Shown here: positions 1 through 64,000 of the stretch, piece by piece
Position numbering within the stretch: the first letter of the stretch is position 1
How the letters are laid out: each line of letters begins with the position of its first letter
Source: Halalkaliarchaeum desulfuricum
Lineage (GTDB): Archaea > Halobacteriota > Halobacteria > Halobacteriales > Haloferacaceae
Direction of reading: 5' to 3'
Assembly: GCF_002952775.1 (NCBI RefSeq)
Contig: NZ_CP025066.1
Span: 1,488,001 to 1,552,000, forward strand
Length of the DNA: 64,000 nucleotides
Translations under genes and position numbers: made by a program
The notes under the pieces: generated by a model
The model's input: the letters and a program-made list of their open reading frames with translations, nothing else
Databases searched by the model: none
What the model was told of the DNA's origin: nothing

Positions 1-794
1 GCGTCTGTCAACCCGGTCCCCAGGGCGAAGACGCTCCGGCCCAGCATCGCCATCGACGCCTCGCCCCCGGCGTCGGCGACGGCGTCGATCGCTTCGGCGA
101 CCGCCGGGGTCGCCACGCCGATCTCGCGGGTGAACCGTCTCCCCTCCGCGAGGAGCGTCTCGACGGTCGGATCGCCCATTAGCGCGGTGAGCGCGCGCTC
201 GCCGGCCGCAGAAAGGGCCTCCGTCTCCCCCGAAAGCACATCCGGCGTCGACAGCTCGCCGAAGGTGACGTACTCGACCCGGCACCGGTCCGGGATCCCG
301 TCGAGGCTGCCGTAGCCGGGGGCGCCGGGCTCCAGCCGGATCGGGATGCCGCCACGGGCCTGTGCGACCACGTCGCCCAGGCCTGTCCCCGCCTCGACAT
401 CGCCGGCATGGGCGAGTCTGACGAGTTCGTTTTCGGTACGACCGCAGTCGAACCGGTTGTTCGCCGCGAGCGCCGTCGCGAGCGCCGCGGCACCCGAGAC
501 GCCGAAGCCGGCCCCGGGCGTCAGCGGCGTTTCCAGTCGAACGCGGGCCGTGACACGAAGCTCAGAAAGGACGTGTTCGACCGCCTCGATGGTCACCCGC
601 GTCCCGTTCAGGTGGATCTCGTTTTTTCCCTGATCCCCACCGTCGGTCGGGCTCACGGTCGCGGTGACACCCTCGGAAAGCGCAAGGCCTGCCCCCCGGG
701 AGCCGGACGTTGCCGGCGATTCGGCTCGGTGGATGCTGAAAAACGCAGTGACGTGTCCCGGGGCGAACGCCGTCGACGCCGTCGATGTGGTCAT
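1..794 (-). CDS. Pantoate kinase (GHMP superfamily), 3' end outside window
   Basis: Phosphorylates pantoate to 4-phosphopantoate in the archaeal route to coenzyme A. The start codon is at 792-794; the first residues contain FAPGHVTAFFSI, the N-terminal signature of archaeal pantoate kinases. About residues 98-115 read PLTPGAGFGVSGAAALA, the glycine/serine-rich phosphate-binding loop of GHMP kinases, followed by GTGLGDVVAQARGG. About 264 codons are present before the window edge; the family is usually 280-300 residues, so little is missing. It lies 20 bp downstream of aspS on the same strand and is probably cotranscribed with it. The family is clear; activity is inferred from homology. Confidence 0.85.
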   Translation of the reverse strand, partial: MTTSTASTAFAPGHVTAFFSIHRAESPATSGSRGAGLALSEGVTATVSPTDGGDQGKNEIHLNGTRVTIEAVEHVLSELRVTARVRLETPLTPGAGFGVSGAAALATALAANNRFDCGRTENELVRLAHAGDVEAGTGLGDVVAQARGGIPIRLEPGAPGYGSLDGIPDRCRVEYVTFGELSTPDVLSGETEALSAAGERALTALMGDPTVETLLAEGRRFTREIGVATPAVAEAIDAVADAGGEASMAMLGRSVFALGTGLTD

Positions 795-814
795 CGTTTC
801 ATTGCCTCACCGTC

Positions 815-2119
815 TCACGGCGAGAGACGTTGTCGGTCGCGGGGGAAGATGACCGCCTCGCGGATGTTGTCCAGCCCGAGGACGGTCATCACGAGTCGCT
901 CGCCGCCCAGCCCCCAGCCGGCGTGGGGTGGCATGCCGTACTTGAACATCTTGGTGTAGTACTCGAACTCGTCGGGGTCGAGCCCCTGCTGTTTGAACCC
1001 CTCGATGAGGTGGTCGTGGCGGTGTTCGCGCTGCCCACCCGAGACCAGTTCCATGCGGGGGTGCATCAGGTCGAAGCCCGTCGAGACGGTTTCGTCGTCG
1101 TCGTAGTCCTTGATGTAGAACGGCTTGATCTCGGAGGGCCAGTCGGTGATGAAGTAGTGGCCGCCGATCTCCTCGCCGAGCGCGTGCTCGCCCTCGGTCG
1201 GGAGGTCGTCGCCCCACACCAGCTGCTGGTCGAGCGCGCCGGTGGCGTTGATCCGCTCGATCGCCTCCTCGTAGGTCAAGCGGGGGAACTCCCCGTCGGG
1301 AACCGAGAAGTCGTCGGCGACGCCGATCGCCTCCAGCTGCGCTGTGCAGTTCTCCTCGACCGCCTCGTAGACGCCCTTCACGACCTCCTCGCAGACGTCC
1401 ATCGCGTCCGAGTGGTCACAGAAGGCACCCTCGAAGTCGATCGAGGTCGCCTCGTTGAGATGGCGGGGTGTGTTGTGCTCTTCGGCCCTGAAGATCGGGC
1501 CGATCTCGAAGACGCGTTCGAGTCCGGAACCGACCATCAGCTGTTTGAACAGCTGTGGCGACTGGTTCATGAACGCCTCCTCGCCGAAGTAGGTGATCGG
1601 GAACAGCTCCGTGCCGCCCTCGGTTCCGGTGGCGACGATCTTCGGCGTGTTGATCTCGGTGCAGCCGACCGCGCGAAGCTCCTCGCGGGCGGCCCGGAGG
1701 ATCTCCGCGCGCACCTCGAAGATCGCCTTCACGTCGGGTTTGCGGAGATCCAGCGTCCGGTTGTCCAGCCGGGTCGAGAGTTCGGCGTCGACCTTGCCGG
1801 ACGGATCCAGCGGGAGGTCGGTGTCCGCCGGCGCGATCACCTCGATCGAGTCGGGGACAACCTCCACGCCCGTGGGTGCCCGGGACTCCTCCTCGACGTC
1901 GCCGGTGACGGCGACGACGGACTCCCGGGAGACGTCCAGCCCCGTCTCGACGAGTTCGTCGTCCATTTCGTCTTTCTCGAACTTCACCTGGATCCGGCCG
2001 GTCGTGTCCCGAAGGATGAGGAACGCGATCCCACCGAGGTCTCTGATCTCGTGAACCCAGCCGGCCACCGTCGCCCGACTTCCGGGCTCGGCGTCGGCCG
2101 CGTAGGTCCGATCTTGCAT
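815..2119 (-). CDS. aspS: Aspartyl-tRNA synthetase, archaeal type
   Basis: Charges tRNA-Asp with aspartate in the cytoplasm. The 434-residue protein has an N-terminal OB fold (residues 1-100, [19 protein letters not shown]) followed by the class II core: motif 2 ([20 protein letters not shown]) and motif 3 near the end ([22 protein letters not shown]). It lacks the bacterial insertion domain, as expected for the archaeal/eukaryotic subclass. The start at 2119 is chosen because a TATA element at 2144-2150, read on this strand, lies 27 bp upstream, giving a leaderless mRNA; an upstream in-frame start would extend into the opposite gene. Whether it also charges tRNA-Asn (non-discriminating type) cannot be decided by eye. 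The pantoate kinase gene follows at 20 bp. Confidence 0.95.
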
Positions 2120-2143
2120 ACACGTCGGTTCATGGCCGCACGG

Positions 2144-2150
2144 TATAAAT
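2144..2150. promoter_or_regulatory. TATA element usable on both strands between aspS and the 2191 gene
   Basis: The heptamer TATAAAT reads ATTTATA on the minus strand, the usual haloarchaeal TATA form. It sits 27 bp from the aspS start codon (leaderless) and about 45 bp before the ATG at 2191, whose predicted 15-20 nt leader contains GGAGG at 2174-2178. One element may therefore position initiation in both directions. Confidence 0.5.
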
Positions 2151-2190
2151 GACGCCGTTTCGAACGCGACGATGGAGGAACCACAGCGCC

Positions 2191-2850
2191 ATGGAACGGA
2201 CACCGGAGGGAACTCCCGTCGGCGTCGACGACCCGTACGCTATCGCCGGGGTTTGCGATCACCTCACCGACGACGGACGGTGTCGGTTCGCACTCGAGCG
2301 CGCCGGCGACGACCCCGGATTCGCCGCGGCACGGCGGGCGGACGACTACCGGTGTCACGTCGGCGAAGCGGGGAACTGGCAGGACTGTCCGAAGTACCGG
2401 TGGACAACCGACGGGAAACAGTGCATCCGGTGTGGGCTCGAGGAGCGCCGGCTCGCCGGCGAGAACGTCCGGCCGCTGATCGAGGAACACCACCTCTCGT
2501 ACGGCAGTTCGAACGCGGAATCCCGATCCTGGGGGGACAACGATGCCGCTGAGGAGTCCACGGACGGGACTTCCCACGAACTCACCGTCGGCCTCTGTCG
2601 CTGGTGTCACGCGAAAGTCCACGGCTCGTTCGCACGGATCGACGACGACGTCAACCCGGACCCGGAAGCGATCGCCGAACGCGAAACGCGCCGGGGACGT
2701 GAACTGGAGGAGCTTTCCTTCGACTCCGCGAAGGAGCGATACCGGACGGGGCGGGGCACCAGCGGTGGTCGGGACGACGGCGAGGACCGAGACCACGGCG
2801 AGAACCGGGACCACGGCGACGAACAGCCGCCCGACGACGGGGACGCCTGA
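2191..2850 (+). CDS. HNH-like Cys/His-rich haloarchaeal protein (DUF7097-like)
   Basis: Function unknown. The 219-residue protein has two cysteine pairs and histidines spaced like an HNH/zinc fold: [10 protein letters not shown] near residue 82, EEHHLSYG near 102, and [10 protein letters not shown] near 145. HH plus CxxC...CxxCH resembles HNH endonuclease-type zinc-bound beta-beta-alpha modules. The C-terminal 40 residues are a low-complexity Arg/Asp/Gly tail with repeats of [12 protein letters not shown] type. The ATG at 2191 is preferred over in-frame 2149 because GGAGG lies at 2174-2178, and 2149 overlaps the TATA element. It diverges from aspS. Nuclease activity is not established; a structural zinc protein is equally possible. 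Confidence 0.7.
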
Positions 2851-2854
2851 CCGA

Positions 2855-3934
2855 TCAAAACAGGTCTTCGATCGCCTCGTTGTCGAACGCTTTGGCGGGG
2901 TCGGCGCGCTCCTCTTTGGCGATCTCGACGGCCTCGCGGGCGCGCTCGATGAACCGTTCGAGCCGGTCGGACTGTTCGACCCCACCGAGAAGGATCAGCG
3001 ACGCGATCCGGTCGGTGTCCAGCGGGAAGTCGCCGCCGCGGACTTCCATGCTACCGGTCTCCTCCTCGAGCCACCGGCGTGAGCGCTCGACGCCCTTTCG
3101 GGAGATCGTCTCCGGACGGCCGGCGACGACGAGAAGCGCCGTGTCCGCTTTGGTCGCACCGGGGAGGCTCATTCCGGTGAACATCGCACTGCGGGTCGTG
3201 CTCGTCACCGTGTTGATGTTGTCTTCGGCCGTCTCGCCGCTGGCTGCGGCGCCGTACCCCAGCGCGGAGATACCGCCGGTCGCGAGGGTGTTTATCACCT
3301 CGCTGGAGTCGACGACGCTCTCGCCGACCCCTTCGACGGCCTCCCCGGCCGCAAGCAGGAGCCCGAGCCGCTGGGCGATGTGTTTGTTTATGGTGTCGAA
3401 CCCTTCCTGGAGGCTCTCGCCGCTTTCGACCCAGGCGTCGTTGTCGACCAGAAGCAACGAGTCGGCCTCCCTGGCGACCGTCTTGAGCGAGCGACCGGCG
3501 TTCGCCTGGTACAGCGCGCCCTCGTCCTGTCCCGGGAGGATCCCGATCGCGTAGATGGGCACGTTGTAGATCCGCTTGAGCCGGCGAACGAGCACGGGTG
3601 CGCCGCCCGAGCCCGTCCCGCCGCCCAGCCCGGCGATCACGAACACCGCCTCCGTCTCGGAGGTGATCTTGTCGTCGAGCGCGTCCATCACCTCCGGGAG
3701 GTCCGACTCCATCACCTCGGCGCCGAGTTCGTTGTCGCCGCCGACGCCGTGGCCGTCGACGCGGTCCTGACCGATCAGTACGGTGTCGAGGGGGAGGGGC
3801 TGCAGGTCGGCCGTGGCGGTGTTGACCGCCAGCGCCGAGCGGATGGCACCGAACTCCATGCGTGTATCGAAGGTCGCGAGGGCGGTCGCCACCTTGCCGC
3901 CGGCCTGGCCGACCCCGACGAGGGCACACTTCAT
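2855..3934 (-). CDS. cetZ: CetZ-family tubulin-like GTPase
   Basis: Haloarchaeal tubulin/FtsZ superfamily cytoskeletal protein; CetZ proteins affect cell shape and motility. The 359-residue protein has the N-terminal nucleotide-binding turn GVGQAGGKVA (residues 7-16), the tubulin signature GLGGGTGSGGAP (near 102-113) and the conserved ND-containing segment LVDNDAW (T6 region). The end has EAIEDLF, typical of CetZ rather than of FtsZ, and there is no long FtsZ C-terminal linker. It stands between the convergent HNH-like gene (3' ends 4 bp apart) and cdcH, which is upstream on the same strand with a 78-bp gap. Haloarchaea carry several CetZ paralogues; which one this is cannot be assigned by eye. 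Confidence 0.9.
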   Translation of the reverse strand: MKCALVGVGQAGGKVATALATFDTRMEFGAIRSALAVNTATADLQPLPLDTVLIGQDRVDGHGVGGDNELGAEVMESDLPEVMDALDDKITSETEAVFVIAGLGGGTGSGGAPVLVRRLKRIYNVPIYAIGILPGQDEGALYQANAGRSLKTVAREADSLLLVDNDAWVESGESLQEGFDTINKHIAQRLGLLLAAGEAVEGVGESVVDSSEVINTLATGGISALGYGAAASGETAEDNINTVTSTTRSAMFTGMSLPGATKADTALLVVAGRPETISRKGVERSRRWLEEETGSMEVRGGDFPLDTDRIASLILLGGVEQSDRLERFIERAREAVEIAKEERADPAKAFDNEAIEDLF

Positions 3935-4012
3935 GTTCGGTAGTTGTGACTGTCGGACTTCAACTTTCTCCCCTCGAAAACGTCGCTGCCGGAGGATCGG
4001 CGACGGGTCGTC

Positions 4013-6235
4013 TTACTGGAATCCGATCCGGCCACCACGCTCCCGCATCGCGTCCGCCCCGCCGCCGCGGAACTGGTCTTCGATCTCCTCGTAGTAGCTG
4101 AGGATCTCGTCGGTGATGGTCGGACGGACGGAGTCCATCGCCTGCCGGAAGTGGCGCATCTCGACCACATCGGCGTCGTCGTCCTCCCGGAGCGCCTCGA
4201 TGGCGGCCTCGCGGGCGATCGACTCGAGGTCCGAGCCGACGTAGCCGTCGGTGATCTCGGCGATTTCGCGCAGGCTCACGTCCGGCGACAGCGGCGACTC
4301 GCGCGTGTGGATCTTGAGTATCTGTTCGCGACCCTCCTCGTCGGGGGAGCCGACCATCACCAGCCGGTCGAACCGGCCCGACCGGATCAACGCCGGGTCG
4401 ATCATGTCCGGGCGATTGGTCGCGCCGATCACCATCACTTCGCCCATCTCTTCTAAGCCGTCGAGTTCGGTCAGCAGCTGGTTGACGACCCGTTCGGAGA
4501 CGTTGCTGCCGGCGTCCTGACCCCGCGAGGGGGCAAGCGAGTCCAGTTCGTCGAAGAAGACGATCGTCGGACTCACCTGGCGGGCCTTCCGGAACGTCTG
4601 TCTGATCGCCTTCTCGGACTCGCCGACCCACTTCGAGAGCAACTGCGGCCCGCGCACGGAGATGAAATTGGCGTTGGTTTCGTTGGCGACCGCTTTCGCC
4701 ATCAGCGTCTTGCCGGTCCCGGGCGGGCCGTAAAGCAGCACGCCCTTCGGCGCCTGGATCCCCATGCGCTCGAACTTCTCCGGCTTCGAGAGTGGCCACT
4801 CGACGCTCTCTTTGACCTGCTGTTTCGCGTCCTCGAGCCCACCGACGTCGTCCCAGGTGATCTTCGGGAGTTCGACCAGCACCTCCCGCATCGCGGAGGG
4901 CTCTACCTCCGAGAGGGCGCCGTTGAAGTCGGCCCGCTTCACGATCATCCGATCGATGAGGCTCGGCGGGATGTCCTCCTCGTCGAGGTCGATCTCCGGG
5001 AGGTAGCGCCGCAGCGCCTTCATTGCCGCCTCCTTGGTGAGGCTCTCGATGTCGGCGCCGACGAAGCCGTGGGTCTCGTCAGCGAGCCGGTCGAGGCTCA
5101 CGTCGTCGGACAGCGGCATCCCGCGGGTGTGGATCTGCATGATCTCCTTGCGACCCCCCTCGTCGGGGACGCCGATCTCGATCTCCCGGTCGAACCGGCC
5201 GGGACGCCGCAGGGCGGGATCGACGCTGTCGACGCGGTTCGTCGCCGCGATGACGATCACCTGGCCCCGGGTCTCGAGGCCGTCCATCATCGTGAGCAGC
5301 TGGGCGACGACACGGCGCTCCACCTCGCCGGTGACGTCCTCGCGTTTGGGCGCGATGGAGTCCAGTTCGTCGATGAAGATGATCGACGGCGACTCCTCTT
5401 TGGCGTCCTCGAAGATCTCCCGGAGCTGCTGTTCGCTCTCGCCGTAGTACTTCGAGATGATCTCCGGGCCGGCGATCGAGAAAAACGACGCCGCCGTCTC
5501 GTTTGCGACCGCCTTGGCAAGGAGGGTCTTGCCGGTCCCGGGTGGACCGTGAAGAAGGACACCCTGGGGCGGTTCGATCCCCAGCTTCTTGAAGATCTGG
5601 GGGTGCTTCATCGGCAGTTCCACCATCTCCCGGACGCGCTGGATCTCGCTTTGCAGGCCGCCGATGTCCTCGTAGGTGATGCCGCCGCCGGTCTTCTCGA
5701 AGCCGGAGATCGGCTCCTCGCGGAGTTCGACCTCGGTGTCCTCGGTGATGAGACAGACGCCCTCCGGCTCCGTGGAGACGGCGATCAGCGGGATCGCCTG
5801 CCCGGGCGAGCGCATGAACGGGTGGTTCGTGCTCGACATCACCGGAACGATGTCGCGTTCGACGACCGGCCGCTTGAGGATCTGCCGTTTCACCATGCCG
5901 GCGGCGTCGGAGCCGAACTGCACGGACGCCTCCTCGGGTGGCGCGAGAACGAGCTTGTCGGCCTTTTCGGCTTCCGCCTTCCGGATCGTCACGCGCTCGC
6001 CGATGCCGACGTTGGCGTTCTGGCGGGTGAAGCCGTCGACGCGGACCGTGTCGGTGTTCCAGTCCTGCCGGTCCGCTCGCCACACCTTCGCTGCGGTCAT
6101 CTCACCACCCTCGATCTCGATGATGTCGCCGGGGGAGAGCTTGAGATGCAAGAGCGTGTCTGGGTCGAGACGGGCGATGCCGCGTCCCGAGTCGTTCGGG
6201 TACGCCTTCGCCACTTCGAGTTGAACTTCGTTCAT
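4013..6235 (-). CDS. cdcH: CdcH, Cdc48/p97/VAT-type double AAA ATPase
   Basis: Hexameric unfoldase that feeds substrates to the archaeal proteasome. The 740-residue protein has an N-domain with a double-psi barrel ([19 protein letters not shown] start), then two AAA modules: D1 with Walker [18 protein letters not shown] and Walker [13 protein letters not shown], and D2 with [17 protein letters not shown] and [12 protein letters not shown], plus arginine-finger segments ([11 protein letters not shown] and RSGRFDRLV). The start at 6235 matches the N-terminus usual for the family. The reading frame stays open upstream through a 15-bp tandem repeat, which is judged to be leader rather than coding. 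The C-terminal tail is short ([10 protein letters not shown]). Confidence 0.95.
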
Positions 6236-6260
6236 GCTTCGAGTTGGGTTCTGTTCGTTG

Positions 6261-6320
6261 TCGCGTCGTTTCTCGTCGCGCCGTTTCTCGTCGCGTCGTT
6301 TCTCGTCACGCCGTTTCTCG
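6261..6320. repeat. Four tandem 15-bp units in the cdcH leader
   Basis: Four nearly identical units of the form TCGCGTCGTTTCTCG run from 26 bp upstream of the cdcH start. The 15-bp period keeps every frame open; read on the cdcH strand and in phase with it, the units would encode a KRRDE repeat. A TATA-like TTATTC lies beyond them around 6351-6357, so the repeats should be transcribed as 5' UTR. Confidence 0.8.
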
Positions 6321-6603
6321 TCGCGTTTGCGTGCATGATTCCTCTCAGTCGCCGAATAAGTGCTTTGTTCCGGGACGACCGGCCCCGAACCGTCCGGGAC
6401 AGTCCGCTTTCGGGCGACTCGCGCCGCTCGGGTGGCCCGCACGGTCCGGACGCTTCGGGTCGGCCGGACGCGCCGCAGGGATCCAATCGTGTCATATACT
6501 GTCATGGTCGGGCCGGAACGTACAAAGCCCTGTCGGGTTCGGCCGAACCCGCCGCCGTTTCGGTGATCCAACCGCTTTTACCCGCTCGTCGCGTATCACC
6601 GGT

Positions 6604-6939
6604 ATGTTGCTGGTTCGCGGCCGGGGGGGCGGGACCGAACTCACGGGGACGATATACGAGCGCGGCGAGACGCCGCCGACGTTCAAGGGGAGCCCCGACG
6701 AGGGGGCGCCGTACGTGTGGATCTGCGACGAGTTCTACGAGGTCGAAAGCGGGGGCAGCCTCCAGCGTGTCGACGGCGAAGAGATCCGGATCGCGTTCGA
6801 GTCGCCGATGCCGCGCGGGTTCGACACGCGCGAGGACGCGATCAAGGCGGCGAAGGACCACGTCGAAACGCAGTTCGCCCGGATCGGCGTCGAAGAGGTC
6901 TCGGTCGAGGTCATCGAGAACGTAGAGCTCCAGAGCTGA
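6604..6939 (+). CDS. Small haloarchaeal protein of unknown function (DUF7113-like)
   Basis: The 111-residue acidic protein starts MLLVRGRGGGTELTGTIYE and contains a YVWICDEFYEVESGG segment and a helical region DTREDAIKAAKDHVETQF before a beta-rich end. No catalytic motif or membrane segment is visible. The ATG at 6604 lies about 27 bp after a TTTTA-rich TATA element at about 6574-6579, consistent with a leaderless mRNA. It diverges from cdcH. Similar short proteins are conserved across haloarchaea without assigned function. Confidence 0.75.
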   Translation: MLLVRGRGGGTELTGTIYERGETPPTFKGSPDEGAPYVWICDEFYEVESGGSLQRVDGEEIRIAFESPMPRGFDTREDAIKAAKDHVETQFARIGVEEVSVEVIENVELQS

Positions 6940-6964
6940 ACCGCACTGCACCGATTTCAAACGA

Positions 6965-7399
6965 CTACTCCGCTTTTTGGGCCCGGACCGTAAGCACCGG
7001 ACAGTCGGCGGTCCGGACCACCTTTTCGGCGACACTGCCCAACAGATACCTGTCGATTCCCCGACGCCCGTGGGTCCCCATCACGATCAGGTCGGTCTCC
7101 GAGTCCTCGGCGTATGTGAGGATCTGTCGATACGGGGACCCCGCGGCGACGGACGCCTGAACCGAGTCGACGCCGGCGTCGACTGCCCGGTCCCGGGCCT
7201 CCTCGATGACCTGCTGGCCGCGCTCCTCGAGCGCATCCAGGACGTCGGGTGCACCCGCCTCCATCGCCGGAAGCGTCTCCTCGACCACGTACAGGACGTG
7301 CAGCGACGCGTCGTACTGGAGCGCGTGATCGATCGCGTGTTCGAGCGCCGCCTCCGCACCCTCGCTTCCGTCCGTCGGATACAGGATTCGATCGTACAT
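6965..7399 (-). CDS. Universal stress protein (UspA family)
   Basis: Single-domain UspA protein of 144 residues, with MYDRILYPTDGSEGAEAALEH at the N-terminus and the ATP-binding signature GTHGRRGIDRYLLGSVAEKVVR near residues 112-133 (G-2x-G-9x-G-S/T). The full G2xG9xGS motif suggests the ATP-binding subclass. A TTG codon precedes the ATG directly, but ATG at 7397-7399 lies 27 bp from the TATA-like TACTTTACT at 7421-7429 and is chosen. Its promoter abuts a 9-bp hairpin at 7430-7450, so the region upstream of the promoter looks rearranged. It is convergent with the 6604 gene. Confidence 0.9.
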   Translation of the reverse strand: MYDRILYPTDGSEGAEAALEHAIDHALQYDASLHVLYVVEETLPAMEAGAPDVLDALEERGQQVIEEARDRAVDAGVDSVQASVAAGSPYRQILTYAEDSETDLIVMGTHGRRGIDRYLLGSVAEKVVRTADCPVLTVRAQKAE

Positions 7400-7429
7400 C
7401 AATTAGTGTTCGACCGGGACAGTAAAGTA

Positions 7430-7450
7430 CCTCGGGGTCAAACCCCGAGG
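7430..7450. repeat. Perfect 9-bp hairpin, possible end of an IS200/IS605-type remnant
   Basis: CCTCGGGGT and ACCCCGAGG pair around a CAA loop. Such short perfect hairpins occur at the ends of IS200/IS605-type elements in haloarchaea. On the minus strand just inside, 7455-7650 holds a short open segment ending before the hairpin (VLVPADLFRKVEG), but no TnpA or TnpB motif can be recognised. Confidence 0.3.
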
Positions 7451-7966
7451 CTCCCCCGTCTTGGGGTCAGCACCGCACCCGCAGGCGAATGTAATTCCCC
7501 TCGACCTTCCTGAACAGGTCGGCTGGAACTAACACCCGAACACGCGGTTGTGTCCGTGAGGGTCTGGGCCTCCACCAGCCCACGACAACTCCCGTCTCAC
7601 CGCCAGTGGCGGGTTTTGAGAGGAGCGCATTTCCAAACTGTCAAACGACCAGCGAAGGAATTGAGGTGTCACCCTCGGGATCAAGCCGTTCGAGAATCGG
7701 AGATTCTCGTGATCACGGAAATCGCCGATTCCCGGACGTCCCCGAGGCACTCGGCCTGTTCATCTGTAGATAAGTCCCAGTCCCGTTCCGACTGGACGGA
7801 TCGCACTTTCGAGCCGGGTCTCGATCGGAAAAGTTCAAAACCGTCGGTGAAATCGACGACACTCTCAAAAAACATAGCGTGCATTTATAAAGAGAGCGGA
7901 AGTATTACGGAGTTTGTTCCCTATTCACACACAACGTTTAATACTAAATCGGAAATTATTACGAGT
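7451..7966. other. 516-bp spacer with no confident gene; probable degraded DNA
   Basis: Composition is lower in GC than the flanks. A 67-codon frame on the minus strand (7681-7884, beginning MHAMFFESVVDFTDG) is open, but no family is recognised, and its apparent TATAAA at about 7881-7888 overlaps its own start. Short palindromic strings occur around 7690-7735 (ATCGGAGATTCT, AAATCGCCGATT), similar to strings at 12210 and 14560. The last 30 bp carry the promoter of the 7967 gene. Confidence 0.5.
7937..7944 (+). promoter_or_regulatory. TATA box for the 7967 gene
   Basis: TTTAATAC is centred 27 bp upstream of the ATG at 7967, the spacing of leaderless haloarchaeal genes. It is the main argument that the small 7967 frame is expressed. 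Confidence 0.5.
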
Positions 7967-8227
7967 ATGGACTCCGAGTGTTCCATCCCATCGCGCACTG
8001 CCGGCCAGCCGAGCGTCGACTCCGGCACGAACTTCGGATTTACAGCGATGAATGGAACACACAAATCGGAGCGTCCCGGCGTCTGCGGGTCCACGTTCGT
8101 CACCCGTTTCGGTGGAATCCGGGGGACTACCGACAGCCCCAACACCGAAGCGGTCGCTTCGGGCTCGATCGCGTCGCGCGTACATCGCCGGGTGGCCGAC
8201 TCCGGTGACGGCCGGTATCGTGCCTGA
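7967..8227 (+). CDS. Small hypothetical protein, 86 residues
   Basis: No family is recognised. The product is Ser/Thr/Gly-rich (MDSECSIPSRTAGQPSVDSG start), without a membrane segment or obvious motif. It is called because a well-placed TATA element (7937-7944) would give a leaderless mRNA starting at this ATG, and because its stop codon touches the ATG of the next gene at 8228. It could instead be a translated leader of the downstream membrane-protein gene, or the 260 bp could simply be its 5' UTR. Confidence 0.4.
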   Translation: MDSECSIPSRTAGQPSVDSGTNFGFTAMNGTHKSERPGVCGSTFVTRFGGIRGTTDSPNTEAVASGSIASRVHRRVADSGDGRYRA

Positions 8228-9493
8228 ATGAGCGTCTCACAACATCCGATCGCACTTCGGGTCGAACGGCGCGTCGGCGGGGCGACCCGGCTGCTCGCCA
8301 CCGTCATGGCACTGCCGCTGATCGACGGGATCTTCCCCGCGCTGGTGATCGCCGGCGCGCTCGCGACGCCCTTTGGCGTCCTCGAGACGGGACTGCTCAT
8401 CTTCGGCGGCTCCGCCACGATGGCGGTCATTCTGGCGGAGATGGACGGCACGCCCAGAGAGCAGGCCGTCTCCATACTCCTCATCGGGGCGGTGTTGATC
8501 CCCGTCGCCGCCGCCCAGGCGGCGCTTGCGGTCACGTTCGACAGCCTGCTGAACCTCGAAATCTTCACCCGCTTTGCAGGGCTGGTCATCCTCGCGATCG
8601 CCGCCAAAACCGCCAGCTCCAAGCTCGACGAGTACCTCCCGAACGCGGGCGTGATCATCGCGCTGGGGCTGGTCGCGAGTATCGACCTCAACGGGGCGGC
8701 GCTGCAGCTCACGAACGACGTCGGTGTCGTGCTTCGCGGCGCCGCGGCCGCGGGCGTCGGCGTGGGGTTCGCGCTCGCGGTCGCCCTGCTCGGGCCGCAC
8801 CTCCGGGGGCGGGTCGACCTGGACCGGTTCCGGTTCGGCTCGGCGATCGCGCTGGGCGTGCTCGCGCTGCCGATCCTGGGCGTGCTCGACACCGACGCGC
8901 CGATCGCGCTGGCGACGCTGTGTGTCGCCGCGCTGTTGGCGTACGATCCCGAGTCGACGCCGACTCCGGGGCTCCCATCCACCGACAGCTCCGACGACGA
9001 CCCGGATGCCGGGGTCGCCGCCGGAACGGTCGCCGCCGGAACGGTCGGCGATCGGACGACCGGCGATCGGACGACCGGCGGCTCCCTCGGCGCCACGGCC
9101 CGGTCGGTCACCGCCTCGTCGCTCGGGCTCGGCGCCGACGCGACGCCGGCGGACCGGGAGATCGCCGCCCGCGGCGCGGTCGCCGGGGGACACCCCGGCG
9201 TGAACAGCCGGCCCGGGGGCCACGCGCCGGGCCCGGTTTCGAACGGCGGTATCGTCCGCTCCACTGGCGAGACCGATCCCACCGGCAAAGCTACCGATTC
9301 GGCCACAGAGCAAGAGCCGGCGATCGACGGGGAGCAAGCGCCGGACGTCGATGACGTCGACGAAGAGATCGACGACGAGGGGCAGTCCGACGACGAGGGG
9401 CAGTCCGACGACGAGGGGCAGTCCGACGACGAGCAAGACGACGATTACACTGCCGTTCCCGGCGAAGACGACTCGCGAGCGCCCTGGATGTGA
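8228..9493 (+). CDS. Membrane protein of the haloarchaeal DUF5794 type with acidic repeat tail
   Basis: Function unknown. The 421-residue protein has about six or seven hydrophobic segments in residues 20-240 (for example LLATVMALPLIDGIFPALVI, FAGLVILAIAAKT, VGVGFALAVALL). A long, disordered, Asp/Glu/Thr-rich cytoplasmic-type tail follows (240-421). The tail contains AAGTVAAGTV, GDRTTGDRTTG and three DDEGQS units encoded by an 18-bp tandem repeat near 9373-9432, and it ends EDDSRAPWM. The N-terminal SQHPIALRVERRVGGATRLLATVM is the conserved opening of this haloarchaeal family. Confidence 0.75.
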   Translation: MSVSQHPIALRVERRVGGATRLLATVMALPLIDGIFPALVIAGALATPFGVLETGLLIFGGSATMAVILAEMDGTPREQAVSILLIGAVLIPVAAAQAALAVTFDSLLNLEIFTRFAGLVILAIAAKTASSKLDEYLPNAGVIIALGLVASIDLNGAALQLTNDVGVVLRGAAAAGVGVGFALAVALLGPHLRGRVDLDRFRFGSAIALGVLALPILGVLDTDAPIALATLCVAALLAYDPESTPTPGLPSTDSSDDDPDAGVAAGTVAAGTVGDRTTGDRTTGGSLGATARSVTASSLGLGADATPADREIAARGAVAGGHPGVNSRPGGHAPGPVSNGGIVRSTGETDPTGKATDSATEQEPAIDGEQAPDVDDVDEEIDDEGQSDDEGQSDDEGQSDDEQDDDYTAVPGEDDSRAPWM

Positions 9494-9548
9494 GACGATC
9501 GTCCGTCAGCGTGCGCAAGCGCTTAGGAGCCAGGAACCAAGGGACGGT

Positions 9549-9773
9549 ATGAGCAATCGGGTCGTCGAAGGACGGATGGTAACCGCGGATCGACTGGCGG
9601 AGTTGATCGAGGGCGAGCGGCCGATGGAGTCGGAAGCGATCGAGGACGCGGATCGGGAGTGTCCCGACTGCGGCGGGAACGTCCTGCAGGTGGGATACAT
9701 GCCCAGCGTCACGGAGTTCGTGACCGGCTACAAGTGCCAGGACTGCGCGTGGAGCGACGACGATCGGGATTGA
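9549..9773 (+). CDS. Small zinc-ribbon protein (DUF5795-like)
   Basis: The 74-residue acidic protein has two CxxC knuckles, CPDCGG (about residue 38) and CQDCAW (about 63), forming a probable treble-clef or zinc ribbon. The N-terminal half is helical (MSNRVVEGRMVTADRLAELIEG). Such one-domain zinc ribbons often act in transcription or RNA-protein contacts, but no role can be assigned. It follows the 8228 gene by 55 bp on the same strand. Confidence 0.75.
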   Translation: MSNRVVEGRMVTADRLAELIEGERPMESEAIEDADRECPDCGGNVLQVGYMPSVTEFVTGYKCQDCAWSDDDRD

Positions 9774-9910
9774 CACCTGGGAGCGGGATGTCGATCTCCT
9801 CCGAGTTGAGGCAGTCGGTCATCGGCGGAACATATACGACCGGCACCTGCCGCCGTGAACGGAGGGCAACGTCGAAAACACCTCCCCGGTGTGGCTTCGA
9901 TCGAAATCCC

Positions 9911-9916
9911 TTTAGT
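9911..9916 (+). promoter_or_regulatory. TATA-like element of the tRNA-Trp gene
   Basis: TTTAGT is centred about 29 bp before the first tRNA base at 9943, the expected position for an archaeal tRNA promoter. Confidence 0.4.
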
Positions 9917-9942
9917 CGGGTACGAACGAATGACACATGCGA

Positions 9943-10116
9943 GGGGACGTGGCCCAGCCAGGGAGGGCGACTGACTCCAGAGGCAACGCCAGGTGACGAA
10001 CTCCAGACTGATATTCCGAGCGGCCGACTGATCATCGGTCGCGTTGACGACCCTCTGGAGTACCGAGGCACACCGGAGATATCAGTCGATCGGGGGTTCA
10101 AATCCCTCCGTCCCCA
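9943..10116 (+). tRNA. tRNA-Trp (CCA) with a 100-nt box C/D-containing intron
   Basis: The exons 9943-9980 and 10081-10116 fold into a complete tRNA. Acceptor GGGGACG pairs with CGTCCCC (discriminator A). The D stem is GCCC/GGGC and the anticodon stem is ACTGA/TCAGT with loop CTCCAGA (anticodon CCA). The T arm is GGGGG-TTCAAAT-CCCTC, and CCA is not encoded. The intron follows position 37, the canonical site. It holds box C-like GTGACGA near 9992, CTGA (box D-like) near 10007, TTGACGA near 10044, and a guide CCCTCTGGAG complementary to the exon around the anticodon. Haloarchaeal tRNA-Trp introns are known to guide 2'-O-methylation of the same tRNA before splicing at a bulge-helix-bulge. Confidence 0.95.
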
Positions 10117-10117
10117 T
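10095..10117 (+). other. att-like repeat, copy 1 (3' end of tRNA-Trp)
   Basis: The last 17 bp AATCCCTCCGTCCCCAT and the preceding GGTTCA of the T loop recur at 10226-10249 with one inserted base. Integrases commonly use the T arm and 3' end of tRNA genes as attachment sites and leave such a direct repeat. Confidence 0.55.
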
Positions 10118-10123
10118 CATTCT

Positions 10124-10149
10124 GCCGGCGCTCACCTTCGAGCGCCGGC
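10124..10149 (+). terminator. Hairpin after tRNA-Trp, possible terminator
   Basis: GCCGGCGCTC and GAGCGCCGGC form a perfect 10-bp stem around a 6-nt loop starting 7 bp after the tRNA. No long T tract follows, so termination by this hairpin is uncertain. Confidence 0.35.
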
Positions 10150-10225
10150 TGAATCATTATCTGGTCGGAGGATTTGAACCAGACAGCGAGGAGTCCCGAG
10201 CGAAGCGAGGGAAGCTCGCTGGCGT

Positions 10226-10249
10226 GGTTCACAATCCCTCCGTCCCCAT
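10226..10249 (+). other. att-like repeat, copy 2
   Basis: Repeats the T-loop and acceptor 3' strand of tRNA-Trp (17 bp identical) without the rest of the tRNA. The 115 bp between the copies carry hairpins but no gene. It could be one end of a former integrated element whose cargo is the toxin-antitoxin region to the right. Confidence 0.55.
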
Positions 10250-10586
10250 AACGGTTTTTAGTCTATCTAATCAGTTCTGAGAGGTATTAGCTCGGATAAA
10301 CCACCAGTCGCGCGAACTGCGGAGCGACGATCCATTTCCACACCGTAGTATCGTATCACACGGAGAAAGCGAACCGCTATTGAGGAGGCGTGTATCTGGT
10401 TTGAATTCGTGGACATCGACCAGTCGGGATCTCCCCTGATTTAAGCAGTTCACTGAGAACGTTCGTGATGTCCACGGATCGGACTACGACGAAGCGCCGG
10501 GGGCCTGCACTCTCCCCGACGCGAAATGCACGACAGTTGAGTGGCAACACTCTCGTTCTAGCCGTTTTAATACATCTACAAATTCG
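10250..10586. other. 337-bp spacer with no confident gene
   Basis: Lower-GC DNA. A plus-strand frame from about 10453 (ENVRDVHGSDYDEAPG) and a 60-codon minus frame are open, but neither has a promoter, a ribosome site or a recognisable family. This looks like remnant DNA behind the att-like repeat. Confidence 0.4.
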
Positions 10587-11291
10587 CTATCGGTTGTCAA
10601 TCAATTGTTCTGCTTGTGCAGAAAGATATTCTTGGAGGGTAGTGACTGTTTCCGTCGAGACAGCTGACGCCCCGAAGTCACTCCGATACCCATGCCTGAA
10701 TTCCTCACGCTCCAGGATTTCCACTCCACGCTCAAGTTGCTCTCGCAGCGCGGCCTCGTCCCCTCGCCGTAGGTGAGCAGTGACAGCTTCGAGGTCAATC
10801 TCTTCTGCTACCGCAAGGACATCCCGAAGATCTGTTTCACGGGCACTATGGAGTTTTGTCGCTACGAGGACTGCTCCATCGATGACTCTAGCCGTCGTCG
10901 TTACCGTCCCGCCTGTGACCTCCTGTTGGTGGCTGTGGTCGAACAGGTAGTCGAACGACCACTGTGCCTCAGTCTGGCGGCAGCCGAGGCCATTTACCAG
11001 AAGATCGAAGCCGATCGGCTGTTTCGGCGTGAGACGCTTCTCATACTCGATTACTTCGGTGTTGTAGAACCACTCTTTGTCGTGGCTGTCCATCTCCTCG
11101 AAGTCCCGACCTTCGAGGAAATCAGCGAATTCAGACTTGGAGTCCGGTGCAACGACGATATCGAGGTCTGTAGAGAAGCGTGCATTGAACACTGAGACAG
11201 CATAGCCGCCGACAAGAACGTATTTGAAGCCCTCCTGAGTGAGTTCCTCAAGCAGTTCGACGAGGGCGTCACTCCGGTTGTGAAAACTCAT
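10587..11291 (-). CDS. AbiEii-like nucleotidyltransferase, probable toxin
   Basis: The 234-residue protein has a minimal nucleotidyltransferase fold: YVLVGGYAVSVFNARFSTDL near residues 20-39, with the GG...DxD-type pattern (TDLDIVV), and a further acidic strand IGFDLLVN. AbiEii-type toxins transfer nucleotides, for example onto tRNA. The C-terminal half (REQLERGVEILEREEF) is helical. Its start overlaps the stop of the upstream wHTH gene by 4 bp (ATGA), the arrangement of AbiEi/AbiEii type IV toxin-antitoxin pairs. GC is lower than in the housekeeping genes, suggesting transfer. A metabolic nucleotidyltransferase role cannot be excluded. Confidence 0.75.
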   Translation of the reverse strand: MSFHNRSDALVELLEELTQEGFKYVLVGGYAVSVFNARFSTDLDIVVAPDSKSEFADFLEGRDFEEMDSHDKEWFYNTEVIEYEKRLTPKQPIGFDLLVNGLGCRQTEAQWSFDYLFDHSHQQEVTGGTVTTTARVIDGAVLVATKLHSARETDLRDVLAVAEEIDLEAVTAHLRRGDEAALREQLERGVEILEREEFRHGYRSDFGASAVSTETVTTLQEYLSAQAEQLIDNR

Positions 11292-11962
11292 ATCTGCGCT
11301 CGTTCCCGCTCCCGGTAGTTACTGTCGAGTTCGAGGTCGTCGTACATTCGGTCCAACATCGCGAGCGCTGACTGGAACTGGGCGTAGTTCTCGCGCATGT
11401 ACTCGATCGTCTCCGCTCTCGAAATTACTGGGTACCCTTCGACGTACTCGATTTCGAGTGACGGACGTGGCTCAAGAACGATCTGCAGCGGTCCGGCTAT
11501 CTCGTCTCGGAGCTGACGCTCGAATGCCGTGGGAAGGGCAAACGACTCGAAAAACGCCTCCCAGGCGTCGACATCCTGCTCACGGACGGCGATGAACAAC
11601 GGATAGTCCTCGGGTTCGCGACCGACCTGGTAGCCTCCCTGTGTCCACACATAGACGGCGTCGATCCGTGTGAACGCGAACGGCCAGTCACCAAACTGAG
11701 GAAGTACATACGCCTCTTCGATGGATGGTGGACTGACGCGCGCGCTTGTAGCGACGAGCTCGCGTGCTGCGTCTCTCACGTGCTCGTCGACGACATCGAG
11801 CCCTTCGTCATACCGGACGTAGCCTGCGTCTTCGAGGCGGTTGACGGCCCTTCTCGCCGTCTCGTACGGCGTATGGAGGTGTTGTGCGACACGACGGATG
11901 GAGTCGCCGCTCTGGATGGCGAGGAGTATCTGCGCCGCCGTGTCGTCAAGAACCTCATACAT
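11288..11962 (-). CDS. AbiEi-like winged-helix protein, probable antitoxin/autoregulator
   Basis: The 224-residue protein begins MYEVLDDTAAQILLAIQSGD and runs straight into a winged helix (residues 5-60, IRRVAQHLHTPYETARRAVNRL then YVRYDEGL). An alpha/beta C-terminal domain (about 85-224) of unrecognised type follows. An N-terminal DNA-binding domain fused to a larger domain, placed before an AbiEii-like gene with a 4-bp overlap, is the layout of AbiEi antitoxins. The ATG at 11962 is chosen because the HTH starts there and an 18-bp palindrome (11970-11987) lies immediately upstream; the frame is open further to 12043 or beyond. The palindrome suggests negative autoregulation. Confidence 0.7.
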   Translation of the reverse strand: MYEVLDDTAAQILLAIQSGDSIRRVAQHLHTPYETARRAVNRLEDAGYVRYDEGLDVVDEHVRDAARELVATSARVSPPSIEEAYVLPQFGDWPFAFTRIDAVYVWTQGGYQVGREPEDYPLFIAVREQDVDAWEAFFESFALPTAFERQLRDEIAGPLQIVLEPRPSLEIEYVEGYPVISRAETIEYMRENYAQFQSALAMLDRMYDDLELDSNYRERERAQI

Positions 11963-11969
11963 ATGGTAG

Positions 11970-11987
11970 TTACCAATATTCAGGTAA
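11970..11987. promoter_or_regulatory. Palindrome before the AbiEi-like gene, candidate operator
   Basis: TTACC-N8-GGTAA, only 8 bp upstream of the start codon of a winged-helix protein. Its position over the initiation region fits repression by the encoded regulator. Confidence 0.5.
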
Positions 11988-12173
11988 TAGACAAAAGGCT
12001 TATGATACGCCGAGGTCAGAACGGGTCTTGTTTCCCCCTTCATTTGCCGGCGCTCGTCTAGTGTTACAAAACGGATTGAGAGATTCAAGATCTAGGAAAC
12101 CCTCACGCTTGCTCTTTCGGTTAGCCACGAGACAAGTCGCCAGCCACGACCATTCGTGGGGTGGGTCTTACGG

Positions 12174-12332
12174 TCAGGTCGTCATCTGCGATTGCGCCGA
12201 TGGCTCGGGAATCTTCGATTCCCGGTGTACGTATTTGAGCATGACGTGGCTGCCATCATGACTGACCGGCCGGTAGCCCATCGAGCGAAGCGCCGTTACG
12301 ACCTCCCGGCAGTCAAAACGCGCGTCGACCAT
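12174..12332 (-). pseudogene. hicA: Truncated hicA-like mRNA interferase
   Basis: The frame MVDARFDCREVVTALRSMGY continues RPVSHDGSHVMLKYVHRES, matching the N-terminal two thirds of haloarchaeal HicA toxins (FSGREVV...GY.PV...GSH..L+Y). The catalytic His of the GSH motif is present. After residue 38 the similarity stops, the frame drifts and ends at 52 residues, while HicA proteins have 60-85. Continuation toward the usual NVTVPMH segment is missing. It lies 9 bp downstream of the hicB remnant on the same strand. Probably inactive, though a short product could still be made. Confidence 0.6.
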
Positions 12333-12341
12333 TTCGCGAGG

Positions 12342-12562
12342 TCACTCCCACGGCGGATCGGCCGCAACTTCGACATCGTCGGGTTCGGCACCGATTACCT
12401 CGAGAAATTCCTCCCCATCCTCGATGGGCTCACCACCACAGTGTGGAGGGGTAGCACATCAGCGAACCGAGCGAGCGCAAATGGCTCCGACGGCCCGGAG
12501 GCGGCGACGCCCGACCTGATGTCACGCGCCGTGACGAGGTCATCCTTATAGGTAAGCCACCA
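12342..12562 (-). pseudogene. hicB: Frameshifted hicB-like antitoxin
   Basis: Two frames together resemble HicB. One reads TYKDDLVTARDIRSGVAASG then PSEPFALARFADVLPLH, which corresponds to the HicB RNase H-like fold (DLVTARD...GVASQG...ALANLAEALELH). A second frame reads EPIEDGEEFLEVIGAEPDDV and ends just before hicA. A frameshift near 12415-12430 separates them. No in-frame start exists for the first part; ATG in another frame near 12562 suggests a second shift. The gene order hicB-hicA is normal for this family. Called broken. Confidence 0.55.
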
Positions 12563-12618
12563 TACTAAAACGGGTTTTGAGTCGAGGAACCCAAGAGGCC
12601 CCGTGCGAATCCGGAGTC

Positions 12619-13407
12619 ATGGAACCAGCAAGCGACGAGGTGCAGATCGACCACGTGACGATCGCCGGCTCGGATCTCGACCGACTCGAGGCGGCATTCG
12701 AGAGCGTCGGTATCGATCCCGACTACGGCGGCTCCCACGACGAGATGCCGACACACATGTCCATCATCGGGTTCGAGGACACCACGTACATCGAGCTCAT
12801 CGCGAAAGACGAGGTCGGGACCGCGCCCCTCTGGAACGACGCGATGGAGGGGGACGTCGGCCCGTGTGCGTGGGCCGTCAGAACGAGTGATATCGATCGG
12901 GACGTCTCTCGGCTCCAGGCGACTGGACTGCAGGTCGACGGCCCGCACGACTACAGCCGCGAGCGTCCCGACGGGAAGATCAGCCGGTGGCAGCTCGCGT
13001 TTCCCGGCGAGGGGGAGCCCGGATCGGTGTTGCCGTTCCTGATCGAGGACGAAACCCCCCTCGAGCGACGCGTGCAGCCGACACCCTCCGCCGAGGCGGC
13101 GGGATTCGGCGGGATCGACAGCGTGGTGATCGCCGTTTCGGACCTCGAGACGTCGGTGTCGACGTTCGAGACGGCGTTCGAAGGGGTCGATCCCACCCAC
13201 CGCTCCGTGTCGACAGGGCCGTTCGCGGGGTCCACGGCGACGTTTTCGGAGCTCCCCGTCTCTCTCGTGGAGCCGGGTGCCGGCAGTGCGCTGTCGGAGC
13301 GTCTCGACACCATCGGTGACAGCCCGTGTGCGTTCGTGCTCGAAGCGTCGTCACCCGAAACGGTGCGGGAACACGTGGGGGCGCTCCAAACAAAACCTTG
13401 CGACTGA
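12619..13407 (+). CDS. VOC-superfamily (glyoxalase_3-like) protein
   Basis: The 262-residue protein has a beta-alpha-beta-beta-beta VOC module at residues 8-135 (VQIDHVTIAGSDLDRLEAAF, GFEDTTYIELIA) and a second, more divergent module at about 155-255 (GGIDSVVIAVSDLETSVSTF). Conserved His12 and Glu at about 58 are candidate metal ligands. Proteins of this type are annotated as glyoxalase-like and have no common substrate. GGAG lies 6 bp before the ATG at 12619. It stands alone between the decayed hicBA pair and a UPF0175/PIN pair. Confidence 0.75.
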   Translation: MEPASDEVQIDHVTIAGSDLDRLEAAFESVGIDPDYGGSHDEMPTHMSIIGFEDTTYIELIAKDEVGTAPLWNDAMEGDVGPCAWAVRTSDIDRDVSRLQATGLQVDGPHDYSRERPDGKISRWQLAFPGEGEPGSVLPFLIEDETPLERRVQPTPSAEAAGFGGIDSVVIAVSDLETSVSTFETAFEGVDPTHRSVSTGPFAGSTATFSELPVSLVEPGAGSALSERLDTIGDSPCAFVLEASSPETVREHVGALQTKPCD

Positions 13408-13506
13408 ACGCGTGTATTGCGACAACCCGGCAGAAAGCCGCACCACCTGTGTCAGTCCACCACCGACGCAGTACACGTCGGCCGGGATGCTGAAGGCCGA
13501 AGCACT

Positions 13507-13523
13507 TGTATGCAATGCATACA
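13507..13523. promoter_or_regulatory. 17-bp palindrome over the promoter of the UPF0175/PIN pair
   Basis: TGTATGCAATGCATACA is a perfect odd-centred palindrome 12 bp before the ATG at 13535, in the TATA region expected for a leaderless transcript. It is the natural operator for autoregulation by the RHH-containing antitoxin. Confidence 0.6.
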
Positions 13524-13534
13524 TTGTAAACTAT

Positions 13535-13825
13535 ATGGGAACGATCTCTGCACGCGTACCCGACGAGTTGGAGGCCGAACTCGACGCGTATCTCGAAGAC
13601 GAGAACCTCGACCGGAGTACGGCCGTTCGAAAGCTGCTCTCGGAGGGCCTCGAGGAATGGCGACGCGAGCGGGCCCTCGATCAGCTCGCGGCTGGAACCG
13701 TCACGTTCAGTAAAGCGGCCGAGCTGGCGGGGATGTCCGTCTGGGACTTCGCGCAACTCGCCAGGGAGCGTGACATCACATGGGTGGCCGACGACCACGT
13801 CGACGCGGATCTCGAGGCGCTGTGA
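13535..13825 (+). CDS. UPF0175-family antitoxin with ribbon-helix-helix start
   Basis: The 96-residue protein has MGTISARVPDELEAELDAYL (RHH strand and helix) with STAVRKLLSEGLEEWRRERA, then the UPF0175 segment AGTVTFSKAAELAGMSVWDF, a second HTH-like unit ending in LARERDITWV. UPF0175 proteins are typically paired with DUF3368 PIN toxins; here the PIN gene begins at the base after this stop codon. The start lies 12 bp after the 13507-13523 palindrome. It most likely neutralises the PIN protein and represses its own promoter. Confidence 0.85.
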   Translation: MGTISARVPDELEAELDAYLEDENLDRSTAVRKLLSEGLEEWRRERALDQLAAGTVTFSKAAELAGMSVWDFAQLARERDITWVADDHVDADLEAL

Positions 13826-14341
13826 ATGTGGGTCTTCGGCGCAACGCCGCTCATCTATCTCGCAACGGTCGATCGGCTCGCGCTCGTCCAGCATCTCGAG
13901 GTGTCGTGTGTGATCCCCGAACGCGTCGCCGAGGAGGTCATCGATACCGGCATCGACGAAGGGTATCCGGATGCCCGGCGCATCGAGCGCAGCGTCGAGG
14001 CCGGTCACTTCGACGTCGTGTCGGTCGAAAACTCTCCGTTGGTATCGCGTCTCCAACAGAACAACAATCTGAGTGACGCCGACGTCGCCGTCCTGGCCTG
14101 TGCCGACGCCCACGACGGTGTCGCCGTGATGGACGAGACGTACGGTCGTGACGTCGCCGCCGTCGAGGGGATCACAACCCGGGGGACGGCGTATCTCGTC
14201 TTGAAACTTGCAACGGAGGACGCGATCGACGTCGAAGAAGCACGAGCTGTGATCGATGCCATGATCGACGAGGGGTGGTACTGTGCCCCCGACGTGTACG
14301 CGCGGATCGTCCGGAAACTCGAGGGGATTTCTGACTCGTGA
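13826..14341 (+). CDS. DUF3368-type PIN-domain ribonuclease, probable toxin
   Basis: The 171-residue PIN protein opens MWVFGATPLIYLATVDRLAL. The usual first acidic residue (D in VSDTSPLI-type starts) appears as Gly5-Ala6 here, so one metal ligand may be altered. Other expected acids are present: ERVAEEVID, LSDADVAVLACADAH and AVMDETYGRDVA (near residues 88-112). It starts with no gap after the UPF0175 gene, so translation is probably coupled. It should cleave RNA if active; the missing first Asp makes activity uncertain. Confidence 0.8.
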   Translation: MWVFGATPLIYLATVDRLALVQHLEVSCVIPERVAEEVIDTGIDEGYPDARRIERSVEAGHFDVVSVENSPLVSRLQQNNNLSDADVAVLACADAHDGVAVMDETYGRDVAAVEGITTRGTAYLVLKLATEDAIDVEEARAVIDAMIDEGWYCAPDVYARIVRKLEGISDS

Positions 14342-14444
14342 GTGGCGGAGTTCAGATAAAAGTGGCTAGCTCGAACCCTTCCGGACGACGAAAGCAGCGG
14401 GAAACCGATCGTCACGGACGAAACGATTGCTTCCACTGATACCA
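14342..14444. other. Spacer between the PIN gene and structured element A
   Basis: No gene or clear signal is visible. Confidence 0.5.
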
Positions 14445-14816
14445 CCTCGAAAGCCCCCGACGTCTCGGCTCCCGGGACCACGGCTGCGGTCCTCGCTCAC
14501 TTCGTTCGCTGCGGTGTGTGCGGGCGTCTCCGCGAGGGCCTTCGGCGCGAGCGGAGGCTCGGAAATCTCCGATTTCCGGCGACCCATGGATCGCCCGCAC
14601 GCCAGCGAGAGCTTCGCTCTCGCGCTGCTTGCCGGGTCCGGGTTCGCCGAGACGCCGGCCCCTTTCAATCCCACCCATGACGGCTATGCATGTCACCTCC
14701 GTCGGGTGGGACTGAAAGGGGCGAACGGCTACGCGAACCCCGGCGACGGAAGCACGCGACCGTCAGGGAGCGCGCGCACCGAGCCGCGGGAGCGTAGCCG
14801 TTCGGGGCTTTCGAGG
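14445..14816. repeat. Structured inverted-repeat element A (372 bp)
   Basis: Bounded by CCTCGAAAGCCCC (14445-14457) and its exact inverse GGGGCTTTCGAGG (14804-14816). In the middle, GCCCCTTTCAATCCCACCC (14658-14676) pairs with GGGTGGGACTGAAAGGGGC (14704-14722) across a 27-nt loop. Smaller hairpins nest inside, for example GCGAGAGC-TTC-GCTCTCGC. The left half (14445-14676) is nearly identical to the inverse of 18912-19085 in element B apart from a roughly 60-bp insertion, and parts of the right half also match. No convincing protein is encoded. A MITE-like repeat or large structured RNA are both possible. Confidence 0.75.
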
Positions 14817-15202
14817 GTGTCACAGAAGAAACGCCTGCAGCGATCGAACTGCAAACAAAAGAAAAAGGGCTGGGATCGTCGGTATTCGGCCAATTCGTCG
14901 AACTGCGTCCGGATACGACGAGGAACAAAATCCAGCTATTTCCTCGAACGGAGTCCAAATATCAGTATGGCCGTCGAATCGATTCCATAACGTCACCGAA
15001 AAGCGAGCGAGAGATGCCTACATTCGGGGGCGGGGTGAATGGGCAACAGATCGTCCACTTGTGACTGAATTACGACAACCCATCCTCGCAGGTGACAATT
15101 GCGAAAACGCCCGACGGATACCCACGCCCTGGAGACGAGTATTGCGCATCCAGACCCCCTAGTTCGAACGCGCCAGCGCTGTCGCTACCCAGCATGAAAG
15201 AA

Positions 15203-15231
15203 TGAAAAGGGGGCCGGCCCGCGAGGGCCGG
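15203..15231 (-). terminator. csg transcription terminator
   Basis: On the minus strand a CCGGCCC-TCGC-GGGCCGG hairpin is followed by CCCCCTTTTTC, a T-containing tract suited to archaeal termination, about 70-95 bp after the csg stop codon. Confidence 0.65.
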
Positions 15232-15261
15232 TAATTGGTGGTCTGAGTAGAACCGACCGGC

Positions 15262-15281
15262 GAGGTGAGAGAACTCACCTC
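15262..15281 (-). terminator. Second hairpin between csg stop and terminator
   Basis: GAGGTGAG-AGAA-CTCACCTC, a perfect 8-bp stem 18 bp after the csg stop codon. It may protect the mRNA 3' end or help termination. Confidence 0.45.
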
Positions 15282-15298
15282 ACGTCATCGTGGTCGGC

Positions 15299-18034
15299 TT
15301 ACCGGCGACGGTACGCCAGCAGGCCGGCCGCGATGAGCGCGATCAGTGCCGCGATGGCACCGAATCCGGGCGTCTCCTCAGGCGTCGGCGTCGGCGTCGG
15401 CTCCTCCGGCGTCGGAGTCGGCGTCGGCGTCGGCGTCGGCTCCTCCGTCGGCGTCGGCGTCGGCGTCGGCGTCTCCACCTCTTCGACAGTCAGCGTTGCC
15501 GTCTGACTGTCGTCGTCGGTGTAGATGCCGTGGGTGTAGTCACCGGCGTCGAGGTCGGGCGTCGCGGTGAACTCGACGGTGGTGTCCTCGTCAGCGTCGA
15601 GGGTTACCTCTTCGCTGGCGACGACGTCACCTTCGAGCTGCCATTCGACGGTCTGCGTTCCTTCCAATTCGCCAGTGTTGGTGATCGTCGCGGAGACGGT
15701 CACCGATTCACCGACGTCGATCTCGGCCGGTGCGTCGAGGTCAGACACCTCGAAGGTGGCCGGATCGGGGTCGACTGCTTCGACCACTTCACCGGATGCA
15801 GTGTATTCGAACAGCGTCTGGCGCACGCTTGCGTCGTACGTGTCACCGACGCTCTGTTCGCTGAAGTCGAACTCACCGACGAACTCGCCGTCGGCGTCGA
15901 CGACGAGATCTTCGGCGGTCTTACTGAAGCCGGGGCGGGTGTCACCGGTCGAGCGGACACGGAGGTTCAGCTCGTTACCGGGGGCGATGTTGGTGTCGCC
16001 CTCGATGAGCTGACCGTCCTCTGCGGTCACGTTGACGTTCGCTTCGAGTTCACCGTCGGCTTCGATGATTTCCAGGCCAGCTTCGACTGTCTCAGTTTCG
16101 GGCTCCTCCTCGGGGTCTTCTTCACCCGCGAGCAGGCGCTCACTGTGGACGTCGAAGCGGACGTTGTAAGCTTCCTCAGCCTCGGCACGGTCGTCGAGTT
16201 GGGTCTCAGTGTCCTCGATGTTGTAGATCAGGAACAACTGGTTGTTCTCCTCGTCGAGGAGGACGTCGACGTCATCGTGCATCTCGGTCCAGTTCAGGAC
16301 CTTCCGCTCGGCGAACGCCGGCGTACTATCCGCGGTCTGGCGGACGCGGAGCGCGAAGGTCTCGTTCTCGTCGATCTCCTCGTTCACGGCAGTGAAGTTG
16401 CCGTCCTCGGCGTCGAGCATCCCGAAGATGCCGGACGCTTCGATCTGGTGGATGGCAACGTCACTGTCAACACCAGTCTGGGATTCTGCGATGTCGTCAC
16501 GCAGCGTGACGTTTTCGTTCAGACGCTCGTCGAGTGCATCGAGCGGCTCATCCGCACTGGTGATGTCATCGCGGACATCCTCGGGTGCGGTCCAAGTGCT
16601 CACGCCCTCAGTCGAGCGCTCTTCGAGGAAGAGCGTGCCGATGTCGTCAGGGTCGTCTTCGAGGGCACTAGCGATTGCAGTCTCGTTGTAGTCGTCGTTC
16701 TCCCAGAAGTCGTAGTCGTCGTGGTCAAAGATAGCCAACGTCTCGTACGCATCTTCCGGAAGGAGGAAGCCCTCAATCGGCGTCTCGTTCACGATCGTAA
16801 CTTCTTGGTCGTCGTCAGCAGCGTAGGCGACAGACTCGTTCGGATCGTCACTTGCGGTATGCTGACCAGCGAGCCAAGTGTTGTACCGGATCGTCACTTC
16901 ACCTTCTTCCTCATGATCCTCCACGTGGAGGATAATCTCGTAGCCGTCCTCGGCCTCGTCGCCGATCTGGACGTAACCGTCCTCGGCTTCGCCGTCGAAG
17001 GTCACGGTGATCTCGGCGACGTCACCGACGTTCTGTTCGACAGTCTGGGGGTCGAAGTTCAGTTCGCCCACAGCGACCTCTTCAACAGAGATTGTGTCAG
17101 AGGTCACAGTCACGCCCGAGCGCAGGTCCGTCACTTCGACGTAGTAGTCACCTGGTTCATGCTGACCAAGGTCGTACTCGGCTTGACCTTGGCCGTCGAG
17201 CTCTTCATCGATGGTTGTAACCAGATCATCATCGTCGTCGTAGAGGTCAACCTGGAGATCGCGGTTTACCGCGTTGGAGTCGACAACACCAGTAACATTA
17301 GTGTTCTCGTCGATGTCCAGGTCGTCAGGAGTGACCTCCAATCCGAGCGCACGAAGGGTGAATGTACCATCGTCAACACTGTCTACACCTTCGATTTCGC
17401 TTATCTCGTACGTGTCCAGGCTCTGACCAGCGGAGTCGAATAGGACAACTTCGCTGCTCTCACCACTGGCACGCTCGGTATAGTCACCGTTTTCAATCGC
17501 GACAGTGAAATCGAGGTCACCGTCTTGGATGGCTATCTGAGTGCCTTGGTAGACGGTTTGGTTGTCCGAGTCCGCATCTACCGTCGCCCCAGCAAACCGG
17601 ACATCATACTCGCCGACATCTTCAATGTCGACAGTCCCGATTCGTGGGTAGAACTGGTCATCCACGTCGTCATGGGATCCGACGTCAATGAGAACCTGAC
17701 CTTCATATTCATCTATTGTCGCATTATCGGTATTATAGACTACTTCATCAAGGTCCTCCTCACCGAGATCAACGGTGAAATTCGTGTCATCAACGTCGAC
17801 ACTCTCCTCAAACGCGATTTCAATTACAGGCCCATCAATGGTGATACCATCATGATCATGAGCCTCATCGGTTCTATCGTAGTGAATCGGATCCTTCTCC
17901 AATTCAGCGTCTTCATTGATCGCCGCGGCGGTACCGGCAAGACCGGCGCCACCGATGGCGAGCATTGAGACGACCATAATCGCTGCCAGGAACACTGCGC
18001 GTCCCTTTTCGCGATATGTAGTTTCTCTTGTCAT
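15299..18034 (-). CDS. csg: S-layer glycoprotein precursor with PGF-CTERM anchor
   Basis: Forms the cell-surface lattice. The 911-residue precursor has a Sec-type signal (residues 1-38, RAVFLAAIMVVSMLAIGGAG, cleavage likely after TAAA). A very acidic beta-rich ectodomain follows with a dozen N-glycosylation sequons (NFT, NAT, NQT, NVT, NWT and others). A CARDB-like domain sits at about 765-850, then a Thr-Pro repeat (PTPTPTPTEEPTPTPTPTPT) for O-glycosylation. The tail TPGFGAIAALIALIAAGLLA with RRR is the PGF signal cut by archaeosortase ArtA before lipid attachment. Two TATA elements lie upstream (18204-18211, 18295-18300) and a terminator downstream. Elements A and B flank the gene in opposite orientation. 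Confidence 0.93.
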   Translation of the reverse strand: MTRETTYREKGRAVFLAAIMVVSMLAIGGAGLAGTAAAINEDAELEKDPIHYDRTDEAHDHDGITIDGPVIEIAFEESVDVDDTNFTVDLGEEDLDEVVYNTDNATIDEYEGQVLIDVGSHDDVDDQFYPRIGTVDIEDVGEYDVRFAGATVDADSDNQTVYQGTQIAIQDGDLDFTVAIENGDYTERASGESSEVVLFDSAGQSLDTYEISEIEGVDSVDDGTFTLRALGLEVTPDDLDIDENTNVTGVVDSNAVNRDLQVDLYDDDDDLVTTIDEELDGQGQAEYDLGQHEPGDYYVEVTDLRSGVTVTSDTISVEEVAVGELNFDPQTVEQNVGDVAEITVTFDGEAEDGYVQIGDEAEDGYEIILHVEDHEEEGEVTIRYNTWLAGQHTASDDPNESVAYAADDDQEVTIVNETPIEGFLLPEDAYETLAIFDHDDYDFWENDDYNETAIASALEDDPDDIGTLFLEERSTEGVSTWTAPEDVRDDITSADEPLDALDERLNENVTLRDDIAESQTGVDSDVAIHQIEASGIFGMLDAEDGNFTAVNEEIDENETFALRVRQTADSTPAFAERKVLNWTEMHDDVDVLLDEENNQLFLIYNIEDTETQLDDRAEAEEAYNVRFDVHSERLLAGEEDPEEEPETETVEAGLEIIEADGELEANVNVTAEDGQLIEGDTNIAPGNELNLRVRSTGDTRPGFSKTAEDLVVDADGEFVGEFDFSEQSVGDTYDASVRQTLFEYTASGEVVEAVDPDPATFEVSDLDAPAEIDVGESVTVSATITNTGELEGTQTVEWQLEGDVVASEEVTLDADEDTTVEFTATPDLDAGDYTHGIYTDDDSQTATLTVEEVETPTPTPTPTEEPTPTPTPTPTPEEPTPTPTPEETPGFGAIAALIALIAAGLLAYRRR

Positions 18035-18203
18035 GTTTTGTGTTGTTGTGTTGTACTTCCGGCGTCAGTCACTTTCTCCCGGTCTCGAACGTCCGGCCCT
18101 CTGCAACCGCCGTCGTCGTCGTCGTCACCGACTTCCGGACTCGTCCTGGGATACTCGGTACTGCCACCATGGGTAGGGGTACGGGCATAACAACCATCGC
18201 CTG

Positions 18204-18211
18204 TATTAAAT
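18204..18211 (-). promoter_or_regulatory. csg promoter candidate, proximal
   Basis: Read on the minus strand, ATTTAATA lies about 170 bp before the start codon, predicting a 5' UTR of roughly 145 nt. Confidence 0.45.
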
Positions 18212-18294
18212 GCTTTGTGGTGAGACGGCATCCGAGACAATCCGTAACACACCCGATTTCGGGCGATAGAGCGGTTCTCGGGGGTTGATAGACG

Positions 18295-18300
18295 TATAAA
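18295..18300 (-). promoter_or_regulatory. csg promoter candidate, distal
   Basis: TTTATA on the minus strand, preceded by AGTA, predicts a transcript start near 18270 and a 5' UTR of roughly 235 nt. Two spaced promoters and a long leader are plausible for a very highly expressed surface gene. Confidence 0.5.
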
Positions 18301-18681
18301 TACTTTCTGCCACCGGAGACGCGGTGTGATTGCGGTCCCGGGGCCGGCGTCGATCCGGGCGAAGTTCGGGGGCGACCGGTTCCCATCCCGGGCTTTTCGG
18401 AGGTCATTGGTGGGCGGTCGAGGGTCGACTCGTGACGGGGGTGGTCCCGATTCCGCCGTCTGACGACGGTCTGACAGCAGGGTGCTTTCGGCGGGGGTTT
18501 ATAAGGGTGTGTTGGCGGGATTCCTGGCGTTGGATCCGGGTATCGACGTATCGACGGGTTCCGACCGGGCAGTCGTGCGTGCGTGGTTATCATCTTGATT
18601 TCAGCTTCTTGATTTCAGCTGAATCCGGGGCTGTGTCGGTAGTGACTCGATCCGAGGAGACAGTTGCGTCAACAGAGAGCA
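18301..18681. other. Spacer upstream of csg; no gene, one direct repeat and one TATA-like site
   Basis: TTTATAAG at 18498-18505 could start a plus-strand transcript running into element B. CTTGATTTCAGCT occurs twice with a 14-bp period (18594-18606, 18608-18620). No coding frame with supporting signals is seen. Confidence 0.5.
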
Positions 18682-19085
18682 CCTCGAAAGCCCCGAGTCG
18701 CTGGAGTCGGGGGCCTCTCACGGCTCGCTTTGGGGTCTCACTCCGTTCGACACACCTCGCTCGCCGTTCGAGTACTCGAGGCGCTCGTTTCACTCGCGCC
18801 TCGCACTCGCTGCGCGCGCTCCCTTCGGTCGCGTGCTTACTTCAGCCGTCTTCCCCCAGCGACTCGCCCCTTTCATCCCCACCCGACCGCACTACCCGCG
18901 GAGCCTATTTGGGGTGGGACTGAAAGGGGCCGGCGTCTCGGCGAACCCGGACCCGGCAAGGAGCGCGAGAGCGAAGCTCTCGCTGGCGTGCGGGCGATCC
19001 GTGGGGTCGCCCGCACACACCGCAGGCCGAAGGCCGAGGAGCGCAGCCGTGGTCCCGGGAGCCGAGACGTCGGGGGCTTTCGAGG
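18682..19085. repeat. Structured inverted-repeat element B (404 bp)
   Basis: Same terminal 13-mers as element A (18682-18694 and 19073-19085) and the same central pair, GCCCCTTTCATCCCCACCC (18866-18884) with GGGTGGGACTGAAAGGGGC (18912-18930). Its right half is the inverse of the left half of A, so A and B are copies in opposite orientation. It contains nested hairpins such as GGCCGAAGGCC and GCGAGAGCGAAGCTCTCGC. No protein is predicted. The left half is diverged from A except around AAGCACGCGACC and GGGAGCGCGCGCA (compared after inversion). Confidence 0.75.
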
Positions 19086-19167
19086 TGGTCCAAATCCTCC
19101 GAGACGTGACGTGGGGACGACCGACGAAGACCATTTCACCTAAAGGGACCCTAAAATTCGACGGTGA

Positions 19168-19413
19168 AAACACCCGAAAGATGGAGCCGATTTTGAGGAC
19201 GTCGATACGGCGTGGGAGGAATACGGCTTCAACAGTCGGAGAGAGTTCATCCGGGCTGTGCTCCGCGATGCGCTCACACATCCCGTATGCAAACGCGTTG
19301 ATCTGAAAGCGATGCTCACAAGCGAAGCCGAAATTCGCAAAAGGCGCACGTACAGGAGCGACGACGTGACGGCCGAATACGGTCTCCAGTCGGAAGGCGA
19401 CAGCGATGAGTGA
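19168..19413 (+). pseudogene. 5'-truncated ribbon-helix-helix antitoxin remnant
   Basis: After a stop codon at 19165-19167 the frame reads GADFEDVDTAWEEYGFNSRR then EFIRAVLRDAL, the helix-turn-helix part of RHH (MetJ/Arc) antitoxins, and ends in an acidic tail at 19413. The N-terminal DNA-contacting strand and a start codon are missing in frame. It begins about 80 bp after element B and ends just before the promoter of the HTH/PemK pair. It may be the remains of an older antitoxin gene cut by the rearrangement that placed element B. Confidence 0.55.
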
Positions 19414-19476
19414 GACGTCGGTGTGCGATTTGATCGAAACACCTTTAAAATACAATCGATTACATTTGGGTACAGA

Positions 19477-19896
19477 ATGCCGATACTCCTCAAAGATCAC
19501 GATCCCGAACTCAACCTCCGGCCAGGGACCACGAAATCAAACATCGTGGCGTATCTCTATCAAAATCCCGAGTGGGGGTATTCCCCGCAGGACCTCGTGG
19601 AATCCCTTGACATTCCCCGAGGGACGGCGACGACCACACTCAAACGCCTCTATGACGACGACTACATCGGAAAAACCGACGACGGGTACTACTACGCGCT
19701 GCGCGACCGCGAAGATATCCGACGATACGTCGCAAGTCTCGACCAGATACATCGAATGTTCGGCCACCACCGCGAGACGGACGCCACTCCCGAAGAACCC
19801 GAGAAACAAATCGGTGAGGGGCGTACTGACGAGGAACTCGATGCAGAACTCTCGGAGATTGAGGACGACATGGATGCGGGAAATGAGGGTAAATGA
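19477..19896 (+). CDS. MarR-like winged-helix protein, probable antitoxin of the PemK-like gene
   Basis: The 139-residue protein has an N-terminal stretch MPILLKDHDPELNLRPGTTK, then a winged helix (residues 20-80, SNIVAYLYQNPEWGYSPQDL through TATTTLKRLYDDDYIG, wing DDGYYYAL), then a helical Glu/Asp-rich tail that could wrap a toxin. The ATG at 19477 lies about 30 bp after the TATA element CTTTAAAATAC (19442-19452), supporting a leaderless start over upstream in-frame codons. Its stop overlaps the next ATG by 4 bp. A winged-helix partner for PemK/MazF is less common than AbrB or RHH partners. Confidence 0.75.
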   Translation: MPILLKDHDPELNLRPGTTKSNIVAYLYQNPEWGYSPQDLVESLDIPRGTATTTLKRLYDDDYIGKTDDGYYYALRDREDIRRYVASLDQIHRMFGHHRETDATPEEPEKQIGEGRTDEELDAELSEIEDDMDAGNEGK

Positions 19897-20234
19897 GTAA
19901 ACTTTCTGCGGGAGATGTTTGCTGGGCACAAGACCCAACTGGTGCTCATCCCCAACGACCGATTATCGTCTTGGCTCATGAGACACACCCGTTCAGTGCA
20001 ACGGATTGTACTGTGATGTGTGTCGGAACAAGCGCCGGGAAATATCAGCAAACCACGCCTGAACTCGAAAACGAGCACCTCGACGGTATCTCATTCAACG
20101 ACACGACGTCTCTGATGCCATGGGCGCTATACACGATTCCACCGGGGACGATTATGAACGGAAAGACGAAAGGTGAACTTACAGAAGGTGGACGACGACT
20201 GGTGAAAAAGTCGCTTATTTCCCTCATTCCGTGA
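19893..20234 (+). CDS. PemK/MazF-like toxin
   Basis: The 113-residue protein matches the PemK/MazF SH3-like barrel opening: LSAGDVCWAQDPTGAHPQRP followed by IIVLAHE, then ATDCTVMCVGTSA and a C-terminal helix (GGRRLVKKSLISLIP). In active MazF toxins the conserved loop after the first strand (PTxG...RP) and a later Thr/Ser line the RNA site; the first is present. It overlaps the winged-helix gene by ATGA, so the two are cotranslated. Inferred to be an endoribonuclease or to act through translation components. Confidence 0.75.
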   Translation: MSKLSAGDVCWAQDPTGAHPQRPIIVLAHETHPFSATDCTVMCVGTSAGKYQQTTPELENEHLDGISFNDTTSLMPWALYTIPPGTIMNGKTKGELTEGGRRLVKKSLISLIP

Positions 20235-20422
20235 GTGGTCGAGAACTGGTCTTTCACAAAACCGGCCCGGTGGGCGAGTACAAATTTTAAAAGTGGAGCA
20301 GTGTTCGAGACGACAGTTTCATCGTCTGGCATACTGGAGATCCTCGTCGAGTTCTACGTCAGTAGATTTCTCACGTCAGGCCGAACCGCCGGATCTTTTC
20401 TCCCCGCGCGCGAGGTCAATGT
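20235..20422. other. Spacer between the PemK-like gene and the epimerase gene
   Basis: AAATTTTAAAAG near 20281-20292 is TATA-like. No gene is supported. Confidence 0.4.
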
Positions 20423-21421
20423 ATGACACGGACGCAGACTGCACTCGTCATCGGGGGCACGCGCTTCATCGGTCGCCACACGGTCGCGGAGTTCCGCGAG
20501 GCCGGCTACGATGTCTACATGCTCAACCGCGGGAATCACGAGAACCCGTTTGCCGACGCCGAGGACGTCACCCACGTCCAGGGCGATCGAACCGACCGGG
20601 ACGCGCTCCTTGATGCCAGGGACAAAGCCGACCCGGACGTCGTCGTCGACTGTGTCGCCTACTATCCGGCCGACGTCGAGGCGGCCGTCGAGGTCTTTTC
20701 GGACGTCGGCGGCTACGTCTACATCTCCTCGGGCTCGGCCTACGACAGCGAGGAGATTCCGAAACGAGAGAGCGAGACGCCACTGTGCCCCTGCAGCGAC
20801 AAGCAGGCCACCGACGAATCGGGGTCGACGTATGGCAACCGGAAGGCCGAGGGCGACCGGATCGTCTTCGAGGCCGCCAAAGAAGGGGTCAACGCGATGT
20901 CGATCCGCCCGTGTATCGTCTACGGCCCGTACGACTACACCGAACGGCTGGATTTCTGGATCGACCGCGTGGCCACCCACGACCGGGTGTTGATTCCCGG
21001 CGACGGCGACAACATCTGGCACCGGGCGTACGTCGAGGACGTCGCCCACGCGCTCCGCCTGGTCGCCGAACGGGGCGAGCCTGGCGAGGCGTACAACGTC
21101 GGTGATCGCCAACTGGTCACCCTCCGGGAGATGGTCGAACTCATCGCCGACGTCATGGACCGGGAGATCGAGGTCGTCGCCGCCGACGGGCGGGAACTCG
21201 CGGCCGGCGGGCTCGAACCCGACGACTACATGCTCTACCGGGAGTACCCACACGTGCTCGACACCTGCAAGCTGGCCGGGCTGGGCTGGGAGTCGACGCC
21301 GATCCAGGAGGCGATGGAGCGCACCATCGAAGAGCACCTCGAATCCGACAGGGACGGCAGCGAACACGACCCCGGCCGCGACGCCGAAGAGCGCGTGCTT
21401 GGTGTGCTGGATACGATGTGA
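20423..21421 (+). CDS. NAD-dependent epimerase/dehydratase (extended SDR)
   Basis: The 332-residue extended short-chain dehydrogenase has the N-terminal Rossmann motif VIGGTRFIGRHTVAEF (GGTxFIG rather than GxxGxxG), SSGSAYDS at the catalytic Ser position, and YGNRKAEGD carrying the YxxxK pair (about residue 138). The substrate-side segment is WHRAYVEDVAHAL. Similar GGTRFIG proteins act on nucleotide sugars or RNA-bound substrates; the substrate is unknown here. The housekeeping GC content resumes at this gene. Confidence 0.85.
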   Translation: MTRTQTALVIGGTRFIGRHTVAEFREAGYDVYMLNRGNHENPFADAEDVTHVQGDRTDRDALLDARDKADPDVVVDCVAYYPADVEAAVEVFSDVGGYVYISSGSAYDSEEIPKRESETPLCPCSDKQATDESGSTYGNRKAEGDRIVFEAAKEGVNAMSIRPCIVYGPYDYTERLDFWIDRVATHDRVLIPGDGDNIWHRAYVEDVAHALRLVAERGEPGEAYNVGDRQLVTLREMVELIADVMDREIEVVAADGRELAAGGLEPDDYMLYREYPHVLDTCKLAGLGWESTPIQEAMERTIEEHLESDRDGSEHDPGRDAEERVLGVLDTM

Positions 21422-21547
21422 TGTCTATTTGAGGCTCTCCGAACCCGGTTATCCAGCAGTATCTATTCGGGAGTTAGTAGCTGGGACAATGCGAGATGCA
21501 AGCTATCAGTACGACGGCCTTTCCCGTGTGGCGCTCCGAGTATTCGT
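21422..21547. other. Short spacer before the FKBP gene
   Basis: Lower GC, no gene. AGTATCTATTC at about 21460-21470 is the only weak TATA candidate. Confidence 0.3.
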
Positions 21548-22018
21548 GTGACGATAGCTACTGGAGATTCTGTGACGATCGAGTACATCGGCCGATTAAC
21601 TGACAATACTGTGTTTGACACCTCACGGGAACCAATAGCCGAGGAGGCTGGCCTGGCGGAGGCACAGCCGGACAGAGAGTACGCGCCACTGACAGTCGAA
21701 GTGGGTGCCGAACAGGTTATTGAGGGACTGGAAGAGGGACTCGTCGGCTTGGCGGCGGGCGAGACAACGACACTCTCGATCCCGCCGGAAAAGGCGTACG
21801 GCGAACGGAGCGAAAAGCATATTCAGGAATTCGAGACAAATGAGCTTCGAGAGATGCTTGGTGGGGAACTTCCTGAAGAAGGGGAACTGCTTGAGGCCCA
21901 GAGCGGTCAGCGAGGAGATGTGATCCACGTTGATGAGGATGTTGTGCGTGTGGATTTCAATCCCGAACTCGCGGGAGAAACCCTCGAATTCGAAGTCGAG
22001 GTTCTGGAAGTCAACTAA
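21548..22018 (+). CDS. FKBP-type peptidyl-prolyl isomerase, SlyD-like
   Basis: Cytoplasmic prolyl isomerase and chaperone. The 156-residue protein has the FKBP core split by an IF (insert-in-flap) domain: GDSVTIEYIGRLTDNTVFDT, then QVIEGLEEGLVGLAAGETTT and SIPPEKAYGER, then an insert of about 60 residues (HIQEFETNELREMLGGELPE), and a closing strand LEFEVEVLEVN. No His-rich metal tail of bacterial SlyD. The start is GTG. Base composition is noticeably lower in GC and more A/T-rich at codon position 3 than in the neighbours, hinting at acquisition. It is convergent with the HD gene. Confidence 0.88.
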   Translation: MTIATGDSVTIEYIGRLTDNTVFDTSREPIAEEAGLAEAQPDREYAPLTVEVGAEQVIEGLEEGLVGLAAGETTTLSIPPEKAYGERSEKHIQEFETNELREMLGGELPEEGELLEAQSGQRGDVIHVDEDVVRVDFNPELAGETLEFEVEVLEVN

Positions 22019-22195
22019 TCGGTCCGGGACACCAGTGACTTCCGCTGGTGGTGACCCCGCAAATGATTTCGAGGTGTTCTGCGAATGGATTGACGAACAC
22101 CGGTGACCAAAAGGGCCCGACTCTTTCGAGGTGCCCACAACTGTCTCGGTACCACGATCACCGTCTCGACTCGATACGCAACGACCGCCGGCCGA
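22019..22195. other. Spacer between convergent FKBP and HD genes
   Basis: No gene and no clear terminator are visible. Confidence 0.3.
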
Positions 22196-22885
22196 TCACA
22201 GCATCGGGTCGTCGACGTCCATCTCCGTGACTTCGGCTTCGAGCCACTCGCGGAACCACTTCACCCGCTTGAGGCGCTGGTGGGCCAGCGACGTGGCGGT
22301 GTCCGACTCCAGGCGGGACGTGTGTTCGCGCCCGCGTTCCAGCACGCGTTCGACCATGGTTGCGGCGTCCATGTGCGACCGGGCCTCATAGCCCATCCGC
22401 AACAGCATCAGCGCGGTGCCGTTGGCGCCCACCTTGTCGAGGATGTCCGCCTCCATGAGACACTGGGTCTCGAGGGAGACGTCCGACAGCGGCCCCTGAT
22501 AGGAGTGATCCTCGACGGCCTGACAGACGGATTCGACGAACGACTCTGGAAAGTCGCCGTGGGCTGTGAGGTACTCCCGGGCGACGCGGGCCCCCTCGTC
22601 GGCGTGTTCGTCCTGGTCGGCTTCCAGTTTGGAGATGTCGTGAAACAGCGCCGCAACTTTGACGGTGTCGACGTCGGCGCCCTCCTCGCGGGCGATTTTC
22701 GCCCCCAGTTCGACCACGTTTAAAATGTGGTTGAAGCGATACTCCGCGGAGTGCCAGGGGTACCACCGCATCCGGCCGCCGTCGCTTTCGCTTTCGACGC
22801 TTGCGGTGAGATAATCGCGGACGAACCGCTTCATCCGCGCGAACTCCTCCTCGGAGACCCCGGACTCCTTTATTTCGACGCCCAC
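22196..22885 (-). CDS. HD-domain metal-dependent phosphohydrolase
   Basis: The 229-residue protein has an HD domain: His in FNHILNVVELGAKIA, the HD pair in VAALFHDISKLEAD (about residue 85), and a distal Asp in LMEADILDKVGANGT. This is the set of metal ligands for nucleotide or cyclic nucleotide hydrolysis. The start is GTG at 22885, chosen because GGAGGTGA lies 4-5 bp upstream, an unusually strong Shine-Dalgarno for a haloarchaeon. The substrate is unknown. The upstream spacer carries 33-bp tandem repeats. Confidence 0.85.
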   Translation of the reverse strand: MGVEIKESGVSEEEFARMKRFVRDYLTASVESESDGGRMRWYPWHSAEYRFNHILNVVELGAKIAREEGADVDTVKVAALFHDISKLEADQDEHADEGARVAREYLTAHGDFPESFVESVCQAVEDHSYQGPLSDVSLETQCLMEADILDKVGANGTALMLLRMGYEARSHMDAATMVERVLERGREHTSRLESDTATSLAHQRLKRVKWFREWLEAEVTEMDVDDPML

Positions 22886-23268
22886 AGTATCACCTCCCGA
22901 GATGGCAATGCGTTTTCGTTCATTACCGACATGAAAGCGTGTTTCGTTCTTAGTCGTTACGACCCACCTTTTTCTGCCTCGGGTGCGCTCCCGTCGGTCG
23001 CGCACCCCTCGTTGAAAAAGCTGGACCAAAAAAGCCGATGGCTCGGGCCTCCGGCCTTCGCCATCGGTGCGACGTCCTCCGCTCCTCCGCTTGCCATCGG
23101 TGCGACGTCCTCCGCTCCTCCGCTTGCCATCGGTGAGACATCCTCTACTTCGACCCTAGCCACCGGTGCAAGGCGGAGACTTCCCGCTCCAGGTCTTTTG
23201 GCCGTGTCCTGGCGTCAACTCGAAGACTTATAAGTGGATCCCGGTCCCGCTTCAAATCCCCGTGAATG
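22886..23268. other. Spacer between the HD and DtxR-family genes, largely repeat
   Basis: Holds the tandem repeat at 23060-23173 and, read leftward, TTATAAG near 23229-23235. A minus-strand frame ending RPKDLEREVSALHRWLGSK (23145-23330) is open but lacks a start with a signal. No gene is called. Confidence 0.5.
23060..23173. repeat. 33-bp tandem repeat, about 3.5 units
   Basis: Units begin GCCATCGGTGCGACGTCC at 23060, 23093 and 23126, with a partial at 23159. The first two are identical; the third and fourth are diverged. Since 33 is a multiple of three, two minus-strand frames stay open across it (one would encode SGGAEDVAPMA repeats). Confidence 0.8.
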
Positions 23269-23934
23269 TCACTCGTCGCTGCGGGTGACCCGGATCGACC
23301 GGGCGATCTCTTCTGGCAACGACTGTTCACCGCGGTCGGTCCGGACCGTCACCATCCCGAACGGGGCGACGTCGACGACCGTCAGCTCTGTTCCGGGCTT
23401 GATCCCGGCGTCGGCGAGATACGACAGCTCCTCCTCGTTTCTGTCGCTGACGCGACTCACGATCCCCGACTCGCCAGTGTCGAGCTCGGTGAGTCCGGTC
23501 GACTCGTCGTCGGGCACCGGCTCGAGGTCGACGGTCGGGATCGGGTCGCCGTGCGGGTCGACCGCCGGATCGTCGAGCAGTTCCGCCACCCGGCGTTCGA
23601 ACTCCTCCGAGATGTGATGCTCCAGCCGGTCGGCCTCGTCGTGGACCTCGCTCCAGTCGTAATCCAGGTGTTCGGTGAGATACGTCTCCAGCAACCGGTG
23701 GTGCCGGATCACCTCCAGCGCGACCGTCCGCCCCTCGTCGGTCAGCTCGACCCCCTTGTACTTCTCCCGCTCGATCAACCCCCGATCGTCGAGTTTCTCG
23801 ATCATGCTCGTCACCGTCGGGGGCGTCTTGTCGAGATGCTCGGCGATGGAGGACGTCGACACCGGCGTCCCCTCCTCCCGCTCGAGTATATAGATCGCCT
23901 TGAGATAATCCTCCATCACATCGCTGAGCATCAT
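23269..23934 (-). CDS. DtxR/MntR-family metal-dependent transcription regulator
   Basis: Controls metal-ion uptake genes; haloarchaeal relatives are called SirR, Idr or TroR. The 221-residue protein has an N-terminal winged helix (residues 1-60, DVMEDYLKAIYILEREEGTP, SIAEHLDKTPPTVTSMIEKL), a dimerisation and metal domain (64-130) with HHRLLETYL, EVHDEADRLEHHISEEFERR and therefore conserved His/Glu ligands, and a FeoA/SH3-like C-terminus (about 150-221). Two adjacent ATGs (23934, 23931) exist. Mn versus Fe specificity cannot be told. Confidence 0.9.
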   Translation of the reverse strand: MMLSDVMEDYLKAIYILEREEGTPVSTSSIAEHLDKTPPTVTSMIEKLDDRGLIEREKYKGVELTDEGRTVALEVIRHHRLLETYLTEHLDYDWSEVHDEADRLEHHISEEFERRVAELLDDPAVDPHGDPIPTVDLEPVPDDESTGLTELDTGESGIVSRVSDRNEEELSYLADAGIKPGTELTVVDVAPFGMVTVRTDRGEQSLPEEIARSIRVTRSDE

Positions 23935-24096
23935 CGTTGACGCCCGGTCGTACGTCGCCCATCCCAAATAGCTACGGGGTTTTTCATATCCCCTCGTGCC
24001 GACGGTTCGTCCGCATGCCGGCAACCAGTCCGCGGGTCCGGGCGTATCCGTCGCGTTCCCCGAGATTTAAGTGCGAAACCGGGACCACGCCGTCCC

Positions 24097-24609
24097 ATGT
24101 TCGAACTCCCGATCGACGCCTGGTACGTCTGGATCGGCGTGGCCGCCGCGAGCGTCGTCGTCTTCGGCCTCGCGTCGACGTTCCCGACCGCACCGCCGCC
24201 GGACGCGGGTGGCGTCGCCGAAACAGTCGACGAAGTCGCCGCCGGATCGGCCCCCGCTAGCGCCACTCACGCCGTCGAGGCCGACCGGATCGCCGTCCAC
24301 CCGAACGGTCTCCGGTTGGGCGGTGACGGTGGGGAAACGACCGCCGCGTTCGCGTTCGGGCCGGTTACACCCGCGACCGAGGACCCGCTTAAAAGCGTTC
24401 TCGAAGGGGCCCCTGCGTCGGACGTATTCGAGCGCCCGGAGGCGTTCCAGCAGGCGGCCATCGAGGCCGGCGCCGGATCGGACGCCGCTGTCGGATCCGG
24501 TTCCGGCGCCGATGCCGACGCCGACGAACTGGACTGGCACGCGACCGACGGTACCGTTCGCGTCCGGCAGGTCCACTGGGGGTCCGTCCGTGTCACGCTC
24601 GTCGGCTGA
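24097..24609 (+). CDS. N-anchored haloarchaeal protein, first of a four-gene cluster (DUF7283-like)
   Basis: The 170-residue protein has one hydrophobic segment at residues 8-28 (DAWYVWIGVAAASVVVFGLA), then an extracytoplasmic-type Ala/Gly/Asp-rich region with AGSGSDAAVGSG-like low complexity and a final beta-rich part. No catalytic motif. It overlaps the next gene by 20 bp. In other haloarchaea, similar runs of small N-anchored proteins neighbour type II/IV-like secretion or pilus ATPase genes; here the ATPase is not in the window. Function unknown. Confidence 0.65.
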   Translation: MFELPIDAWYVWIGVAAASVVVFGLASTFPTAPPPDAGGVAETVDEVAAGSAPASATHAVEADRIAVHPNGLRLGGDGGETTAAFAFGPVTPATEDPLKSVLEGAPASDVFERPEAFQQAAIEAGAGSDAAVGSGSGADADADELDWHATDGTVRVRQVHWGSVRVTLVG

Positions 24610-25078
24610 GAGCCCGATTTCGGCCGGCGGTCGGGCGGGCGACCGGGCGGCGCGACGCCGCCGAGCCCAGACCTCGCCCGTCGCCGCGCTCGTTGCGCTG
24701 CTTGCCGTGATCGCCGGAGTCGCAGTGTACGCCGGCGTCGTCGCCGACGTGGCTGCCGTCGCCGGCGGGGACCGGATCGGAAGCGACCCGACCGGGAGCG
24801 ACCGGACGGCCGAAACCACTCTCGACACGCTCCGATCGACCGCGAGCGACGGCGACGTGGTCGATCCCGATCGACTTCGGGACGCCGACGACGACGGTGA
24901 CGTGATCCCGACCGGGTTCGAGACGAACGTGAGCCTCGCGGTCGCCGGTGGCGAGGGCGTGACCGTCGGACCGACCCCACCCGACGGCCCGGTCCACCGC
25001 GCGGATCGGACGGTCGCCGTCAGGATCGAGCCGGGCGAAATCAGACGTGGTTCCCTCACGGTGAGGGTGTGGCGATGA
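24590..25078 (+). CDS. Pseudopilin-like single-span protein (DUF7285-like)
   Basis: The 162-residue protein begins with a basic stretch ending RRRRAQTSPVAALVALLAVI, resembling the charged n-region plus hydrophobic H-domain of type IV pilin-like proteins, followed by GVAVYAGVVADVAAV. The rest is acidic and beta-rich, with no enzyme motif. The GTG start at 24590 overlaps the previous gene by 20 bp, and the stop overlaps the next ATG (ATGA). A class III signal peptide cleavage (basic-Gly/Ala-hydrophobic) is possible but the site is not clear. Confidence 0.65.
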   Translation: MSRSSAESPISAGGRAGDRAARRRRAQTSPVAALVALLAVIAGVAVYAGVVADVAAVAGGDRIGSDPTGSDRTAETTLDTLRSTASDGDVVDPDRLRDADDDGDVIPTGFETNVSLAVAGGEGVTVGPTPPDGPVHRADRTVAVRIEPGEIRRGSLTVRVWR

Positions 25079-25893
25079 CCAGCACCGCGATCGACGCGGG
25101 GGTGTTCCTCCTGCTAGTGAGCGCGAGCGTGCTGGCACTCGGTTCCGCGGTGGAACCGGCCGGCCCGTTCGCGTCGTCCACCGCGAGCGGTACCGGCGTC
25201 GACGTGCTCGCGACCACCGCGACGGTGGCGTACGACCCCCGGATGTCGGGGACCGATGCCGGGGGCGGGACGACCGCTGGCGACGAGCGTCGGGTGCACG
25301 GCTCACTCCGGGGGCTGATCGCGAGGGGGACCGTTGCGGGCGCCGGGATCGGCGACGACGCGCTCGACCCGGACGGCGTCGCGTTCCGCCGGGCGGTCGA
25401 ACGGGAACTCGACGCCCGCCTCGACGGACGCACGCAGGTGATCGCCACCTGGGAGCCCGTCGCCGGAAGCGAGTTCCGCGGAAAGTTGCGTGCAGGTGGG
25501 CAGCCGCCGCCGGACGCGGCCGTCCACGCGACCGTCGTGTCGGTCCCGACGCCGTTTCCCCCAGCGGACATTGACGACCCCGACAGCGTCCGGTCGTTCG
25601 CGTCGGCGTTCGTCGACGATCGGTTCCCGGTGGAAGCGTTGCGTGCCTCCCTCCGGGGCGAGGACGCGGCGGCGTCCCACGCGGCAGCCCGATACCGACA
25701 CGCTGGCGCCGTGGCGCTCGGTGACGGCACTGCAGTCGAAGGGACAACGCCCGAGGAGACGAACGCGGCGCTCGCAGGCGGGCTCGCACGGAGAATCGCG
25801 ACCAGCTCGACCGCGACCGGAACGTCGTCGAAACAGCCAGGGGGGACCGCCCGGGACGGCGCGGCGGTTCGGATCGTCGTCCGGCGGTGGTAA
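25075..25893 (+). CDS. N-anchored haloarchaeal protein (DUF7284-like)
   Basis: The 272-residue protein has one hydrophobic N-terminus (residues 5-27, AIDAGVFLLLVSASVLALGS), with DAGV at the very start as in pilin-like fusions. A globular acidic part (60-230) and a short Ser/Thr-rich end follow. It overlaps the upstream gene by 4 bp, and the next gene begins 1 bp after its stop codon. The arrangement indicates one transcription unit. No function can be assigned. Confidence 0.65.
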   Translation: MTSTAIDAGVFLLLVSASVLALGSAVEPAGPFASSTASGTGVDVLATTATVAYDPRMSGTDAGGGTTAGDERRVHGSLRGLIARGTVAGAGIGDDALDPDGVAFRRAVERELDARLDGRTQVIATWEPVAGSEFRGKLRAGGQPPPDAAVHATVVSVPTPFPPADIDDPDSVRSFASAFVDDRFPVEALRASLRGEDAAASHAAARYRHAGAVALGDGTAVEGTTPEETNAALAGGLARRIATSSTATGTSSKQPGGTARDGAAVRIVVRRW

Positions 25894-25894
25894 C

Positions 25895-28800
25895 GTGTCC
25901 GAGTCCCTCCGAACCGATCAACGCGGGAGGATTCCGTTCGCGCTCCTGGGCGTCCTGCTTTTGACGAGCAGCGTGGCGTACGGCGCTGGACTGGCCGCAC
26001 AGGGACCGACAGAGATCGATCGGTCGGTCGAACGGGCGATGGATCGGGCGGACGGCGACGCCGACGCAGCCGTGCGCGATGCGGTGCGCTCGGCCGCCGA
26101 AGACGCCGCCCGCGATCCGGTCACGCGCTCGAACGAGACCGGAGTCGACGCCGTCAGGCCGGAATCGCCGTTCCGGGACGCGCTCCGGATCCGGATCGGG
26201 ATCGCGGCCGCCGACCGCCTCCCGGAGGCGAGCGCCAGCGTCGACGACGTCGTCGCCACTCCGAAATTCGAGACCGGAACCGGGAGCGAGCCCACAGCCG
26301 AGAACCTGACACCGGTGCGAGAGCTGGTTCGGATAGAGGGTGTCGCCAACGGGACTGCCCTCGAGGTCACCGTCGAAAACGTGACCGTCGTCGCCGAACG
26401 CGACGGAGAGATCGTGGCCCGGGAAACCCGCGAGGTCACCGTCACGGTCGCGACGCCGGTGCTTGCGGCCCACGAACGGACCGAACGGTTCGAAGCCCGA
26501 CTCAATCGCGACCCGATCGAAGGGCCGGGCCTCGGTCGGCAGCTCACCGCCCGACTGTACCCGGTCGTCTGGGCTCGCGGGTACGGCCAGTACGCCGGCG
26601 CACCCATCCAGAACGTGCTCGCGAACCGGCACGTCGAACTGTCGACCAACACCGGGATCCTGTCGGTCCAGCGGTCGACCTTCGGGATGGCCGACGATCG
26701 CGGGCGCGAGGGGGTCCGAACCGCGGCGGCGAAAACCGCCCTCGAGGATCTCCTCGTGCCGACGGAACTCGAGGAGGATCGCTGGAGCGACGTGGTCCTC
26801 GGCGCCGCCGCCGCCGACGACTCGCGGCCGACGATCCCGGTGACTGACGGCGAATCGACGGAACACACGAAAGCCTCGACGGACGACGGTCAGTTCGAGG
26901 ACGACGAGAACACCACGCTCCCGTCGGAGACGGCCACGGCCGCAACCACAGACACTGCCGCAACCACAGACACGGCAACGTCAGTGCCGTCGCCGAACGA
27001 AACGACGTCAATAGAGGTCGGTCACACGGCCGACGTCGCCTTCCTGGACGCACTCGACCGGCTGGACGACCAGTTCCGGCGGACGTATCGGGTCGAACTC
27101 GAGCGCGTCGTCCAGGTAACCGAGATCGAAACCACGCCGGTACCGGAGCCATCTCCGCCCGGCGAACCACCGAACGCGTCAGCGGGGAACGGTTCCCCCT
27201 CGACGTCGACGCCGGCGTGGTCGCTGGCGAGCGAGAAACGCGAGGCGGATCACGCAGTCGTCGGCGGAACCGACCGGCGCACGGCGACCGACGCGAGTGC
27301 GACACAGACCCTCGAACGCCGAACGTGGGTGAGCCGAACGTGGATCGCCGGGAACAAAACCCGGGAGACGACCGCCACCGGAACAACGACGTTTCGGGTG
27401 CGGATCGACGTGTCCGCGGCCCACGCCCCGACCGACGCGGCGCCGGATCGACCGCTTTCCGGCGCGCTCGACGATCCGGCGCTACAGGCGGCCAGCGAAC
27501 GCGGCGTCGACCGGCTCGTGGACGACGAGGGCGGCTTCGAGTCGATCGCAGTCCGGGCAGTCCGCGGGCTCGACGACCGGGACGACCGAACACAGCGCTC
27601 CAGGGAGCGCGTGGTCGTCCACGGGAACCCCCCGACGGACCTTCAGAACAGGGTGTACGACGACGTGGGGACCCTCCGCGAGGACGTGCGAACCGTCGGC
27701 GTCGACGCCGAACGGGGCGGGATCGCGACCGGCGCGGAGACCCCGGAGGCGGCGCTTGCAGCACACGTCGAGGACCGTCGCGAGTCGTTCGTGGCTGCAC
27801 CCGACCGATACGCCGACGTCGGGGATCGCGCCCGAGTTGCCGTCCGGGCCGCCTACCTCGAGGAACTCCAGCGGGAACTCGACCGTCGGAGCGACCGCGA
27901 GGCCGAGACCGGTTCGGCGCTTTCCGACGTGCTCGAAGAGGCTGGCGCGCCGACGACCGATCGCCTCGAGGAGATCCGCGACGGGCGAACCGCGGCTGGG
28001 GAGCGCGAGCCCGAGTCTGCAGGGGGGGACGGCCCCGGCGGTGCCGTCGCGTTCGAGCCGGTCGGCTCCCCCGGTTATCTCCCGCGGACCCCGATCGACG
28101 GGTCCCACTCCAGCGTGTTTGAAACCAGCGAGTCCGAGGAGAACCGACCGGTTTCAATGACACCGCTTGCGACCCGGAACGTGAACTACTTCACGCTCCC
28201 ACACGGCGAACTCGCGGACGGGATCGTCGACCGGGTGCTCGGAACAGGACGGACAGTCACCCTGGAGCAGGCCGGGCGCACGCTTTCGGCGACGAACGAG
28301 ACCCTCGAGCACGTCTCCGACCCCGAACTCCGGGAGCTGCGTGGCGACCTCGCCAGAGAGGTCGAAGCGGGGATGGACGAGGTCCACCGCGAGGCCGATG
28401 CCGTGCTACGGGAGGAAACCGACCTCTCCCCCAGGGAGCGCCGGGAAGCGATCGCGGCGGCGGACCGACGATATGACGGACTCGGGAAACGAGCGATAGC
28501 GGTCGGTAACGGCTCCTACGCCGACGCGATCGCGGCGGCCGCCCACGAACGCACCGTCGACGACGAACTCGCCGTCCGCCTTCGGGTCGCCGTCGAGTCG
28601 GCGGCCGGCCGCGAGACAGCCGACATCCCGGACGAACCAGTGACCGATGCTGCGACACGCGTCCGGGCGATCGCGCGCGACTCGCTGTCCGACGCCCTCG
28701 CCGACGGGATCGAGGAGGGCTCCGACCGGGCCCGGGAACACTGGGGCAACGACGTCGTCGCGGCGACGCCGGCCGGCCTCCCGGTCGCACCGGTCCCCGG

Positions 28801-29095
28801 CTACTGGTACGCCACGACGAACGTCTGGCGGGTCCAGGTCCGTGGAACGTATCCCCGGTTTTCGGTCCGGGCGTCCGGCGGGACTGCCTACGATGGAACC
28901 GTCGAGTACGTCCGCGAGCCGGGACCTGCCACCGTCGACGTCGGCGGGGAATCGGTGACGCTCGGGGAGACCGAACCCGTCGCGTTCGAGACGGAGACCG
29001 CCATCGCGATCGCCGTGCCCCCGGGTGCGGGCGGTGTCGGCGACGTCGACGGCGTCGCGGACGAACGATCCCCGGGCTGGAAACCCGAGGAGTGA
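25895..29095 (+). CDS. Large N-anchored surface-type protein (DUF7286-like), 1066 residues
   Basis: The largest gene of the cluster. Start GTG at 25895, 1 bp after the previous stop. One hydrophobic segment (residues 11-35, RIPFALLGVLLLTSSVAYGA) is followed by about 1030 residues with no second membrane span. Several N-glycosylation sequons (NET, NGT, NVT, NTT) suggest exposure outside the cell. A Thr-rich linker sits at about 340-370 (TAATTDTAATTDTATSVPSP). Long helical stretches follow. The C-terminus is hydrophilic (SPGWKPEE). No hydrolase motif is visible. Likely an extracellular partner or scaffold of the three small anchored proteins before it. Confidence 0.7.
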   Translation: MSESLRTDQRGRIPFALLGVLLLTSSVAYGAGLAAQGPTEIDRSVERAMDRADGDADAAVRDAVRSAAEDAARDPVTRSNETGVDAVRPESPFRDALRIRIGIAAADRLPEASASVDDVVATPKFETGTGSEPTAENLTPVRELVRIEGVANGTALEVTVENVTVVAERDGEIVARETREVTVTVATPVLAAHERTERFEARLNRDPIEGPGLGRQLTARLYPVVWARGYGQYAGAPIQNVLANRHVELSTNTGILSVQRSTFGMADDRGREGVRTAAAKTALEDLLVPTELEEDRWSDVVLGAAAADDSRPTIPVTDGESTEHTKASTDDGQFEDDENTTLPSETATAATTDTAATTDTATSVPSPNETTSIEVGHTADVAFLDALDRLDDQFRRTYRVELERVVQVTEIETTPVPEPSPPGEPPNASAGNGSPSTSTPAWSLASEKREADHAVVGGTDRRTATDASATQTLERRTWVSRTWIAGNKTRETTATGTTTFRVRIDVSAAHAPTDAAPDRPLSGALDDPALQAASERGVDRLVDDEGGFESIAVRAVRGLDDRDDRTQRSRERVVVHGNPPTDLQNRVYDDVGTLREDVRTVGVDAERGGIATGAETPEAALAAHVEDRRESFVAAPDRYADVGDRARVAVRAAYLEELQRELDRRSDREAETGSALSDVLEEAGAPTTDRLEEIRDGRTAAGEREPESAGGDGPGGAVAFEPVGSPGYLPRTPIDGSHSSVFETSESEENRPVSMTPLATRNVNYFTLPHGELADGIVDRVLGTGRTVTLEQAGRTLSATNETLEHVSDPELRELRGDLAREVEAGMDEVHREADAVLREETDLSPRERREAIAAADRRYDGLGKRAIAVGNGSYADAIAAAAHERTVDDELAVRLRVAVESAAGRETADIPDEPVTDAATRVRAIARDSLSDALADGIEEGSDRAREHWGNDVVAATPAGLPVAPVPGYWYATTNVWRVQVRGTYPRFSVRASGGTAYDGTVEYVREPGPATVDVGGESVTLGETEPVAFETETAIAIAVPPGAGGVGDVDGVADERSPGWKPEE

Positions 29096-29180
29096 GATCC
29101 TTTTCCCCCCTCTCCCTTCTCCCCGGAAGCACCGCCACCTCGCCCGCAACCGTTTTGCCCGCTCTTCCCCGAAAGACGGT

Positions 29181-29606
29181 ATGTTGTACGACGCCGTCGA
29201 CGACCCGTCGGATCGCACTCCGCGTGAGCTACTCGCTGCCTATCGGCGGGAGCTTTCGTCCGTCGTCGATTCGGTCGGGATCGAGCCCGTCGCCGCCGAG
29301 TCTGGCGTCGAGCGAGCGACGCTGGAGGCGCTGCAGGCCGGCGAATCCGCGGACCTCTCTCTCGAAGAGGCGGCCGCGATCCTGGCGACGGATGACCGCT
29401 TTCCCGGCGCCGACGCGGTCGTTTACGAACTCCGGGACCATCTCCTGATGGGGATGTCGTCGGCGGTGGTGGACGTCGACACCATCGCCGCCGACATCGA
29501 GGCGGATCTCACCGGTCAGGAGGTCCAGCAGGCGCTCGAGGGGCGGACCAGATTCACACTCGAGCAGCTCGCAGAGATACAGGCGGCCATCGAACGGCGG
29601 CGGTGA
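29181..29606 (+). CDS. Small haloarchaeal helical protein (DUF5791-like)
   Basis: The 141-residue acidic, all-helical protein begins MLYDAVDDPSDRTPRELLAA. The middle (ESGVERATLEALQAGESADL, SLEEAAAILA) resembles a helix-turn-helix found in small haloarchaeal regulators, but the wing is missing. The stop codon overlaps the GTG start of the next gene, so the pair is translationally linked. Unknown function. Confidence 0.7.
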   Translation: MLYDAVDDPSDRTPRELLAAYRRELSSVVDSVGIEPVAAESGVERATLEALQAGESADLSLEEAAAILATDDRFPGADAVVYELRDHLLMGMSSAVVDVDTIAADIEADLTGQEVQQALEGRTRFTLEQLAEIQAAIERRR

Positions 29607-30526
29607 TCGACGTGTCGGACCGAACAACGCCCCGACCTGTCGACGTCATCGTCGTCGGTTGCGGCTACGTCGGGATCGAACTGGGACGGACGCTCCGGGA
29701 AGCGGGGTACGATGTCGCCGGCGTGCGTCGGAGCGACGACGGACTGGCGACCGTTTCGGCAGCGGGACTGGAGCCGGTACGCGCCGACGTCACCGAACCG
29801 GACAGCCTGAAAGCACTTCCCGACGCCGACGCGATCGTGTTCGCCGCCTCCAGCGGGGGTCGGGGCGCGGAAGCTGCCCGTCGGGTGTACGTCGACGGGC
29901 TCGAGGCCACGATCAGGGAGTACGGTGGCCGCGACTCCTCCCCGGATCGGCTGGTGTACACCTCGTCGACGGGCGTGTACGGCGATCACGACGGCGAGTG
30001 GGTCGACGAGACGACGCCCCTGGAGCCGGAGAGCGAACGCGGACGAATTCTCGAGGAGGCGGAGCGGATCGCCCTGGAGGCCACAGTTGAACGCGGCCTC
30101 GACGGGACGGTCGCCCGGTTTGCCGGCCTGTACGGTCCCGGGCGATACCGGCTCGAACGCTATCTGGACGGTCCCGTCACCGAGGGGTATCTGAACATGG
30201 TCCACCGGGACGACGCCGCCGGCGCGGTCGCGTTTCTCCTCGCCGAGGACCTCGCACGCGGGGATGTCGTCACCGTCGTCGACGACGAACCCGTCGACCG
30301 GTGGACGTTCGCCGACTGGCTCGCAGGCGAGTGTGGCGTCGATCCGCCCGAGAAGCACACAGTCGAGGAACGACTCGCGCGGGAATCACTCTCGGACTCC
30401 CGGCGGCGACGAATCCTCTCGGACAAGCGCTGCTCGAACGATCGGCTCCGCGCGCTGGGCTACGAGTTCGAATATCCGACATTTCGAGAGGGATATCGGG
30501 CCGCAGTGGCGGCCTATCACCCCTGA
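29603..30526 (+). CDS. NAD(P)-dependent SDR/epimerase-like protein
   Basis: The 307-residue protein has the Rossmann motif VVGCGYVGIELGRTLREAGY (G-x-G-x-x-G) and a Ser/Tyr region LVYTSSTGVYGDH, with the catalytic Lys of SDR enzymes replaced or displaced (YGDHDGE follows Tyr). NMVHRDDAAGAVAFLL is the typical SDR C-half segment. It resembles the YeeZ-type group of atypical extended SDRs, where catalysis is unproven. The GTG start overlaps the upstream stop (GTGA). Confidence 0.8.
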   Translation: MIDVSDRTTPRPVDVIVVGCGYVGIELGRTLREAGYDVAGVRRSDDGLATVSAAGLEPVRADVTEPDSLKALPDADAIVFAASSGGRGAEAARRVYVDGLEATIREYGGRDSSPDRLVYTSSTGVYGDHDGEWVDETTPLEPESERGRILEEAERIALEATVERGLDGTVARFAGLYGPGRYRLERYLDGPVTEGYLNMVHRDDAAGAVAFLLAEDLARGDVVTVVDDEPVDRWTFADWLAGECGVDPPEKHTVEERLARESLSDSRRRRILSDKRCSNDRLRALGYEFEYPTFREGYRAAVAAYHP

Positions 30527-30605
30527 ATCCGTTCATTTTCAGTCTCTGCTGTAGAAATAATATGATATTTGTCCTCTATAAAAGGTGATAGTAGCGGGAA
30601 CGTTG

Positions 30606-31853
30606 ATGGTGGTCCGTCGTTACGGGCCACGTATGGGGTATCGCTGGACGGGCCTGACGACGATTCAGGACGTCACACAACTCGAGGGGATCGTCGACGG
30701 AAACCAGCTCCGGGCGCTCGAGGAGACGCTTCGTTCGCAGCCGGAGCTTTTCGCCCTCGTGGGTGGTGGGATCCTGGTCGTCGCAGTGCTCTTGCTGCTG
30801 TATCGCCGGCGGAAGCCGGCCGGAAAACAGTTTCAGGAGGCGCTGGGCGGCTGTGAGGAGATCACCGTGTTGACCCATCCAAATCCCGATCCGGACGCGA
30901 TGGCGTCGGCGATGGGCGTTGGGCTGCTCGCGAAGCAGGTCGACACCGAGCCGACGATCCAGTACACCGGACAGATCCGACACCAGGAGAACCGCGCGTT
31001 CCAGACAGTACTCGACGTGGATCTCGAACGGGTCGAGCACGTGACCGACCTCGCGACCGAGGACGTGGTGCTGGTCGATCACAACGAACCCCGGGGGTTC
31101 CAGGGTGCAGACGGCGTGTTGCCGCTTGCAGTCGTCGATCACCATCCCGGCGAGGGGGTCGGCGCCGAGTTCACGGACGTTCGAACCGACTACGGGGCGT
31201 GTGCGAGCATGGTCGCGGAGTACTTCCAGGACGTGAACGCGACGCCGGTGCCGCCGGATCAGCACGCGAGCGAGGCGGGATCGCGGCGCACCGTCTCGAC
31301 GGAGACGTCGACCGGGCTGCTGTACGGGATCCTCGCGGACACGAGCCACCTGACAGTCGGCGCGTCGACCGCCGACTTCGAGGCCGCCGGGTATCTGCGT
31401 CCCGGGATCGACGAGGACCTGCTCGATCGAATCGCCAACCCCGCCGTCGACGCCGAGGTGCTCGACGTCAAGGCGCGCGCGATCGCCGGGCGACAGGTGA
31501 ACGGCTCGTTTGCGGTGGCGGACGTCGGCGCGATCACCAACGCCGACGCGATCCCGCAGGCGGCCGACGAACTCATCCTGCTCGAGGGGATCACCGCAGT
31601 CGTCGTGTGGGGCGAACGCGACGGGACGCTCCATCTGTCGGGCCGATCTCGGGACGATCGGGTCCACATGGGAAAGACACTCCAAATGGTGCTCGAGGAG
31701 ATTCCGAACGCCAGCGCCGGCGGTCACGCCAGGATGGGCGGCGGACAGATCCCCCCGCAGACGACCGCCGACGGCACCGAGGACGCCTCCGTCGACCAGT
31801 ATCGCGACGGGCTGGTCGACCGGATGTTCTCGGCGATGGCTGGCGACGTCTGA
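30606..31853 (+). CDS. Membrane-anchored DHH-family phosphoesterase
   Basis: The 415-residue protein has a transmembrane segment at about 48-70 (LFALVGGGILVVAVLLLLYR) and then a DHH domain: THPNPDPDAMASAM (metal site), VVLVDHNEP and VVDHHPGEG (the DHH motif), and a DHHA1-type C-terminus with GGHARMGGGQIPP. This suggests hydrolysis of short oligonucleotides or cyclic dinucleotides near the membrane. The TATA CTATAAAAG at 30576-30584 places a leaderless start at the ATG at 30606; ATG at 30633 is the alternative. Confidence 0.85.
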   Translation: MVVRRYGPRMGYRWTGLTTIQDVTQLEGIVDGNQLRALEETLRSQPELFALVGGGILVVAVLLLLYRRRKPAGKQFQEALGGCEEITVLTHPNPDPDAMASAMGVGLLAKQVDTEPTIQYTGQIRHQENRAFQTVLDVDLERVEHVTDLATEDVVLVDHNEPRGFQGADGVLPLAVVDHHPGEGVGAEFTDVRTDYGACASMVAEYFQDVNATPVPPDQHASEAGSRRTVSTETSTGLLYGILADTSHLTVGASTADFEAAGYLRPGIDEDLLDRIANPAVDAEVLDVKARAIAGRQVNGSFAVADVGAITNADAIPQAADELILLEGITAVVVWGERDGTLHLSGRSRDDRVHMGKTLQMVLEEIPNASAGGHARMGGGQIPPQTTADGTEDASVDQYRDGLVDRMFSAMAGDV

Positions 31854-31893
31854 CAACGGGAGATTTTTGCACGCCGGGATTCCACACTCGCCA

Positions 31894-34347
31894 ATGACAG
31901 GCGCCGGCGAGGCGACCCGGACGCTCCTCGATGAACGGCCGGAGCTCGAGGACGCGGTTCGATCGGTCGTGGAAACCGAGGAGGCAACCGACGGGCCGTG
32001 GACGTTCCACGACGTAGACGTCGACTCCGGTGCGTTCGGCGAGTTGGTCTCCCGCGGCGTCGTCGAGAAAGTCGACGGCGACTACCGCGTCCCGGACGTC
32101 GAGTCTGTTCGTGCTGCGCTCGCGGGGGAGGCCGCCGAGACGACTGCCGACGAACGGCCGTCCCCGTCCGGATGGCTGCCGGACGACGCACCCGACTTCA
32201 GGGAATTCGCCGACCGCACGTGGGCCCAGCCCCGGGCGATCCTGGGACTCGTCGGGGCGCTGTTCGTGGTCGCGGCGATGCGACTCACCCAGTACGGGTC
32301 GGTGTTCCGCGACGGCCGAGTGGTCTCCCCCGGGAACGACCCGTACTTCTACCGGTACTGGATCGAACAGATGCTCGAACTGTCGGCCGACCCGACAGAC
32401 CTCGGACTCCTCGCGGAGATGCCCGGCGGGGCGACGGGCCGCCGTCCGCTCTCTCATGCAGTGAACTGGTGGTTCACCGCCCTGCTCGGGGGCGATCAGG
32501 CTGCCGTCGACGCGGTGGCCGCCTGGCTCCCGATCGCCGCCATGGTCGGACTCGGGATCGTGGTGTATGCGATCGCGGTCGTCGTGACCCGGGACGTCCG
32601 GGTCGGGCTGGCGTCGGTGTTGCTGTTCGCGATCGCCCCCGTTCACGCCGTCTACACGGGCGTGGGATTTCTCGAACACCGCCTCCACCAGTACTTCTGG
32701 CTGGGGGTCACACTCCTCGGGCTCGTGTGGCTCGCAGTCGATCTCGCCCGTCGGGTGGAGCTCGACGGGCCCGACGACAGCGTCCGGGGTCACCTCCGAT
32801 CCCCGACGTCGTGGCTCGTCGGCCTCGCACTCGGTATCGCCCTCGGGATCTCGATCCACCTGTGGGGAGGGTCGCCGCTCGTGTTCGTCCCGCTCGCCGG
32901 CTACGTCGGACTCCGTGCCGTCCTCGACGCGCGGGCAGGGCTGTCGCCGACGCTCGCGAACCTGCCGGTCCTGCTCGCGCTTGGAGTCGGAAGTCTCCTG
33001 TCGGTAGGGCTCCACGAGAGCTGGGGATGGCACTCCAGCTTCGTCGCGTACACGCCGGTGCTCGTGCTGGGCGGCGCGATCGTCGTGCTCGGGGTCGGCG
33101 AGGTGTGGCGGCGCAGACAGCTCCACGCCGGCCTGTTCGTCGGGCTGCAGGCAACCGTGGCCGCCGTGGGCCTGTTCGCGTTCCGAAGCCTCCGTCCCGA
33201 AGACTGGGTCGAGGCGCAGGGACGAATGGCGGACCTCTTCCTCCGCGAGGGGTACACCGAATCCGTCTCGCTTTTCACTCCCGATTACGCCGTGCTCTTC
33301 GGGCCGCTCGTGCAGATCGGCGTCGGTTTCTACCTCGCGGTGGGCGTGCTCGGGTGGGCGATCTGGCTCACCTGGCGGCGGTACGAGCCCGGATGGCTGC
33401 TGCTTTCGGTGTACACCGGCTACTTCATCGCGCTCGCGGCGATCCAGCTCCGGTTTGCTGCACAGTTGGTCGTTCCGCTGTCGGTGCTCGGCGGCGTCGG
33501 CTTCGTGTACGCGCTTTCAGCCGTCGATCTGGCCCGGGTGCCGCGCCCGTTCCGCGGCGGCGCCGCCGGCTCACCGCGGGGCGACGGGTCGAATTCCTGG
33601 CGCGACGAGGACTCCGGTTCGGACCGGGCCTTCGAACTGCCGGACCCGAGAATGGCCGCGTACTTGCTGGCCGTCGGGTTGCTCCTGTGCAGTTTCAGCC
33701 TGCTGTACGTCCCGAGCCTGACCGCCCAGACGACCTACACCGACGGCCAGTACGCGGCAGTCCAGGAGATCACGACCCACGCCGAGGCGGCCGACCGGGA
33801 GTACCCAGACGACTTCGTGTTGAGTCGGTGGGGCGACAACCGGATGTACAACTACTTCGTCAACGGCGAATCGCGGGGCTACGGCTACGCGATGTCGAAC
33901 TTCGACGAGTTCCGCTTCGGCGACGATCCCGACGGCTGGTACGGGGAGTTCGACGGCCGGGTCGGATACGTCGTCGTCACCGACATCGACGCCGACCTCC
34001 CCGAGGACGCAACCCAGATCCAGTTGCTCGAAGAGTACGGGACCGGGGGGCCGGACGGCGACGCGCTCGCCCACTACCGGGCGATCCTGCTCGAGGAGGA
34101 CGTCGCCGCGTTCGCGGTCGTCCCCGGCGCGACGATCGAACTCGAGGGCGAACCCGGTGCGACGATCGACATCGAGACGACCGCGACCGTCTCCGGCGAG
34201 ACGATCGCGTACGAACGGACGGCGACCGCCGACGAGAACGGCATCGCCCGGGTGACGGTCGCGTATCCCGGCGAGTACGACGTCGACGGCGGGACGGTGA
34301 CGGTGTCGGAAGCCGACGTCGAGGACGGCGCGACTGTCGCCGAGTGA
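31894..34347 (+). CDS. STT3/AglB-like multi-span membrane protein
   Basis: The 817-residue protein has a soluble helical N-terminus (residues 1-110, wHTH-like) and about 12 hydrophobic spans in 112-620. GNDPYFYRYWIEQML (about 148) resembles the first acidic-loop motif of oligosaccharyltransferase STT3/AglB. A soluble C-terminal domain follows (625-817). The expected WWDYG motif is replaced by a segment FVLSRWGDNRMYNYFVNGES, so catalytic equivalence is uncertain. Likely a glycosyltransferase-C family protein of the cell envelope. It follows the DHH gene by 40 bp. Not the canonical AglB. Confidence 0.7.
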   Translation: MTGAGEATRTLLDERPELEDAVRSVVETEEATDGPWTFHDVDVDSGAFGELVSRGVVEKVDGDYRVPDVESVRAALAGEAAETTADERPSPSGWLPDDAPDFREFADRTWAQPRAILGLVGALFVVAAMRLTQYGSVFRDGRVVSPGNDPYFYRYWIEQMLELSADPTDLGLLAEMPGGATGRRPLSHAVNWWFTALLGGDQAAVDAVAAWLPIAAMVGLGIVVYAIAVVVTRDVRVGLASVLLFAIAPVHAVYTGVGFLEHRLHQYFWLGVTLLGLVWLAVDLARRVELDGPDDSVRGHLRSPTSWLVGLALGIALGISIHLWGGSPLVFVPLAGYVGLRAVLDARAGLSPTLANLPVLLALGVGSLLSVGLHESWGWHSSFVAYTPVLVLGGAIVVLGVGEVWRRRQLHAGLFVGLQATVAAVGLFAFRSLRPEDWVEAQGRMADLFLREGYTESVSLFTPDYAVLFGPLVQIGVGFYLAVGVLGWAIWLTWRRYEPGWLLLSVYTGYFIALAAIQLRFAAQLVVPLSVLGGVGFVYALSAVDLARVPRPFRGGAAGSPRGDGSNSWRDEDSGSDRAFELPDPRMAAYLLAVGLLLCSFSLLYVPSLTAQTTYTDGQYAAVQEITTHAEAADREYPDDFVLSRWGDNRMYNYFVNGESRGYGYAMSNFDEFRFGDDPDGWYGEFDGRVGYVVVTDIDADLPEDATQIQLLEEYGTGGPDGDALAHYRAILLEEDVAAFAVVPGATIELEGEPGATIDIETTATVSGETIAYERTATADENGIARVTVAYPGEYDVDGGTVTVSEADVEDGATVAE

Positions 34348-34417
34348 ACTCCCTCGAAGCACCGGCACCGAAGACCCCTCGAAGCACCTTTACACGTCGT
34401 TCCCGTATAACGGCTGC

Positions 34418-35476
34418 ATGAAAACCGGTGTGGCCCTTTTGAACTTCGGGGAACCGTCGCGTCCGGATCGAGACGTTGTGATCGAGTATCTCACCCGGAT
34501 CTTCTACAACAACGCCTCACTCGAACAGGCGGACACCGAGGAGGAGGCGTGGGAACGGTCCCGGGAGCTCGCAGGGCGCCGGGCGCCGAGCCTGCTCGAG
34601 GAGTACGAGGAGATCGGCGGCTCCCCGCTGAACGAACAGGCCGCCGCCCAGCGCGAGGCGCTGTCGGCGGAGCTTTCGGAACGCGGCCACGACGTCGAAC
34701 TGTTTCACGGGATGCAGTTCATGGAGCCACTGATCCCGGACGTCGCCGAACAGTTGGCCGAGGCCGGGATCGAGGCGGTCGTCGGGATGCCGATCTACCC
34801 GCTGTGTGGCCACTCCACGAACGTCGCCGCCCTGAACGACCTCGAGGACGCGATCGCCGACATCGACGGCTACGATCCCGAGTTCGCCGGGATCACGGGC
34901 TGGCACCGCGCGCCGACCTACAACCGAATCCGGGCGGAGACGATTACTGCGTTCCTCGAGGAAAACGACCTCGATCCAAGCGCGCCAGACACCGCGTTCG
35001 TCTTCTCGGCGCACGGAACGCCCGTCCACTACCTCGAGGCGGGGAACCGCTACGACACCTACGTCGAGGAACACGCCGAGACGCTCGCACGGATGGTCGA
35101 CGTCGACGACTACGAACTCGGCTTCCAGAACCACTCGAACCGCGACATCCCGTGGACCGAACCCGAGATCGAGGACGTGATCGAGGGGCTCGAGGGCGAG
35201 GCCGAACGCGTCGTCCTGGAGCCGATGAGCTTCATCCACGAGCAGTCGGAGACGCTCGTCGAACTCGACATCGACCTCCGGGAGGACGCCGAGGCGGTCG
35301 GCCTGGACCTCCACCGGGTGCCGGTCCCTCACGACGATCCCCGCCTGGCGGAGCTGTTCGCCGACCTGCTGGAGCCGTTCCTCTCCGGCTTCGAACCCTC
35401 CTACTACCAGTACCGACAGTGCCAGTGTCGCGACGCGCCAGGGACGTACTGTCTGAACGCACCGCGGCCCGAGTGA
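34418..35476 (+). CDS. hemH: Ferrochelatase family protein
   Basis: Inserts iron into a porphyrin (protoporphyrin, or coproporphyrin in the CpfC-type route). The 352-residue protein has the family opening GVALLNFGEPSRPDRDVVIE, the catalytic-His region VFSAHGTPVHYLEAG (His of SAHG, about residue 195), and EPMSFIHEQSETLVELDID carrying the conserved Glu. The C-terminus has three Cys in YRQCQCRDAPGTYC, possibly an iron-sulfur or metal site as in some bacterial ferrochelatases. It is convergent with hemE with a 37-bp gap; the two genes serve the same pathway. Confidence 0.9.
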   Translation: MKTGVALLNFGEPSRPDRDVVIEYLTRIFYNNASLEQADTEEEAWERSRELAGRRAPSLLEEYEEIGGSPLNEQAAAQREALSAELSERGHDVELFHGMQFMEPLIPDVAEQLAEAGIEAVVGMPIYPLCGHSTNVAALNDLEDAIADIDGYDPEFAGITGWHRAPTYNRIRAETITAFLEENDLDPSAPDTAFVFSAHGTPVHYLEAGNRYDTYVEEHAETLARMVDVDDYELGFQNHSNRDIPWTEPEIEDVIEGLEGEAERVVLEPMSFIHEQSETLVELDIDLREDAEAVGLDLHRVPVPHDDPRLAELFADLLEPFLSGFEPSYYQYRQCQCRDAPGTYCLNAPRPE

Positions 35477-35513
35477 GCGTCGGTTCGGAAAGCGTCCCGT
35501 CTGCTCTGCTTCC

Positions 35514-36521
35514 TTACCGCTCGATCGACTTCGCCGCCTCGAAGAACGCCTCGACTCCCTCGACTGGCGTGTGCCGGTCGAGTCCGTGGCCGAGATTGAG
35601 GATGTGGCCCGCCTCGCCGGCCGCCTCGATCACCTCGCGGGTTCGGTCCCGGATCGTCGACGGCTCGGCAAACAGCGTCGCCGGATCCAGGTTCCCCTGG
35701 ACCGGCTGGTCGCCCAGCTGCGCTCTCGCGTCGGCCATCTCGACCGTCCAGTCGAGCCCGACGACGTCGGCCCCGCTGTCGGCGAGCAGGTCCAGGTTCC
35801 CGCTCGCGTTGCGCACGAAGACGATCGTCGGCACGTCGACCGCCTCGAGCACCTCCCGATGCAACGGCAGCAGGAACTCCCGGTAGTCGGCCGGGGTCAA
35901 CAGCCCGGCGTAGGTGTCGAACAGCTGGATCGCGTCGGCGCCACGATTCTCCTGGTAGGTGACGTAGTCGACGAGCACGTCGGTGAACGCCCGGAGGAGC
36001 CGGCGGAACGCCTCAGGATCCTCCGCCCGCAGGCGGCGAACCGCCGTGAACGACCGCGACGGGGTCCCCTCGCAGACGTACGCCGAGAGGGTAAACGGGC
36101 CGCCGGCGAAACCCAACACGGCAGCCTCCTCGCCGAGTTCGTCGGTCAACCGTTCGAGGAGCTCACCGACGTACCACAGTTCCTCCTCGACGTCACCCTG
36201 CTCCCGCCGCGTGTCTTCGGCGGTCTCGACCGGGTTCTCGACCACCGGCCCCACGCCAGATTCGAGGTGGTAGTCGAACCCCAGCGGTTCGAGCACGGTG
36301 AGGATGTCCGAGTACATGACGACACCGTCTGGCCGGAACCGGCGCCACGGCTGGAGGGTGATCTCGGCCGCGACATCGGGCGTCGAAATCGCCTCCAGAA
36401 ACGTGTACTCATCGCGGAGTTCACGATACTCCGGGAGATACCGCCCCGCCTGGCGCATCATCCAGACTGGAGGCCGTTCGGTCCGCTCTCCGCGGGCGGC
36501 GCGGAGGAATAGCTCCTTCAT
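35514..36521 (-). CDS. hemE: Uroporphyrinogen III decarboxylase
   Basis: Decarboxylates the four acetates of uroporphyrinogen III to give coproporphyrinogen III. The 335-residue TIM barrel has the invariant RPPVWMMRQAGRYLPEYREL (residues 16-35), the catalytic Asp in VMYSDILTVLEPLG (about 70), FAGGPFTLSAYVCEG, the LFDTYAGLL segment, and NLGHGLDRHTPVEGV near the end. Length matches the family. Many archaea use siroheme-derived heme synthesis and lack this enzyme, so its presence together with HemH matters for the pathway. Confidence 0.95.
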   Translation of the reverse strand: MKELFLRAARGERTERPPVWMMRQAGRYLPEYRELRDEYTFLEAISTPDVAAEITLQPWRRFRPDGVVMYSDILTVLEPLGFDYHLESGVGPVVENPVETAEDTRREQGDVEEELWYVGELLERLTDELGEEAAVLGFAGGPFTLSAYVCEGTPSRSFTAVRRLRAEDPEAFRRLLRAFTDVLVDYVTYQENRGADAIQLFDTYAGLLTPADYREFLLPLHREVLEAVDVPTIVFVRNASGNLDLLADSGADVVGLDWTVEMADARAQLGDQPVQGNLDPATLFAEPSTIRDRTREVIEAAGEAGHILNLGHGLDRHTPVEGVEAFFEAAKSIER

Positions 36522-36644
36522 AGCCGACGTTCGACCAGCGCCGGCGTAACTGTTGTGGAACTGGCGGGTCGGTCCGCCGGCTGCACGAGGCGATCGAGTA
36601 TTGGCAGAGATATTCTTTTGCGGGCGTCGGGCGTAGGTTTGATC

Positions 36645-37028
36645 ATGTTCCGAAAACTTCTCGGCGTGCTCGGATTGCTGTGGATGCTCGCACCCGATCG
36701 GCTCGCGCACGCGACAGAACGGTGGGCCACGGAGACGCCCGGCGTCCCCGAACTGCGGTCGTGGGTCGTTCCGGCCATCCGGCTCGAGGGGGCGATGTAC
36801 GTGCTTCTCGCCTGGCGCGGCGGCACCCCCTACGCCGCGCTGAAGAAGGTCTTTGGCGGCGTCGGGCTGTTCGCGTTGGCGTATCCCGAACAGTTCGTCG
36901 GATACGGGACGCGGCTGGCGTACCGGAATCCGGAGGAGTGCGAGTGGAAGCCGGGGGTGTACACGCTGGCGCGGTTCGTGGGACTCGTGTCTCTGCTGGT
37001 TGCGATCGACGAACTCCGGCGAGAGTAG
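36645..37028 (+). CDS. Small membrane protein of unknown function
   Basis: The 127-residue protein has hydrophobic segments at about 4-17 (KLLGVLGLLWMLAP), 46-58 and 68-84 (VFGGVGLFALAYPEQFVGYG), and at the C-terminus (LARFVGLVSLLVAIDELRRE). No motif is recognised. ATG at 36645 follows the rather T-rich TATTCTTTTG (36611-36620), a plausible TATA 30 bp upstream. It diverges from hemE and precedes the mutase gene by 75 bp. The reading frame is real by its hydrophobicity pattern and haloarchaeal codon use. Confidence 0.6.
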   Translation: MFRKLLGVLGLLWMLAPDRLAHATERWATETPGVPELRSWVVPAIRLEGAMYVLLAWRGGTPYAALKKVFGGVGLFALAYPEQFVGYGTRLAYRNPEECEWKPGVYTLARFVGLVSLLVAIDELRRE

Positions 37029-37103
37029 TCGCGGGCGGGATCGTTCCACAGAGCGCCCCGACGGAGCGAACTGTTTTTACGACGCGGCGCGAGGGAACGT
37101 GAC

Positions 37104-38522
37104 GTGTTTGGAACGAGTGGTATTCGAGGAGCTGTCGGGTCGGAGGTGACGGCCGCGCTCGCTGTCTCGCTCGGGCGTGCCGTGGGGAGCGAGCGCCGGC
37201 CGGACGACGATCCGATCGAAACGGCGGTTATCGGCCGGGATCCCCGGGAGAGCGGCCGGGCGCTGTCGGACGCCCTGTCGGCCGGGCTCCGCGAGACCGG
37301 GACCGACGTGATCCGGATCGGGGAGGCGTCGACCCCGACGATCGCCCGGGGCGTCGCCGTCCACGACGCCGACGTCGGTGTCGCCGTGACCGCCTCCCAC
37401 AACCCACCCTCGGACAACGGGTTCAAGCTGTGGAACCCGGACGGCGGGGCGTATCGGCCGGAACAGCGCCGGCGGATCGAACGCCGGATGACCGAAGCGT
37501 CGTTCGACCTGTTCGGCGCGAACGAATTCGGCGTGGAAACCGACTCGAGGGTGGCTATCGAAAGACACCGGCAAGCGCTCGTCGAACACGGGCGAGAGAA
37601 CGCGTCCAGGGAGGCGCTCGCGGAGCTTTCGGTCGTGCTCGATCTCGGCAACGGCGCCGGGCGGGTGACCGCCGACGCGCTCGCGGAGTTGGACGTCGAC
37701 GTCGAGACGCTCAACGCCCAGCCCGACGGGCGGTTCCCCGGGCGGCCGAGCGAGCCGACCGCCGAAACCTGCGACACGCTCGCGGCGACAGTAGAGGCGA
37801 CCGACGCCGACCTCGGACTCGCCCACGACGGCGACGCCGATCGACTGCTGGCCGTGGACGAAACGGGGCGGTTCGTTCCGGGCGACGAACTGCTCGCGCT
37901 GTTTGCCACACGCGCTGTAGGGCCCGGCGAACGCGTGGCCGTCCCCGTCGACACGAGTCAGCTGGTCGCGGACGCGCTCGCGGACGTCGGCGCCGACGTG
38001 GAGTACACCGAGGTGGGCGACGTCCACGTCGCGGAGGCGACCCACCAGGAAGGCGTCGTGTTCGGCGGCGAACCCAGCGGGGCGTGGATCCATCCCGACC
38101 GGACCCGGTGTCCCGACGGCCCGCTGGCTGCGGTGTCGCTTTCGGCGATCGTCGCCCACGAGGTGGCCGCCGGGGGCGCCGGGCTCGGCTCCCTCCTGTC
38201 GTCGTTCGACCCGTATCCGATCGTCCGCGACCAGGTGGAAACGGACCGGAAACGCGAGCTAATGGACGTCGCGACCGACCTTGCCCACGAGCGGTTCGGC
38301 CCGGAGTCCGGTTCGGAGACGGAGCTCACCGCGATCGACGGGATCCGGGTCGACGCCGGGGACGGCTGGTTCCTGGTGCGCGCCAGCGGCACCCAGCCGC
38401 TCGTCCGGATCACCGCCGAGGCGACGACTGCGGAACGGCGCGACGAGTTGGCCCGGCTCGCCCGGGAACTGCTCTCGGATGCGCTCGGCCAGCTCGACGA
38501 TCCGTCGACTCCCGAGCCGTGA
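37104..38522 (+). CDS. glmM: Phosphoglucosamine mutase / phosphomannomutase
   Basis: Interconverts hexosamine or hexose 6- and 1-phosphates; next to GlmS and a GlmU-like gene it most likely makes glucosamine-1-phosphate. The 472-residue protein has FGTSGIRGAVG (start), the catalytic phosphoserine loop VAVTASHNPPSDNGFKLWN, the metal loop GLAHDGDADRLLAVD, the sugar loop FGGEPSGAW and the phosphate-binding RASGTQPLVRI. The start is GTG at 37104, 27 bp after the TATA CTGTTTTTACG (around 37070), so the mRNA should be leaderless. Substrate preference cannot be told by eye. Confidence 0.92.
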   Translation: MFGTSGIRGAVGSEVTAALAVSLGRAVGSERRPDDDPIETAVIGRDPRESGRALSDALSAGLRETGTDVIRIGEASTPTIARGVAVHDADVGVAVTASHNPPSDNGFKLWNPDGGAYRPEQRRRIERRMTEASFDLFGANEFGVETDSRVAIERHRQALVEHGRENASREALAELSVVLDLGNGAGRVTADALAELDVDVETLNAQPDGRFPGRPSEPTAETCDTLAATVEATDADLGLAHDGDADRLLAVDETGRFVPGDELLALFATRAVGPGERVAVPVDTSQLVADALADVGADVEYTEVGDVHVAEATHQEGVVFGGEPSGAWIHPDRTRCPDGPLAAVSLSAIVAHEVAAGGAGLGSLLSSFDPYPIVRDQVETDRKRELMDVATDLAHERFGPESGSETELTAIDGIRVDAGDGWFLVRASGTQPLVRITAEATTAERRDELARLARELLSDALGQLDDPSTPEP

Positions 38523-38565
38523 GAACGCCCTTGGAACATATATCCGCCCGGCGTCTACGCCAAGT

Positions 38566-39285
38566 ATGGAGCGGAGCTGTGGCGGGGAGCCGCCCGGAGA
38601 CGTCGTCGTCGAATCGATCCTCCTTGCCGGCGGGTTCTCGCGCCGATTCGGCGATCGGGAAAAGCTCACCGCGGCTGTCGCGGGCGAACCCATGGTCCGG
38701 CGGGTCGCGCGGACGGTCGAACCGCTCTCGCGCCGGCTCGTCGTGAGCTGCCGCCGAGCACAGCGCGAAGAGCTGGCGGCCGCCCTCGGGGCAACCGACG
38801 GAGCGAAGCGCGACGTCCCGGTTTCGTTCGCGTTCGACGACCGACCCGACGGAGGGCCCCTCGCGGGGCTCGCGTCGTCCGTGGACGAGATCGGGGACGA
38901 CGCCGACGCGACGTTCGTACTCGGCGGCGACTTCCCGCTCGTTCGGACGGCGACGGTCGAAACGCTGCTGACGGCGCTGGGAGGCGAGTTCGGCGATAGG
39001 GAACCTGTCGATGCCGCCGTACCGTCCGTCGACGGTCGGCTCCAGCCGCTGTGTGCGGCCTGCCGAACTGACGCGCTCCGGGCCGCCGTGACGGCGGTCG
39101 AAACTCCCCACAACCGGGCGATGCTTTCGGTGTTCGACCCGCTCTCCGTGCGGACGATCCCCGCCGACCAGCTTCCCGGCGGGGACTCGTCGTTCCGGAA
39201 CGTCAACACCCCCGCTGATCTGCAGGAGATCACCGGGCGGATCGAGTCGGAAACCCCGGACACGCCAGCGGGGGCAAAACAGTGA
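38566..39285 (+). CDS. mobA: Molybdenum cofactor guanylyltransferase
   Basis: Transfers GMP onto molybdopterin. The 239-residue protein shows the nucleotide-binding start SILLAGGFSRRFGDREKLTA (consensus LAGGxSxRxGxxK, residues 17-36), FAFDDRPDGGPLAGLASSVD, the metal-binding ATFVLGGDFPLVRT (about residue 113), and FRNVNTPADLQEI at the C-terminus, as in MobA. TATA-like CATATAT lies at 38538-38544, 27 bp before the ATG. The stop overlaps the GTG start of mobB. The substrate-using oxidoreductase is 4 kb away. Confidence 0.9.
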   Translation: MERSCGGEPPGDVVVESILLAGGFSRRFGDREKLTAAVAGEPMVRRVARTVEPLSRRLVVSCRRAQREELAAALGATDGAKRDVPVSFAFDDRPDGGPLAGLASSVDEIGDDADATFVLGGDFPLVRTATVETLLTALGGEFGDREPVDAAVPSVDGRLQPLCAACRTDALRAAVTAVETPHNRAMLSVFDPLSVRTIPADQLPGGDSSFRNVNTPADLQEITGRIESETPDTPAGAKQ

Positions 39286-39779
39286 GCTCCGACGACCCGA
39301 AACGGGGGACGTTGACCGTCCTGCAGGTCGTCGGCCCGAGCGACACCGGGAAGACCACGCTCCTCGAGCGACTCGTCGAACAGTTCGGCGAGCGAACGGA
39401 CGGTCGGATTGCGACGGTAAAAGCGATCCACCACGACGTCGAACCGGACACGCCCGGGGAGGACACTCACCGGCACCGCACCGCCGGCGCCGACACGGCG
39501 ATCGGTATCACGCCGTCGCTTTCGTTCAGGATTACCCCCGGCGGCAAGGGGGACGACGACGTGGCCGCACTCGAATCGGTTCTCGCGGACCTCGAACGCG
39601 ACGGCTACGACGTCGCCCTCGTCGAAGGGTTCACTGCGGCTGGGCTGCCGGCTGTAGTGCTGGGGACTGCAGGTTTGCACGAAGCGGAACGCGAGCGGGA
39701 CGGCCGGGTGATCGCCGCAGGGGAGACCGCAGACGACGTGGATCTCGAGGCGGTCCTCGCGTATCTCACTCCACGGTGA
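39282..39779 (+). CDS. mobB: Molybdopterin-guanine dinucleotide biosynthesis adaptor
   Basis: GTP-binding helper of MobA. The 165-residue protein has a P-loop VVGPSDTGKTTLLERLVEQF (residues 16-35), the conserved IATVKAIHHDVEPDTPGEDT, then AGADTAIGIT and DVALVEGFTAAGLPAVVLG. The GTG start overlaps the mobA stop by 4 bp, so the two are cotranslated. The 3' end overlaps glmS, on the opposite strand, by 14 bp. Confidence 0.9.
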   Translation: MSSDDPKRGTLTVLQVVGPSDTGKTTLLERLVEQFGERTDGRIATVKAIHHDVEPDTPGEDTHRHRTAGADTAIGITPSLSFRITPGGKGDDDVAALESVLADLERDGYDVALVEGFTAAGLPAVVLGTAGLHEAERERDGRVIAAGETADDVDLEAVLAYLTPR

Positions 39780-41634
39780 CGCTTTTCGCCAGGTTTCGGG
39801 GCTTGTCGATCGACCGCCCCAGCTCGTTTGCGACGTGGTAGGCGACGAGCTGGAGCTGGGCGTTCGCCAGCAACGGCATCGTCACCGAATGTGCCTTCGG
39901 GATCTCGAGCACCTCGTCGGCGTACCGCTCCACGTCCGACCGGCCGTCCGTGACGGCGATCACCGGCGCGTCGCGCGCCTCCACCTCCTTTACGTTGCCG
40001 ACGGTCTTGCGGGCGATCTCGTCGTCGCCGGTGACCACGGCGATCACGGGCGTGTCCGCAGTAACGAGCGCGAGGGTCCCGTGTTTCAACTCGCCGGCGG
40101 GGAACCCTTCGGCGTGTTCGTAGGTGATCTCCTTGAACTTGAGCGCCCCCTCCAGCGCGACCGGATAGTTGTACCCCCGCCCGATGAAGAAGTAGCCCGA
40201 CGAGTCCAGATACGTCCGAGCGACCTCCGCGGCGTTCGACTCGTCGAGGACCTGCTGTACCTGTCCGGGGAGTTCCCGGAGCGCGGCGAGTCGCCCCCTG
40301 ACCCCGTCGCTTCGGGGCCGGACGCCCGATCGGGGGCCGTTCGCGACACCTTCGACCAGGAGGTTCAACGCGACGAGCTGTGAGGAGAACGTTTTGGTCG
40401 CGGCGACGCCGATCTCCGGGCCCGCCCGGATGTACAGCGCGTGATCGCACTCCCGGGCCGCCGTCGACCCGACGACGTTCGTCACCGCGAGGGTTTCGAC
40501 CCCCCGGTTCCGGGCCTCCCGGAGCGCCGAGAGAGTGTCGGCGGTCTCCCCGCTCTGTGTGACCCCGATCACCAGCCGGTCGCCCGTCGGCGGTACCTCT
40601 GTCGCGTACTCGCTGGCGACGAACGCCTGGGCCGGGATTCCCCGATCGCGGAACCGGCGAGCGCCGTACAGCGCGGCGTGATAGGAAGTGCCACAGGCGA
40701 CGAACTGCACCGCCTCCGGCGGGTCCTCGATGAGGTCGTCCAGTTCCTCGAGTTCGACGCGACCATCGAGTTCGTCGACGCGCCCGGAGAGACACTGCCG
40801 GAGCGCGTGCGGCTGCTCGTTGATCTCCTTGAGCATGTAGTGGTCGTAGCCGCTTTTCCCGGTGTCCTCGAGATCCCAATCGACCGTCTCTATGGGCTTG
40901 TCGAGGGGTTCGCCGTCGGGAGAGGTGACGGTCCAGCCGTCCGGAGTGAGTCGAACGAACTCGCCGTCATCGAGGTAGACCACTCGATCGGTGTGTTCGA
41001 GGAACGCAGGGACGTCGCTGCCGAGGTAGTAGCCGTCGTCGCCGATCCCGAGCACGAGCGGAGAGTCGTTCCTGGCGGCGTAGACGGCGTCGGTGTCGGC
41101 GACGACGGCGGCGATCGCGTAGCTCCCCGAGAGCTGTTCGACAGCGCGTCTGACCGCAGCTTCCGGCGGGGATCCGGCCTCCAGCTCCCGTTCGATCAGG
41201 TGGGGAACCACCTCGGTGTCGGTGTCGCTTTCGAACCGATGACCCTCCGCAATGAGCTCGTCTTTCAACCGATCGTAGTTCTCGATGATCCCGTTGTGCA
41301 CCACCGCGACGCTCCCGTCCTCGTCGGTGTGTGGATGGGCGTTCGCGTCGGTCGGTGGACCGTGCGTGCTCCAGCGGGTGTGGCCGATCCCGGTCGTACC
41401 CGCGGGGGTCCGCTCTTCGAGCGCCGCCTCCAGGGCCGACAGTTCGCCGGCGCGCTTGACGACGTCGACGTCGGCGCTTGCGGCGCCGTCCGCGTCGCGT
41501 CCGGCGGCCTCGTCCCCGCCGTTCGCGAGGGCGACCCCGGCGGAGTCGTAGCCGCGGTACTCGAGCTGGTTGAGCCCGCCGACGAGCACATCGAGGGCGT
41601 CCCGGCGACCGACGTACCCGATGATGCCACACAT
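39766..41634 (-). CDS. glmS: Glutamine-fructose-6-phosphate aminotransferase
   Basis: Makes glucosamine-6-phosphate, the entry step to UDP-GlcNAc. The 622-residue protein has the Ntn glutaminase with Cys2 (MCGIIGYVGRRDALDVLVGG, LEYRGYDSAGVAL), glutamine-binding HTRWSTHGPPTDANAHPH, a linker of about 30 residues including an AAGRDADGAASADV insertion, and two SIS domains (CGTSYHAALYGARRFRDRG, SQSGETADTL-type VTQSGETADTLSAL; then GRGYNYPVALEGALKFKEI). The C-terminus KPRNLAKSVTVE is the conserved tail. The start shares one base with the stop of the upstream GlmU-like gene, so the two form an operon. Confidence 0.95.
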   Translation of the reverse strand: MCGIIGYVGRRDALDVLVGGLNQLEYRGYDSAGVALANGGDEAAGRDADGAASADVDVVKRAGELSALEAALEERTPAGTTGIGHTRWSTHGPPTDANAHPHTDEDGSVAVVHNGIIENYDRLKDELIAEGHRFESDTDTEVVPHLIERELEAGSPPEAAVRRAVEQLSGSYAIAAVVADTDAVYAARNDSPLVLGIGDDGYYLGSDVPAFLEHTDRVVYLDDGEFVRLTPDGWTVTSPDGEPLDKPIETVDWDLEDTGKSGYDHYMLKEINEQPHALRQCLSGRVDELDGRVELEELDDLIEDPPEAVQFVACGTSYHAALYGARRFRDRGIPAQAFVASEYATEVPPTGDRLVIGVTQSGETADTLSALREARNRGVETLAVTNVVGSTAARECDHALYIRAGPEIGVAATKTFSSQLVALNLLVEGVANGPRSGVRPRSDGVRGRLAALRELPGQVQQVLDESNAAEVARTYLDSSGYFFIGRGYNYPVALEGALKFKEITYEHAEGFPAGELKHGTLALVTADTPVIAVVTGDDEIARKTVGNVKEVEARDAPVIAVTDGRSDVERYADEVLEIPKAHSVTMPLLANAQLQLVAYHVANELGRSIDKPRNLAKSVTVE

Positions 41635-42833
41635 CAGCGGGTCACCTCCGCCCCGGCGGAGACGTTCCGGACGAGTCGAACGCCGACCTCGATCGAGGCG
41701 TTCGGCCCGACGAGCACTCCCGGCGAGAAGACGACGCCAGCCTCGGCGTCGACCCGGTCGGCGAGCACCGCGCCGAGTCGTTCCCCACAGTGGATCCGGT
41801 CGTTCACCCGGACGTCGGCCTCGCCGCCGGGAACCACCGATCCCGAACCGAGCCGGACGTCCTGTCCGAAGACGGCGTCGACGACCGTCGCGTTCGCGCC
41901 GATCCGCGAGTCGTCGCCGACCACCGAGTCGCGAACCACCGCGTTCGCGTCGACGGTGGCGTTCGTTCCCAGCGCGGCGATCGGGCCGACGACCGCGCCC
42001 GCCCCGATCTCACAGTCCGCAGAGACCGCCACGGGGGGCTGGAGCGTCGCGTCGGGATGGACCGTCGCGCTGTCGGCAATCCAGACGTCCGGCTCCCGTT
42101 CGGGGAGTTCGACCCATCCCATGTCGAACACCTGCCGGGCAGCAGTGAGCAGATCCCACGGATACGTCGCGTCCGTCCAGAAGCCTTCGGTCACAACGCC
42201 CCGAACGCGGTGGTCCTCGTCGGCGACGAGTCGGGAGACTGCTGCGGGAAGCGGGAGGCTCCCGTCCTCCCGCGGTGTCGCCTCGAGTTCTTCGAGGAAG
42301 GCGGGATCGAAGCCGTAGACGCCGGCGTTGAGCAGCCGGTGATCGCCGCTTTTCGGACGCTCGACCAGTTCGACGATTTCCTCGCCGTCGAGACGGACGG
42401 AGCCGTACCGCGACGCCTCCCGACTCTCGACGACGCTCAGCGTCGCAATCGCGTCACCTTCGAGGTGGGCGGCGGCGACGTCTGCGACGATCGACGGGTC
42501 TGCGATCTGGTCGCCGTTGACCGCGAGGAACGGCTCGTCGATCGCCCCTCGAACCTGCAGGAGGGCGTGACCGCTGCCGAGTTGTTTGTCCTGTCGGTGA
42601 TACTTCAGGGGCACGCCGCGGTACGTGGGGCCGAAGTGGTCCTGGACTCTGGTGCCCCGATACCCGACGACGACGTGCAACTGCTCGATTCCGGAGTCGA
42701 TGAGGCTGTCGAAGACGTACTCGAGGATCGGTCGGTTGCCGGCCGGAAGCATCGGCTTCGGTCGGTTTCGCGTCAGCGGCCGCAGGCGTTCGCCCTCGCC
42801 CCCCGCGAGCACGACCGCAGTTCGGAGGTTCAT
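41634..42833 (-). CDS. GlmU-like bifunctional sugar-1-phosphate nucleotidyltransferase / acetyltransferase
   Basis: Expected to make UDP-GlcNAc. The 399-residue protein has the nucleotidyltransferase fold at 1-235 (VVLAGGEGERLRPLTRNRPK, with PMLPAGNRPILEYVF and AVNGDQIADPS) and left-handed beta-helix hexapeptide repeats at about 250-390 (ADCEIGAGAVVGPIAALGTN and similar). The N-terminal signature is of the archaeal RmlA/GlmU type. The TATA GGTATTTTGG (around 42860-42869, minus strand) lies about 30 bp before the start; the tandem repeat at 42880 lies just upstream. It overlaps glmS by one base. Precise sugar is inferred from the glmS/glmM neighbours. Confidence 0.85.
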   Translation of the reverse strand: MNLRTAVVLAGGEGERLRPLTRNRPKPMLPAGNRPILEYVFDSLIDSGIEQLHVVVGYRGTRVQDHFGPTYRGVPLKYHRQDKQLGSGHALLQVRGAIDEPFLAVNGDQIADPSIVADVAAAHLEGDAIATLSVVESREASRYGSVRLDGEEIVELVERPKSGDHRLLNAGVYGFDPAFLEELEATPREDGSLPLPAAVSRLVADEDHRVRGVVTEGFWTDATYPWDLLTAARQVFDMGWVELPEREPDVWIADSATVHPDATLQPPVAVSADCEIGAGAVVGPIAALGTNATVDANAVVRDSVVGDDSRIGANATVVDAVFGQDVRLGSGSVVPGGEADVRVNDRIHCGERLGAVLADRVDAEAGVVFSPGVLVGPNASIEVGVRLVRNVSAGAEVTR

Positions 42834-42879
42834 ATCGGGGAGATTGCCTCCAGTGCCAAAATACCATAGGAACAGGAGA

Positions 42880-42955
42880 TGAACGGGGGGGTGAACGGGG
42901 GTAAACGGGAGGTAAACGGGAGGTGAACGGGGGGTGAACGGGAGGTGAACGGGAT
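42880..42955. repeat. Seven 10-12-bp tandem units in a divergent promoter region
   Basis: Variants of TGAACGGGAGG or TAAACGGGAGG start at 42880, 42892, 42902, 42913, 42924, 42935 and 42946. They lie between the TATA boxes of the GlmU-like gene (left) and the molybdoenzyme gene (right), where activator sites would be. Confidence 0.8.
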
Positions 42956-43035
42956 ACGGTGACGAGGCACGCCCGTGACGTTCGATCGGTATACATTTGG
43001 GGGAGACTAATCAACCGTCGCACACTGTCATCACC

Positions 43036-45087
43036 ATGAGCACCGACCGAAACTTCAGGGCGCAAAAGAGCGTCTGTCCGTTCTGTGGCGTCGGCTGTGG
43101 CGTCGAGTACAGCGAGAAAAGCGGCAAGGGCACCGGCTGGGAGGGCCCCGTGAACACGAAAGGCGAGATGTGCCCGAAGGGCGCGGCGGCGTTCGACTTC
43201 GTCGACCACGAAGACCGGCTCACGCGGCCGATGGTCCGCGAGGACGGCGAACTGGTGCCCGCGAGCTGGGAGGAGGCGTTCGAGCGCATCGAAGAGGACC
43301 TCGGCAGCATCGTCGAGGAGCACGGCGCCGACGCGCTCGGCTTTTTCGCCTCCTCGAACGCGACCAACGAGGAGAACTACGTCTATCAGAAGCTCGCGCG
43401 CATGCTGGGGACGAACAACGTCGACAACTGCGCGCGGCTGTGTCACGCCTCCACCGTGGCGGCGATGAGCGAGCGGTTCGGCGCCGGTGCGATGACGAAC
43501 ACGCTCGATGACCTCACGGAGGCGGACGTCTACCTCGTCGCCGGGGCCAACCCCGCCGAACAGCATCCGGTCGCGTTCCGGTCGTACTTCCTGCCGGCGA
43601 TCCGCGACGGCGGCGAGATGATCCACGTCGACCCACGCGAGAACTCGACGACCGACGCGGCGGGGATCCACCTGCCGGTGAAGCCGGGCTACGACATCCC
43701 GCTTTTCAACGCGATGGCGGCCGCGATCCTCGAGGAGGGGCTCGAAGACGAGGCGTTCCTCGAGGAGCGCGTCTCCAACGTCGATGAGTTCAAAGCGCAC
43801 ATCGAGCGGATCGACGTCGAGGAGAACGCGAAACTGGCCGGCGTCGACCCCGACGAACTGCGCGAGGCGGCCCGGACGTACGCCGAGGCCGACCGCGCGG
43901 CGATCTTCACCGGCATGGGGATGAGCCAGCACCACTGCGGGACGGACAACGTCCACTCGCTTTTGAACCTCTCGCTTTTGACGGGCAACGTCGGCCGGCG
44001 CGGCACCGGCGTCAACCCGCTTCGCGGCCAGAACAACGTCCAGGGCGCCGGCGACGTGGGGGCCCTGCCGAACATCCTGCCGGGCTACGAGCCCGTCGAG
44101 GACGAGGCGGCCCGCGAGCGCGTCGCCGAGGTCTGGGGCGTCGAGCCCCCGGCGACGCCGGGACTCACCGAGGTCGAACTCACCCACGAGTTCGGTGACT
44201 CCGTCAAGGGAGCGTTCGTCTTCGCCGAGAACCCCGCCGTCACCGAACCGCACTCCGGGCGAGTCGAGGAGGAACTGCAGTCGCTCGACTGCCTGGTCGT
44301 GCTGGACCTCTTCGAGACGGAAACGGCAAAGCACGCCGACGTCCTGCTTCCGGGGAGTTCGTGGGCCGAGAAGTCCGGAACCGTCACTAACACCGACCGG
44401 CAGGCCATCCGGATGCGACCAAACGCCGACCTTCCCGGCGACGCACGGCTCGACCTCGAGATCATCTCCGAGATCGGCGCCCGGCTCACCGGGCGTCCGG
44501 AGGCGTTCGACTACGACGGTCCCGAGGAGGTGTTCGACGAAATAACTGACGTCAGTCCGATCTACGCCGGAATGAGCTACGACGGGATCGGCGAATCGAG
44601 CCAGCGATGGCCCTTCCCCGAGGGGGCAGACTCCGGGACGGAGGTGCTTCACCGCGAGGAGTTTGCCACCGGGGAGAAGACCGCTCCCCTGGTGCCGCTC
44701 GAACACGTCCCGCCGGCAGACGAACTCGAGGAAGACGAACTGGCGCTGACGACCGGTCGGGTGCTCCAGCACTTCAACAGCGGGGCGCTCAGCCGACGCT
44801 CGGAGACGCTGATGCGGATGCGCGGCGAGGACGTCCTCCAGATCCACCCCGACGACGCCGAACCCCGTGGGATCGAGGACGGCGACCTGGTCCGCGTCGA
44901 AAACGAGCGCGGCGAGGTCGAGGTCGAAGCCGCCGTGACGCCGGCGGTCCGCGAGGGCGCGGTGTTCCTCACGTTCCACTACGCGGACCCGCTGACGAAC
45001 ACGTTGACCGGCGACGCACTCGACCCCGTCGCGAAGATCCCCGAGTACAAACACTCCGGCGTGAGCGTCGAACCCGTCGACGGCTGA
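43036..45087 (+). CDS. Formate dehydrogenase-like molybdopterin oxidoreductase
   Basis: The 683-residue protein has an N-terminal [4Fe-4S] domain (CPFCGVGCGVEY with a fourth Cys in GEMCPKGAAAF) and the molybdopterin fold. The catalytic residue appears as Cys in DNCARLCHASTVAAMSERFG, the position of Cys/Sec in FdhF-type enzymes, and GMGMSQHHCGTDNVHSLLNL follows. GTDN and PLRGQNNVQGAGDVGALPNI bind the cofactor. The C-terminal MopB domain includes HFNSGALSRRSETLMRM. Length fits the short FdhF-type alpha subunit. No partner subunits lie nearby; formate as substrate is probable, not proven. MobA and MobB would supply the cofactor. Confidence 0.85.
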   Translation: MSTDRNFRAQKSVCPFCGVGCGVEYSEKSGKGTGWEGPVNTKGEMCPKGAAAFDFVDHEDRLTRPMVREDGELVPASWEEAFERIEEDLGSIVEEHGADALGFFASSNATNEENYVYQKLARMLGTNNVDNCARLCHASTVAAMSERFGAGAMTNTLDDLTEADVYLVAGANPAEQHPVAFRSYFLPAIRDGGEMIHVDPRENSTTDAAGIHLPVKPGYDIPLFNAMAAAILEEGLEDEAFLEERVSNVDEFKAHIERIDVEENAKLAGVDPDELREAARTYAEADRAAIFTGMGMSQHHCGTDNVHSLLNLSLLTGNVGRRGTGVNPLRGQNNVQGAGDVGALPNILPGYEPVEDEAARERVAEVWGVEPPATPGLTEVELTHEFGDSVKGAFVFAENPAVTEPHSGRVEEELQSLDCLVVLDLFETETAKHADVLLPGSSWAEKSGTVTNTDRQAIRMRPNADLPGDARLDLEIISEIGARLTGRPEAFDYDGPEEVFDEITDVSPIYAGMSYDGIGESSQRWPFPEGADSGTEVLHREEFATGEKTAPLVPLEHVPPADELEEDELALTTGRVLQHFNSGALSRRSETLMRMRGEDVLQIHPDDAEPRGIEDGDLVRVENERGEVEVEAAVTPAVREGAVFLTFHYADPLTNTLTGDALDPVAKIPEYKHSGVSVEPVDG

Positions 45088-45434
45088 GTCCGACGCTCCG
45101 CGGCCGCATCACTTTTCGAGGAATTCGACTCCGTTTTTCGTCACCGACACGTCGACATCCAGAAAAACGGGATCCCATGTGCCGGAACAGCGGGAGCGTA
45201 CTCGCGTGGGGGGTGGGGGGGGGAACGCGACGTACGTTCCGGATGGGGTGTCTGACGATCCGGCAGTCCGGTGATCCCAAACGAAGGGACGAGCCCCAGG
45301 TATTTATGAGTGATGACGGGCACCGCGTCTCCGAACGCCCGCAGGCGAGGAGTTTTGGCGACGCGGTCAGCCGCCGTCGGGGCACCGGACGGCGACGCGG
45401 TCAGCCGCCGTCGGGGCACCGGACGGCGACGCGG
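45088..45434. other. Spacer between the molybdoenzyme and usp genes; tandem repeat at its right end
   Basis: TATTTATGAG at 45301-45310 is TATA-like on the plus strand but has no gene after it. A poly-G tract sits around 45209-45223. The right end is a 34-bp repeat derived from the usp 3' end. Confidence 0.5.
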
Positions 45435-45458
45435 TCAGCCGCCGTCGGGACTCCGGAC
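45357..45458. repeat. Three 34-bp tandem units overlapping the 3' end of usp
   Basis: Units start at 45357, 45391 and 45425 (GGCGACGCGGTCAGCCGCCG...). The third unit covers the usp stop codon and last residues (minus strand, RSPDGG-stop); the two others lie beyond the gene and look like duplications of that end. Confidence 0.85.
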
Positions 45459-45875
45459 GACCAGCACCGGAATCTCGGCGCCGTCGACGACCCGTTCCGA
45501 GACGCTGCCCAGCGACGTGATCTTCTCTCTGGGCGTTTTTCCGTGGCTGCCGATGACGATCAGGTCGACGTCGGTCTCGGCCGCATAGTCGAGGATCCCC
45601 CGCCACGGTGTCGCCTTCCGGATCGCGGTCGTCGAATCGAGTCCGGCCTCGGTTGCGGCGTCCTCGACGGCCTCGACCGCCGCCGTCCCCTCCCGTTCGA
45701 GCGACGCCTCGACCTCCTCACGGGTCTCCCTGTCGGCTGCGGCCGTGATCCGGGAGTCCACGACGTACAGCGCGTGTACGGTGGCGTCGTTGTCGGTCGC
45801 AATCGGGAGCGCGTGATCGAGCGCCTCCGGGACCGTCTCGCTTCCGTCCGTCGGGATCAACACGTCGTCGTACAT
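45435..45875 (-). CDS. Universal stress protein (UspA family)
   Basis: The 146-residue single-domain UspA protein opens MYDDVLIPTDGSETVPEALD and carries the ATP-binding signature GSHGKTPREKITSLGSVSER (G-2x-G-9x-G-S). The start at 45875 is favoured over an in-frame codon 48 bp upstream because it matches the family N-terminus. It shares about half its length in clear motif positions with the 6965-7399 protein but is not a recent duplicate. Its 3' end is covered by the 34-bp repeat. Confidence 0.9.
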   Translation of the reverse strand: MYDDVLIPTDGSETVPEALDHALPIATDNDATVHALYVVDSRITAAADRETREEVEASLEREGTAAVEAVEDAATEAGLDSTTAIRKATPWRGILDYAAETDVDLIVIGSHGKTPREKITSLGSVSERVVDGAEIPVLVVRSPDGG

Positions 45876-45962
45876 CGTCGACCCTTTCGTCCAGCGACCG
45901 GTTAACTGTTGGCCGTCGATCAATCGGCGAGGATCGACCTCGACGGCCTCACCGCCCCACGC

Positions 45963-47897
45963 TCAGTCGCCGACCTCGATTCTCGCCTCGTTGGCCTCGG
46001 TACCGACGCGTCGCTCGAGGAACTCATCGAGCAACTGGAACATGCGGAGCTTCTGTTCCTGATCGGAGGAGGCGTGCCCCTCCTCGCCGAGTTCCCGGTA
46101 CTCGAAGTCGCCGTCGGGGCCCTCCTCGAAGCCGGACTCCTCGAGCGCCTCCTGGAAGATCCGGGCCTGGGAAACCGGTACCCGCCGATCGTTCACCCCG
46201 TGGACGATCAAAAGCGGCGCAGCCAGGTTCTCGACGTGGGTGACAGGCGATCGATCGCGGTACAGGTCGGGGTTCTCCGCGGGCGTCCCGAGGTACTTTT
46301 CCATCAGCTCCGTCCGGAAGTGAGGCATCGTGTTCTCGAACATGTCTTCGAGATCCGTCACCCCGATCCAGGCGATCCCGGCGTCGTACAGGTCGGGATA
46401 CTGGACCAGTTGCCAGTACGCCGAGTAGCCGCCGTAGGAGCCGCCGAAGACGACCACGCGGTCGTCGTCGATCCAGTCGTGGGTTCCGATGACGTGCTCG
46501 GCGGCGGTCGCGACGTCGCCCTGCTCGGCGCCGCCCCAGTCGTCGTGCAGCGCCCGAACGAACGCCCGCCCCCGGCCGGTCGAACCGCGGTAGTTCACCT
46601 GCAGTACCGAAAAGCCACGCGAGACGAGCACCTGCGTGTACAGATCGAACCGCTTGCTGTCGCGGTGCCGGGGGCCGCCGTGCGGGTTGACGATCAGCGG
46701 CGACGGCCGCACGCCGGCGTCGTAAAACAGCGCGCCGATCTCCAGCGCCTCCGTGGGGTCGTGTTCGACCGCCGCCTGTCGGGTCTCGGGAACGCCGTCG
46801 GACTCGACTTCGAGATACTCGGCGTCGGCGAAGTCGTCGGCCTCGAAGGGCCCGTACTCCGCCTCGATCAGAGTCTCCGTCTCGTGTGTCGAGAGGTCAT
46901 ACGAGCGGAGCTCCGACCGCGTCGTCGGTGTGGTGTGGGTGAGGATCACCCGGTCGTCGTCCAGCACGGGACTCCCGCCCATGCCGAAGCTCGCGACACC
47001 CTCCGGGAGGTCGAACTCCCGGGACTCGCCGGTTTCGAGGTCGTAGACGATCGGAACGGTGACCGCCTCCCGCATCCTGGTACCGACCACCCGTCGACCG
47101 TCGGGCAGGAACGCCGCCGGCTGCTCCTCGTACTCGCCGTCGCCGAGCCACGTCACCTCGTCGGCGGACAGGTCGTACACCCCGATCCGTCCGAGGTCGG
47201 GCGTGTTGTCCGAGACGAGCAGGCGCTCGCCGTCGGGGGCCCAGTCGCTGGGGGTGGCTTCTGCGCCGACGTCGCCGATCTCCAGATTTCGAGGATTCGA
47301 GCCGTCGACGTCGGCGACGTACACGTCCCGGTTGTCGTAGTCGTCGGCCTCGTTCGTGGCGTAGGCGAACCGCTCGCAGTCGGGCGACAGCGCCAGCCCC
47401 CCGACGGCCCGGTCGTACTCGGTGAGCTTCGTCGTCTCCCCCGCCTCCAGGTCGTGACGGTAGGCGTTCATCTGTCCGTCGCGGCTGGCGGCCAGCAGGA
47501 GCGTGCGGCCGTCCTCGCCGACGTCGCCGATCGCGATCTGTCCGTCCATCTCGACGACCGGCTCGACCTCGCCGTCGCGGGGTATCGCGTACACGTCGTT
47601 CTGTTCGTTGCCGTCTTCGTCGAGATGGAAGAACACCCGGTCGCCGTCGGCACCCCACTCGAGGAACCACCTGGCGTTTCGCGGGACCTCCCCGTCGCTC
47701 CACTGCCGGAGTTCGCCCGACTCCACGTCGAGTACGTGGAGTTCGTTTCGGCCGGAGACGTCGTAGTAGACCGCCACCTCCCCGCCGTCGGATGCGGCGG
47801 TCGGGTGGGCAAGCGTCGGCAGGTTCGCGAGTTCCTCGAGGACGTCGACGTCGGTTTCGGCTCCGTCACCGCCGTCGGTGTCGTCAGGGCGTGACAT
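45963..47897 (-). CDS. S9-family prolyl oligopeptidase / acylaminoacyl peptidase
   Basis: Cytoplasmic serine peptidase releasing short peptides. The 644-residue protein has an N-terminal beta-propeller (about 30-360; blades such as CERFAYATNEADDYDNRDVY) and a C-terminal alpha/beta hydrolase with oxyanion HGGPRHRD, nucleophile GGSYGGYSAYW (Ser in GxSxG, about residue 498), Asp in IVHGVNDRRVP and His in LGEEGHASS. No signal peptide. The start at 47897 (MSRPDDTDGG) leaves a 139-bp divergent space before the XTP pyrophosphatase gene. Confidence 0.9.
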   Translation of the reverse strand: MSRPDDTDGGDGAETDVDVLEELANLPTLAHPTAASDGGEVAVYYDVSGRNELHVLDVESGELRQWSDGEVPRNARWFLEWGADGDRVFFHLDEDGNEQNDVYAIPRDGEVEPVVEMDGQIAIGDVGEDGRTLLLAASRDGQMNAYRHDLEAGETTKLTEYDRAVGGLALSPDCERFAYATNEADDYDNRDVYVADVDGSNPRNLEIGDVGAEATPSDWAPDGERLLVSDNTPDLGRIGVYDLSADEVTWLGDGEYEEQPAAFLPDGRRVVGTRMREAVTVPIVYDLETGESREFDLPEGVASFGMGGSPVLDDDRVILTHTTPTTRSELRSYDLSTHETETLIEAEYGPFEADDFADAEYLEVESDGVPETRQAAVEHDPTEALEIGALFYDAGVRPSPLIVNPHGGPRHRDSKRFDLYTQVLVSRGFSVLQVNYRGSTGRGRAFVRALHDDWGGAEQGDVATAAEHVIGTHDWIDDDRVVVFGGSYGGYSAYWQLVQYPDLYDAGIAWIGVTDLEDMFENTMPHFRTELMEKYLGTPAENPDLYRDRSPVTHVENLAAPLLIVHGVNDRRVPVSQARIFQEALEESGFEEGPDGDFEYRELGEEGHASSDQEQKLRMFQLLDEFLERRVGTEANEARIEVGD

Positions 47898-48036
47898 GAC
47901 TCCCCGTTGGGCGGGGGGCGGTTTGAGTGCTCGGCTCCCGGAAGTCCGGGACAGCCGCGACCGGCGGGTCGTTCCGGCATCGGTGCACCGCTTCGGCATC
48001 GATGCGTCTATCAGTCATCCCCCCGGAGGCGTCCCC

Positions 48037-48732
48037 ATGCTCCGGTACGTGACGACCAACGAGGGGAAGATGCGGGAGGCGGCCGAGTATCTCGGGAGCG
48101 ACGCTGTCGAACAGTTCGACTACGACTACCTGGAGATCCAGTCGAACGACCCCGGTGCGGTCGCGGCCCACGGCGCACGGGAGGCACACCGGGCCTGCGG
48201 CGAGCCCGTGATCACCGACGACGCCGGCCTGTTTGTCGACGCCCTGAACGGCTTTCCCGGCACTTACTCCTCGTTCGTGGAGGACACCCTCGGGATCGAG
48301 CGGGTCGCGAGCCTCGCGCTGGCCGAGGAAGACACCCGCGCGTCGTTCCGGTGCGTGCTGGCGTACTGTGACGGGGACTCCTTCGAGGCAGCACCGGACA
48401 CGGTCGCCAGAGAGGACCGCGCCGTCGCCGCCGCGTCTGCCCCCGAGGGATCGTCCACGGGAACCGAACGCCCCGACAGCGCCGACAGCAGCGACAGCGA
48501 TAACGCCGCCGAACGCGGGACGCTCCCAGTGAAGCTGTTCGAGGGGTACGTCCCGGGACGCATCGTCGAACCTCGGGGCGACGGCGGGTTCGGATACGAC
48601 CCGATCTTCGAACACGGCGGGACGACGTTCGCCGAGATGGACGCCGACGAGAAGAACGCCCTCTCGCATCGCGGCCGTGCGCTCGCGAAGTTCACCGAGT
48701 GGTTCGAGACCGGACGCGACCGGATCGAGTGA
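48037..48732 (+). CDS. XTP/dITP pyrophosphatase (HAM1/RdgB)
   Basis: Removes non-canonical purine nucleoside triphosphates. The 231-residue protein begins MLRYVTTNEGKMREAAEYLG (substrate-binding T/SxNxxK motif), has ITDDAGLFVDALNGFPGTYS (metal and catalytic region), GGFGYDPIFE and LSHRGRALAKF. A Ser/Asp-rich insert of about 45 residues (AAASAPEGSSTGTERPDSAD) interrupts the fold, an addition seen in some haloarchaea. GGAGG at 48025-48029 lies 7 bp before the ATG. Confidence 0.92.
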   Translation: MLRYVTTNEGKMREAAEYLGSDAVEQFDYDYLEIQSNDPGAVAAHGAREAHRACGEPVITDDAGLFVDALNGFPGTYSSFVEDTLGIERVASLALAEEDTRASFRCVLAYCDGDSFEAAPDTVAREDRAVAAASAPEGSSTGTERPDSADSSDSDNAAERGTLPVKLFEGYVPGRIVEPRGDGGFGYDPIFEHGGTTFAEMDADEKNALSHRGRALAKFTEWFETGRDRIE

Positions 48733-48757
48733 GTCCCGTCCGCCCCCCGGCGTCCCG

Positions 48758-49420
48758 CTAGACTCGCGGCGGCCGGTCTGGGCCGGGATATTCGTCGCCG
48801 CCGACCTCGAGATACAGACTCTCCGCGTCGAACACCAGCGCGAACGCCCGAGGTTCCCGGACACTGAGCGGCACACGGCCCCGGAGTTCGGCGCCCGCCC
48901 GGGGGCTCGAAAGCACCCGATCGAAACTGAGCAGATGCATCGCGCCCCCCCGGTAGGCGGACGCCAATCCGGGATGATCGCCCGCCGGATGGGCCACAGG
49001 TTCCCGCCAGTCCTCGACGAGGTCGCGCCAGTCGGCCGCCAGATCGGGGGTCGAGAGTTCGGCGATGACCGCCTCCGCGTCGGACAACAGCAGGTCGCTG
49101 GCGAGGAGTTCGATCCAGGAGTGGCGCCACACGCTCTCGAGCGCCTCCCGTGACGTTTCACCGACCAGCAAGTCCGCCGCGAGCACGTCTGCGTCGGCAA
49201 CGATCCGGGCGGGGCTCGGCTCCGGTGGGTCCTCGGTCGCGCCGTCGCCCCCTGCCTCCCCCTCGCGGTCCGTCTCCCCCTTGCGGTCCGTCTCCCCCTC
49301 GCGGTCCGTCTCCCCCTCCCGCTTCTCCGTCCGCCCCCTGTGACGTGCGAGGGCCTCACGGACGTCTTCCGCGTCGACTCCGGCGTCGCCAGCTCGACCG
49401 AAAAGCGTCGCCCAGTCCAT
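48758..49420 (-). CDS. PIN-like haloarchaeal protein (DUF7384-like) with charged repeat linker
   Basis: The 220-residue protein has a short N-terminus, a low-complexity linker at about 33-56 with EGETDR-type units encoded by 18-bp tandem repeats (49250-49325), then ARIVADADVLAADLLVGETS, which resembles the first PIN-domain acidic strand (D-A-D), and ESVWRHSWIELLASDLLLSD and VIAELSTPDL with further acids. The end is beta-rich. A ribonuclease role is possible, unproven. TTATAAAT near 49493-49500 could be its TATA, giving a leader of some 45 nt. Convergent with the XTPase gene. Confidence 0.6.
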   Translation of the reverse strand: MDWATLFGRAGDAGVDAEDVREALARHRGRTEKREGETDREGETDRKGETDREGEAGGDGATEDPPEPSPARIVADADVLAADLLVGETSREALESVWRHSWIELLASDLLLSDAEAVIAELSTPDLAADWRDLVEDWREPVAHPAGDHPGLASAYRGGAMHLLSFDRVLSSPRAGAELRGRVPLSVREPRAFALVFDAESLYLEVGGDEYPGPDRPPRV

Positions 49421-49621
49421 ATCGGCGATGGGGTCGGGACCCACATCCGTCTTCCGGCACGACACCGACGGCAGACAGACGTCTGACGGGCATTTATAAG
49501 ACATCCGCTTGATCTTCCGCACGGGCGCGCAACGGCCTCAGTTCCCATCCTCCCACCCCGCGCGCCCGGCACACCCGACACCCCATCCGCGCGGCACTGC
49601 GCCGCGCCTTTTTGACCCCTT
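49421..49621. other. Spacer upstream of the PIN-like gene
   Basis: Contains the TATA at 49493-49500 and no gene. Confidence 0.4.
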
Positions 49622-50275
49622 TCAGCCGAGCAGTTCCGACCTGACGGCGTCGGTCTGTGCTGCGTCGACGAGCAGCGCGAGCCGGTCGCCCGCCTCCACG
49701 ATCGTCCCCGGAAGCGGGATCGACATCGGTTCCTCGTCGCGGCCGTGCGCGTAGATCCGCCCGCGGTCGCCCAGGTCGATTTCGTTTACGTGGTCGCCGA
49801 CGATCGGCGCATCGTCGGTCACACGGACCGTGGTGAGCTGCAGTTCCTCGGTGAGGTCGGCGATCGCGTTGAAGTCGCCGCCCAGAAGCGCCGTCTTCGC
49901 GCCGGCGGCGCCGAGGCGTTCGGGGTAGACGACGTCGTCGACGGCCTCCGCGTAGCGGTCGTACACGTCGCTGCTGAAGTCCTCGGTGATCCGCATGACC
50001 GTCCGGCAGTCGTATTTCGTCCCGAGGATACACACCGCGTAGTTCACGTCGACGTTCCGGGTGAACCCGCCGATCGCGTCGGCGGTTTCGATGCCGGCCT
50101 CCTCGAGCACTCCCTCGTCGGAGCCGTCGCCGACGACGACGGTGAAGCCGCGGTTCCGCGCGCGTTTCGCGACGTCGTTGTCGGTTTCGACGACCACCAC
50201 GTCGTGGCCCTCCTCCTCGATGACGCGTGCGGTTCGTGCTCCGACCCGGCCGTAGCCGACTACGATTACGTTCAT
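49622..50275 (-). CDS. trkA: TrkA-type RCK domain protein
   Basis: Regulatory subunit of potassium channels/transporters. The 217-residue protein has RCK_N with the NAD-binding VIVVGYGRVGARTARVIEEE (residues 3-22), AVDDVVYPERLGA and RCK_C (TAAL-type LTTVRVTDDAPIVGDHVNEI, near 140-205). Transmembrane Trk subunit is not in the window. The start at 50275 matches the family. Confidence 0.92.
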   Translation of the reverse strand: MNVIVVGYGRVGARTARVIEEEGHDVVVVETDNDVAKRARNRGFTVVVGDGSDEGVLEEAGIETADAIGGFTRNVDVNYAVCILGTKYDCRTVMRITEDFSSDVYDRYAEAVDDVVYPERLGAAGAKTALLGGDFNAIADLTEELQLTTVRVTDDAPIVGDHVNEIDLGDRGRIYAHGRDEEPMSIPLPGTIVEAGDRLALLVDAAQTDAVRSELLG

Positions 50276-50381
50276 GGTCGCTGTTAGGATAACGCCTACC
50301 AAAAAACCCACACCCGAAAACCCGTAGTAATCCGTCGTCCCCTGTCCGTCCCCGAACAGTCGGAGAGGACCGGGTCGGGTC
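50276..50381. other. Short spacer
   Basis: No gene seen; ends of arfB-like and trkA promoter region. Confidence 0.3.
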
Positions 50382-51131
50382 TCAGCGCCGGTCGTCCATC
50401 GCCGCGAGCAGATCGACGAGCGCCGCCGCGGACAGAGCCAGGAGTTCGGCGCCGAGTTCCGCGTCGGCCTCACCCGGATCGCCGACGACGCCGTTGTCCG
50501 TAAATTCCGCCGAGTCGTGTGCGAGGTTGACGCCGGCGACCCACTCGCCCCACCGGTCGGACGCCCCCTCGCCGGCGTCTTCGATCCGGTCGTCTCGAAC
50601 GAGTTCGGGATTGGTCGAAAGCAGCATCGCCGTCTCCAGCGGGCCGCCGTGTCCCATCCGGGCGGAGTGGTCGCCGACCGCATCGAACCAGGTGAACGCA
50701 AGCGTATAGACCGTCCCGTCCCGCGAGAGTCGGGCCGCCGTCTCGGAAAGCGCGTCGACGTTGCCGCCGTGGCCGTTCACGAACACGACGTGTTCGACCC
50801 CGTGGTGTGCCAGGCTCTCTGCGGTCTCCCGGACGTACGCCCGGAACGTGTCGGGCGACACCCACAGCGTCCCGTCGAAGGCGCGATGTTCCTCTGCGAC
50901 CCCAACCGGGATCGGCGGGGCGACGAGGAGTTCTTCGTCCGTTCGATCCCCGTCTCCGCCGACGTCCGACTCGTAGCGATCTGCAGCCGCTTCGGCGACA
51001 GAAACCGCGTTGAGTGTGTCGGTTCCCAGCGGTGCGTGGGGACCGTGCTGTTCGGTGCTGCCAACGGGGACCAGCGCCGCCGTCGCGTCGGCGTCGCGAA
51101 CCTCACTCCAGGTGGATTCGGAGAGTCGCAT
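50382..51131 (-). CDS. arfB: Creatininase-family protein, probable ArfB-type deformylase
   Basis: The 249-residue protein has the creatininase metal site: VGSTEQHGPHAPLGTDTLNA (residues 23-42, Glu-Gln-His-Gly-Pro-His and Asp) and FVNGHGGNVDALSETA plus MGHGGPLETAMLLS with Glu. In haloarchaea and methanogens this family includes ArfB, which deformylates FAPy in riboflavin and F420 synthesis. Without other riboflavin genes nearby, the assignment rests on lineage; creatininase and creatinine amidohydrolase-like activities are alternatives. Starts at 51131, upstream TATA not clear. Confidence 0.75.
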   Translation of the reverse strand: MRLSESTWSEVRDADATAALVPVGSTEQHGPHAPLGTDTLNAVSVAEAAADRYESDVGGDGDRTDEELLVAPPIPVGVAEEHRAFDGTLWVSPDTFRAYVRETAESLAHHGVEHVVFVNGHGGNVDALSETAARLSRDGTVYTLAFTWFDAVGDHSARMGHGGPLETAMLLSTNPELVRDDRIEDAGEGASDRWGEWVAGVNLAHDSAEFTDNGVVGDPGEADAELGAELLALSAAALVDLLAAMDDRR

Positions 51132-51292
51132 ACCACCCAGTCGGCGGGGGAGGGATTTGTATCTTCGACGTTTCCAGCGGGAGAACGGAGCGAGGACTAC
51201 CCGCCGAACTCGTCTTCGAGGGAGCCATCGACCGTGCGTCCCAGAAACTGGAAAAGAATTGCTCAGCCGTCGGTCCCTCAGCCGTCGGTCAA

Positions 51293-53248
51293 TCAGTCGT
51301 CAGTTTCGGTTCGCGCGCGTCGTCTGGTCGCCCGCTCGATGAACTCCTGGGGGAGTTCGTCGATCTCGCCCGCCTGCACGCCCCACAGGTGGGCGTACAG
51401 CCCGTCGTTTTCCAGCAACTCCCCGTGGGTGCCGCGTTCGACGATCCGGCCGTCCTCGAGGACGACGATCGTGTCGGCGTCCTTGATCGTCGAGAGCCGG
51501 TGGGCGATGGCAAACGTCGTCCGGTCTTCGGTGAGCCGATCGAGCGAGCGCTGGATCAGCATCTCGGTTTCGGTGTCGACGTCGGAGGTCGCCTCGTCGA
51601 GGATCAGGAGGTCTGGATCCTTCAACACCGCGCGGGCGATGCTGACCCGCTGGCGCTGCCCGCCGGAGAGCTTCACCCCGCGCTCGCCGACCATCGTGTC
51701 GTAGCCGTCGGGCAGGTTCTGGATGAACTCGTGGGCCTCGGCAGCCTTGGCGGCCTCGATTACCTCCCGATCGGTCGCCTCGAAGGTGCCGTAGGTGATG
51801 TTCTCCCGCACGGTGCCGTAAAACAGGAACGTGGTCTGACCGACGTAGCCGACCGACCGCCGGAGACTCGGCAGGGTCACCTCCCGAACGTCCTGGTCGT
51901 CGATCCGGATCGCCCCCTCGTCGACGTCGTACATCCGCAACAGCAGTTTCAAGACCGTCGACTTCCCGGCACCGGTCGGGCCGACCAGCGCGAGCGTCTC
52001 CCCGCCCTCGACGGTGAAGTCGACGTCCTCGACGATCGTCTCCTCCTCGTCGTAGCCGAACGTGACGTCGTCGTACTCCACCCGTCCGTCGGTGACGGCC
52101 AGTTCGGTCGCGTTCGGATCCTCCGCCAGGCGGGACGGTTCGTCCATCAGCCCGAAGATCCGCGCCGCCGACGCCCGGGCGCGCTGGTACATGTTAATTA
52201 TCTGCCCGAACTGGGCCATCGGCCAGATGAACCGCTGGGTGTAGAGGATAAACACCACGAACATCCCCACCGAGAGTTCGCCGGTGAACGGCCCCGGCGG
52301 CCCCTGGAACACCCACAGTCCGCCGACGACGAACGTCACCGCGAAGCCGATCCCGGCGAGCAGCCGCAGCCCCGGGAAGAACTTGATCCGCGTCTCGATT
52401 GCGTCCCAGTTGGCGTCGAAGTAGTCGAACGAGACGTCGTCGACCCGGTCGGACTCGTAGTCCTCCGTATTCGACGACTTGATCACCTGAATCCCGCCGA
52501 GGTTGTTCTCCAGCCGGGAGTTCATGTTCCCGACGGTCGACCGGACCTCCGCGTACTTCGGCTGGATGATCTTGATAAACAGGTAGGTGAAGCCGGCGAT
52601 CAACGGGACGGGCAAAAGCGCCACGAGCGCGAGTTGCCAGTTGATCCAGAACAGCAACACGCCGATCGCGACCACCATCACCAGCATTCGAAACAGGGAG
52701 TTCATCCCGTCGTTGAGGAACCGCTCCAGCCGGTTGACGTCGTTCGAGAGGATCGACATCATCTCGCCGGTCTGCTTGTCGGCGAAGAAGTCCATGTTCA
52801 GCCGCTGCATCTCGTCGTAGGTGTCCGTCCGGATGTCGTGCTGGATGTTCTGCGCGTAGGAGTTGAACCCCCAGTTTCGCGTCCAGTGGAACGCCGCCCC
52901 GACGAGAAACGCGCCGGCGATGAGGGCGACGGTGAACCAGAACTGTCCAGTCTGTGTCGTCGGCAGCCACGCCTCCGGCAACAACACGAGCGGGACCTGC
53001 TCTTCGAACGCCGCCGCCTCCCCGGCCTCGTGTTCGGCCGGGGTGACGAAGATGACGTCGACCGCGATCCCGAGCATCAACGGTGGCAGCAGATCGAGCA
53101 CCCGGGCGACGACACTGGCGAGGATTCCGACCACAGCCTGGAACGTGTAGTCCCGGCCGTACTCGGAGAACAGCCGCTTCATCGGGTTCTCGATCTTGTC
53201 CCGTTGTTCCTCGAACGGGTCGTCTTTCTCCCAGTCGATGCCGCTCAT
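51293..53248 (-). CDS. ABC transporter, fused permease and ATPase (MsbA/multidrug type)
   Basis: The 651-residue half-transporter has six hydrophobic spans in residues 30-360 (including the coupling segments DEMQRLNMDFFADKQTGEMM) and an ATPase at about 390-620: Walker A LVGPTGAGKSTVLKLLLRMY, Q-loop GYVGQTTFLF, signature KLSGGQRQRVSIARAVLKDP, Walker B LLILDEATSDVD, and H-loop IAHRLSTIK. It acts as a dimer and exports a lipid, drug or glycolipid. The long acidic start (MSGIDWEKDDPFEEQRDKIE) is typical of haloarchaea. Starts about 30 bp before the divergent spacer. Confidence 0.92.
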   Translation of the reverse strand: MSGIDWEKDDPFEEQRDKIENPMKRLFSEYGRDYTFQAVVGILASVVARVLDLLPPLMLGIAVDVIFVTPAEHEAGEAAAFEEQVPLVLLPEAWLPTTQTGQFWFTVALIAGAFLVGAAFHWTRNWGFNSYAQNIQHDIRTDTYDEMQRLNMDFFADKQTGEMMSILSNDVNRLERFLNDGMNSLFRMLVMVVAIGVLLFWINWQLALVALLPVPLIAGFTYLFIKIIQPKYAEVRSTVGNMNSRLENNLGGIQVIKSSNTEDYESDRVDDVSFDYFDANWDAIETRIKFFPGLRLLAGIGFAVTFVVGGLWVFQGPPGPFTGELSVGMFVVFILYTQRFIWPMAQFGQIINMYQRARASAARIFGLMDEPSRLAEDPNATELAVTDGRVEYDDVTFGYDEEETIVEDVDFTVEGGETLALVGPTGAGKSTVLKLLLRMYDVDEGAIRIDDQDVREVTLPSLRRSVGYVGQTTFLFYGTVRENITYGTFEATDREVIEAAKAAEAHEFIQNLPDGYDTMVGERGVKLSGGQRQRVSIARAVLKDPDLLILDEATSDVDTETEMLIQRSLDRLTEDRTTFAIAHRLSTIKDADTIVVLEDGRIVERGTHGELLENDGLYAHLWGVQAGEIDELPQEFIERATRRRARTETDD

Positions 53249-53382
53249 TGCACTCGGCTAGCGGATCTTCGCGCATGAAAGTTTCCTTCGAATCGAAACT
53301 GGGGGCGACATCCGTCGGGCAACGTGGAGCGCCCCCGTGAGAAAGTGGCAAGTGGTGGCGGCGGCAACCTCATCCCAGCGAC

Positions 53383-53619
53383 ATGCAGGTGACAGTCGAT
53401 GTGGTCGGGAAAGGAGAACGCGAACTCGAGATCGACGCGGGCGCTACCTACGGCGACGTCGTTCGGTCGGTCGGGTACAACACACAGGAGGCTGCGGTAC
53501 TCGTCGACGGAACGCCGGTGCCCGAGGACGCCACAGTCGACGCCGATCGGGTGACCGTGCTTCGACTGATAAAAGGCGGGAACGGAAACGTGGGATTCGG
53601 CGACGATTGCCGCGCGTAG
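53383..53619 (+). CDS. SAMP2-like ubiquitin-fold protein with residues after Gly-Gly
   Basis: The 78-residue ubiquitin-like beta-grasp protein opens MQVTVDVVGKGERELEIDAG and has VLVDGTPVPEDATVDADRVT followed by VLRLIKGG, matching archaeal SAMP2, a protein modifier and sulfur carrier. SAMPs end with the Gly-Gly that is adenylated by UbaA; here the frame runs on NGNVGFGDDCRA (12 residues) before TAG at 53617-53619. Either the tail is trimmed, as with ubiquitin precursors, or the protein is not a conjugated modifier. It precedes the tat genes. Confidence 0.85.
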   Translation: MQVTVDVVGKGERELEIDAGATYGDVVRSVGYNTQEAAVLVDGTPVPEDATVDADRVTVLRLIKGGNGNVGFGDDCRA

Positions 53620-53647
53620 GTTTCAGAGTCGCCCTGGTTCATGCCGG

Positions 53648-54943
53648 TCAGTTGCCGGTCCACCGGAGCAGCGCGAGCGTCCCCTCGTAGAGGCCGATCA
53701 TGGTGAGCGTGACGATGATCGGCGCCATCCCGGTCGGGTCCGGGGTGACGAGCCACGAGAGCCCGAGGAAGCCACCCCAAAACAGGAGGCGCTTGTCCTC
53801 CAGCCACTCCCGCGTGACGATGTTCATCATGATCGCGAGCATGATCAAAAGCGGGATCTGGAAGACGATCCCCATGTATCCGATCAGGATGATGATGAGG
53901 TTGAACGTCTCCGCCAGGCCGAACGCGATCACTGCGGTCCCTTCGGTGTAGGCGGTGAAGTACGCGAAGATCGCCGGGAGGACGATGAAGTGTGCAAACA
54001 GCCCTCCGATCGTCGCGAGCACCATGCTCGTGGGGATCGCCGCCAGATAGTATCGCCGCTCCCTGGGATACAGGCCGGGGCGCATGAACAGGTACGTCTC
54101 GTAGACGAACACCGGCAGGCCGAACAGGAGGCCGGCGAGGCCGGCGACCTTGAGTTTTGTGAGAATGAATTCCAGGGGCCCGTACACTCGCGGTCGGTTC
54201 ACCTGTGGATCCGGGATGTGGCTCGACCAGAAGTAGTTGATGGCGATGTCAGCGGTTGGATACGCGATGAGCGTGGCGATTCCGGCCACCAGGAAGACGA
54301 CGCCGAGCCGCCGCATCATCTCCTCGATGTGGTCCGCGAGCGGCATCTCCTCGTCCGACTCGGGCCCTTCGAACAGGGGGTCGTCGTCATCTCGCTCGGT
54401 GGCTACCGCACCGGCGCCGTTCGAGACCGCCGCGTCGTCCCCGTCGTCGCCGTCCTCGTCGTCCCCGTCGTCGCCGTCCTCGTCGTCCCCGTCGTCGCCG
54501 TCCTCGTCGTCCCCGTCGTCGCTGTCCTCGTCGTCCCGCTTCGGACGCATACGGCGCGGTTTCTTTCGAGGACTCGTGCCCTCGTTGATCGCGTCGTCTC
54601 CGTCCTCTTCGCCGTCCTTGTCTCCGTCCTCGTCGCCGTCCTCTTCGCCGTCCTTGTCTCCGTCCTTGTCTCCGTCCTCGTCGTTCGAGCCGAGCGCCTC
54701 CGGATCGGGGAACAGCCCGCCGTCGTCGAGGTCGTACGACGTCGGTTCGGACGACTCTTCCTCCGACGGCTCTTCCTCCGACGGCTCTTCCTCCGACGGC
54801 TCTTTTTCGCCCGAGGTCGGGGACTCCCCGCCACGTTCGGCGTCGTCGTCGCGGCGTTCCGCGTTCGGGTCGTCGGACCGGTCGCTCTCCGGTTCGGGTT
54901 CGGCGTCGGTTTCCGACGGCTCGTCGCGGTCCGGGTCGCCCAT
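53648..54943 (-). CDS. tatCo: TatC1/TatCo, with a long acidic N-terminal extension
   Basis: Twin-arginine translocase core subunit. Residues 1-205 are a hydrophilic, Asp/Glu-rich region. It holds repeats of PSEEE, DGDKDGEE and DGDDED type, encoded by 15-, 18- and 24-bp tandem DNA repeats (54436-54530, 54598-54680, 54741-54800). Then come six spans with TatC motifs: PLADHIEEMMRRLGVVFLVA (E and R), FILTKLKVAGLAGLLFGLPV, FMRPGLYPRERRYYLAA and WLVTPDPTGMAPIIVTLTMI. Divergent from tatCt with 122 bp between, as in other haloarchaea. The extension is probably cytoplasmic. Confidence 0.92.
   Translation of the reverse strand: MGDPDRDEPSETDAEPEPESDRSDDPNAERRDDDAERGGESPTSGEKEPSEEEPSEEEPSEEESSEPTSYDLDDGGLFPDPEALGSNDEDGDKDGDKDGEEDGDEDGDKDGEEDGDDAINEGTSPRKKPRRMRPKRDDEDSDDGDDEDGDDGDDEDGDDGDDEDGDDGDDAAVSNGAGAVATERDDDDPLFEGPESDEEMPLADHIEEMMRRLGVVFLVAGIATLIAYPTADIAINYFWSSHIPDPQVNRPRVYGPLEFILTKLKVAGLAGLLFGLPVFVYETYLFMRPGLYPRERRYYLAAIPTSMVLATIGGLFAHFIVLPAIFAYFTAYTEGTAVIAFGLAETFNLIIILIGYMGIVFQIPLLIMLAIMMNIVTREWLEDKRLLFWGGFLGLSWLVTPDPTGMAPIIVTLTMIGLYEGTLALLRWTGN
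54436..54530. repeat. 24-bp tandem repeat inside the tatCo gene
   Basis: Four units of CGTCGTCCCCGTCGTCGCCGTCCT form keep frame (24 bp = 8 codons) and encode EDGDDGDD-type acid blocks in the N-terminal extension of TatCo. Confidence 0.8.
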
Positions 54944-55065
54944 TCACCTGACGTTCAGTCCCGGCCATTATAGGCCTTTTCTGATAGCTCCGCGGATACC
55001 CCGGACCGAAACGCACCGGAAACTGGTTGAAAAGGTTGATAGGCTTTAGCGGCCGAGTAGTGGGT

Positions 55066-57330
55066 ATGTCCAGCGCCCTCGACGAGGACACTCAGCAGAC
55101 GCTTGCCGAGGGGAGCGACGCCGTCCGGGCGATGCTCCGTTCGGCCCAGAAGGACCTGCAGAAGGCCTTCATGGTGTTCCTCTTCGTATTTCTCGGGACC
55201 TTCTACGCGCTCCGGCTGTGGGTCTGGGACTACCTCAAGGGCGTCACGCGCGCTCAAATGCCTCCCGACGTCGAGGCCCAACTGGAGATCATCGTTCTGA
55301 CGCCGTTCGACGTGATCCTCCTGCAGGCCAAGATCGGCCTCATCGTCGGTGTCATCGCTGCCATCCCGCCGCTCATATACTTCTCCAGGGAGGCGCTTCG
55401 CGAACGCGACATGTGGCCGGAGGCGCCGATCCCCCGGTGGAAGATTGCCACGATCGGCCTCCTCGCGGCGCTGCTTTTCTCGGGCGGGGTCTTCTACAGC
55501 CAGGGCTTCTTCTTCCCGTTCATGTTCGCGTTCCTCGCAGGCTTCGGTCTCGAGGCGGGCTTCGCGCCGAGCTACTCGATCGTGATGTGGACGGAGTTCA
55601 TCGTCTTTCTGTCGCTGTCGTTCGGGCTCGCCGCCCAGATGCCACTCGTCGTCACCGGGCTGTCGTACGCCGGCATCGTCCAGTACGAGACGTTCCGAGA
55701 CAAATGGAAGTACGCAGTCGTCCTCATCTTCGCCTTCGGCGCGATGTTCTCCCCGCCGGACCCGTTCACGCAGATCATGTGGGCGGTGCCGTTGATCGCG
55801 CTGTACGGCGTCTCCTTGTACCTCGCGAAGATCGCGGTTACCGCCCGCCGGAGAAGCGAGAAGATCGACGTGCCGGCGACGGTGCGAGCGAAGTGGAACG
55901 TGCTCGCCGGGCTGTTCGTGGTCGGGGTCGCCGCGGTGTACGGCTTCTACGATTACGGCGGCCGGCAGGCGGCAAACGAACTGCTCGCATGGATGGGCAG
56001 CGACTATCGAGTATACCCGCTCGGGGAGGGCCTCGGGGTCGCTGAACCGACGGCGATCGCGCTGTACGGGCTGCTCGCCGGGACCGTGTTTGCGGTGCTG
56101 GGAATCATGTATCTGGTGTACGCCGGCCTCGATCCGGTCGAGGATTCCGGCCTGTATGGCGATCCGACGGCGATCGACCTCGGGGAACTCGACGCGGCGG
56201 GCGTCCGGGCTGCGCCGGCCGAGGCGTTCGAGGAGCTGAGTGAAGACGAGGTGATGCAACTGGCCAGTACTGCCCTCGACGCCGAAGATCCCGAAAAGGC
56301 ACAGGCGCTGCTCGACCGGTTCGACGAGGTGGAAGCACAGCGCGCCGAAAGCGGCGACGGGGACGATACGGAGGGAACTTCCGGGGCTGCAGGCGGCGCG
56401 AGCGCCGGCGAAGCGGCCGAGGACATCGCCGGCGAACTGGAGGAACGCAGTTCCAGGGCCGGATCGACGTTCCTCGAGGAGCTCACCGAGGACGGCGAGG
56501 ACGACATCGGCGGCTACTACACGGATCTGAAGTTTATCTTCGACAGCATCCGCTCGCGGTCGTTCATCATCGTCGGCACGTTCCTCGGGGTGATGGCCGC
56601 GACCTTCACGTGGCTGTATCTCGGGGGGCTGGGGAACGTCTTCGACAACTTCCTGGGCCGGCTTCCAAGCGAGGTCGTCGCCGAGAACGTGAACGTGATC
56701 ACCCTCCATCCGGTGGAGGCGCTCATCTTCATCGTGAAGTTCTCGGTGCTCATCGGCGTGCTTGCGATCTTCCCCGTCATCGCGTACTACGCGTGGCCGG
56801 CGCTGCGGGAACTCGGCTTCGTTCGGGGACGACAGAACGTCGTCTTCCTGTGGACCGGCGCGCTCGTCGGCGGGCTGATCGGCGGGTTCCTGCTCGGTTA
56901 CTACTTCTTTGCCCCCTGGCTCATCTCGTATCTCGTCGGCGACGCGCTCGATGCGGGGATGATCATCTCCTACCGGATCAACGACTTCTTCTGGCTGATC
57001 GTCTTCACGACCGCCGGGATCGGCATCCTCGCAGACGTGCCGGTGTTGATGGTGCTTTTGAACTACGCGGGGATCCCCTACCAGGCGATGCGCAACCGGT
57101 GGCGTGAGGTGGTGCTCGCGATGTTGACGTTCGCCGCGGTCTTTACGCCGGCCGACATCGTGACGATGTTCCTCGTGACGATCCCCCTGATGGCCGCCTA
57201 CGGCGTCGGCCTGTTCGCGCTGTTTTTCGTCACACTCGGGGGGAGACGCAACCTCTCGCCGCCGGCGGAGATCGTCGACACCACCTCGACGGCGCTGGAG
57301 GTCGTCGAGACGAAAACGGAGGGCTCCTAA
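55066..57330 (+). CDS. tatCt: TatCt, fused double TatC
   Basis: Haloarchaeal-specific Tat component, two TatC domains joined in one 754-residue protein. Domain 1 is residues 30-290 (AFMVFLFVFLGTFYALRLWV, LTPFDVILLQAKIGLIVGVI, FSPPDPFTQIMWAVPLIALY). A linker with two extra spans and an acidic part runs 290-490 (SGDGDDTEGTSGAAGGASAG). Domain 2 is about 500-735 (ITLHPVEALIFIVKFSVLIG, FAAVFTPADIVTMFLVTIPL). Twin-arginine export dominates secretion in haloarchaea. ATG at 55066; GCTTTA at 55043 is a weak TATA. Divergent to tatCo. Confidence 0.93.
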   Translation: MSSALDEDTQQTLAEGSDAVRAMLRSAQKDLQKAFMVFLFVFLGTFYALRLWVWDYLKGVTRAQMPPDVEAQLEIIVLTPFDVILLQAKIGLIVGVIAAIPPLIYFSREALRERDMWPEAPIPRWKIATIGLLAALLFSGGVFYSQGFFFPFMFAFLAGFGLEAGFAPSYSIVMWTEFIVFLSLSFGLAAQMPLVVTGLSYAGIVQYETFRDKWKYAVVLIFAFGAMFSPPDPFTQIMWAVPLIALYGVSLYLAKIAVTARRRSEKIDVPATVRAKWNVLAGLFVVGVAAVYGFYDYGGRQAANELLAWMGSDYRVYPLGEGLGVAEPTAIALYGLLAGTVFAVLGIMYLVYAGLDPVEDSGLYGDPTAIDLGELDAAGVRAAPAEAFEELSEDEVMQLASTALDAEDPEKAQALLDRFDEVEAQRAESGDGDDTEGTSGAAGGASAGEAAEDIAGELEERSSRAGSTFLEELTEDGEDDIGGYYTDLKFIFDSIRSRSFIIVGTFLGVMAATFTWLYLGGLGNVFDNFLGRLPSEVVAENVNVITLHPVEALIFIVKFSVLIGVLAIFPVIAYYAWPALRELGFVRGRQNVVFLWTGALVGGLIGGFLLGYYFFAPWLISYLVGDALDAGMIISYRINDFFWLIVFTTAGIGILADVPVLMVLLNYAGIPYQAMRNRWREVVLAMLTFAAVFTPADIVTMFLVTIPLMAAYGVGLFALFFVTLGGRRNLSPPAEIVDTTSTALEVVETKTEGS

Positions 57331-57374
57331 CGGTTCGTCCCACATCGCTCCCGCGGTTTGCGTTGCGGTCCCCA

Positions 57375-58502
57375 CTACTCGTCGTACGTGCCCCCGTCGA
57401 GATAGTAGTCGATCCGATCGCTCGTCGACTGTGACACCTTCAGGAACTCGACGACCCGCTGGTCGCCGTCCCGCTGATCCGACTCGATTTCGATCGTCAG
57501 CCCCTGGCCTTCGAGGTGGGAAAGCAGTTCGTCGATGGCCCGGGGATCCCCGCGAACCGTCTGTCGTTCCCCCACGCGGTCCCCCGCCGCGACCGTGTGG
57601 ATCGTCTCGACCATCGGCAACAGGATCGACTCCCCGAGGTCGTGTGCCCGCTCGCGGAGCCGGTCCCCGTCCTCGTCGAACTCGACGGCGCGAAAGCCCT
57701 CACGGATCACCCGCGAGAAGACGAAATCTCGACCGTAATCGAACGGGAGTTCGAAGGCGTACGCGAGATCCGCCTGGGTTTGAGACGCGGTCGTGTACTT
57801 CACTATCTCCCTCCCGTCTTCCGATTTTACCACGATCCCTTCCCGTCCGGCAGCGTCGAGTTCGGCGATCGCTTCCTTCGCCGTGGACACGGCCTCGTCT
57901 ACAGTCCCCCGACCGAACTCGGTGGGCTGTGGGAAGCCGTAGCGTTCACAGAGTTCTCGTCGCTCGTCGACGGGAAACGGCTCGCCCGTCTCGCGGTCCC
58001 GGATTCCGAATACTCGGACTGCGTGGGAGTCGACGTCGTCGTAGTCGTGTGCAGTGTACGGCGTCTCTGGGCCGATCAACTCGGCACACAGCATCGCTCC
58101 GGGATACGCTTCGAAGAACTCTGCCGGGTCGAGGAGCGCCCGCGCCCGGTCGGTCGTATACGGACAGACGTACCCGCTTCGTGTGAACGCGAGGACGCCA
58201 CCGACAGCGGCGATGCGCACGTTGAAACCGTTGAGTTTCTCCTCGACGCTCACCCTGGCGTCGGCACCAAAAAACGACGGAATTCCCGGATCGAGGACGA
58301 AAACGCGGGGGACGCTCGGGTAACCGCGGACGACCGCGTCGGCGTCGGGAAGGACGACGGTTCCGCGTTCGACCTCGTGGCGCGCGTCCGGGAGCAGGTA
58401 GTAGGTACGATCACCCGCGGAGTGCTCCTCGAAGTGTTCGAAGAGGTCCGGAGGGTCCACAGCGGTGGAATCCAGCCGCTCGTAGAACGCCTGCTCGTTC
58501 AT
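57375..58502 (-). CDS. ATP-dependent RNA ligase (archaeal Rnl3-like, Pab1020 family)
   Basis: Nucleotidyltransferase that seals or circularises RNA. The 375-residue protein has motif I VEEKLNGFNVRIAA (adenylated Lys of KxNG/KxDG), AELIGPETPYTAHDYDD (motif III-type region), GIVVKSEDGREIVKYTT (motif IV/V, EG-VVK then K), and a C-terminal dimerisation part. The start at 58502 (MNEQAFYERLD) follows TTATGG at 58532-58537 by about 30 bp; ATG at 58529 is an alternative extending by nine residues. The divergent neighbour encodes the RNA ligase partner protein. Confidence 0.9.
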   Translation of the reverse strand: MNEQAFYERLDSTAVDPPDLFEHFEEHSAGDRTYYLLPDARHEVERGTVVLPDADAVVRGYPSVPRVFVLDPGIPSFFGADARVSVEEKLNGFNVRIAAVGGVLAFTRSGYVCPYTTDRARALLDPAEFFEAYPGAMLCAELIGPETPYTAHDYDDVDSHAVRVFGIRDRETGEPFPVDERRELCERYGFPQPTEFGRGTVDEAVSTAKEAIAELDAAGREGIVVKSEDGREIVKYTTASQTQADLAYAFELPFDYGRDFVFSRVIREGFRAVEFDEDGDRLRERAHDLGESILLPMVETIHTVAAGDRVGERQTVRGDPRAIDELLSHLEGQGLTIEIESDQRDGDQRVVEFLKVSQSTSDRIDYYLDGGTYDE

Positions 58503-58636
58503 GTTCGAAGCAAGGTTATCGGCGTCCATAATCGTTGGTGCGGCAGCCGTCAATCGTTGACGCGTCGGCAATCGACTGCCACGTGCCCGCCCACGCGGTG
58601 ACCAAACATTTGTGGCCCACGCCCGAATCCGGGTGT

Positions 58637-59359
58637 ATGAGCGGTGAACTCCCACGGCAGCGGTTCGTCCTCGACACCTCGCTTTTCATCACCCAGGCGA
58701 TTCGCGAGGAGGGAGAGACGGTCGAGGATGCGATTGTCAGGCTGCTCGACCTGGTCGCCACCGCCAGACTCGAGCTCAACATCTCCTGTTACATGCCGCC
58801 GTCGATCCACGACGAACTCGGCACGATGCTGCACGAACAGGACGTCGACGAGGAGATTTTCTCCCGGCTGGACACGTGGGTGGTCCGCAAGAGCCCCGAT
58901 CGCTACGGGGTTTCGATCCCCGCTGTGATCGTGTATAACTTCATCGACGAGATGAGTGATCGAGTCGACCGGGGGTTGCGCGTCTCCGAGGAAGCACTCC
59001 GGGAGGTCGAGCGGATCGATCCGGCGGACCTGTCCACCGATCCCGACGGGGACGGTCGCGAAGAGTACATGACGGAGGCGGATCGGGTTCTCTCGAACAT
59101 GCGGGACAAGTATCGCCGGACGCTCAGGCAGGGAGTCCTCGACTCCCGGGAGGATTTCGACCTGCTGGTGCTGGCGCGCGAACTCGACGCCGGCGTCGTC
59201 ACCGAGGACAGGGGAATCATCTCGTGGGCGGACGAGTTCGGCCTCCGGTACGTCCGCGGCGGGCAGTTCCCGACGTTGCTCGAGGAGTACATCCGGGCGA
59301 CCGGCGCCGACAAGCGGGTCGGTGGGAACTCCGCCTCGGACGAGGGGAGAGACCAGTGA
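58637..59359 (+). CDS. RNA ligase partner protein (PIN-like)
   Basis: The 240-residue protein is of the conserved family found beside the archaeal RNA ligase. [20 protein letters not shown] gives a PIN-type acidic start (Asp13), then [13 protein letters not shown] (Glu), [20 protein letters not shown], and [20 protein letters not shown] with [10 protein letters not shown] (Asp cluster). Probably a ribonuclease acting with the ligase on the same RNA. Divergent, 134 bp from the ligase start. TATA-like CATTTGTGG around 58609 precedes it. Confidence 0.9.
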
Positions 59360-60003
59360 CAGTACTGGAAGCGGAACGACGGACAGTCGCAACGCGGGCG
59401 GCGGAGCTGCGCGAGTTGACCCCGGGCCGGACCGGGAACCTCAGCGTGCGACGGGGGCAGCGGCTCGCGATCACACCATCGGGCGTCCCGTACGATGAAA
59501 TTAGCCCCGACGACGTTTCGGTCGTATCGCTTGGGGGTGAGCAGGTGTTCGGAGAACTCGCCCCATCGAGCGAGTCACCGATGCATCGACGGATCTACGA
59601 GCGGTTCGAACCCGGCGCGATCGTCCACACCCATTCGCCGTGGTCGACGACGCTTGCAGTGCTCGGGGAGCCACTGCCGCCGGTCCACTACATGATCGTC
59701 CTCGCCGGCGAGACGGTCCCGATTGCCCCGTACGCGACCTACGGCACCGAAGAGCTCGCGGACAACGCCGTCGGGGCGATGGCGTCCGCCGAAAGCAGCG
59801 CCTGCCTGCTCGAGAACCACGGGCTCGTCGCAACTGGCGAGGACGCCGCGGCGGCGATCGAGACCGCCGTCGCGGTCGAGTCGGTCGCGCGGGCGTACTG
59901 TCAGGCGCAGTCTGTGGGGACTCCCCAGCAACTCTCCGAAGACGCCCTGGAAGCGACCGCGCGGAAACTGGAGGAATACGGGCCCGACGAGGGAGAAAAG
60001 TAG
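59356..60003 (+). CDS. Class II aldolase (fuculose-phosphate aldolase-like)
   Basis: The 215-residue class II aldolase has the zinc ligands in [18 protein letters not shown] (His-x-His) and [17 protein letters not shown] (His), and phosphate-binding TGNLSVR and [18 protein letters not shown] start overlaps the partner-protein stop (GTGA). Next to mtnA, it most likely cleaves 5-methylthioribulose-1-phosphate (or 5-deoxyribulose-1-phosphate) into dihydroxyacetone phosphate and a methylthio-aldehyde, the DHAP-shunt type of methylthioadenosine salvage. Confidence 0.85.
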
Positions 60004-60099
60004 GGGCCCGACGAGCCGGGATGAACGCTACGGAGCGCGACAAAGGGGCCGGTGTTCTTGACGGTGCAGTTCGGACGCTCATACAGGAACCGAAGAACC

Positions 60100-61206
60100 A
60101 TGCGCACTATCGACTGGGACAACGACCGAGACTGCATCGAGATGGTCGACCAGACGAAGCTTCCGGCGGAGTACACGACCTACCACGCGGAGACGGTGCC
60201 GGAACTCGTCGAGAGCATCGAGATCCTGCGCGTGCGAGGCGCGCCGGCGCTGGGGGCCGCCGGGGCGTTCGGGGTGGCGCTTGCGGCGCGGCGAACCGAC
60301 GCCGACACCGTCGAGGCGTTCGAGGAGGCAGTCCGGGAGGACGCCGGGACGATCGCGGGCGCACGACCGACGGCAGTCAACCTCTCGCGAGAGGTAGAGG
60401 CGGTCCTCAGGGAGCTTCGCGGCTGCAGGTCGGTCGAGGAGGCCCGGCGGCGGACCCTGTCGGCGGCGAAGGATATCGCCGACGCCGACGTCGAGCGCAA
60501 CCGGCAGATCGGCGAGCACGGTGCGGAACTGCTCTCGGCGGACGGAACCGTGATGACCCACTGCAACGCCGGCGCGCTGGCGACTGTCGACTGGGGGACC
60601 GCGCTGGGGGTCGTCTACTCGGCCCACGAGCAGGGCAAGGAGATCGACGTCGTCGCAAACGAGACACGACCCCTCAATCAGGGCTCCCGGATCACGACCG
60701 TCGAGCTACAGGAACGGGACGTTCCGGTGCGGCTGATCCCCGACAACGCCAGCGGCCTGTGCATGCAGCGGGGGATGGTCGACGCCGTCGTCGTCGGCGC
60801 CGACAGGGTGGTGCTCGAGGGTGGCGAGGCGTTCACTCCCCGACACGGCTCCGGGGACGACGGAGCCGGCCAGGGCGCCGTGTTCAACAAGATCGGGACG
60901 TACAAACACGCCGTGCTGGCGGATCGTCACGACATCCCGTTCGTGGTGGCGGCGCCCCACTCGACGGTCGACACCGAACTGAGCGCGACCGAGGTCGAAA
61001 TCGAGCAGCGCGACCCCGGAGAGTTGCGGGAGATCTACGGGGAGCAGAACGCGCCCGCGGACGTGTCAGTCTTCAACCCGGCGTTCGATCCGACGCCGAT
61101 GGAACTCGTGGATTATCTCGTCACCGAGACAGGCGTGTACGAACCGCCGCTGGATCGGCGCGACTTCGAGCGCGTCTCGACACCCGAATCGGAATCGAGT
61201 AGTTAA
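60100..61206 (+). CDS. mtnA: Methylthioribose-1-phosphate isomerase
   Basis: The 368-residue eIF2B-like isomerase opens MRTIDWDNDRDCIEMVDQTK. Substrate loop LRVRGAPALGAAGAFGVALA (consensus RGAPAIG), catalytic Cys in MTHCNAGALATVDWGTALGV, and catalytic Asp in VVVGADRVVL are all present, with GTYKHAVLADRHDIPFVVAA after. Converts methylthioribose-1-P to methylthioribulose-1-P, the likely substrate of the upstream aldolase. ATG at 60100 follows 96 bp after that gene. Ribose-1,5-bisphosphate isomerase is a related alternative but lacks this Cys context. Confidence 0.9.
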   Translation: MRTIDWDNDRDCIEMVDQTKLPAEYTTYHAETVPELVESIEILRVRGAPALGAAGAFGVALAARRTDADTVEAFEEAVREDAGTIAGARPTAVNLSREVEAVLRELRGCRSVEEARRRTLSAAKDIADADVERNRQIGEHGAELLSADGTVMTHCNAGALATVDWGTALGVVYSAHEQGKEIDVVANETRPLNQGSRITTVELQERDVPVRLIPDNASGLCMQRGMVDAVVVGADRVVLEGGEAFTPRHGSGDDGAGQGAVFNKIGTYKHAVLADRHDIPFVVAAPHSTVDTELSATEVEIEQRDPGELREIYGEQNAPADVSVFNPAFDPTPMELVDYLVTETGVYEPPLDRRDFERVSTPESESSS

Positions 61207-61233
61207 AGAGTATTCCCGAGAGATGACCCGGGT

Positions 61234-61410
61234 ATGCCCAAGATAAGCGTCGAGGTTCCAGAGGAGCTGCTTTCGGACCTCGACGAACACGTCGGCGAAG
61301 AGGGGAAGTTCGTCAACCGCAGCGAGGCGATCCGCGCGTCGATCCGCAAGACGCTGGATCTACTGGACGACATCGACGAGCGTCACGGCCGGCTGGAGGA
61401 GGACGAGTAG
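61234..61410 (+). CDS. Short ribbon-helix-helix (CopG-like) regulator
   Basis: The 58-residue protein MPKISVEVPEELLSDLDEHV plus VNRSEAIRASIRKTLDLLDD is a complete RHH fold: one beta-strand and two helices. Such single-domain proteins act as dimeric DNA-binding repressors or antitoxins. It lies 27 bp after mtnA and 1 bp before the transporter gene; no toxin is adjacent. GAGAGAT lies near 61218. Confidence 0.85.
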   Translation: MPKISVEVPEELLSDLDEHVGEEGKFVNRSEAIRASIRKTLDLLDDIDERHGRLEEDE

Positions 61411-61411
61411 C

Positions 61412-62128
61412 GTGTCGGTTCGGACGGTCCAGGAGGAGCGAGTGACCTTGCCCGCCGGGGCGGTCGCGCTGGCGGCGCTGTTCGTGGCGTCGCTGGTGAC
61501 GGCTCAGCTCACCGCCTCGAAAGTGTTGCAGTTCGAACTCCCGTTCGCGCTGCCGGTTACCGGTGCACAGCTCGCCTTGCCGGGTGCCGCACTTGCCTAC
61601 GCCCTGACGTTCCTGGCGTCTGACTGTTACACGGAGCTGTACGGCAAGCGCGCGGCGCAAGTGCTCGTGAACGTGGGCTTTTTGATGAACTTCCTCGTGC
61701 TGGCGCTGGTGTGGAGCACGATCCTCGCGCCGGCGGCACCCTCGAGCATCGACCCGGCGGCGTTCGAGACGGTGCTGGGGGCGTCGACGAACATCGTCGC
61801 CGCGAGCCTGCTGGCGTACGTGGTGAGCCAGAACTACGACGTGGTGGTGTTCCACTGGATCAAGGAACGAACCCACGGAGAGCGACTCTGGCTGCGAAAC
61901 ATCGTCTCCACGGGCACGAGCCAGGCGATCGACACGGTGATCTTCGTGGGCGTGGCGTTCTGGCTGCTCCCGCGCGCGATCGGGCTCGGGCCGGTGCTCC
62001 CGGGCGACGTCGTCGTCGCACTGATAGTCGGACAGTACCTCCTGAAACTCGCGATCGCGGTGCTCGACACCCCGCTCGTCTATCTCGTGGTTGGTGCGGT
62101 ACGTCGGTACGACGTCTCTCCGGCGTGA
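61412..62128 (+). CDS. Queuosine/archaeosine precursor transporter (VUT/YhhQ family)
   Basis: The 238-residue protein has about six spans (VALAALFVASLVTAQLTASK, GAALAYALTFLASDCYTELY, LVNVGFLMNFLVLALVW, NIVAASLLAYVVSQNYDV, IDTVIFVGVAFWLLPRA, LALIV-type VALIVGQYLLKLAIAVLD). FLASDCYTELYGKRAA is the family signature. Relatives take up preQ0 or preQ1; in archaea preQ0 is the archaeosine precursor. GTG start at 61412, one base after the RHH gene. Confidence 0.88.
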   Translation: MSVRTVQEERVTLPAGAVALAALFVASLVTAQLTASKVLQFELPFALPVTGAQLALPGAALAYALTFLASDCYTELYGKRAAQVLVNVGFLMNFLVLALVWSTILAPAAPSSIDPAAFETVLGASTNIVAASLLAYVVSQNYDVVVFHWIKERTHGERLWLRNIVSTGTSQAIDTVIFVGVAFWLLPRAIGLGPVLPGDVVVALIVGQYLLKLAIAVLDTPLVYLVVGAVRRYDVSPA

Positions 62129-62135
62129 GCGGGAG

Positions 62136-62185
62136 TTCGCTATACTCGAGCAGCGTCGGGAACGCATCCAGCCGACGATAGCGAA
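62136..62185. terminator. Nested hairpin between convergent genes
   Basis: TTCGCTAT (62136-62143) pairs with ATAGCGAA (62178-62185), and inside CGTCGG (62154-62159) pairs with CCGACG (62172-62177). Placed 7 bp after the transporter stop and 30 bp before the RlmE stop, it could end both transcripts. Confidence 0.45.
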
Positions 62186-62214
62186 AGCACCGATCCGGAT
62201 CTTCCGACGGGCCG

Positions 62215-63006
62215 TCAGTCGTCGACGCGTTCGGCGAAGCCGAACCGTGGCTTGACGTCGTCGACGACCACCTCGACGGTTTCCCCTTTCTCCGCTTCGG
62301 GGACGAACAGGGTGTACCCGTCGACCTTGGCGATCCCGTCGCCCTCGCGTCCGGTGTCCGTGATCTCGACTGTGAGTCGATCGCCGACTTCGACCGGCGC
62401 GGTGAGCCGTCCCTTGGCGACGAGATACACCTCGGAGGAGGAATCCCGGGAGGCCTCCGGCGAGACGATCCGGACGTACTCGAACTCTTCGTCGATATCG
62501 GTTTTGAGATCATCGAGGTCCCGTCCCTCGAACACCTTGACGACGAGGTCCCCGCCGGGTGCGAGCAGTTCGAGGGCGGTCTCGAACGCCTGGCGGGCCA
62601 GGTGAACCGACCGGGCGTGATCCAGCGAGTACTCGCCGGTCATGTTCGGCGCCAGGTCGGAGACGACGACGTCCGCGCCGCCCTCGCCGACGGCGTCACG
62701 GAGACGCTCGCGGGTTCGTTCGTCGGTCATGTCCCCGCGGATCGTCTCGATTCGCGGGTCCGCCGCCAGTTCGTCCTCCTCGAACTCTCGGATCCGCTGG
62801 AAGTCGACGCCGACGACGGTTCCGGCGTCGCCGACGCGCTCGGCAGCGACCTGGAGCCACCCGCCCGGCGCCGCCCCGAGGTCGACGACCGTCTCGCCGC
62901 CCGAAAAGAGGTCGGCGGTCTCGTCGATCTGCAGGAGCTTGTAGGCGGCCCGGGTCCGGTAGCCCTCCTGTTTGGCCTTGTTGTAGTAGTGGTCGCGTCG
63001 TGTCAT
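62215..63006 (-). CDS. rlmE: 23S rRNA 2'-O-methyltransferase RlmE with TRAM domain
   Basis: FtsJ/RrmJ-type enzyme methylating rRNA at a ribose. The 263-residue protein has MTRRDHYYNKAKQEGYRTRA (substrate N-terminus with Lys), the SAM site VVDLGAAPGGWLQVAAERVG, catalytic Asp in VVSDLAPNMTGEYSLDHARS and Lys in GGDLVVKVFEGRD (K-D-K-E tetrad). A TRAM/OB domain at 200-263 (VGDRLTVEITDTGREGDGIA) binds RNA, a fusion seen in archaea. Overlaps no gene; the GNAT gene follows upstream at 49 bp. Confidence 0.92.
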   Translation of the reverse strand: MTRRDHYYNKAKQEGYRTRAAYKLLQIDETADLFSGGETVVDLGAAPGGWLQVAAERVGDAGTVVGVDFQRIREFEEDELAADPRIETIRGDMTDERTRERLRDAVGEGGADVVVSDLAPNMTGEYSLDHARSVHLARQAFETALELLAPGGDLVVKVFEGRDLDDLKTDIDEEFEYVRIVSPEASRDSSSEVYLVAKGRLTAPVEVGDRLTVEITDTGREGDGIAKVDGYTLFVPEAEKGETVEVVVDDVKPRFGFAERVDD

Positions 63007-63055
63007 TTTCCATGTATAGGATGGCGAGGCGTTTATGAGCGTCGAGTCCGCTCCG

Positions 63056-63595
63056 TCACCCGGCGTCGGCCCTGCGACGGGCCCGGAGTCGTTCGCCCCT
63101 GGAGCCCTCGGCAGACTCGAGGGTCGGATCCTCGACGATCTCGAAGCCGCACGCCTCATAAAAGGGACGGGCCGTCCGGTCGAACCTGGCGGTCACCACG
63201 GGTGTCGCCCCCGGAGGAGCGTGTTCGATCGCGAAGCTGCAGGCGGCCTCGACGAGCGCGCGTCCGATCCCCCGTCCCCGTCGCCGACGGCGGACCGCCA
63301 CCTGCTCGATCTCCACCTCGCCGGGGGACGACGCTGGACGGTCACTCAATACGAGCGCGCCCACGACGCGGTCAGCCGACGACTCCGGGGAGGGGTCCGT
63401 CCGGGCCGCGGCGGCGACGAACGCCCGTGGCGGATCATCGCGGAGTCGACGCCGCAATCTCTCGACGTCCGTCTCGAGTGCGGCCCCGTCGAACACGCGC
63501 ACGATTCCCAGGAGATCTGCCGGGAGCGCGCGCCTGATGATCACGTCTGGTGGAAGCGCGTCCGGGATATCGCAAACGTGGGAGTCGTCCCTCAT
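63056..63595 (-). CDS. GNAT-family N-acetyltransferase
   Basis: The 179-residue protein shows the GNAT fold: VIIRRALPADLLGIVRVFDG, motif A IEQVAVRRRRRGRGIGRALV (Q/RxxGxG/A, residues 94-113, binds acetyl-CoA), and FYEACGFEIVED (motif B). The substrate is unknown. Its start overlaps the stop of the upstream glutaredoxin-like gene by one base (63595), so both are in one operon. Confidence 0.85.
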   Translation of the reverse strand: MRDDSHVCDIPDALPPDVIIRRALPADLLGIVRVFDGAALETDVERLRRRLRDDPPRAFVAAAARTDPSPESSADRVVGALVLSDRPASSPGEVEIEQVAVRRRRRGRGIGRALVEAACSFAIEHAPPGATPVVTARFDRTARPFYEACGFEIVEDPTLESAEGSRGERLRARRRADAG

Positions 63596-63906
63596 CAGTT
63601 CTGGGCGCGATCCCGAAGCCGTCGCCGGAGATCGAACGAGTCCACCCGGTACTTGTAGGCGGGGTCGCCGTCCACGAGGACGTACGGAACCCGATCGCCG
63701 TACTCGTCTTTCAGCTGTTCGTCCTCGTCGACGTCGATCTCGTCGATTGCGACGATCACACCGACGTCGGCGGCGACTTGCCGGATGACCTCGATCGCCT
63801 CGTCACACAGGTGACAGTCCTCCCGCGAGTAGACGGTCACGTCGACCGGCACCCCCTCGACGTCCCCCGTCTCGGCGTTCCCCGTTACATCGTCTCGGTT
63901 TCCCAT
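63595..63906 (-). CDS. Glutaredoxin-like protein (DUF836 type)
   Basis: The 103-residue thioredoxin-fold protein has VDVTVYSREDCHLCDEAIEV with the redox CxxC motif CHLC (residues 31-34), followed by DEDEQLKDEYGDRVPYVLVD with cis-Pro (VPYV) of the fold. A TATATAAG-type box at 63936-63942 sits about 30 bp before the ATG at 63906. A longer frame to 63957 would cover the TATA itself, so the shorter start is chosen. Thiol reductase or metal-handling role. Confidence 0.85.
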   Translation of the reverse strand: MGNRDDVTGNAETGDVEGVPVDVTVYSREDCHLCDEAIEVIRQVAADVGVIVAIDEIDVDEDEQLKDEYGDRVPYVLVDGDPAYKYRVDSFDLRRRLRDRAQN

Positions 63907-63935
63907 GTCCGTGCCGTCATCTCTGGACTCGACGC

Positions 63936-63942
63936 TTATATA
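63936..63942. promoter_or_regulatory. TATA element usable on both strands between the glutaredoxin-like gene and the last gene
   Basis: TTATATA is self-complementary in its core. It lies about 33 bp from the ATG at 63906 (minus) and 27 bp from the GTG at 63966 (plus). Confidence 0.5.
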
Positions 63943-63965
63943 CCATGCCGGGACCACTCCGGCGC

Positions 63966-64000
63966 GTGACCGGCTCGCGATCCGACGAAACGGTGACGTT
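63966..64000 (+). CDS. Possible start of a rightward gene, cut by the window edge
   Basis: GTG at 63966 opens a frame VTGSRSDETV to the edge, 27 bp after the TATA at 63936-63942. Nothing more can be said of the product. Confidence 0.35.
   Translation, partial: MTGSRSDETVT

Follow-up and report, generated by a model that had tools for sequence, protein, structure and literature searches.

The S-layer-type glycoprotein gene csg of Halalkaliarchaeum desulfuricum lies between two hairpin-rich elements in opposite orientation, A and B, each of about 400 bp, and their arrangement raises the question of whether they serve to invert the gene, act as structured RNAs or belong to a mobile repeat family. 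The window analysed here is the whole 64,000-nucleotide stretch around them (G000:C1:1488001-1552000), within a 3.31-Mb single-contig genome. Every feature that an earlier note had claimed for A and B was found in the sequence, nested GC-rich hairpins among them, and neither element contains a convincing open reading frame (ORF). The 13-bp termini (CCTCGAAAGCCCC / GGGGCTTTCGAGG) lie at 14445-14457 and 14804-14816 in A and at 18682-18694 and 19073-19085 in B; the 19-bp inverted pair has GGGTGGGACTGAAAGGGGC at 14704 and 18912, with partners ending at 14676 (one difference) and 18884 (two differences); and the inverted block common to A and B is made of arms 14583-14676/18912-19005 (97% complementary) and 14441-14495/19035-19089 (98%). 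The two copies are thus present as described, but their anatomy as single units is not upheld, since each is composed of two units arranged tail to tail around a 27-nt linker. The features are as follows.

14445-14676, structured strand minus: unit A1 (232 nt; covariance model match at 14557-14676, minus strand, 33.2 bits), which reads 5'-GGGTGGGATTGAAAGGGGC...GGGGCTTTCGAGG-3' on the minus strand
14677-14703, no strand: A linker (27 nt), between A1 and A2
14704-14816, structured strand plus: unit A2 (113 nt; covariance model match of 104.5 bits, E 7.1e-18), with its P2 stem at 14723-14734/14792-14803
15299-18034, minus strand: S-layer-type glycoprotein gene csg (PGF-CTERM, DUF7827), bracketed by A and B and not part of either element
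18682-18884, structured strand minus: unit B1 (203 nt; 61.2 bits, E 7.4e-10)
18885-18911, no strand: B linker (27 nt), between B1 and B2
18912-19085, structured strand plus: unit B2 (174 nt; 55.3 bits, E 9e-9)
14704-14722 (plus), 14658-14676 (minus), 18866-18884 (minus) and 18912-18930 (plus): R end, conserved 5' motif GGGTGGGACTGAAAGGGGC
14804-14816 (plus), 14445-14457 (minus), 18682-18694 (minus) and 19073-19085 (plus): L end, conserved 3' motif GGGGCTTTC plus GAGG

On its structured strand a unit runs GGGTGGGACTGAAAGGGGC–hairpin–GGGGCTTTC, and reading from L to R it appears as CCTCGAAAGCCCC ... GCCCCTTTCARTCCCACCC. The covariance model recovers all four window units, every one on the expected strand, and the blocks shared by A and B gave BLAST values of 1.6e-51 and 9.7e-25 against their own genome. 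The sharing is between A1 and B2, which carry inverse blocks of 94 nt (97% identical) and 55 nt (98%) at a distance of 4.2 kb; they differ in internal length, their similarity ends at the unit ends, and the other window units differ. The genome has further single units at 3016725, 2988101 and 1775654, and degenerate ones at about 2983000, 1771100 and 1772300.

The surroundings of the two elements have peculiarities of their own. Beside A, UPF0175 and DUF3368/PIN-type genes (window 13277-14341) form a probable toxin-antitoxin pair, and the corresponding interval of G318, a genome of the same genus, holds unrelated genes. Beside B (window 19423-20234), a winged-helix (MarR-like) gene precedes an ORF of 113 aa, PemK-like on visual inspection and with no Pfam match, neither of them being found in the G318 csg region examined. 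Upstream of the S-layer gene, at 18593-18620, a perfect 14-nt direct repeat, TCTTGATTTCAGCT, occurs twice in succession.

The near-identical inverse blocks of A1 and B2 speak for a recombination switch flipping the S-layer gene, as the earlier note had envisaged. The switch is nevertheless unsupported, because G318 is collinear and has csg in the same orientation with no elements there; around its own csg it shows 80-90% identity on both sides, and the sequence between csg and the conserved neighbours differs. Among the S-layer-type loci of the relatives examined, the motif flanks only the csg of this genome and no other locus is bracketed, and the paralogue at G000:C1:1715644-1718178, 66% identical to the window csg over residues 220-911, has no flanking elements. 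The lack of the elements at the csg of G318 and of the motif at the other S-layer-type loci indicates that the bracketing is particular to this genome, and elsewhere the family adjoins unrelated genes. An inversion switch is hence highly improbable; the position next to csg looks incidental, and the bracketing is probably a by-product of local copying, as represented by A1 and B2.

A search of the same genome and of other haloarchaea, which the earlier note had proposed, placed A and B in an interspersed, haloarchaea-wide family. Of 392 genomes of the class, 174 contain the 19-mer GCCCCTTTCARTCCCACCC without mismatch, spread over 60 of 86 genera, and the reversed pattern occurs in none of the 392. 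In named genomes the motif was seen in at least 120 stretches, and among the matches listed are Haloarcula, Natrinema, Natronococcus, Halorussus, Haladaptatus, Halobaculum, Haloparvum, Halonotius and many MAGs. At up to one mismatch, copies per genome range from 0 to 87, with the highest numbers in G026 (87), G176 (83) and H. rara (75). A covariance model built from 57 units has matches in 48 of 53 sampled Halobacteria and in none of 242 other genomes of the phylum, and several genera without the exact 19-mer are rich in its members. The exact motif is absent from G014, probably Haloquadratum walsbyi, where the model gives two weak hits (38.1 and 32.9 bits). A viral or plasmid origin was rejected: the viral contigs and phages searched gave zero family matches, and haloarchaeal plasmids gave a scattered handful, almost all unannotated. 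No Rfam family matches above its gathering score, and no description of the motif strings or related topics was encountered in the open literature, to which the search was confined. The family was not found in Rfam and appears to be previously unlisted.

Since the R end served as search query, end conservation was judged on the ends outside the query. The L-end string GAAAGCCCC is exact in 168 of 194 units, a control stretch giving 1 of 194, and is 95-100% conserved per position. The units exceed 100 nt and end in GAAAG/GGGTGGGACTGAAAG. A short outer helix, GAAAG/CUUUC, closes an internal loop of GGG(G)/GGG(G), above which stand a unit-specific stem of 11-13 bp and several short helices, the internal loops of which are rich in purines. 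The left arms of this stem differ in nearly every unit (117 of 142 are distinct), and yet an average of 9.6 of 11 positions form Watson-Crick pairs, as opposed to 5.0 with shuffled partners (maximum 5.4 in 1000 shuffles). These counts refer to units kept at a stem score of at least 7, a threshold that 162 of 194 reach when the arm is their own and about 52 when it is taken from other units. For 57 non-redundant units in the R-end reading, RNAalifold yields 28 pairs, 20 of which have two-sided changes; 93.5% of the cells pair, compared with 72.6% after shuffling and 31-49% in slid controls, and cells with two-sided changes number 311 versus 104.6+-8.2 (0 of 500 shuffles). Compensatory change in the stems, the check by covariation that the earlier note had called for, is accordingly in excess of both shuffled and slid controls. 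An independent case is provided by genus g2, in which the closing pair of the outer helix (P1) has been swapped to CAAAG/CTTTG. The interior is conserved as well, its two sides reading CGAYG-AAGSACC and GGASCRCAGCGAG (also given as CGAYG-AAG-ACC / GGA-CRCA-CGAG). As judged from these substitutions, the hairpin is under structural selection, its fold being conserved while the stem sequence keeps changing. A kink-turn in the GA loops was rejected by hand, the 3-nt bulge being missing, and coding through the L end, suggested by a 3-base periodicity upstream of it, was set aside because the frames are mostly short; the periodicity was taken as repeat structure. The R-end string GTGGGACTGAAAG presumably has a likeness to the 3' portion of archaeal type I CRISPR repeats.

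Imperfect pairs reveal which strand folds. On the R-to-L strand, the stems of 134 units contain 57 G.U and 10 A.C pairs (p 4e-9), which on reading from L to R become 57 A.C and 10 G.T; over all 28 alignment pairs the asymmetry is weaker and in the same direction (43 G.U versus 22 A.C, p 0.013). In the unpaired interior of the same strand A makes up 38% and T 7%, whereas at paired positions both stand at 11%, and the mean folding energy is -62.1 kcal/mol for the R-to-L strand versus -56.5 kcal/mol for its opposite. The G.U bias, the excess of unpaired A and the more stable folding together imply that the fold is kept on one strand, 5'-GGGTGGGACTGAAAGGGGC...GGGGCTTTC-3'. The polarity of the functional strand is therefore fixed, a pattern that RNA and single-stranded DNA both fit. 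Replichore polarity was rejected, since strands are mixed and, in G176 and G384, orientation is independent of chromosome position.

The G tracts of the ends admit a different interpretation, in which the units are sites at the DNA level, with invariant tracts (GGG-N-GGG, GGGG, GGGG) that form a quadruplex-duplex hybrid or are bound by a nucleoid or recombination protein. In partner ends outside the query (the non-exact set) the G-tract columns are 84-100% conserved, and conservation at the R end is lowest (35%) for the base that separates the GGG runs, as this reading would have it; GGG-N-GGG and the two GGGG tracts, joined by the hairpin, could make up such a hybrid, and haloarchaea maintain high intracellular K+. 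A DNA-level site leaves both the selection on the long hairpin and the G.U polarity unexplained, however, and orientation in G176 and G384 is unrelated to chromosome position, which makes it very unlikely.

Units also occur in pairs elsewhere, in the manner of A and B. Motif pairs less than 200 nt apart are always tail to tail, with a gap that is nearly always 15-27 nt, and convergent R ends at this spacing were found at 33 loci, the window included. The linkers are near-palindromic, and the 15-27 nt between paired 5' ends hold no AT-rich promoter. Where a unit stands alone, remnants of a partner or a further conserved G-rich hairpin often occupy the position that the second unit would have. 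This second domain (..GCGAGGGACGA..GAGTCGGYTGGGGAGG.., preceded by GGTGGCGCGCGCTGGCG) lies on the 5' side of many single units (L313, L315, L042, L048, L091 and others), and together with the unit may constitute a larger composite RNA or element.

Approximately 80% of units are intergenic, among convergent, divergent and tandem genes without preference. The gene on the RNA 5' side has the same orientation as the unit in 58 cases and the opposite one in 56, single units being likewise unbiased, and this inconsistency led to the rejection of a cis-acting RNA element. Genes starting on the 3' side of the structured strand mostly do so 80-118 nt from the unit, as would be expected if promoters were spared. 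A common neighbour gene was likewise rejected, for the proteins encoded beside 127 members fall into 157 Pfam families of diverse housekeeping genes, none of which occurs with more than three members.

As for a mobiliser, an autonomous version with a transposase ORF between motifs was not present in any of the eight loci with distant motif pairs, and neither a transposase nor a TnpB family appears among the recurrent neighbours of the 127 members. These results bear on the notion that the units are REPIN- or PATE-like and are mobilised as single-stranded DNA by an IS200/IS605 or RAYT Y1 transposase, with GAAAG as guide and CTTTC as cleavage site. The layout of guide, hairpin and complement, the strand polarity and the inverted pairs, as in REPINs, agree with it, and both PATEs and SMRs of about 110 bp have been described in Haloquadratum (PMC3119063). 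Against it, Y1 genes do not track copy number: several genomes of high copy number (G026, G312, G232, G147, G338) lack any PF01797 (Y1_Tnp) match, G014, which does not contain the exact motif, has 10, and only 1 of 30 Y1 loci has the motif nearby. Dependence on IS200/RAYT was rejected on these grounds, and a mechanism of this type must be deemed very unlikely. Neighbours, motif-pair interiors and Y1 matches together identified no mobiliser.

Comparisons among related genomes document how the units change. When the flanks of six H. rara (Haloarcula) sites, freed of the element, served as queries against 32 genomes, several relatives proved to have an element of different content at the corresponding position. 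At L132 (versus L257), H. rara and G301 share ends and linker style within flanks that are 91-95% identical, and their hairpins are different; at other orthologous sites (L265, L253, L269) only the ends remain, or a short core without hairpins. Site L081 is a case of gain or loss, being occupied in H. rara and empty in G301, with flanks 97-99% identical, but the comparison reveals no clean target duplication and its borders are fuzzy. Within G176, core identity reaches at least 94% in nine pairs of units and at least 96.8% in seven of these, in flanks that are mostly at background level. One such pair has a core that is 100% identical, a 5' flank of 37% and a 3' flank of 95% identity, which places the break exactly at GGGTGGG. 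These comparisons show that hairpin cassettes are copied within genomes and replaced wholesale at orthologous sites while the ends persist. Tandem arrays also mark the G176 units (L328-L387), 28 of 60 being followed by tandem copies of the 3' arm (GAGCGGGCGGGGGCTTTC) and 28 of 60 preceded by tandem repeats of about 25 nt. At L044, L158, L171, L173, L179 and other loci the ends enclose no hairpin and form minimal cores (for example GAAAGCCCCCGGCCCCTTTCAGTCCCACCC), which represent either an empty target or a deletion remnant.

A unit may also be retained at one place over long distances. Between nucS and endA (named from Pfam hits among the neighbours), five species of two families (Natrinema, Haloterrigena, Haloarcula) have a unit in one orientation, with identical ends, unrelated flanks and stems that are different yet paired. 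Such retention of an invariant core at one site across families, in flanks that have diverged, favours the possibility that the units are host structured RNAs, either independent ncRNAs or parts of transcripts, which selection on the folded RNA would maintain. The strong covariation, the prevalence of G.U over A.C and of unpaired A over T on one strand, the conserved internal motifs and the second G-rich hairpin found 5' of some single units would all be in keeping with it. Set against them are the near-equal numbers of the two orientations with respect to the gene 5' of the RNA, the gap of only 15-27 nt, devoid of an AT-rich promoter, between paired 5' ends, copy numbers that go from 0 to 87 between genomes and the absence of an Rfam family, and a host RNA is, on balance, unlikely.

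The lack of gene-orientation preference, the lack of room for a promoter within pairs and the wide range of copy numbers favour instead a non-autonomous repeat. In the interpretation that we consider probable, albeit with some reserve, the family is a non-autonomous hairpin repeat of the whole class, recognised during copying in the form of its folded single strand. The family would persist as such a repeat, its single-stranded hairpin, RNA or DNA, being recognised and copied into existing or new sites by a host or transposon enzyme; alternatively, copies could spread through ectopic gene conversion, for which the conserved ends would be the anchor. The near-identity of A1 and B2 would then stem from a recent local copying event. 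The many sites at which related species share an element, the one between nucS and endA for example, speak against this reading to the extent that they also fit long vertical retention under host selection, and a repeat and a host RNA are not mutually exclusive. It is conceivable, though we would not presume it, that the family embodies a new archaeal retro- or ssDNA-element, namely a protein-less, strand-specific hairpin cassette homing class-wide into conserved intergenic palindromic cores, with invariant ends, exchanged paired stems and an optional second G-rich hairpin. The alternatives of structured RNAs or a MITE family in the earlier note came close, in that the units do form an interspersed hairpin family with covariation and a preferred strand; the parent transposon that a MITE family would imply was not found.

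The family is present in nearly every sampled haloarchaeal genome, often in dozens and in up to about 90 copies, with very clear covariation and no Rfam entry, and its description provides haloarchaeal genomics with an annotatable feature and a working covariance model. It may explain many intergenic hairpins and spurious ORFs in these genomes, and it offers a natural system for the copying and correction of hairpins in polyploid, high-salt cells. It also raises the testable question of whether the selected molecule is RNA or single-stranded DNA, and of which enzyme moves it.

Several known systems share part of this anatomy. Bacterial REP/BIME and REPIN sequences are also short, intergenic, high-copy hairpins without an ORF, arranged in inverse pairs with a short linker, but their units measure 20-40 nt, whereas the haloarchaeal units measure 110-230 nt and have a stem that differs from unit to unit. 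The present family, moreover, is class-wide in haloarchaea, has no link to Y1/RAYT and lacks the GTAG/CGTC-type tag of REPIN/RAYT systems. It is MITE-like in its terminal inverted repeats, lack of an ORF, interspersed distribution and the existence of an empty site, and departs from MITEs in having no parent transposon, no clear target duplication and an internal pairing under strong selection. The omega-RNAs of IS200/IS605 TnpB are multi-hairpin, haloarchaeal and strand-specific (PMC12558985); the family differs from them in its inverted pairs and in having no TnpB among recurrent neighbours and no Rfam hit. PATEs are transposase-free palindromic haloarchaeal repeats derived from IS605, which have no inverted terminal repeats and leave minimal remnants after loss of the core (PMC3119063). 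The family is likewise transposase-free and palindromic with minimal remnants, but it has inverted ends and inverted pairs, and neither tnpA nor tnpB was found among its neighbours. The SMRs of Haloquadratum walsbyi comprise three families without sequence similarity that target near-terminal palindromes of PATE/IS605, and one of them, SMR-A, is a palindrome-associated repeat of about 110 bp with inverted ends, no transposase, dozens of copies and an enigmatic mobilisation (PMC3119063). SMR-A and the present family, compared by description only, are alike in their length of about 110 bp, inverted ends, lack of a transposase, dozens of copies, enigmatic mobilisation and association with palindromes; G014 holds only the two weak covariance model hits. 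Although it lacks the marks of a RAYT system, and with the SMRs taken by description, the family would seem, in its mode, most like REPINs and the SMRs of Haloquadratum.

Follow-up and report, generated by a model that had tools for sequence, protein, structure and literature searches.

Tailed and enzyme-fused SAMP2 in haloarchaea: candidate precursors for maturation by the desampylase JAMM1

Eukaryotic ubiquitin is produced as precursors (tailed forms, polyubiquitin and ribosomal-protein fusions) whose masked Gly-Gly is freed by a deubiquitinase. In the bacterial QbsE/QbsD system, the residues past the Gly-Gly of a sulfur-carrier ubiquitin-like protein (Ubl) are removed by a JAMM protease. 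Ubl-MoaE (MoaD-MoaE) fusions have also been described in bacteria (PMC4443979). The SAMPs act via a C-terminal glycine in UbaA-requiring reactions, and HvJAMM1 cuts a linear SAMP1-MoaE fusion, engineered in Haloferax, exactly after the Gly-Gly, in vivo as well, which activates the modifier (PMC4443979). HvJAMM1 by itself also cleaves SAMP conjugates, whereas HvJAMM2 was reported to be inactive when alone (PMC4895103). JAMM proteases are already known to process archaeal modifier precursors in vitro: the ubiquitin and SAMP precursors of Caldiarchaeum subterraneum are cut by CsRpn11 and CsJAMM, with CsJAMM cutting the SAMP precursors (PMC6043591). The text consulted, which concerns recombinant proteins of a different archaeal lineage, reports neither enzyme fusions nor phyletic dependence.

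Here, we describe a SAMP2 gene in Halalkaliarchaeum desulfuricum that encodes additional residues past its Gly-Gly. It lies in a 64,000-nucleotide stretch of DNA (hereafter the window). The relevant features are as follows.

51293..53248, - strand: ABC-transporter-like gene, upstream and divergent (ORF list; identity from translation)
53383-53619, + strand: SAMP2 ORF with tail, ATG at 53383, TAG at 53617-53619, 78 aa, ending ...VLRLIKGG-NGNVGFGDDCRA
53383..53580, + strand: SAMP2 core of 66 codons, a beta-grasp ubiquitin-like modifier / sulfur carrier (NF041919, PF21965, PDB 2l32/4hrs)
53575..53580, + strand: codons GGC GGG for Gly65-Gly66, the expected mature C-terminus and predicted cleavage site (sequence; Gly-Gly in all 255 SAMP2 loci parsed)
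53581..53616, + strand: C-terminal tail NGNVGFGDDCRA, 12 codons, removal predicted (ORF translation; drift against the congener tail)
53617..53619, + strand: TAG stop, same column in the sister species G001
53648..54943, - strand: TatC-like gene, downstream and convergent (ORF list; identity from translation; same arrangement in G001)

The initial annotation had recognized a SAMP2-like modifier with 12 residues after its Gly-Gly, and the ORF, both family profiles and the structural alignment all confirm this. Residues 1-66 occupy model positions 1-66 of 66 in the NCBIfam equivalog NF041919 (SAMP2; 99.8 bits against a cut-off of 70), residues 1-63 match the Pfam SAMP2 family PF21965 (96 bits against a cut-off of 27), and the protein aligns with the solved Haloferax SAMP2 structures 2L32 and 4HRS up to Gly66. 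The domain ends in the diglycine Gly65-Gly66, as in SAMP2 of Haloferax volcanii (HVO_0202), which belongs to the same family, has the same length through RLIKGG and is likewise accompanied by a single genomic UbaA-type E1. On the other hand, the Gly-Gly is encoded last in 11 of 15 Haloferax genomes, whereas in the window it is internal to the primary product, as it is in 104 of the 255 genomes parsed. An encoded terminal diglycine, as first described in Haloferax, is an unsound defining feature of the SAMP2 family. Only one SAMP2 is encoded by the closed genome (a hit at 4e-47, the next best at E=0.04); neither there nor in the family search, which gave one SAMP2 per genome, was a second, bare copy found. 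Thus, the tailed species have no bare copy.

A single T inserted after GGCGGG would create a TAA directly behind the Gly-Gly; the window sequence by itself thus left room for an error, in that one missing T could mask such a stop. G001, the sole further genome in the genus and independently sequenced, likewise has no stop after the Gly-Gly (GGC GTC TCC ...); its 12-codon tail, VSRVNRDGDRRR, follows the same RLIKGG without gaps and ends at the same TAG. Between the two genomes, 83% of nucleotides are identical in the core, against 42% in the tail and 33% over the 36 bases past the stop, and only 3 of the 12 tail residues are common to both, so that just length and stop are shared. The open end is thus inherited, while its sequence drifts almost like intergenic DNA. 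With so few shared residues and a tail identity near that past the stop, we rejected a tail with a conserved function of its own. Its length is also unremarkable (a random frame at local GC 0.638 meets a stop within 12 codons with probability 0.29). A sequencing error, which the initial annotation had named as able to refute its reading, or an assembly error was not borne out: the congener has a different tail at the same TAG column, and tails or fusions occur in 95 of 151 parsed genomes of the family. We count this explanation as already refuted and give it next to no probability. The annotation had also suggested that the stop has shifted, which holds in the sense of evolutionary movement of the stop and fails in the sense of a sequencing artefact, in view of the congener and the many tailed genomes.

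The comparison of homologues proposed at that time revealed that tails recur widely and that some are whole enzymes. The family here is Haloferacaceae (including Haloferax, Halorubrum, Halobellus and Haloplanus), with 170 genomes and a SAMP2 match in 154, one each. SAMP2 ends were read in 151 of them: 56 were bare, 76 had 1-25 extra residues and 19 were fused to a whole domain. Among well-covered genomes, 92 of 145 had tails, which are the majority state of SAMP2 in Haloferacaceae. Gly-Gly was present in 255 of 255 SAMP2 loci read (a requirement of the parser, which none of the SAMP2 loci failed), including all tailed and fused genomes, and the residues directly behind it vary freely. The residue immediately following (P1') was A, S, T or G in 87 of 104 cases, an apparent preference that is confounded with kinship and local composition. 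Two genomes of the same family (G098 and G100, 98-99% complete) have JAMM1 and no SAMP2 match at E<=1e-4; SAMP2 has possibly been lost or strongly diverged in them.

Two kinds of fusion were identified. SAMP2-GlyGly-GNAT proteins were present in all 12 genomes assigned to the genus containing Haloplanus, along with two from the Halorubrum genus, and SAMP2-GlyGly-peroxiredoxin proteins in Halopenitus, Haloparvum and one further genus as well as, outside the family, in Halorussus. The fused domains were supported by profiles (AhpC-TSA at 55-68 bits; GNAT models above cut-off).

SAMP2-GNAT acetyltransferase fusions: loci L014, L016, L018, L054, L063, L068, L100, L101, L110, L114, L120, L126, L128, L131
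SAMP2-peroxiredoxin fusions: loci L005-L008, L129, L215, L266, L317-L319

The same GNAT is the next gene, in another frame, in most unfused relatives, and the same peroxiredoxin in many, which indicates that the fusions arose by joining neighbours. A GNAT neighbour of this modifier family in Halobacteria had already been noted by Makarova and Koonin (PMC2948915). In one peroxiredoxin fusion (L266) the second cysteine of the CxxC is lost (CRKS), and the peroxiredoxin part of another (L319) looks frameshifted.

Of the 47 short tails in Halorubrum, 46 terminate with GTGA, the final base together with the stop codon; in most of these the ORF downstream could start at the GTG, and tail length seems to be set there by stop-start coupling. 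Overlap with a downstream gene does not account for the window tail, as the next gene is the convergent TatC-like one and no co-directional gene follows SAMP2. Four Halorubrum tails (L038, L045, L053 and L066) resemble products of tandem expansion in frame (ATDGDATDGDA, ATDDGATDDGATDCDA, AEGGP repeats), a pattern to be expected if the tail is free of constraint.

Outside the window, the same genome encodes an intact JAMM1 with the complete E...HSHP-x6-S-x2-D motif, a weaker JAMM2-like paralogue (77.5 versus 38.6 bits for PF14464) and one ThiF/UbaA-like E1 (272 bits). Its JAMM1 is kin to JAMM1 rather than JAMM2 and matches PfJAMM1 (5lda/5ld9), for which the 5lda entry includes a chain named SAMP2. 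Isopeptide conjugation and thiocarboxylate formation by this SAMP2 would proceed through UbaA, and a ThiF-family E1 is present. The JAMM1 gene (L150:1486-2360; G000:C1:1411356-1412230) is followed after ~80 bases by a rhodanese-like gene, and the congener shows the same order. Such a gene follows JAMM1 in the window genus, Halobellus, Halopenitus and others and precedes it in Halolamina; overall, a rhodanese adjoins JAMM1 at 12 of 53 loci, in the window genus and in some further genera, possibly a sulfur-transfer link. An operon link between JAMM1 and SAMP2 was rejected, as none was seen among the JAMM1 loci inspected.

We then compared SAMP2 ends with the presence of JAMM1, which was searched with the window genome's own protein and the Pfam profile. 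In well-covered genomes, a tail was present in 100 of 159 genomes with JAMM1 and in 0 of 86 without, all of the latter having a bare Gly-Gly (Fisher 7e-27), where it should be noted that outside the family SAMP2 was read only in JAMM1-less genomes and in a tail-enriched set of JAMM1-bearing ones. When counted by genus, 18 of 32 with JAMM1 and 0 of 23 without were tailed (p=4e-6). Within Haloferacaceae, which were sampled regardless of tails, the corresponding numbers were 92 of 135 versus 0 of 10 genomes and 14 of 21 versus 0 of 4 genera (p=0.026); the 10 well-covered JAMM1-less genomes belong to four genera. In the wider class JAMM1 was absent in 96 of 391 genomes, and all 78 JAMM1-less genomes outside the family in which SAMP2 ends were read were bare, whereas the tailed or fused genomes found there all had JAMM1. 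Thus, all 100 tailed, well-covered genomes possess JAMM1, the candidate cognate protease, a strict co-occurrence. A profile recheck of 80 JAMM1-less genomes gave no strong JAMM, only JAMM2-like hits of ~50 bits or less, while JAMM1 scored ~64-87 bits in most genomes. The one exception is a genome with a SAMP2-GNAT fusion, G077, in whose metagenome assembly (79% complete) JAMM1 was not found. The relationship is one-way, since many JAMM1-bearing genomes have a bare SAMP2.

Because related genomes are not independent, we also applied a Pagel-type test (independent versus dependent two-character models) to the SAMP2 gene tree, which is short and poorly resolved. The dependent model was favoured for all genomes (LR 42, p=6e-10), for Haloferacaceae only (p=0.0075) and after removal of eight tail-selected outsiders (p=5e-6), and the fitted rate of tail gain without JAMM1 was zero in each fit.

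Judging from these sequence comparisons, SAMP2 is likely to be a precursor that JAMM1 trims after the Gly-Gly before UbaA can use it. The gene would encode a SAMP2 proprotein, and JAMM1, a desampylase with a single domain that belongs to the zinc JAB/MPN+ proteases and is encoded elsewhere in the genome, would cut the main chain of SAMP2 after Gly66, freeing the 12-residue tail and mature SAMP2 with a free Gly-Gly, which UbaA would adenylate for sulfur transfer and SAMPylation. If JAMM1 always cleaned the end, the encoded end would be selectively irrelevant and the stop codon could drift in JAMM1-bearing haloarchaea; it might slide downstream into the start of the next gene (GTGA, Halorubrum) or be lost, in which case SAMP2 would form one polyprotein with the product of the following gene, peroxiredoxin or GNAT. 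Loss of JAMM1, in turn, would demand a bare end. We infer that JAMM1 makes the cut and is required for it, and that uncut SAMP2 is inactive. The initial annotation had supposed proteolytic trimming of the tail in the manner of ubiquitin precursors, and the comparison supports this well: tails are restricted to JAMM1-bearing genomes, the Gly-Gly is kept behind a drifting sequence, and each genome has one SAMP2 copy.

Some other protease, such as JAMM2 in a complex, a carboxypeptidase or the proteasome, might instead trim the tail, with JAMM1 merely correlated. JAMM2-like genes were found in nearly every genome searched, recycling of SAMP2 by JAMM2 has been proposed (PMC4895103), and short tails could be nibbled by a carboxypeptidase. 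However, all 86 well-covered JAMM1-less genomes are bare and the 80 rechecked retain JAMM2, which argues that JAMM2 is insufficient for tails to persist and fits its reported inactivity alone as opposed to the activity of HvJAMM1; nor could end-nibbling digest a whole folded domain, peroxiredoxin or GNAT, and then halt at the Gly-Gly. We thus consider such a protease unlikely. Still less probable, in our opinion, is that the tail is never removed, so that Gly-Gly-dependent functions are lost and tailed SAMP2 works non-covalently or not at all. Such a reading accords with an internal Gly-Gly in the primary product, whose maturation is a prediction, but it sits poorly with the retention of Gly-Gly next to freely varying residues and with the presence of both SAMP2 and UbaA in the closed window genome, and loss of function would not explain why tails occur only in genomes with JAMM1.

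Cleavage by JAMM1 would make tailed SAMP2 comparable to each of the systems above. The bond in question is the same main-chain bond past a SAMP Gly-Gly that HvJAMM1 was shown to cut in SAMP1-MoaE; the haloarchaeal SAMP2 tails and fused enzymes, unlike that engineered protein, are natural. Removal of residues past the Gly-Gly by a JAMM-family protease, demonstrated for the Caldiarchaeum modifiers, is here a prediction. As in eukaryotic ubiquitin, a tail of variable sequence or a fusion partner covers the Gly-Gly, although cysteine proteases act there whereas a JAMM metalloprotease is predicted here, and the partners of SAMP2 are peroxiredoxin and GNAT; the arrangement presumably arose independently. 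In contrast to QbsE/QbsD and MoaD-MoaE, which are dedicated biosynthetic pairs, SAMP2 is a general modifier and tRNA-thiolation carrier.

No report of tailed haloarchaeal SAMP2, of SAMP2-peroxiredoxin or SAMP2-GNAT proteins, or of JAMM1 dependence was found in the open-access literature; natural SAMP2 precursors, enzyme fusions and a strict JAMM1 dependence appear to be unreported. If the proposed maturation is correct, JAMM1 would gain a second, upstream job in making SAMP2 usable, a cellular archaeal modifier would be widely made as a precursor, and the fusions would be natural archaeal counterparts of ubiquitin fusion genes. With roughly even chances, the idea could be extended: in many haloarchaea SAMP2 would be made obligatorily as a proprotein, with JAMM1, hitherto known as a desampylase, also acting as its essential maturation protease, and several lineages would have evolved ubiquitin-style polyproteins in which one cut yields SAMP2 and equimolar peroxiredoxin or GNAT, coupling sulfur transfer and tagging to redox defence or acetylation. 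Bare-SAMP2 species, for example Haloferax volcanii, are predicted to do without jamm1 in tRNA thiolation, whereas Halorubrum, Haloplanus or Halopenitus should need it. Haloarchaeal annotation and proteomics that assume an encoded C-terminal Gly-Gly would need correcting.

Downstream of SAMP2, several tandem repeats of 12-36 bp (54433-54804) fall within the TatC-like gene (53648-54943, - strand), in its N-terminal part, and encode a long Asp/Glu/Gly-rich extension (EDGDDGDDEDGDD...), while TatC of the congener has a different acidic extension. A second, double-length TatC-like gene (55027-57330, 767 aa), apparently of two TatC-like halves, adjoins the single one and is divergent from it.
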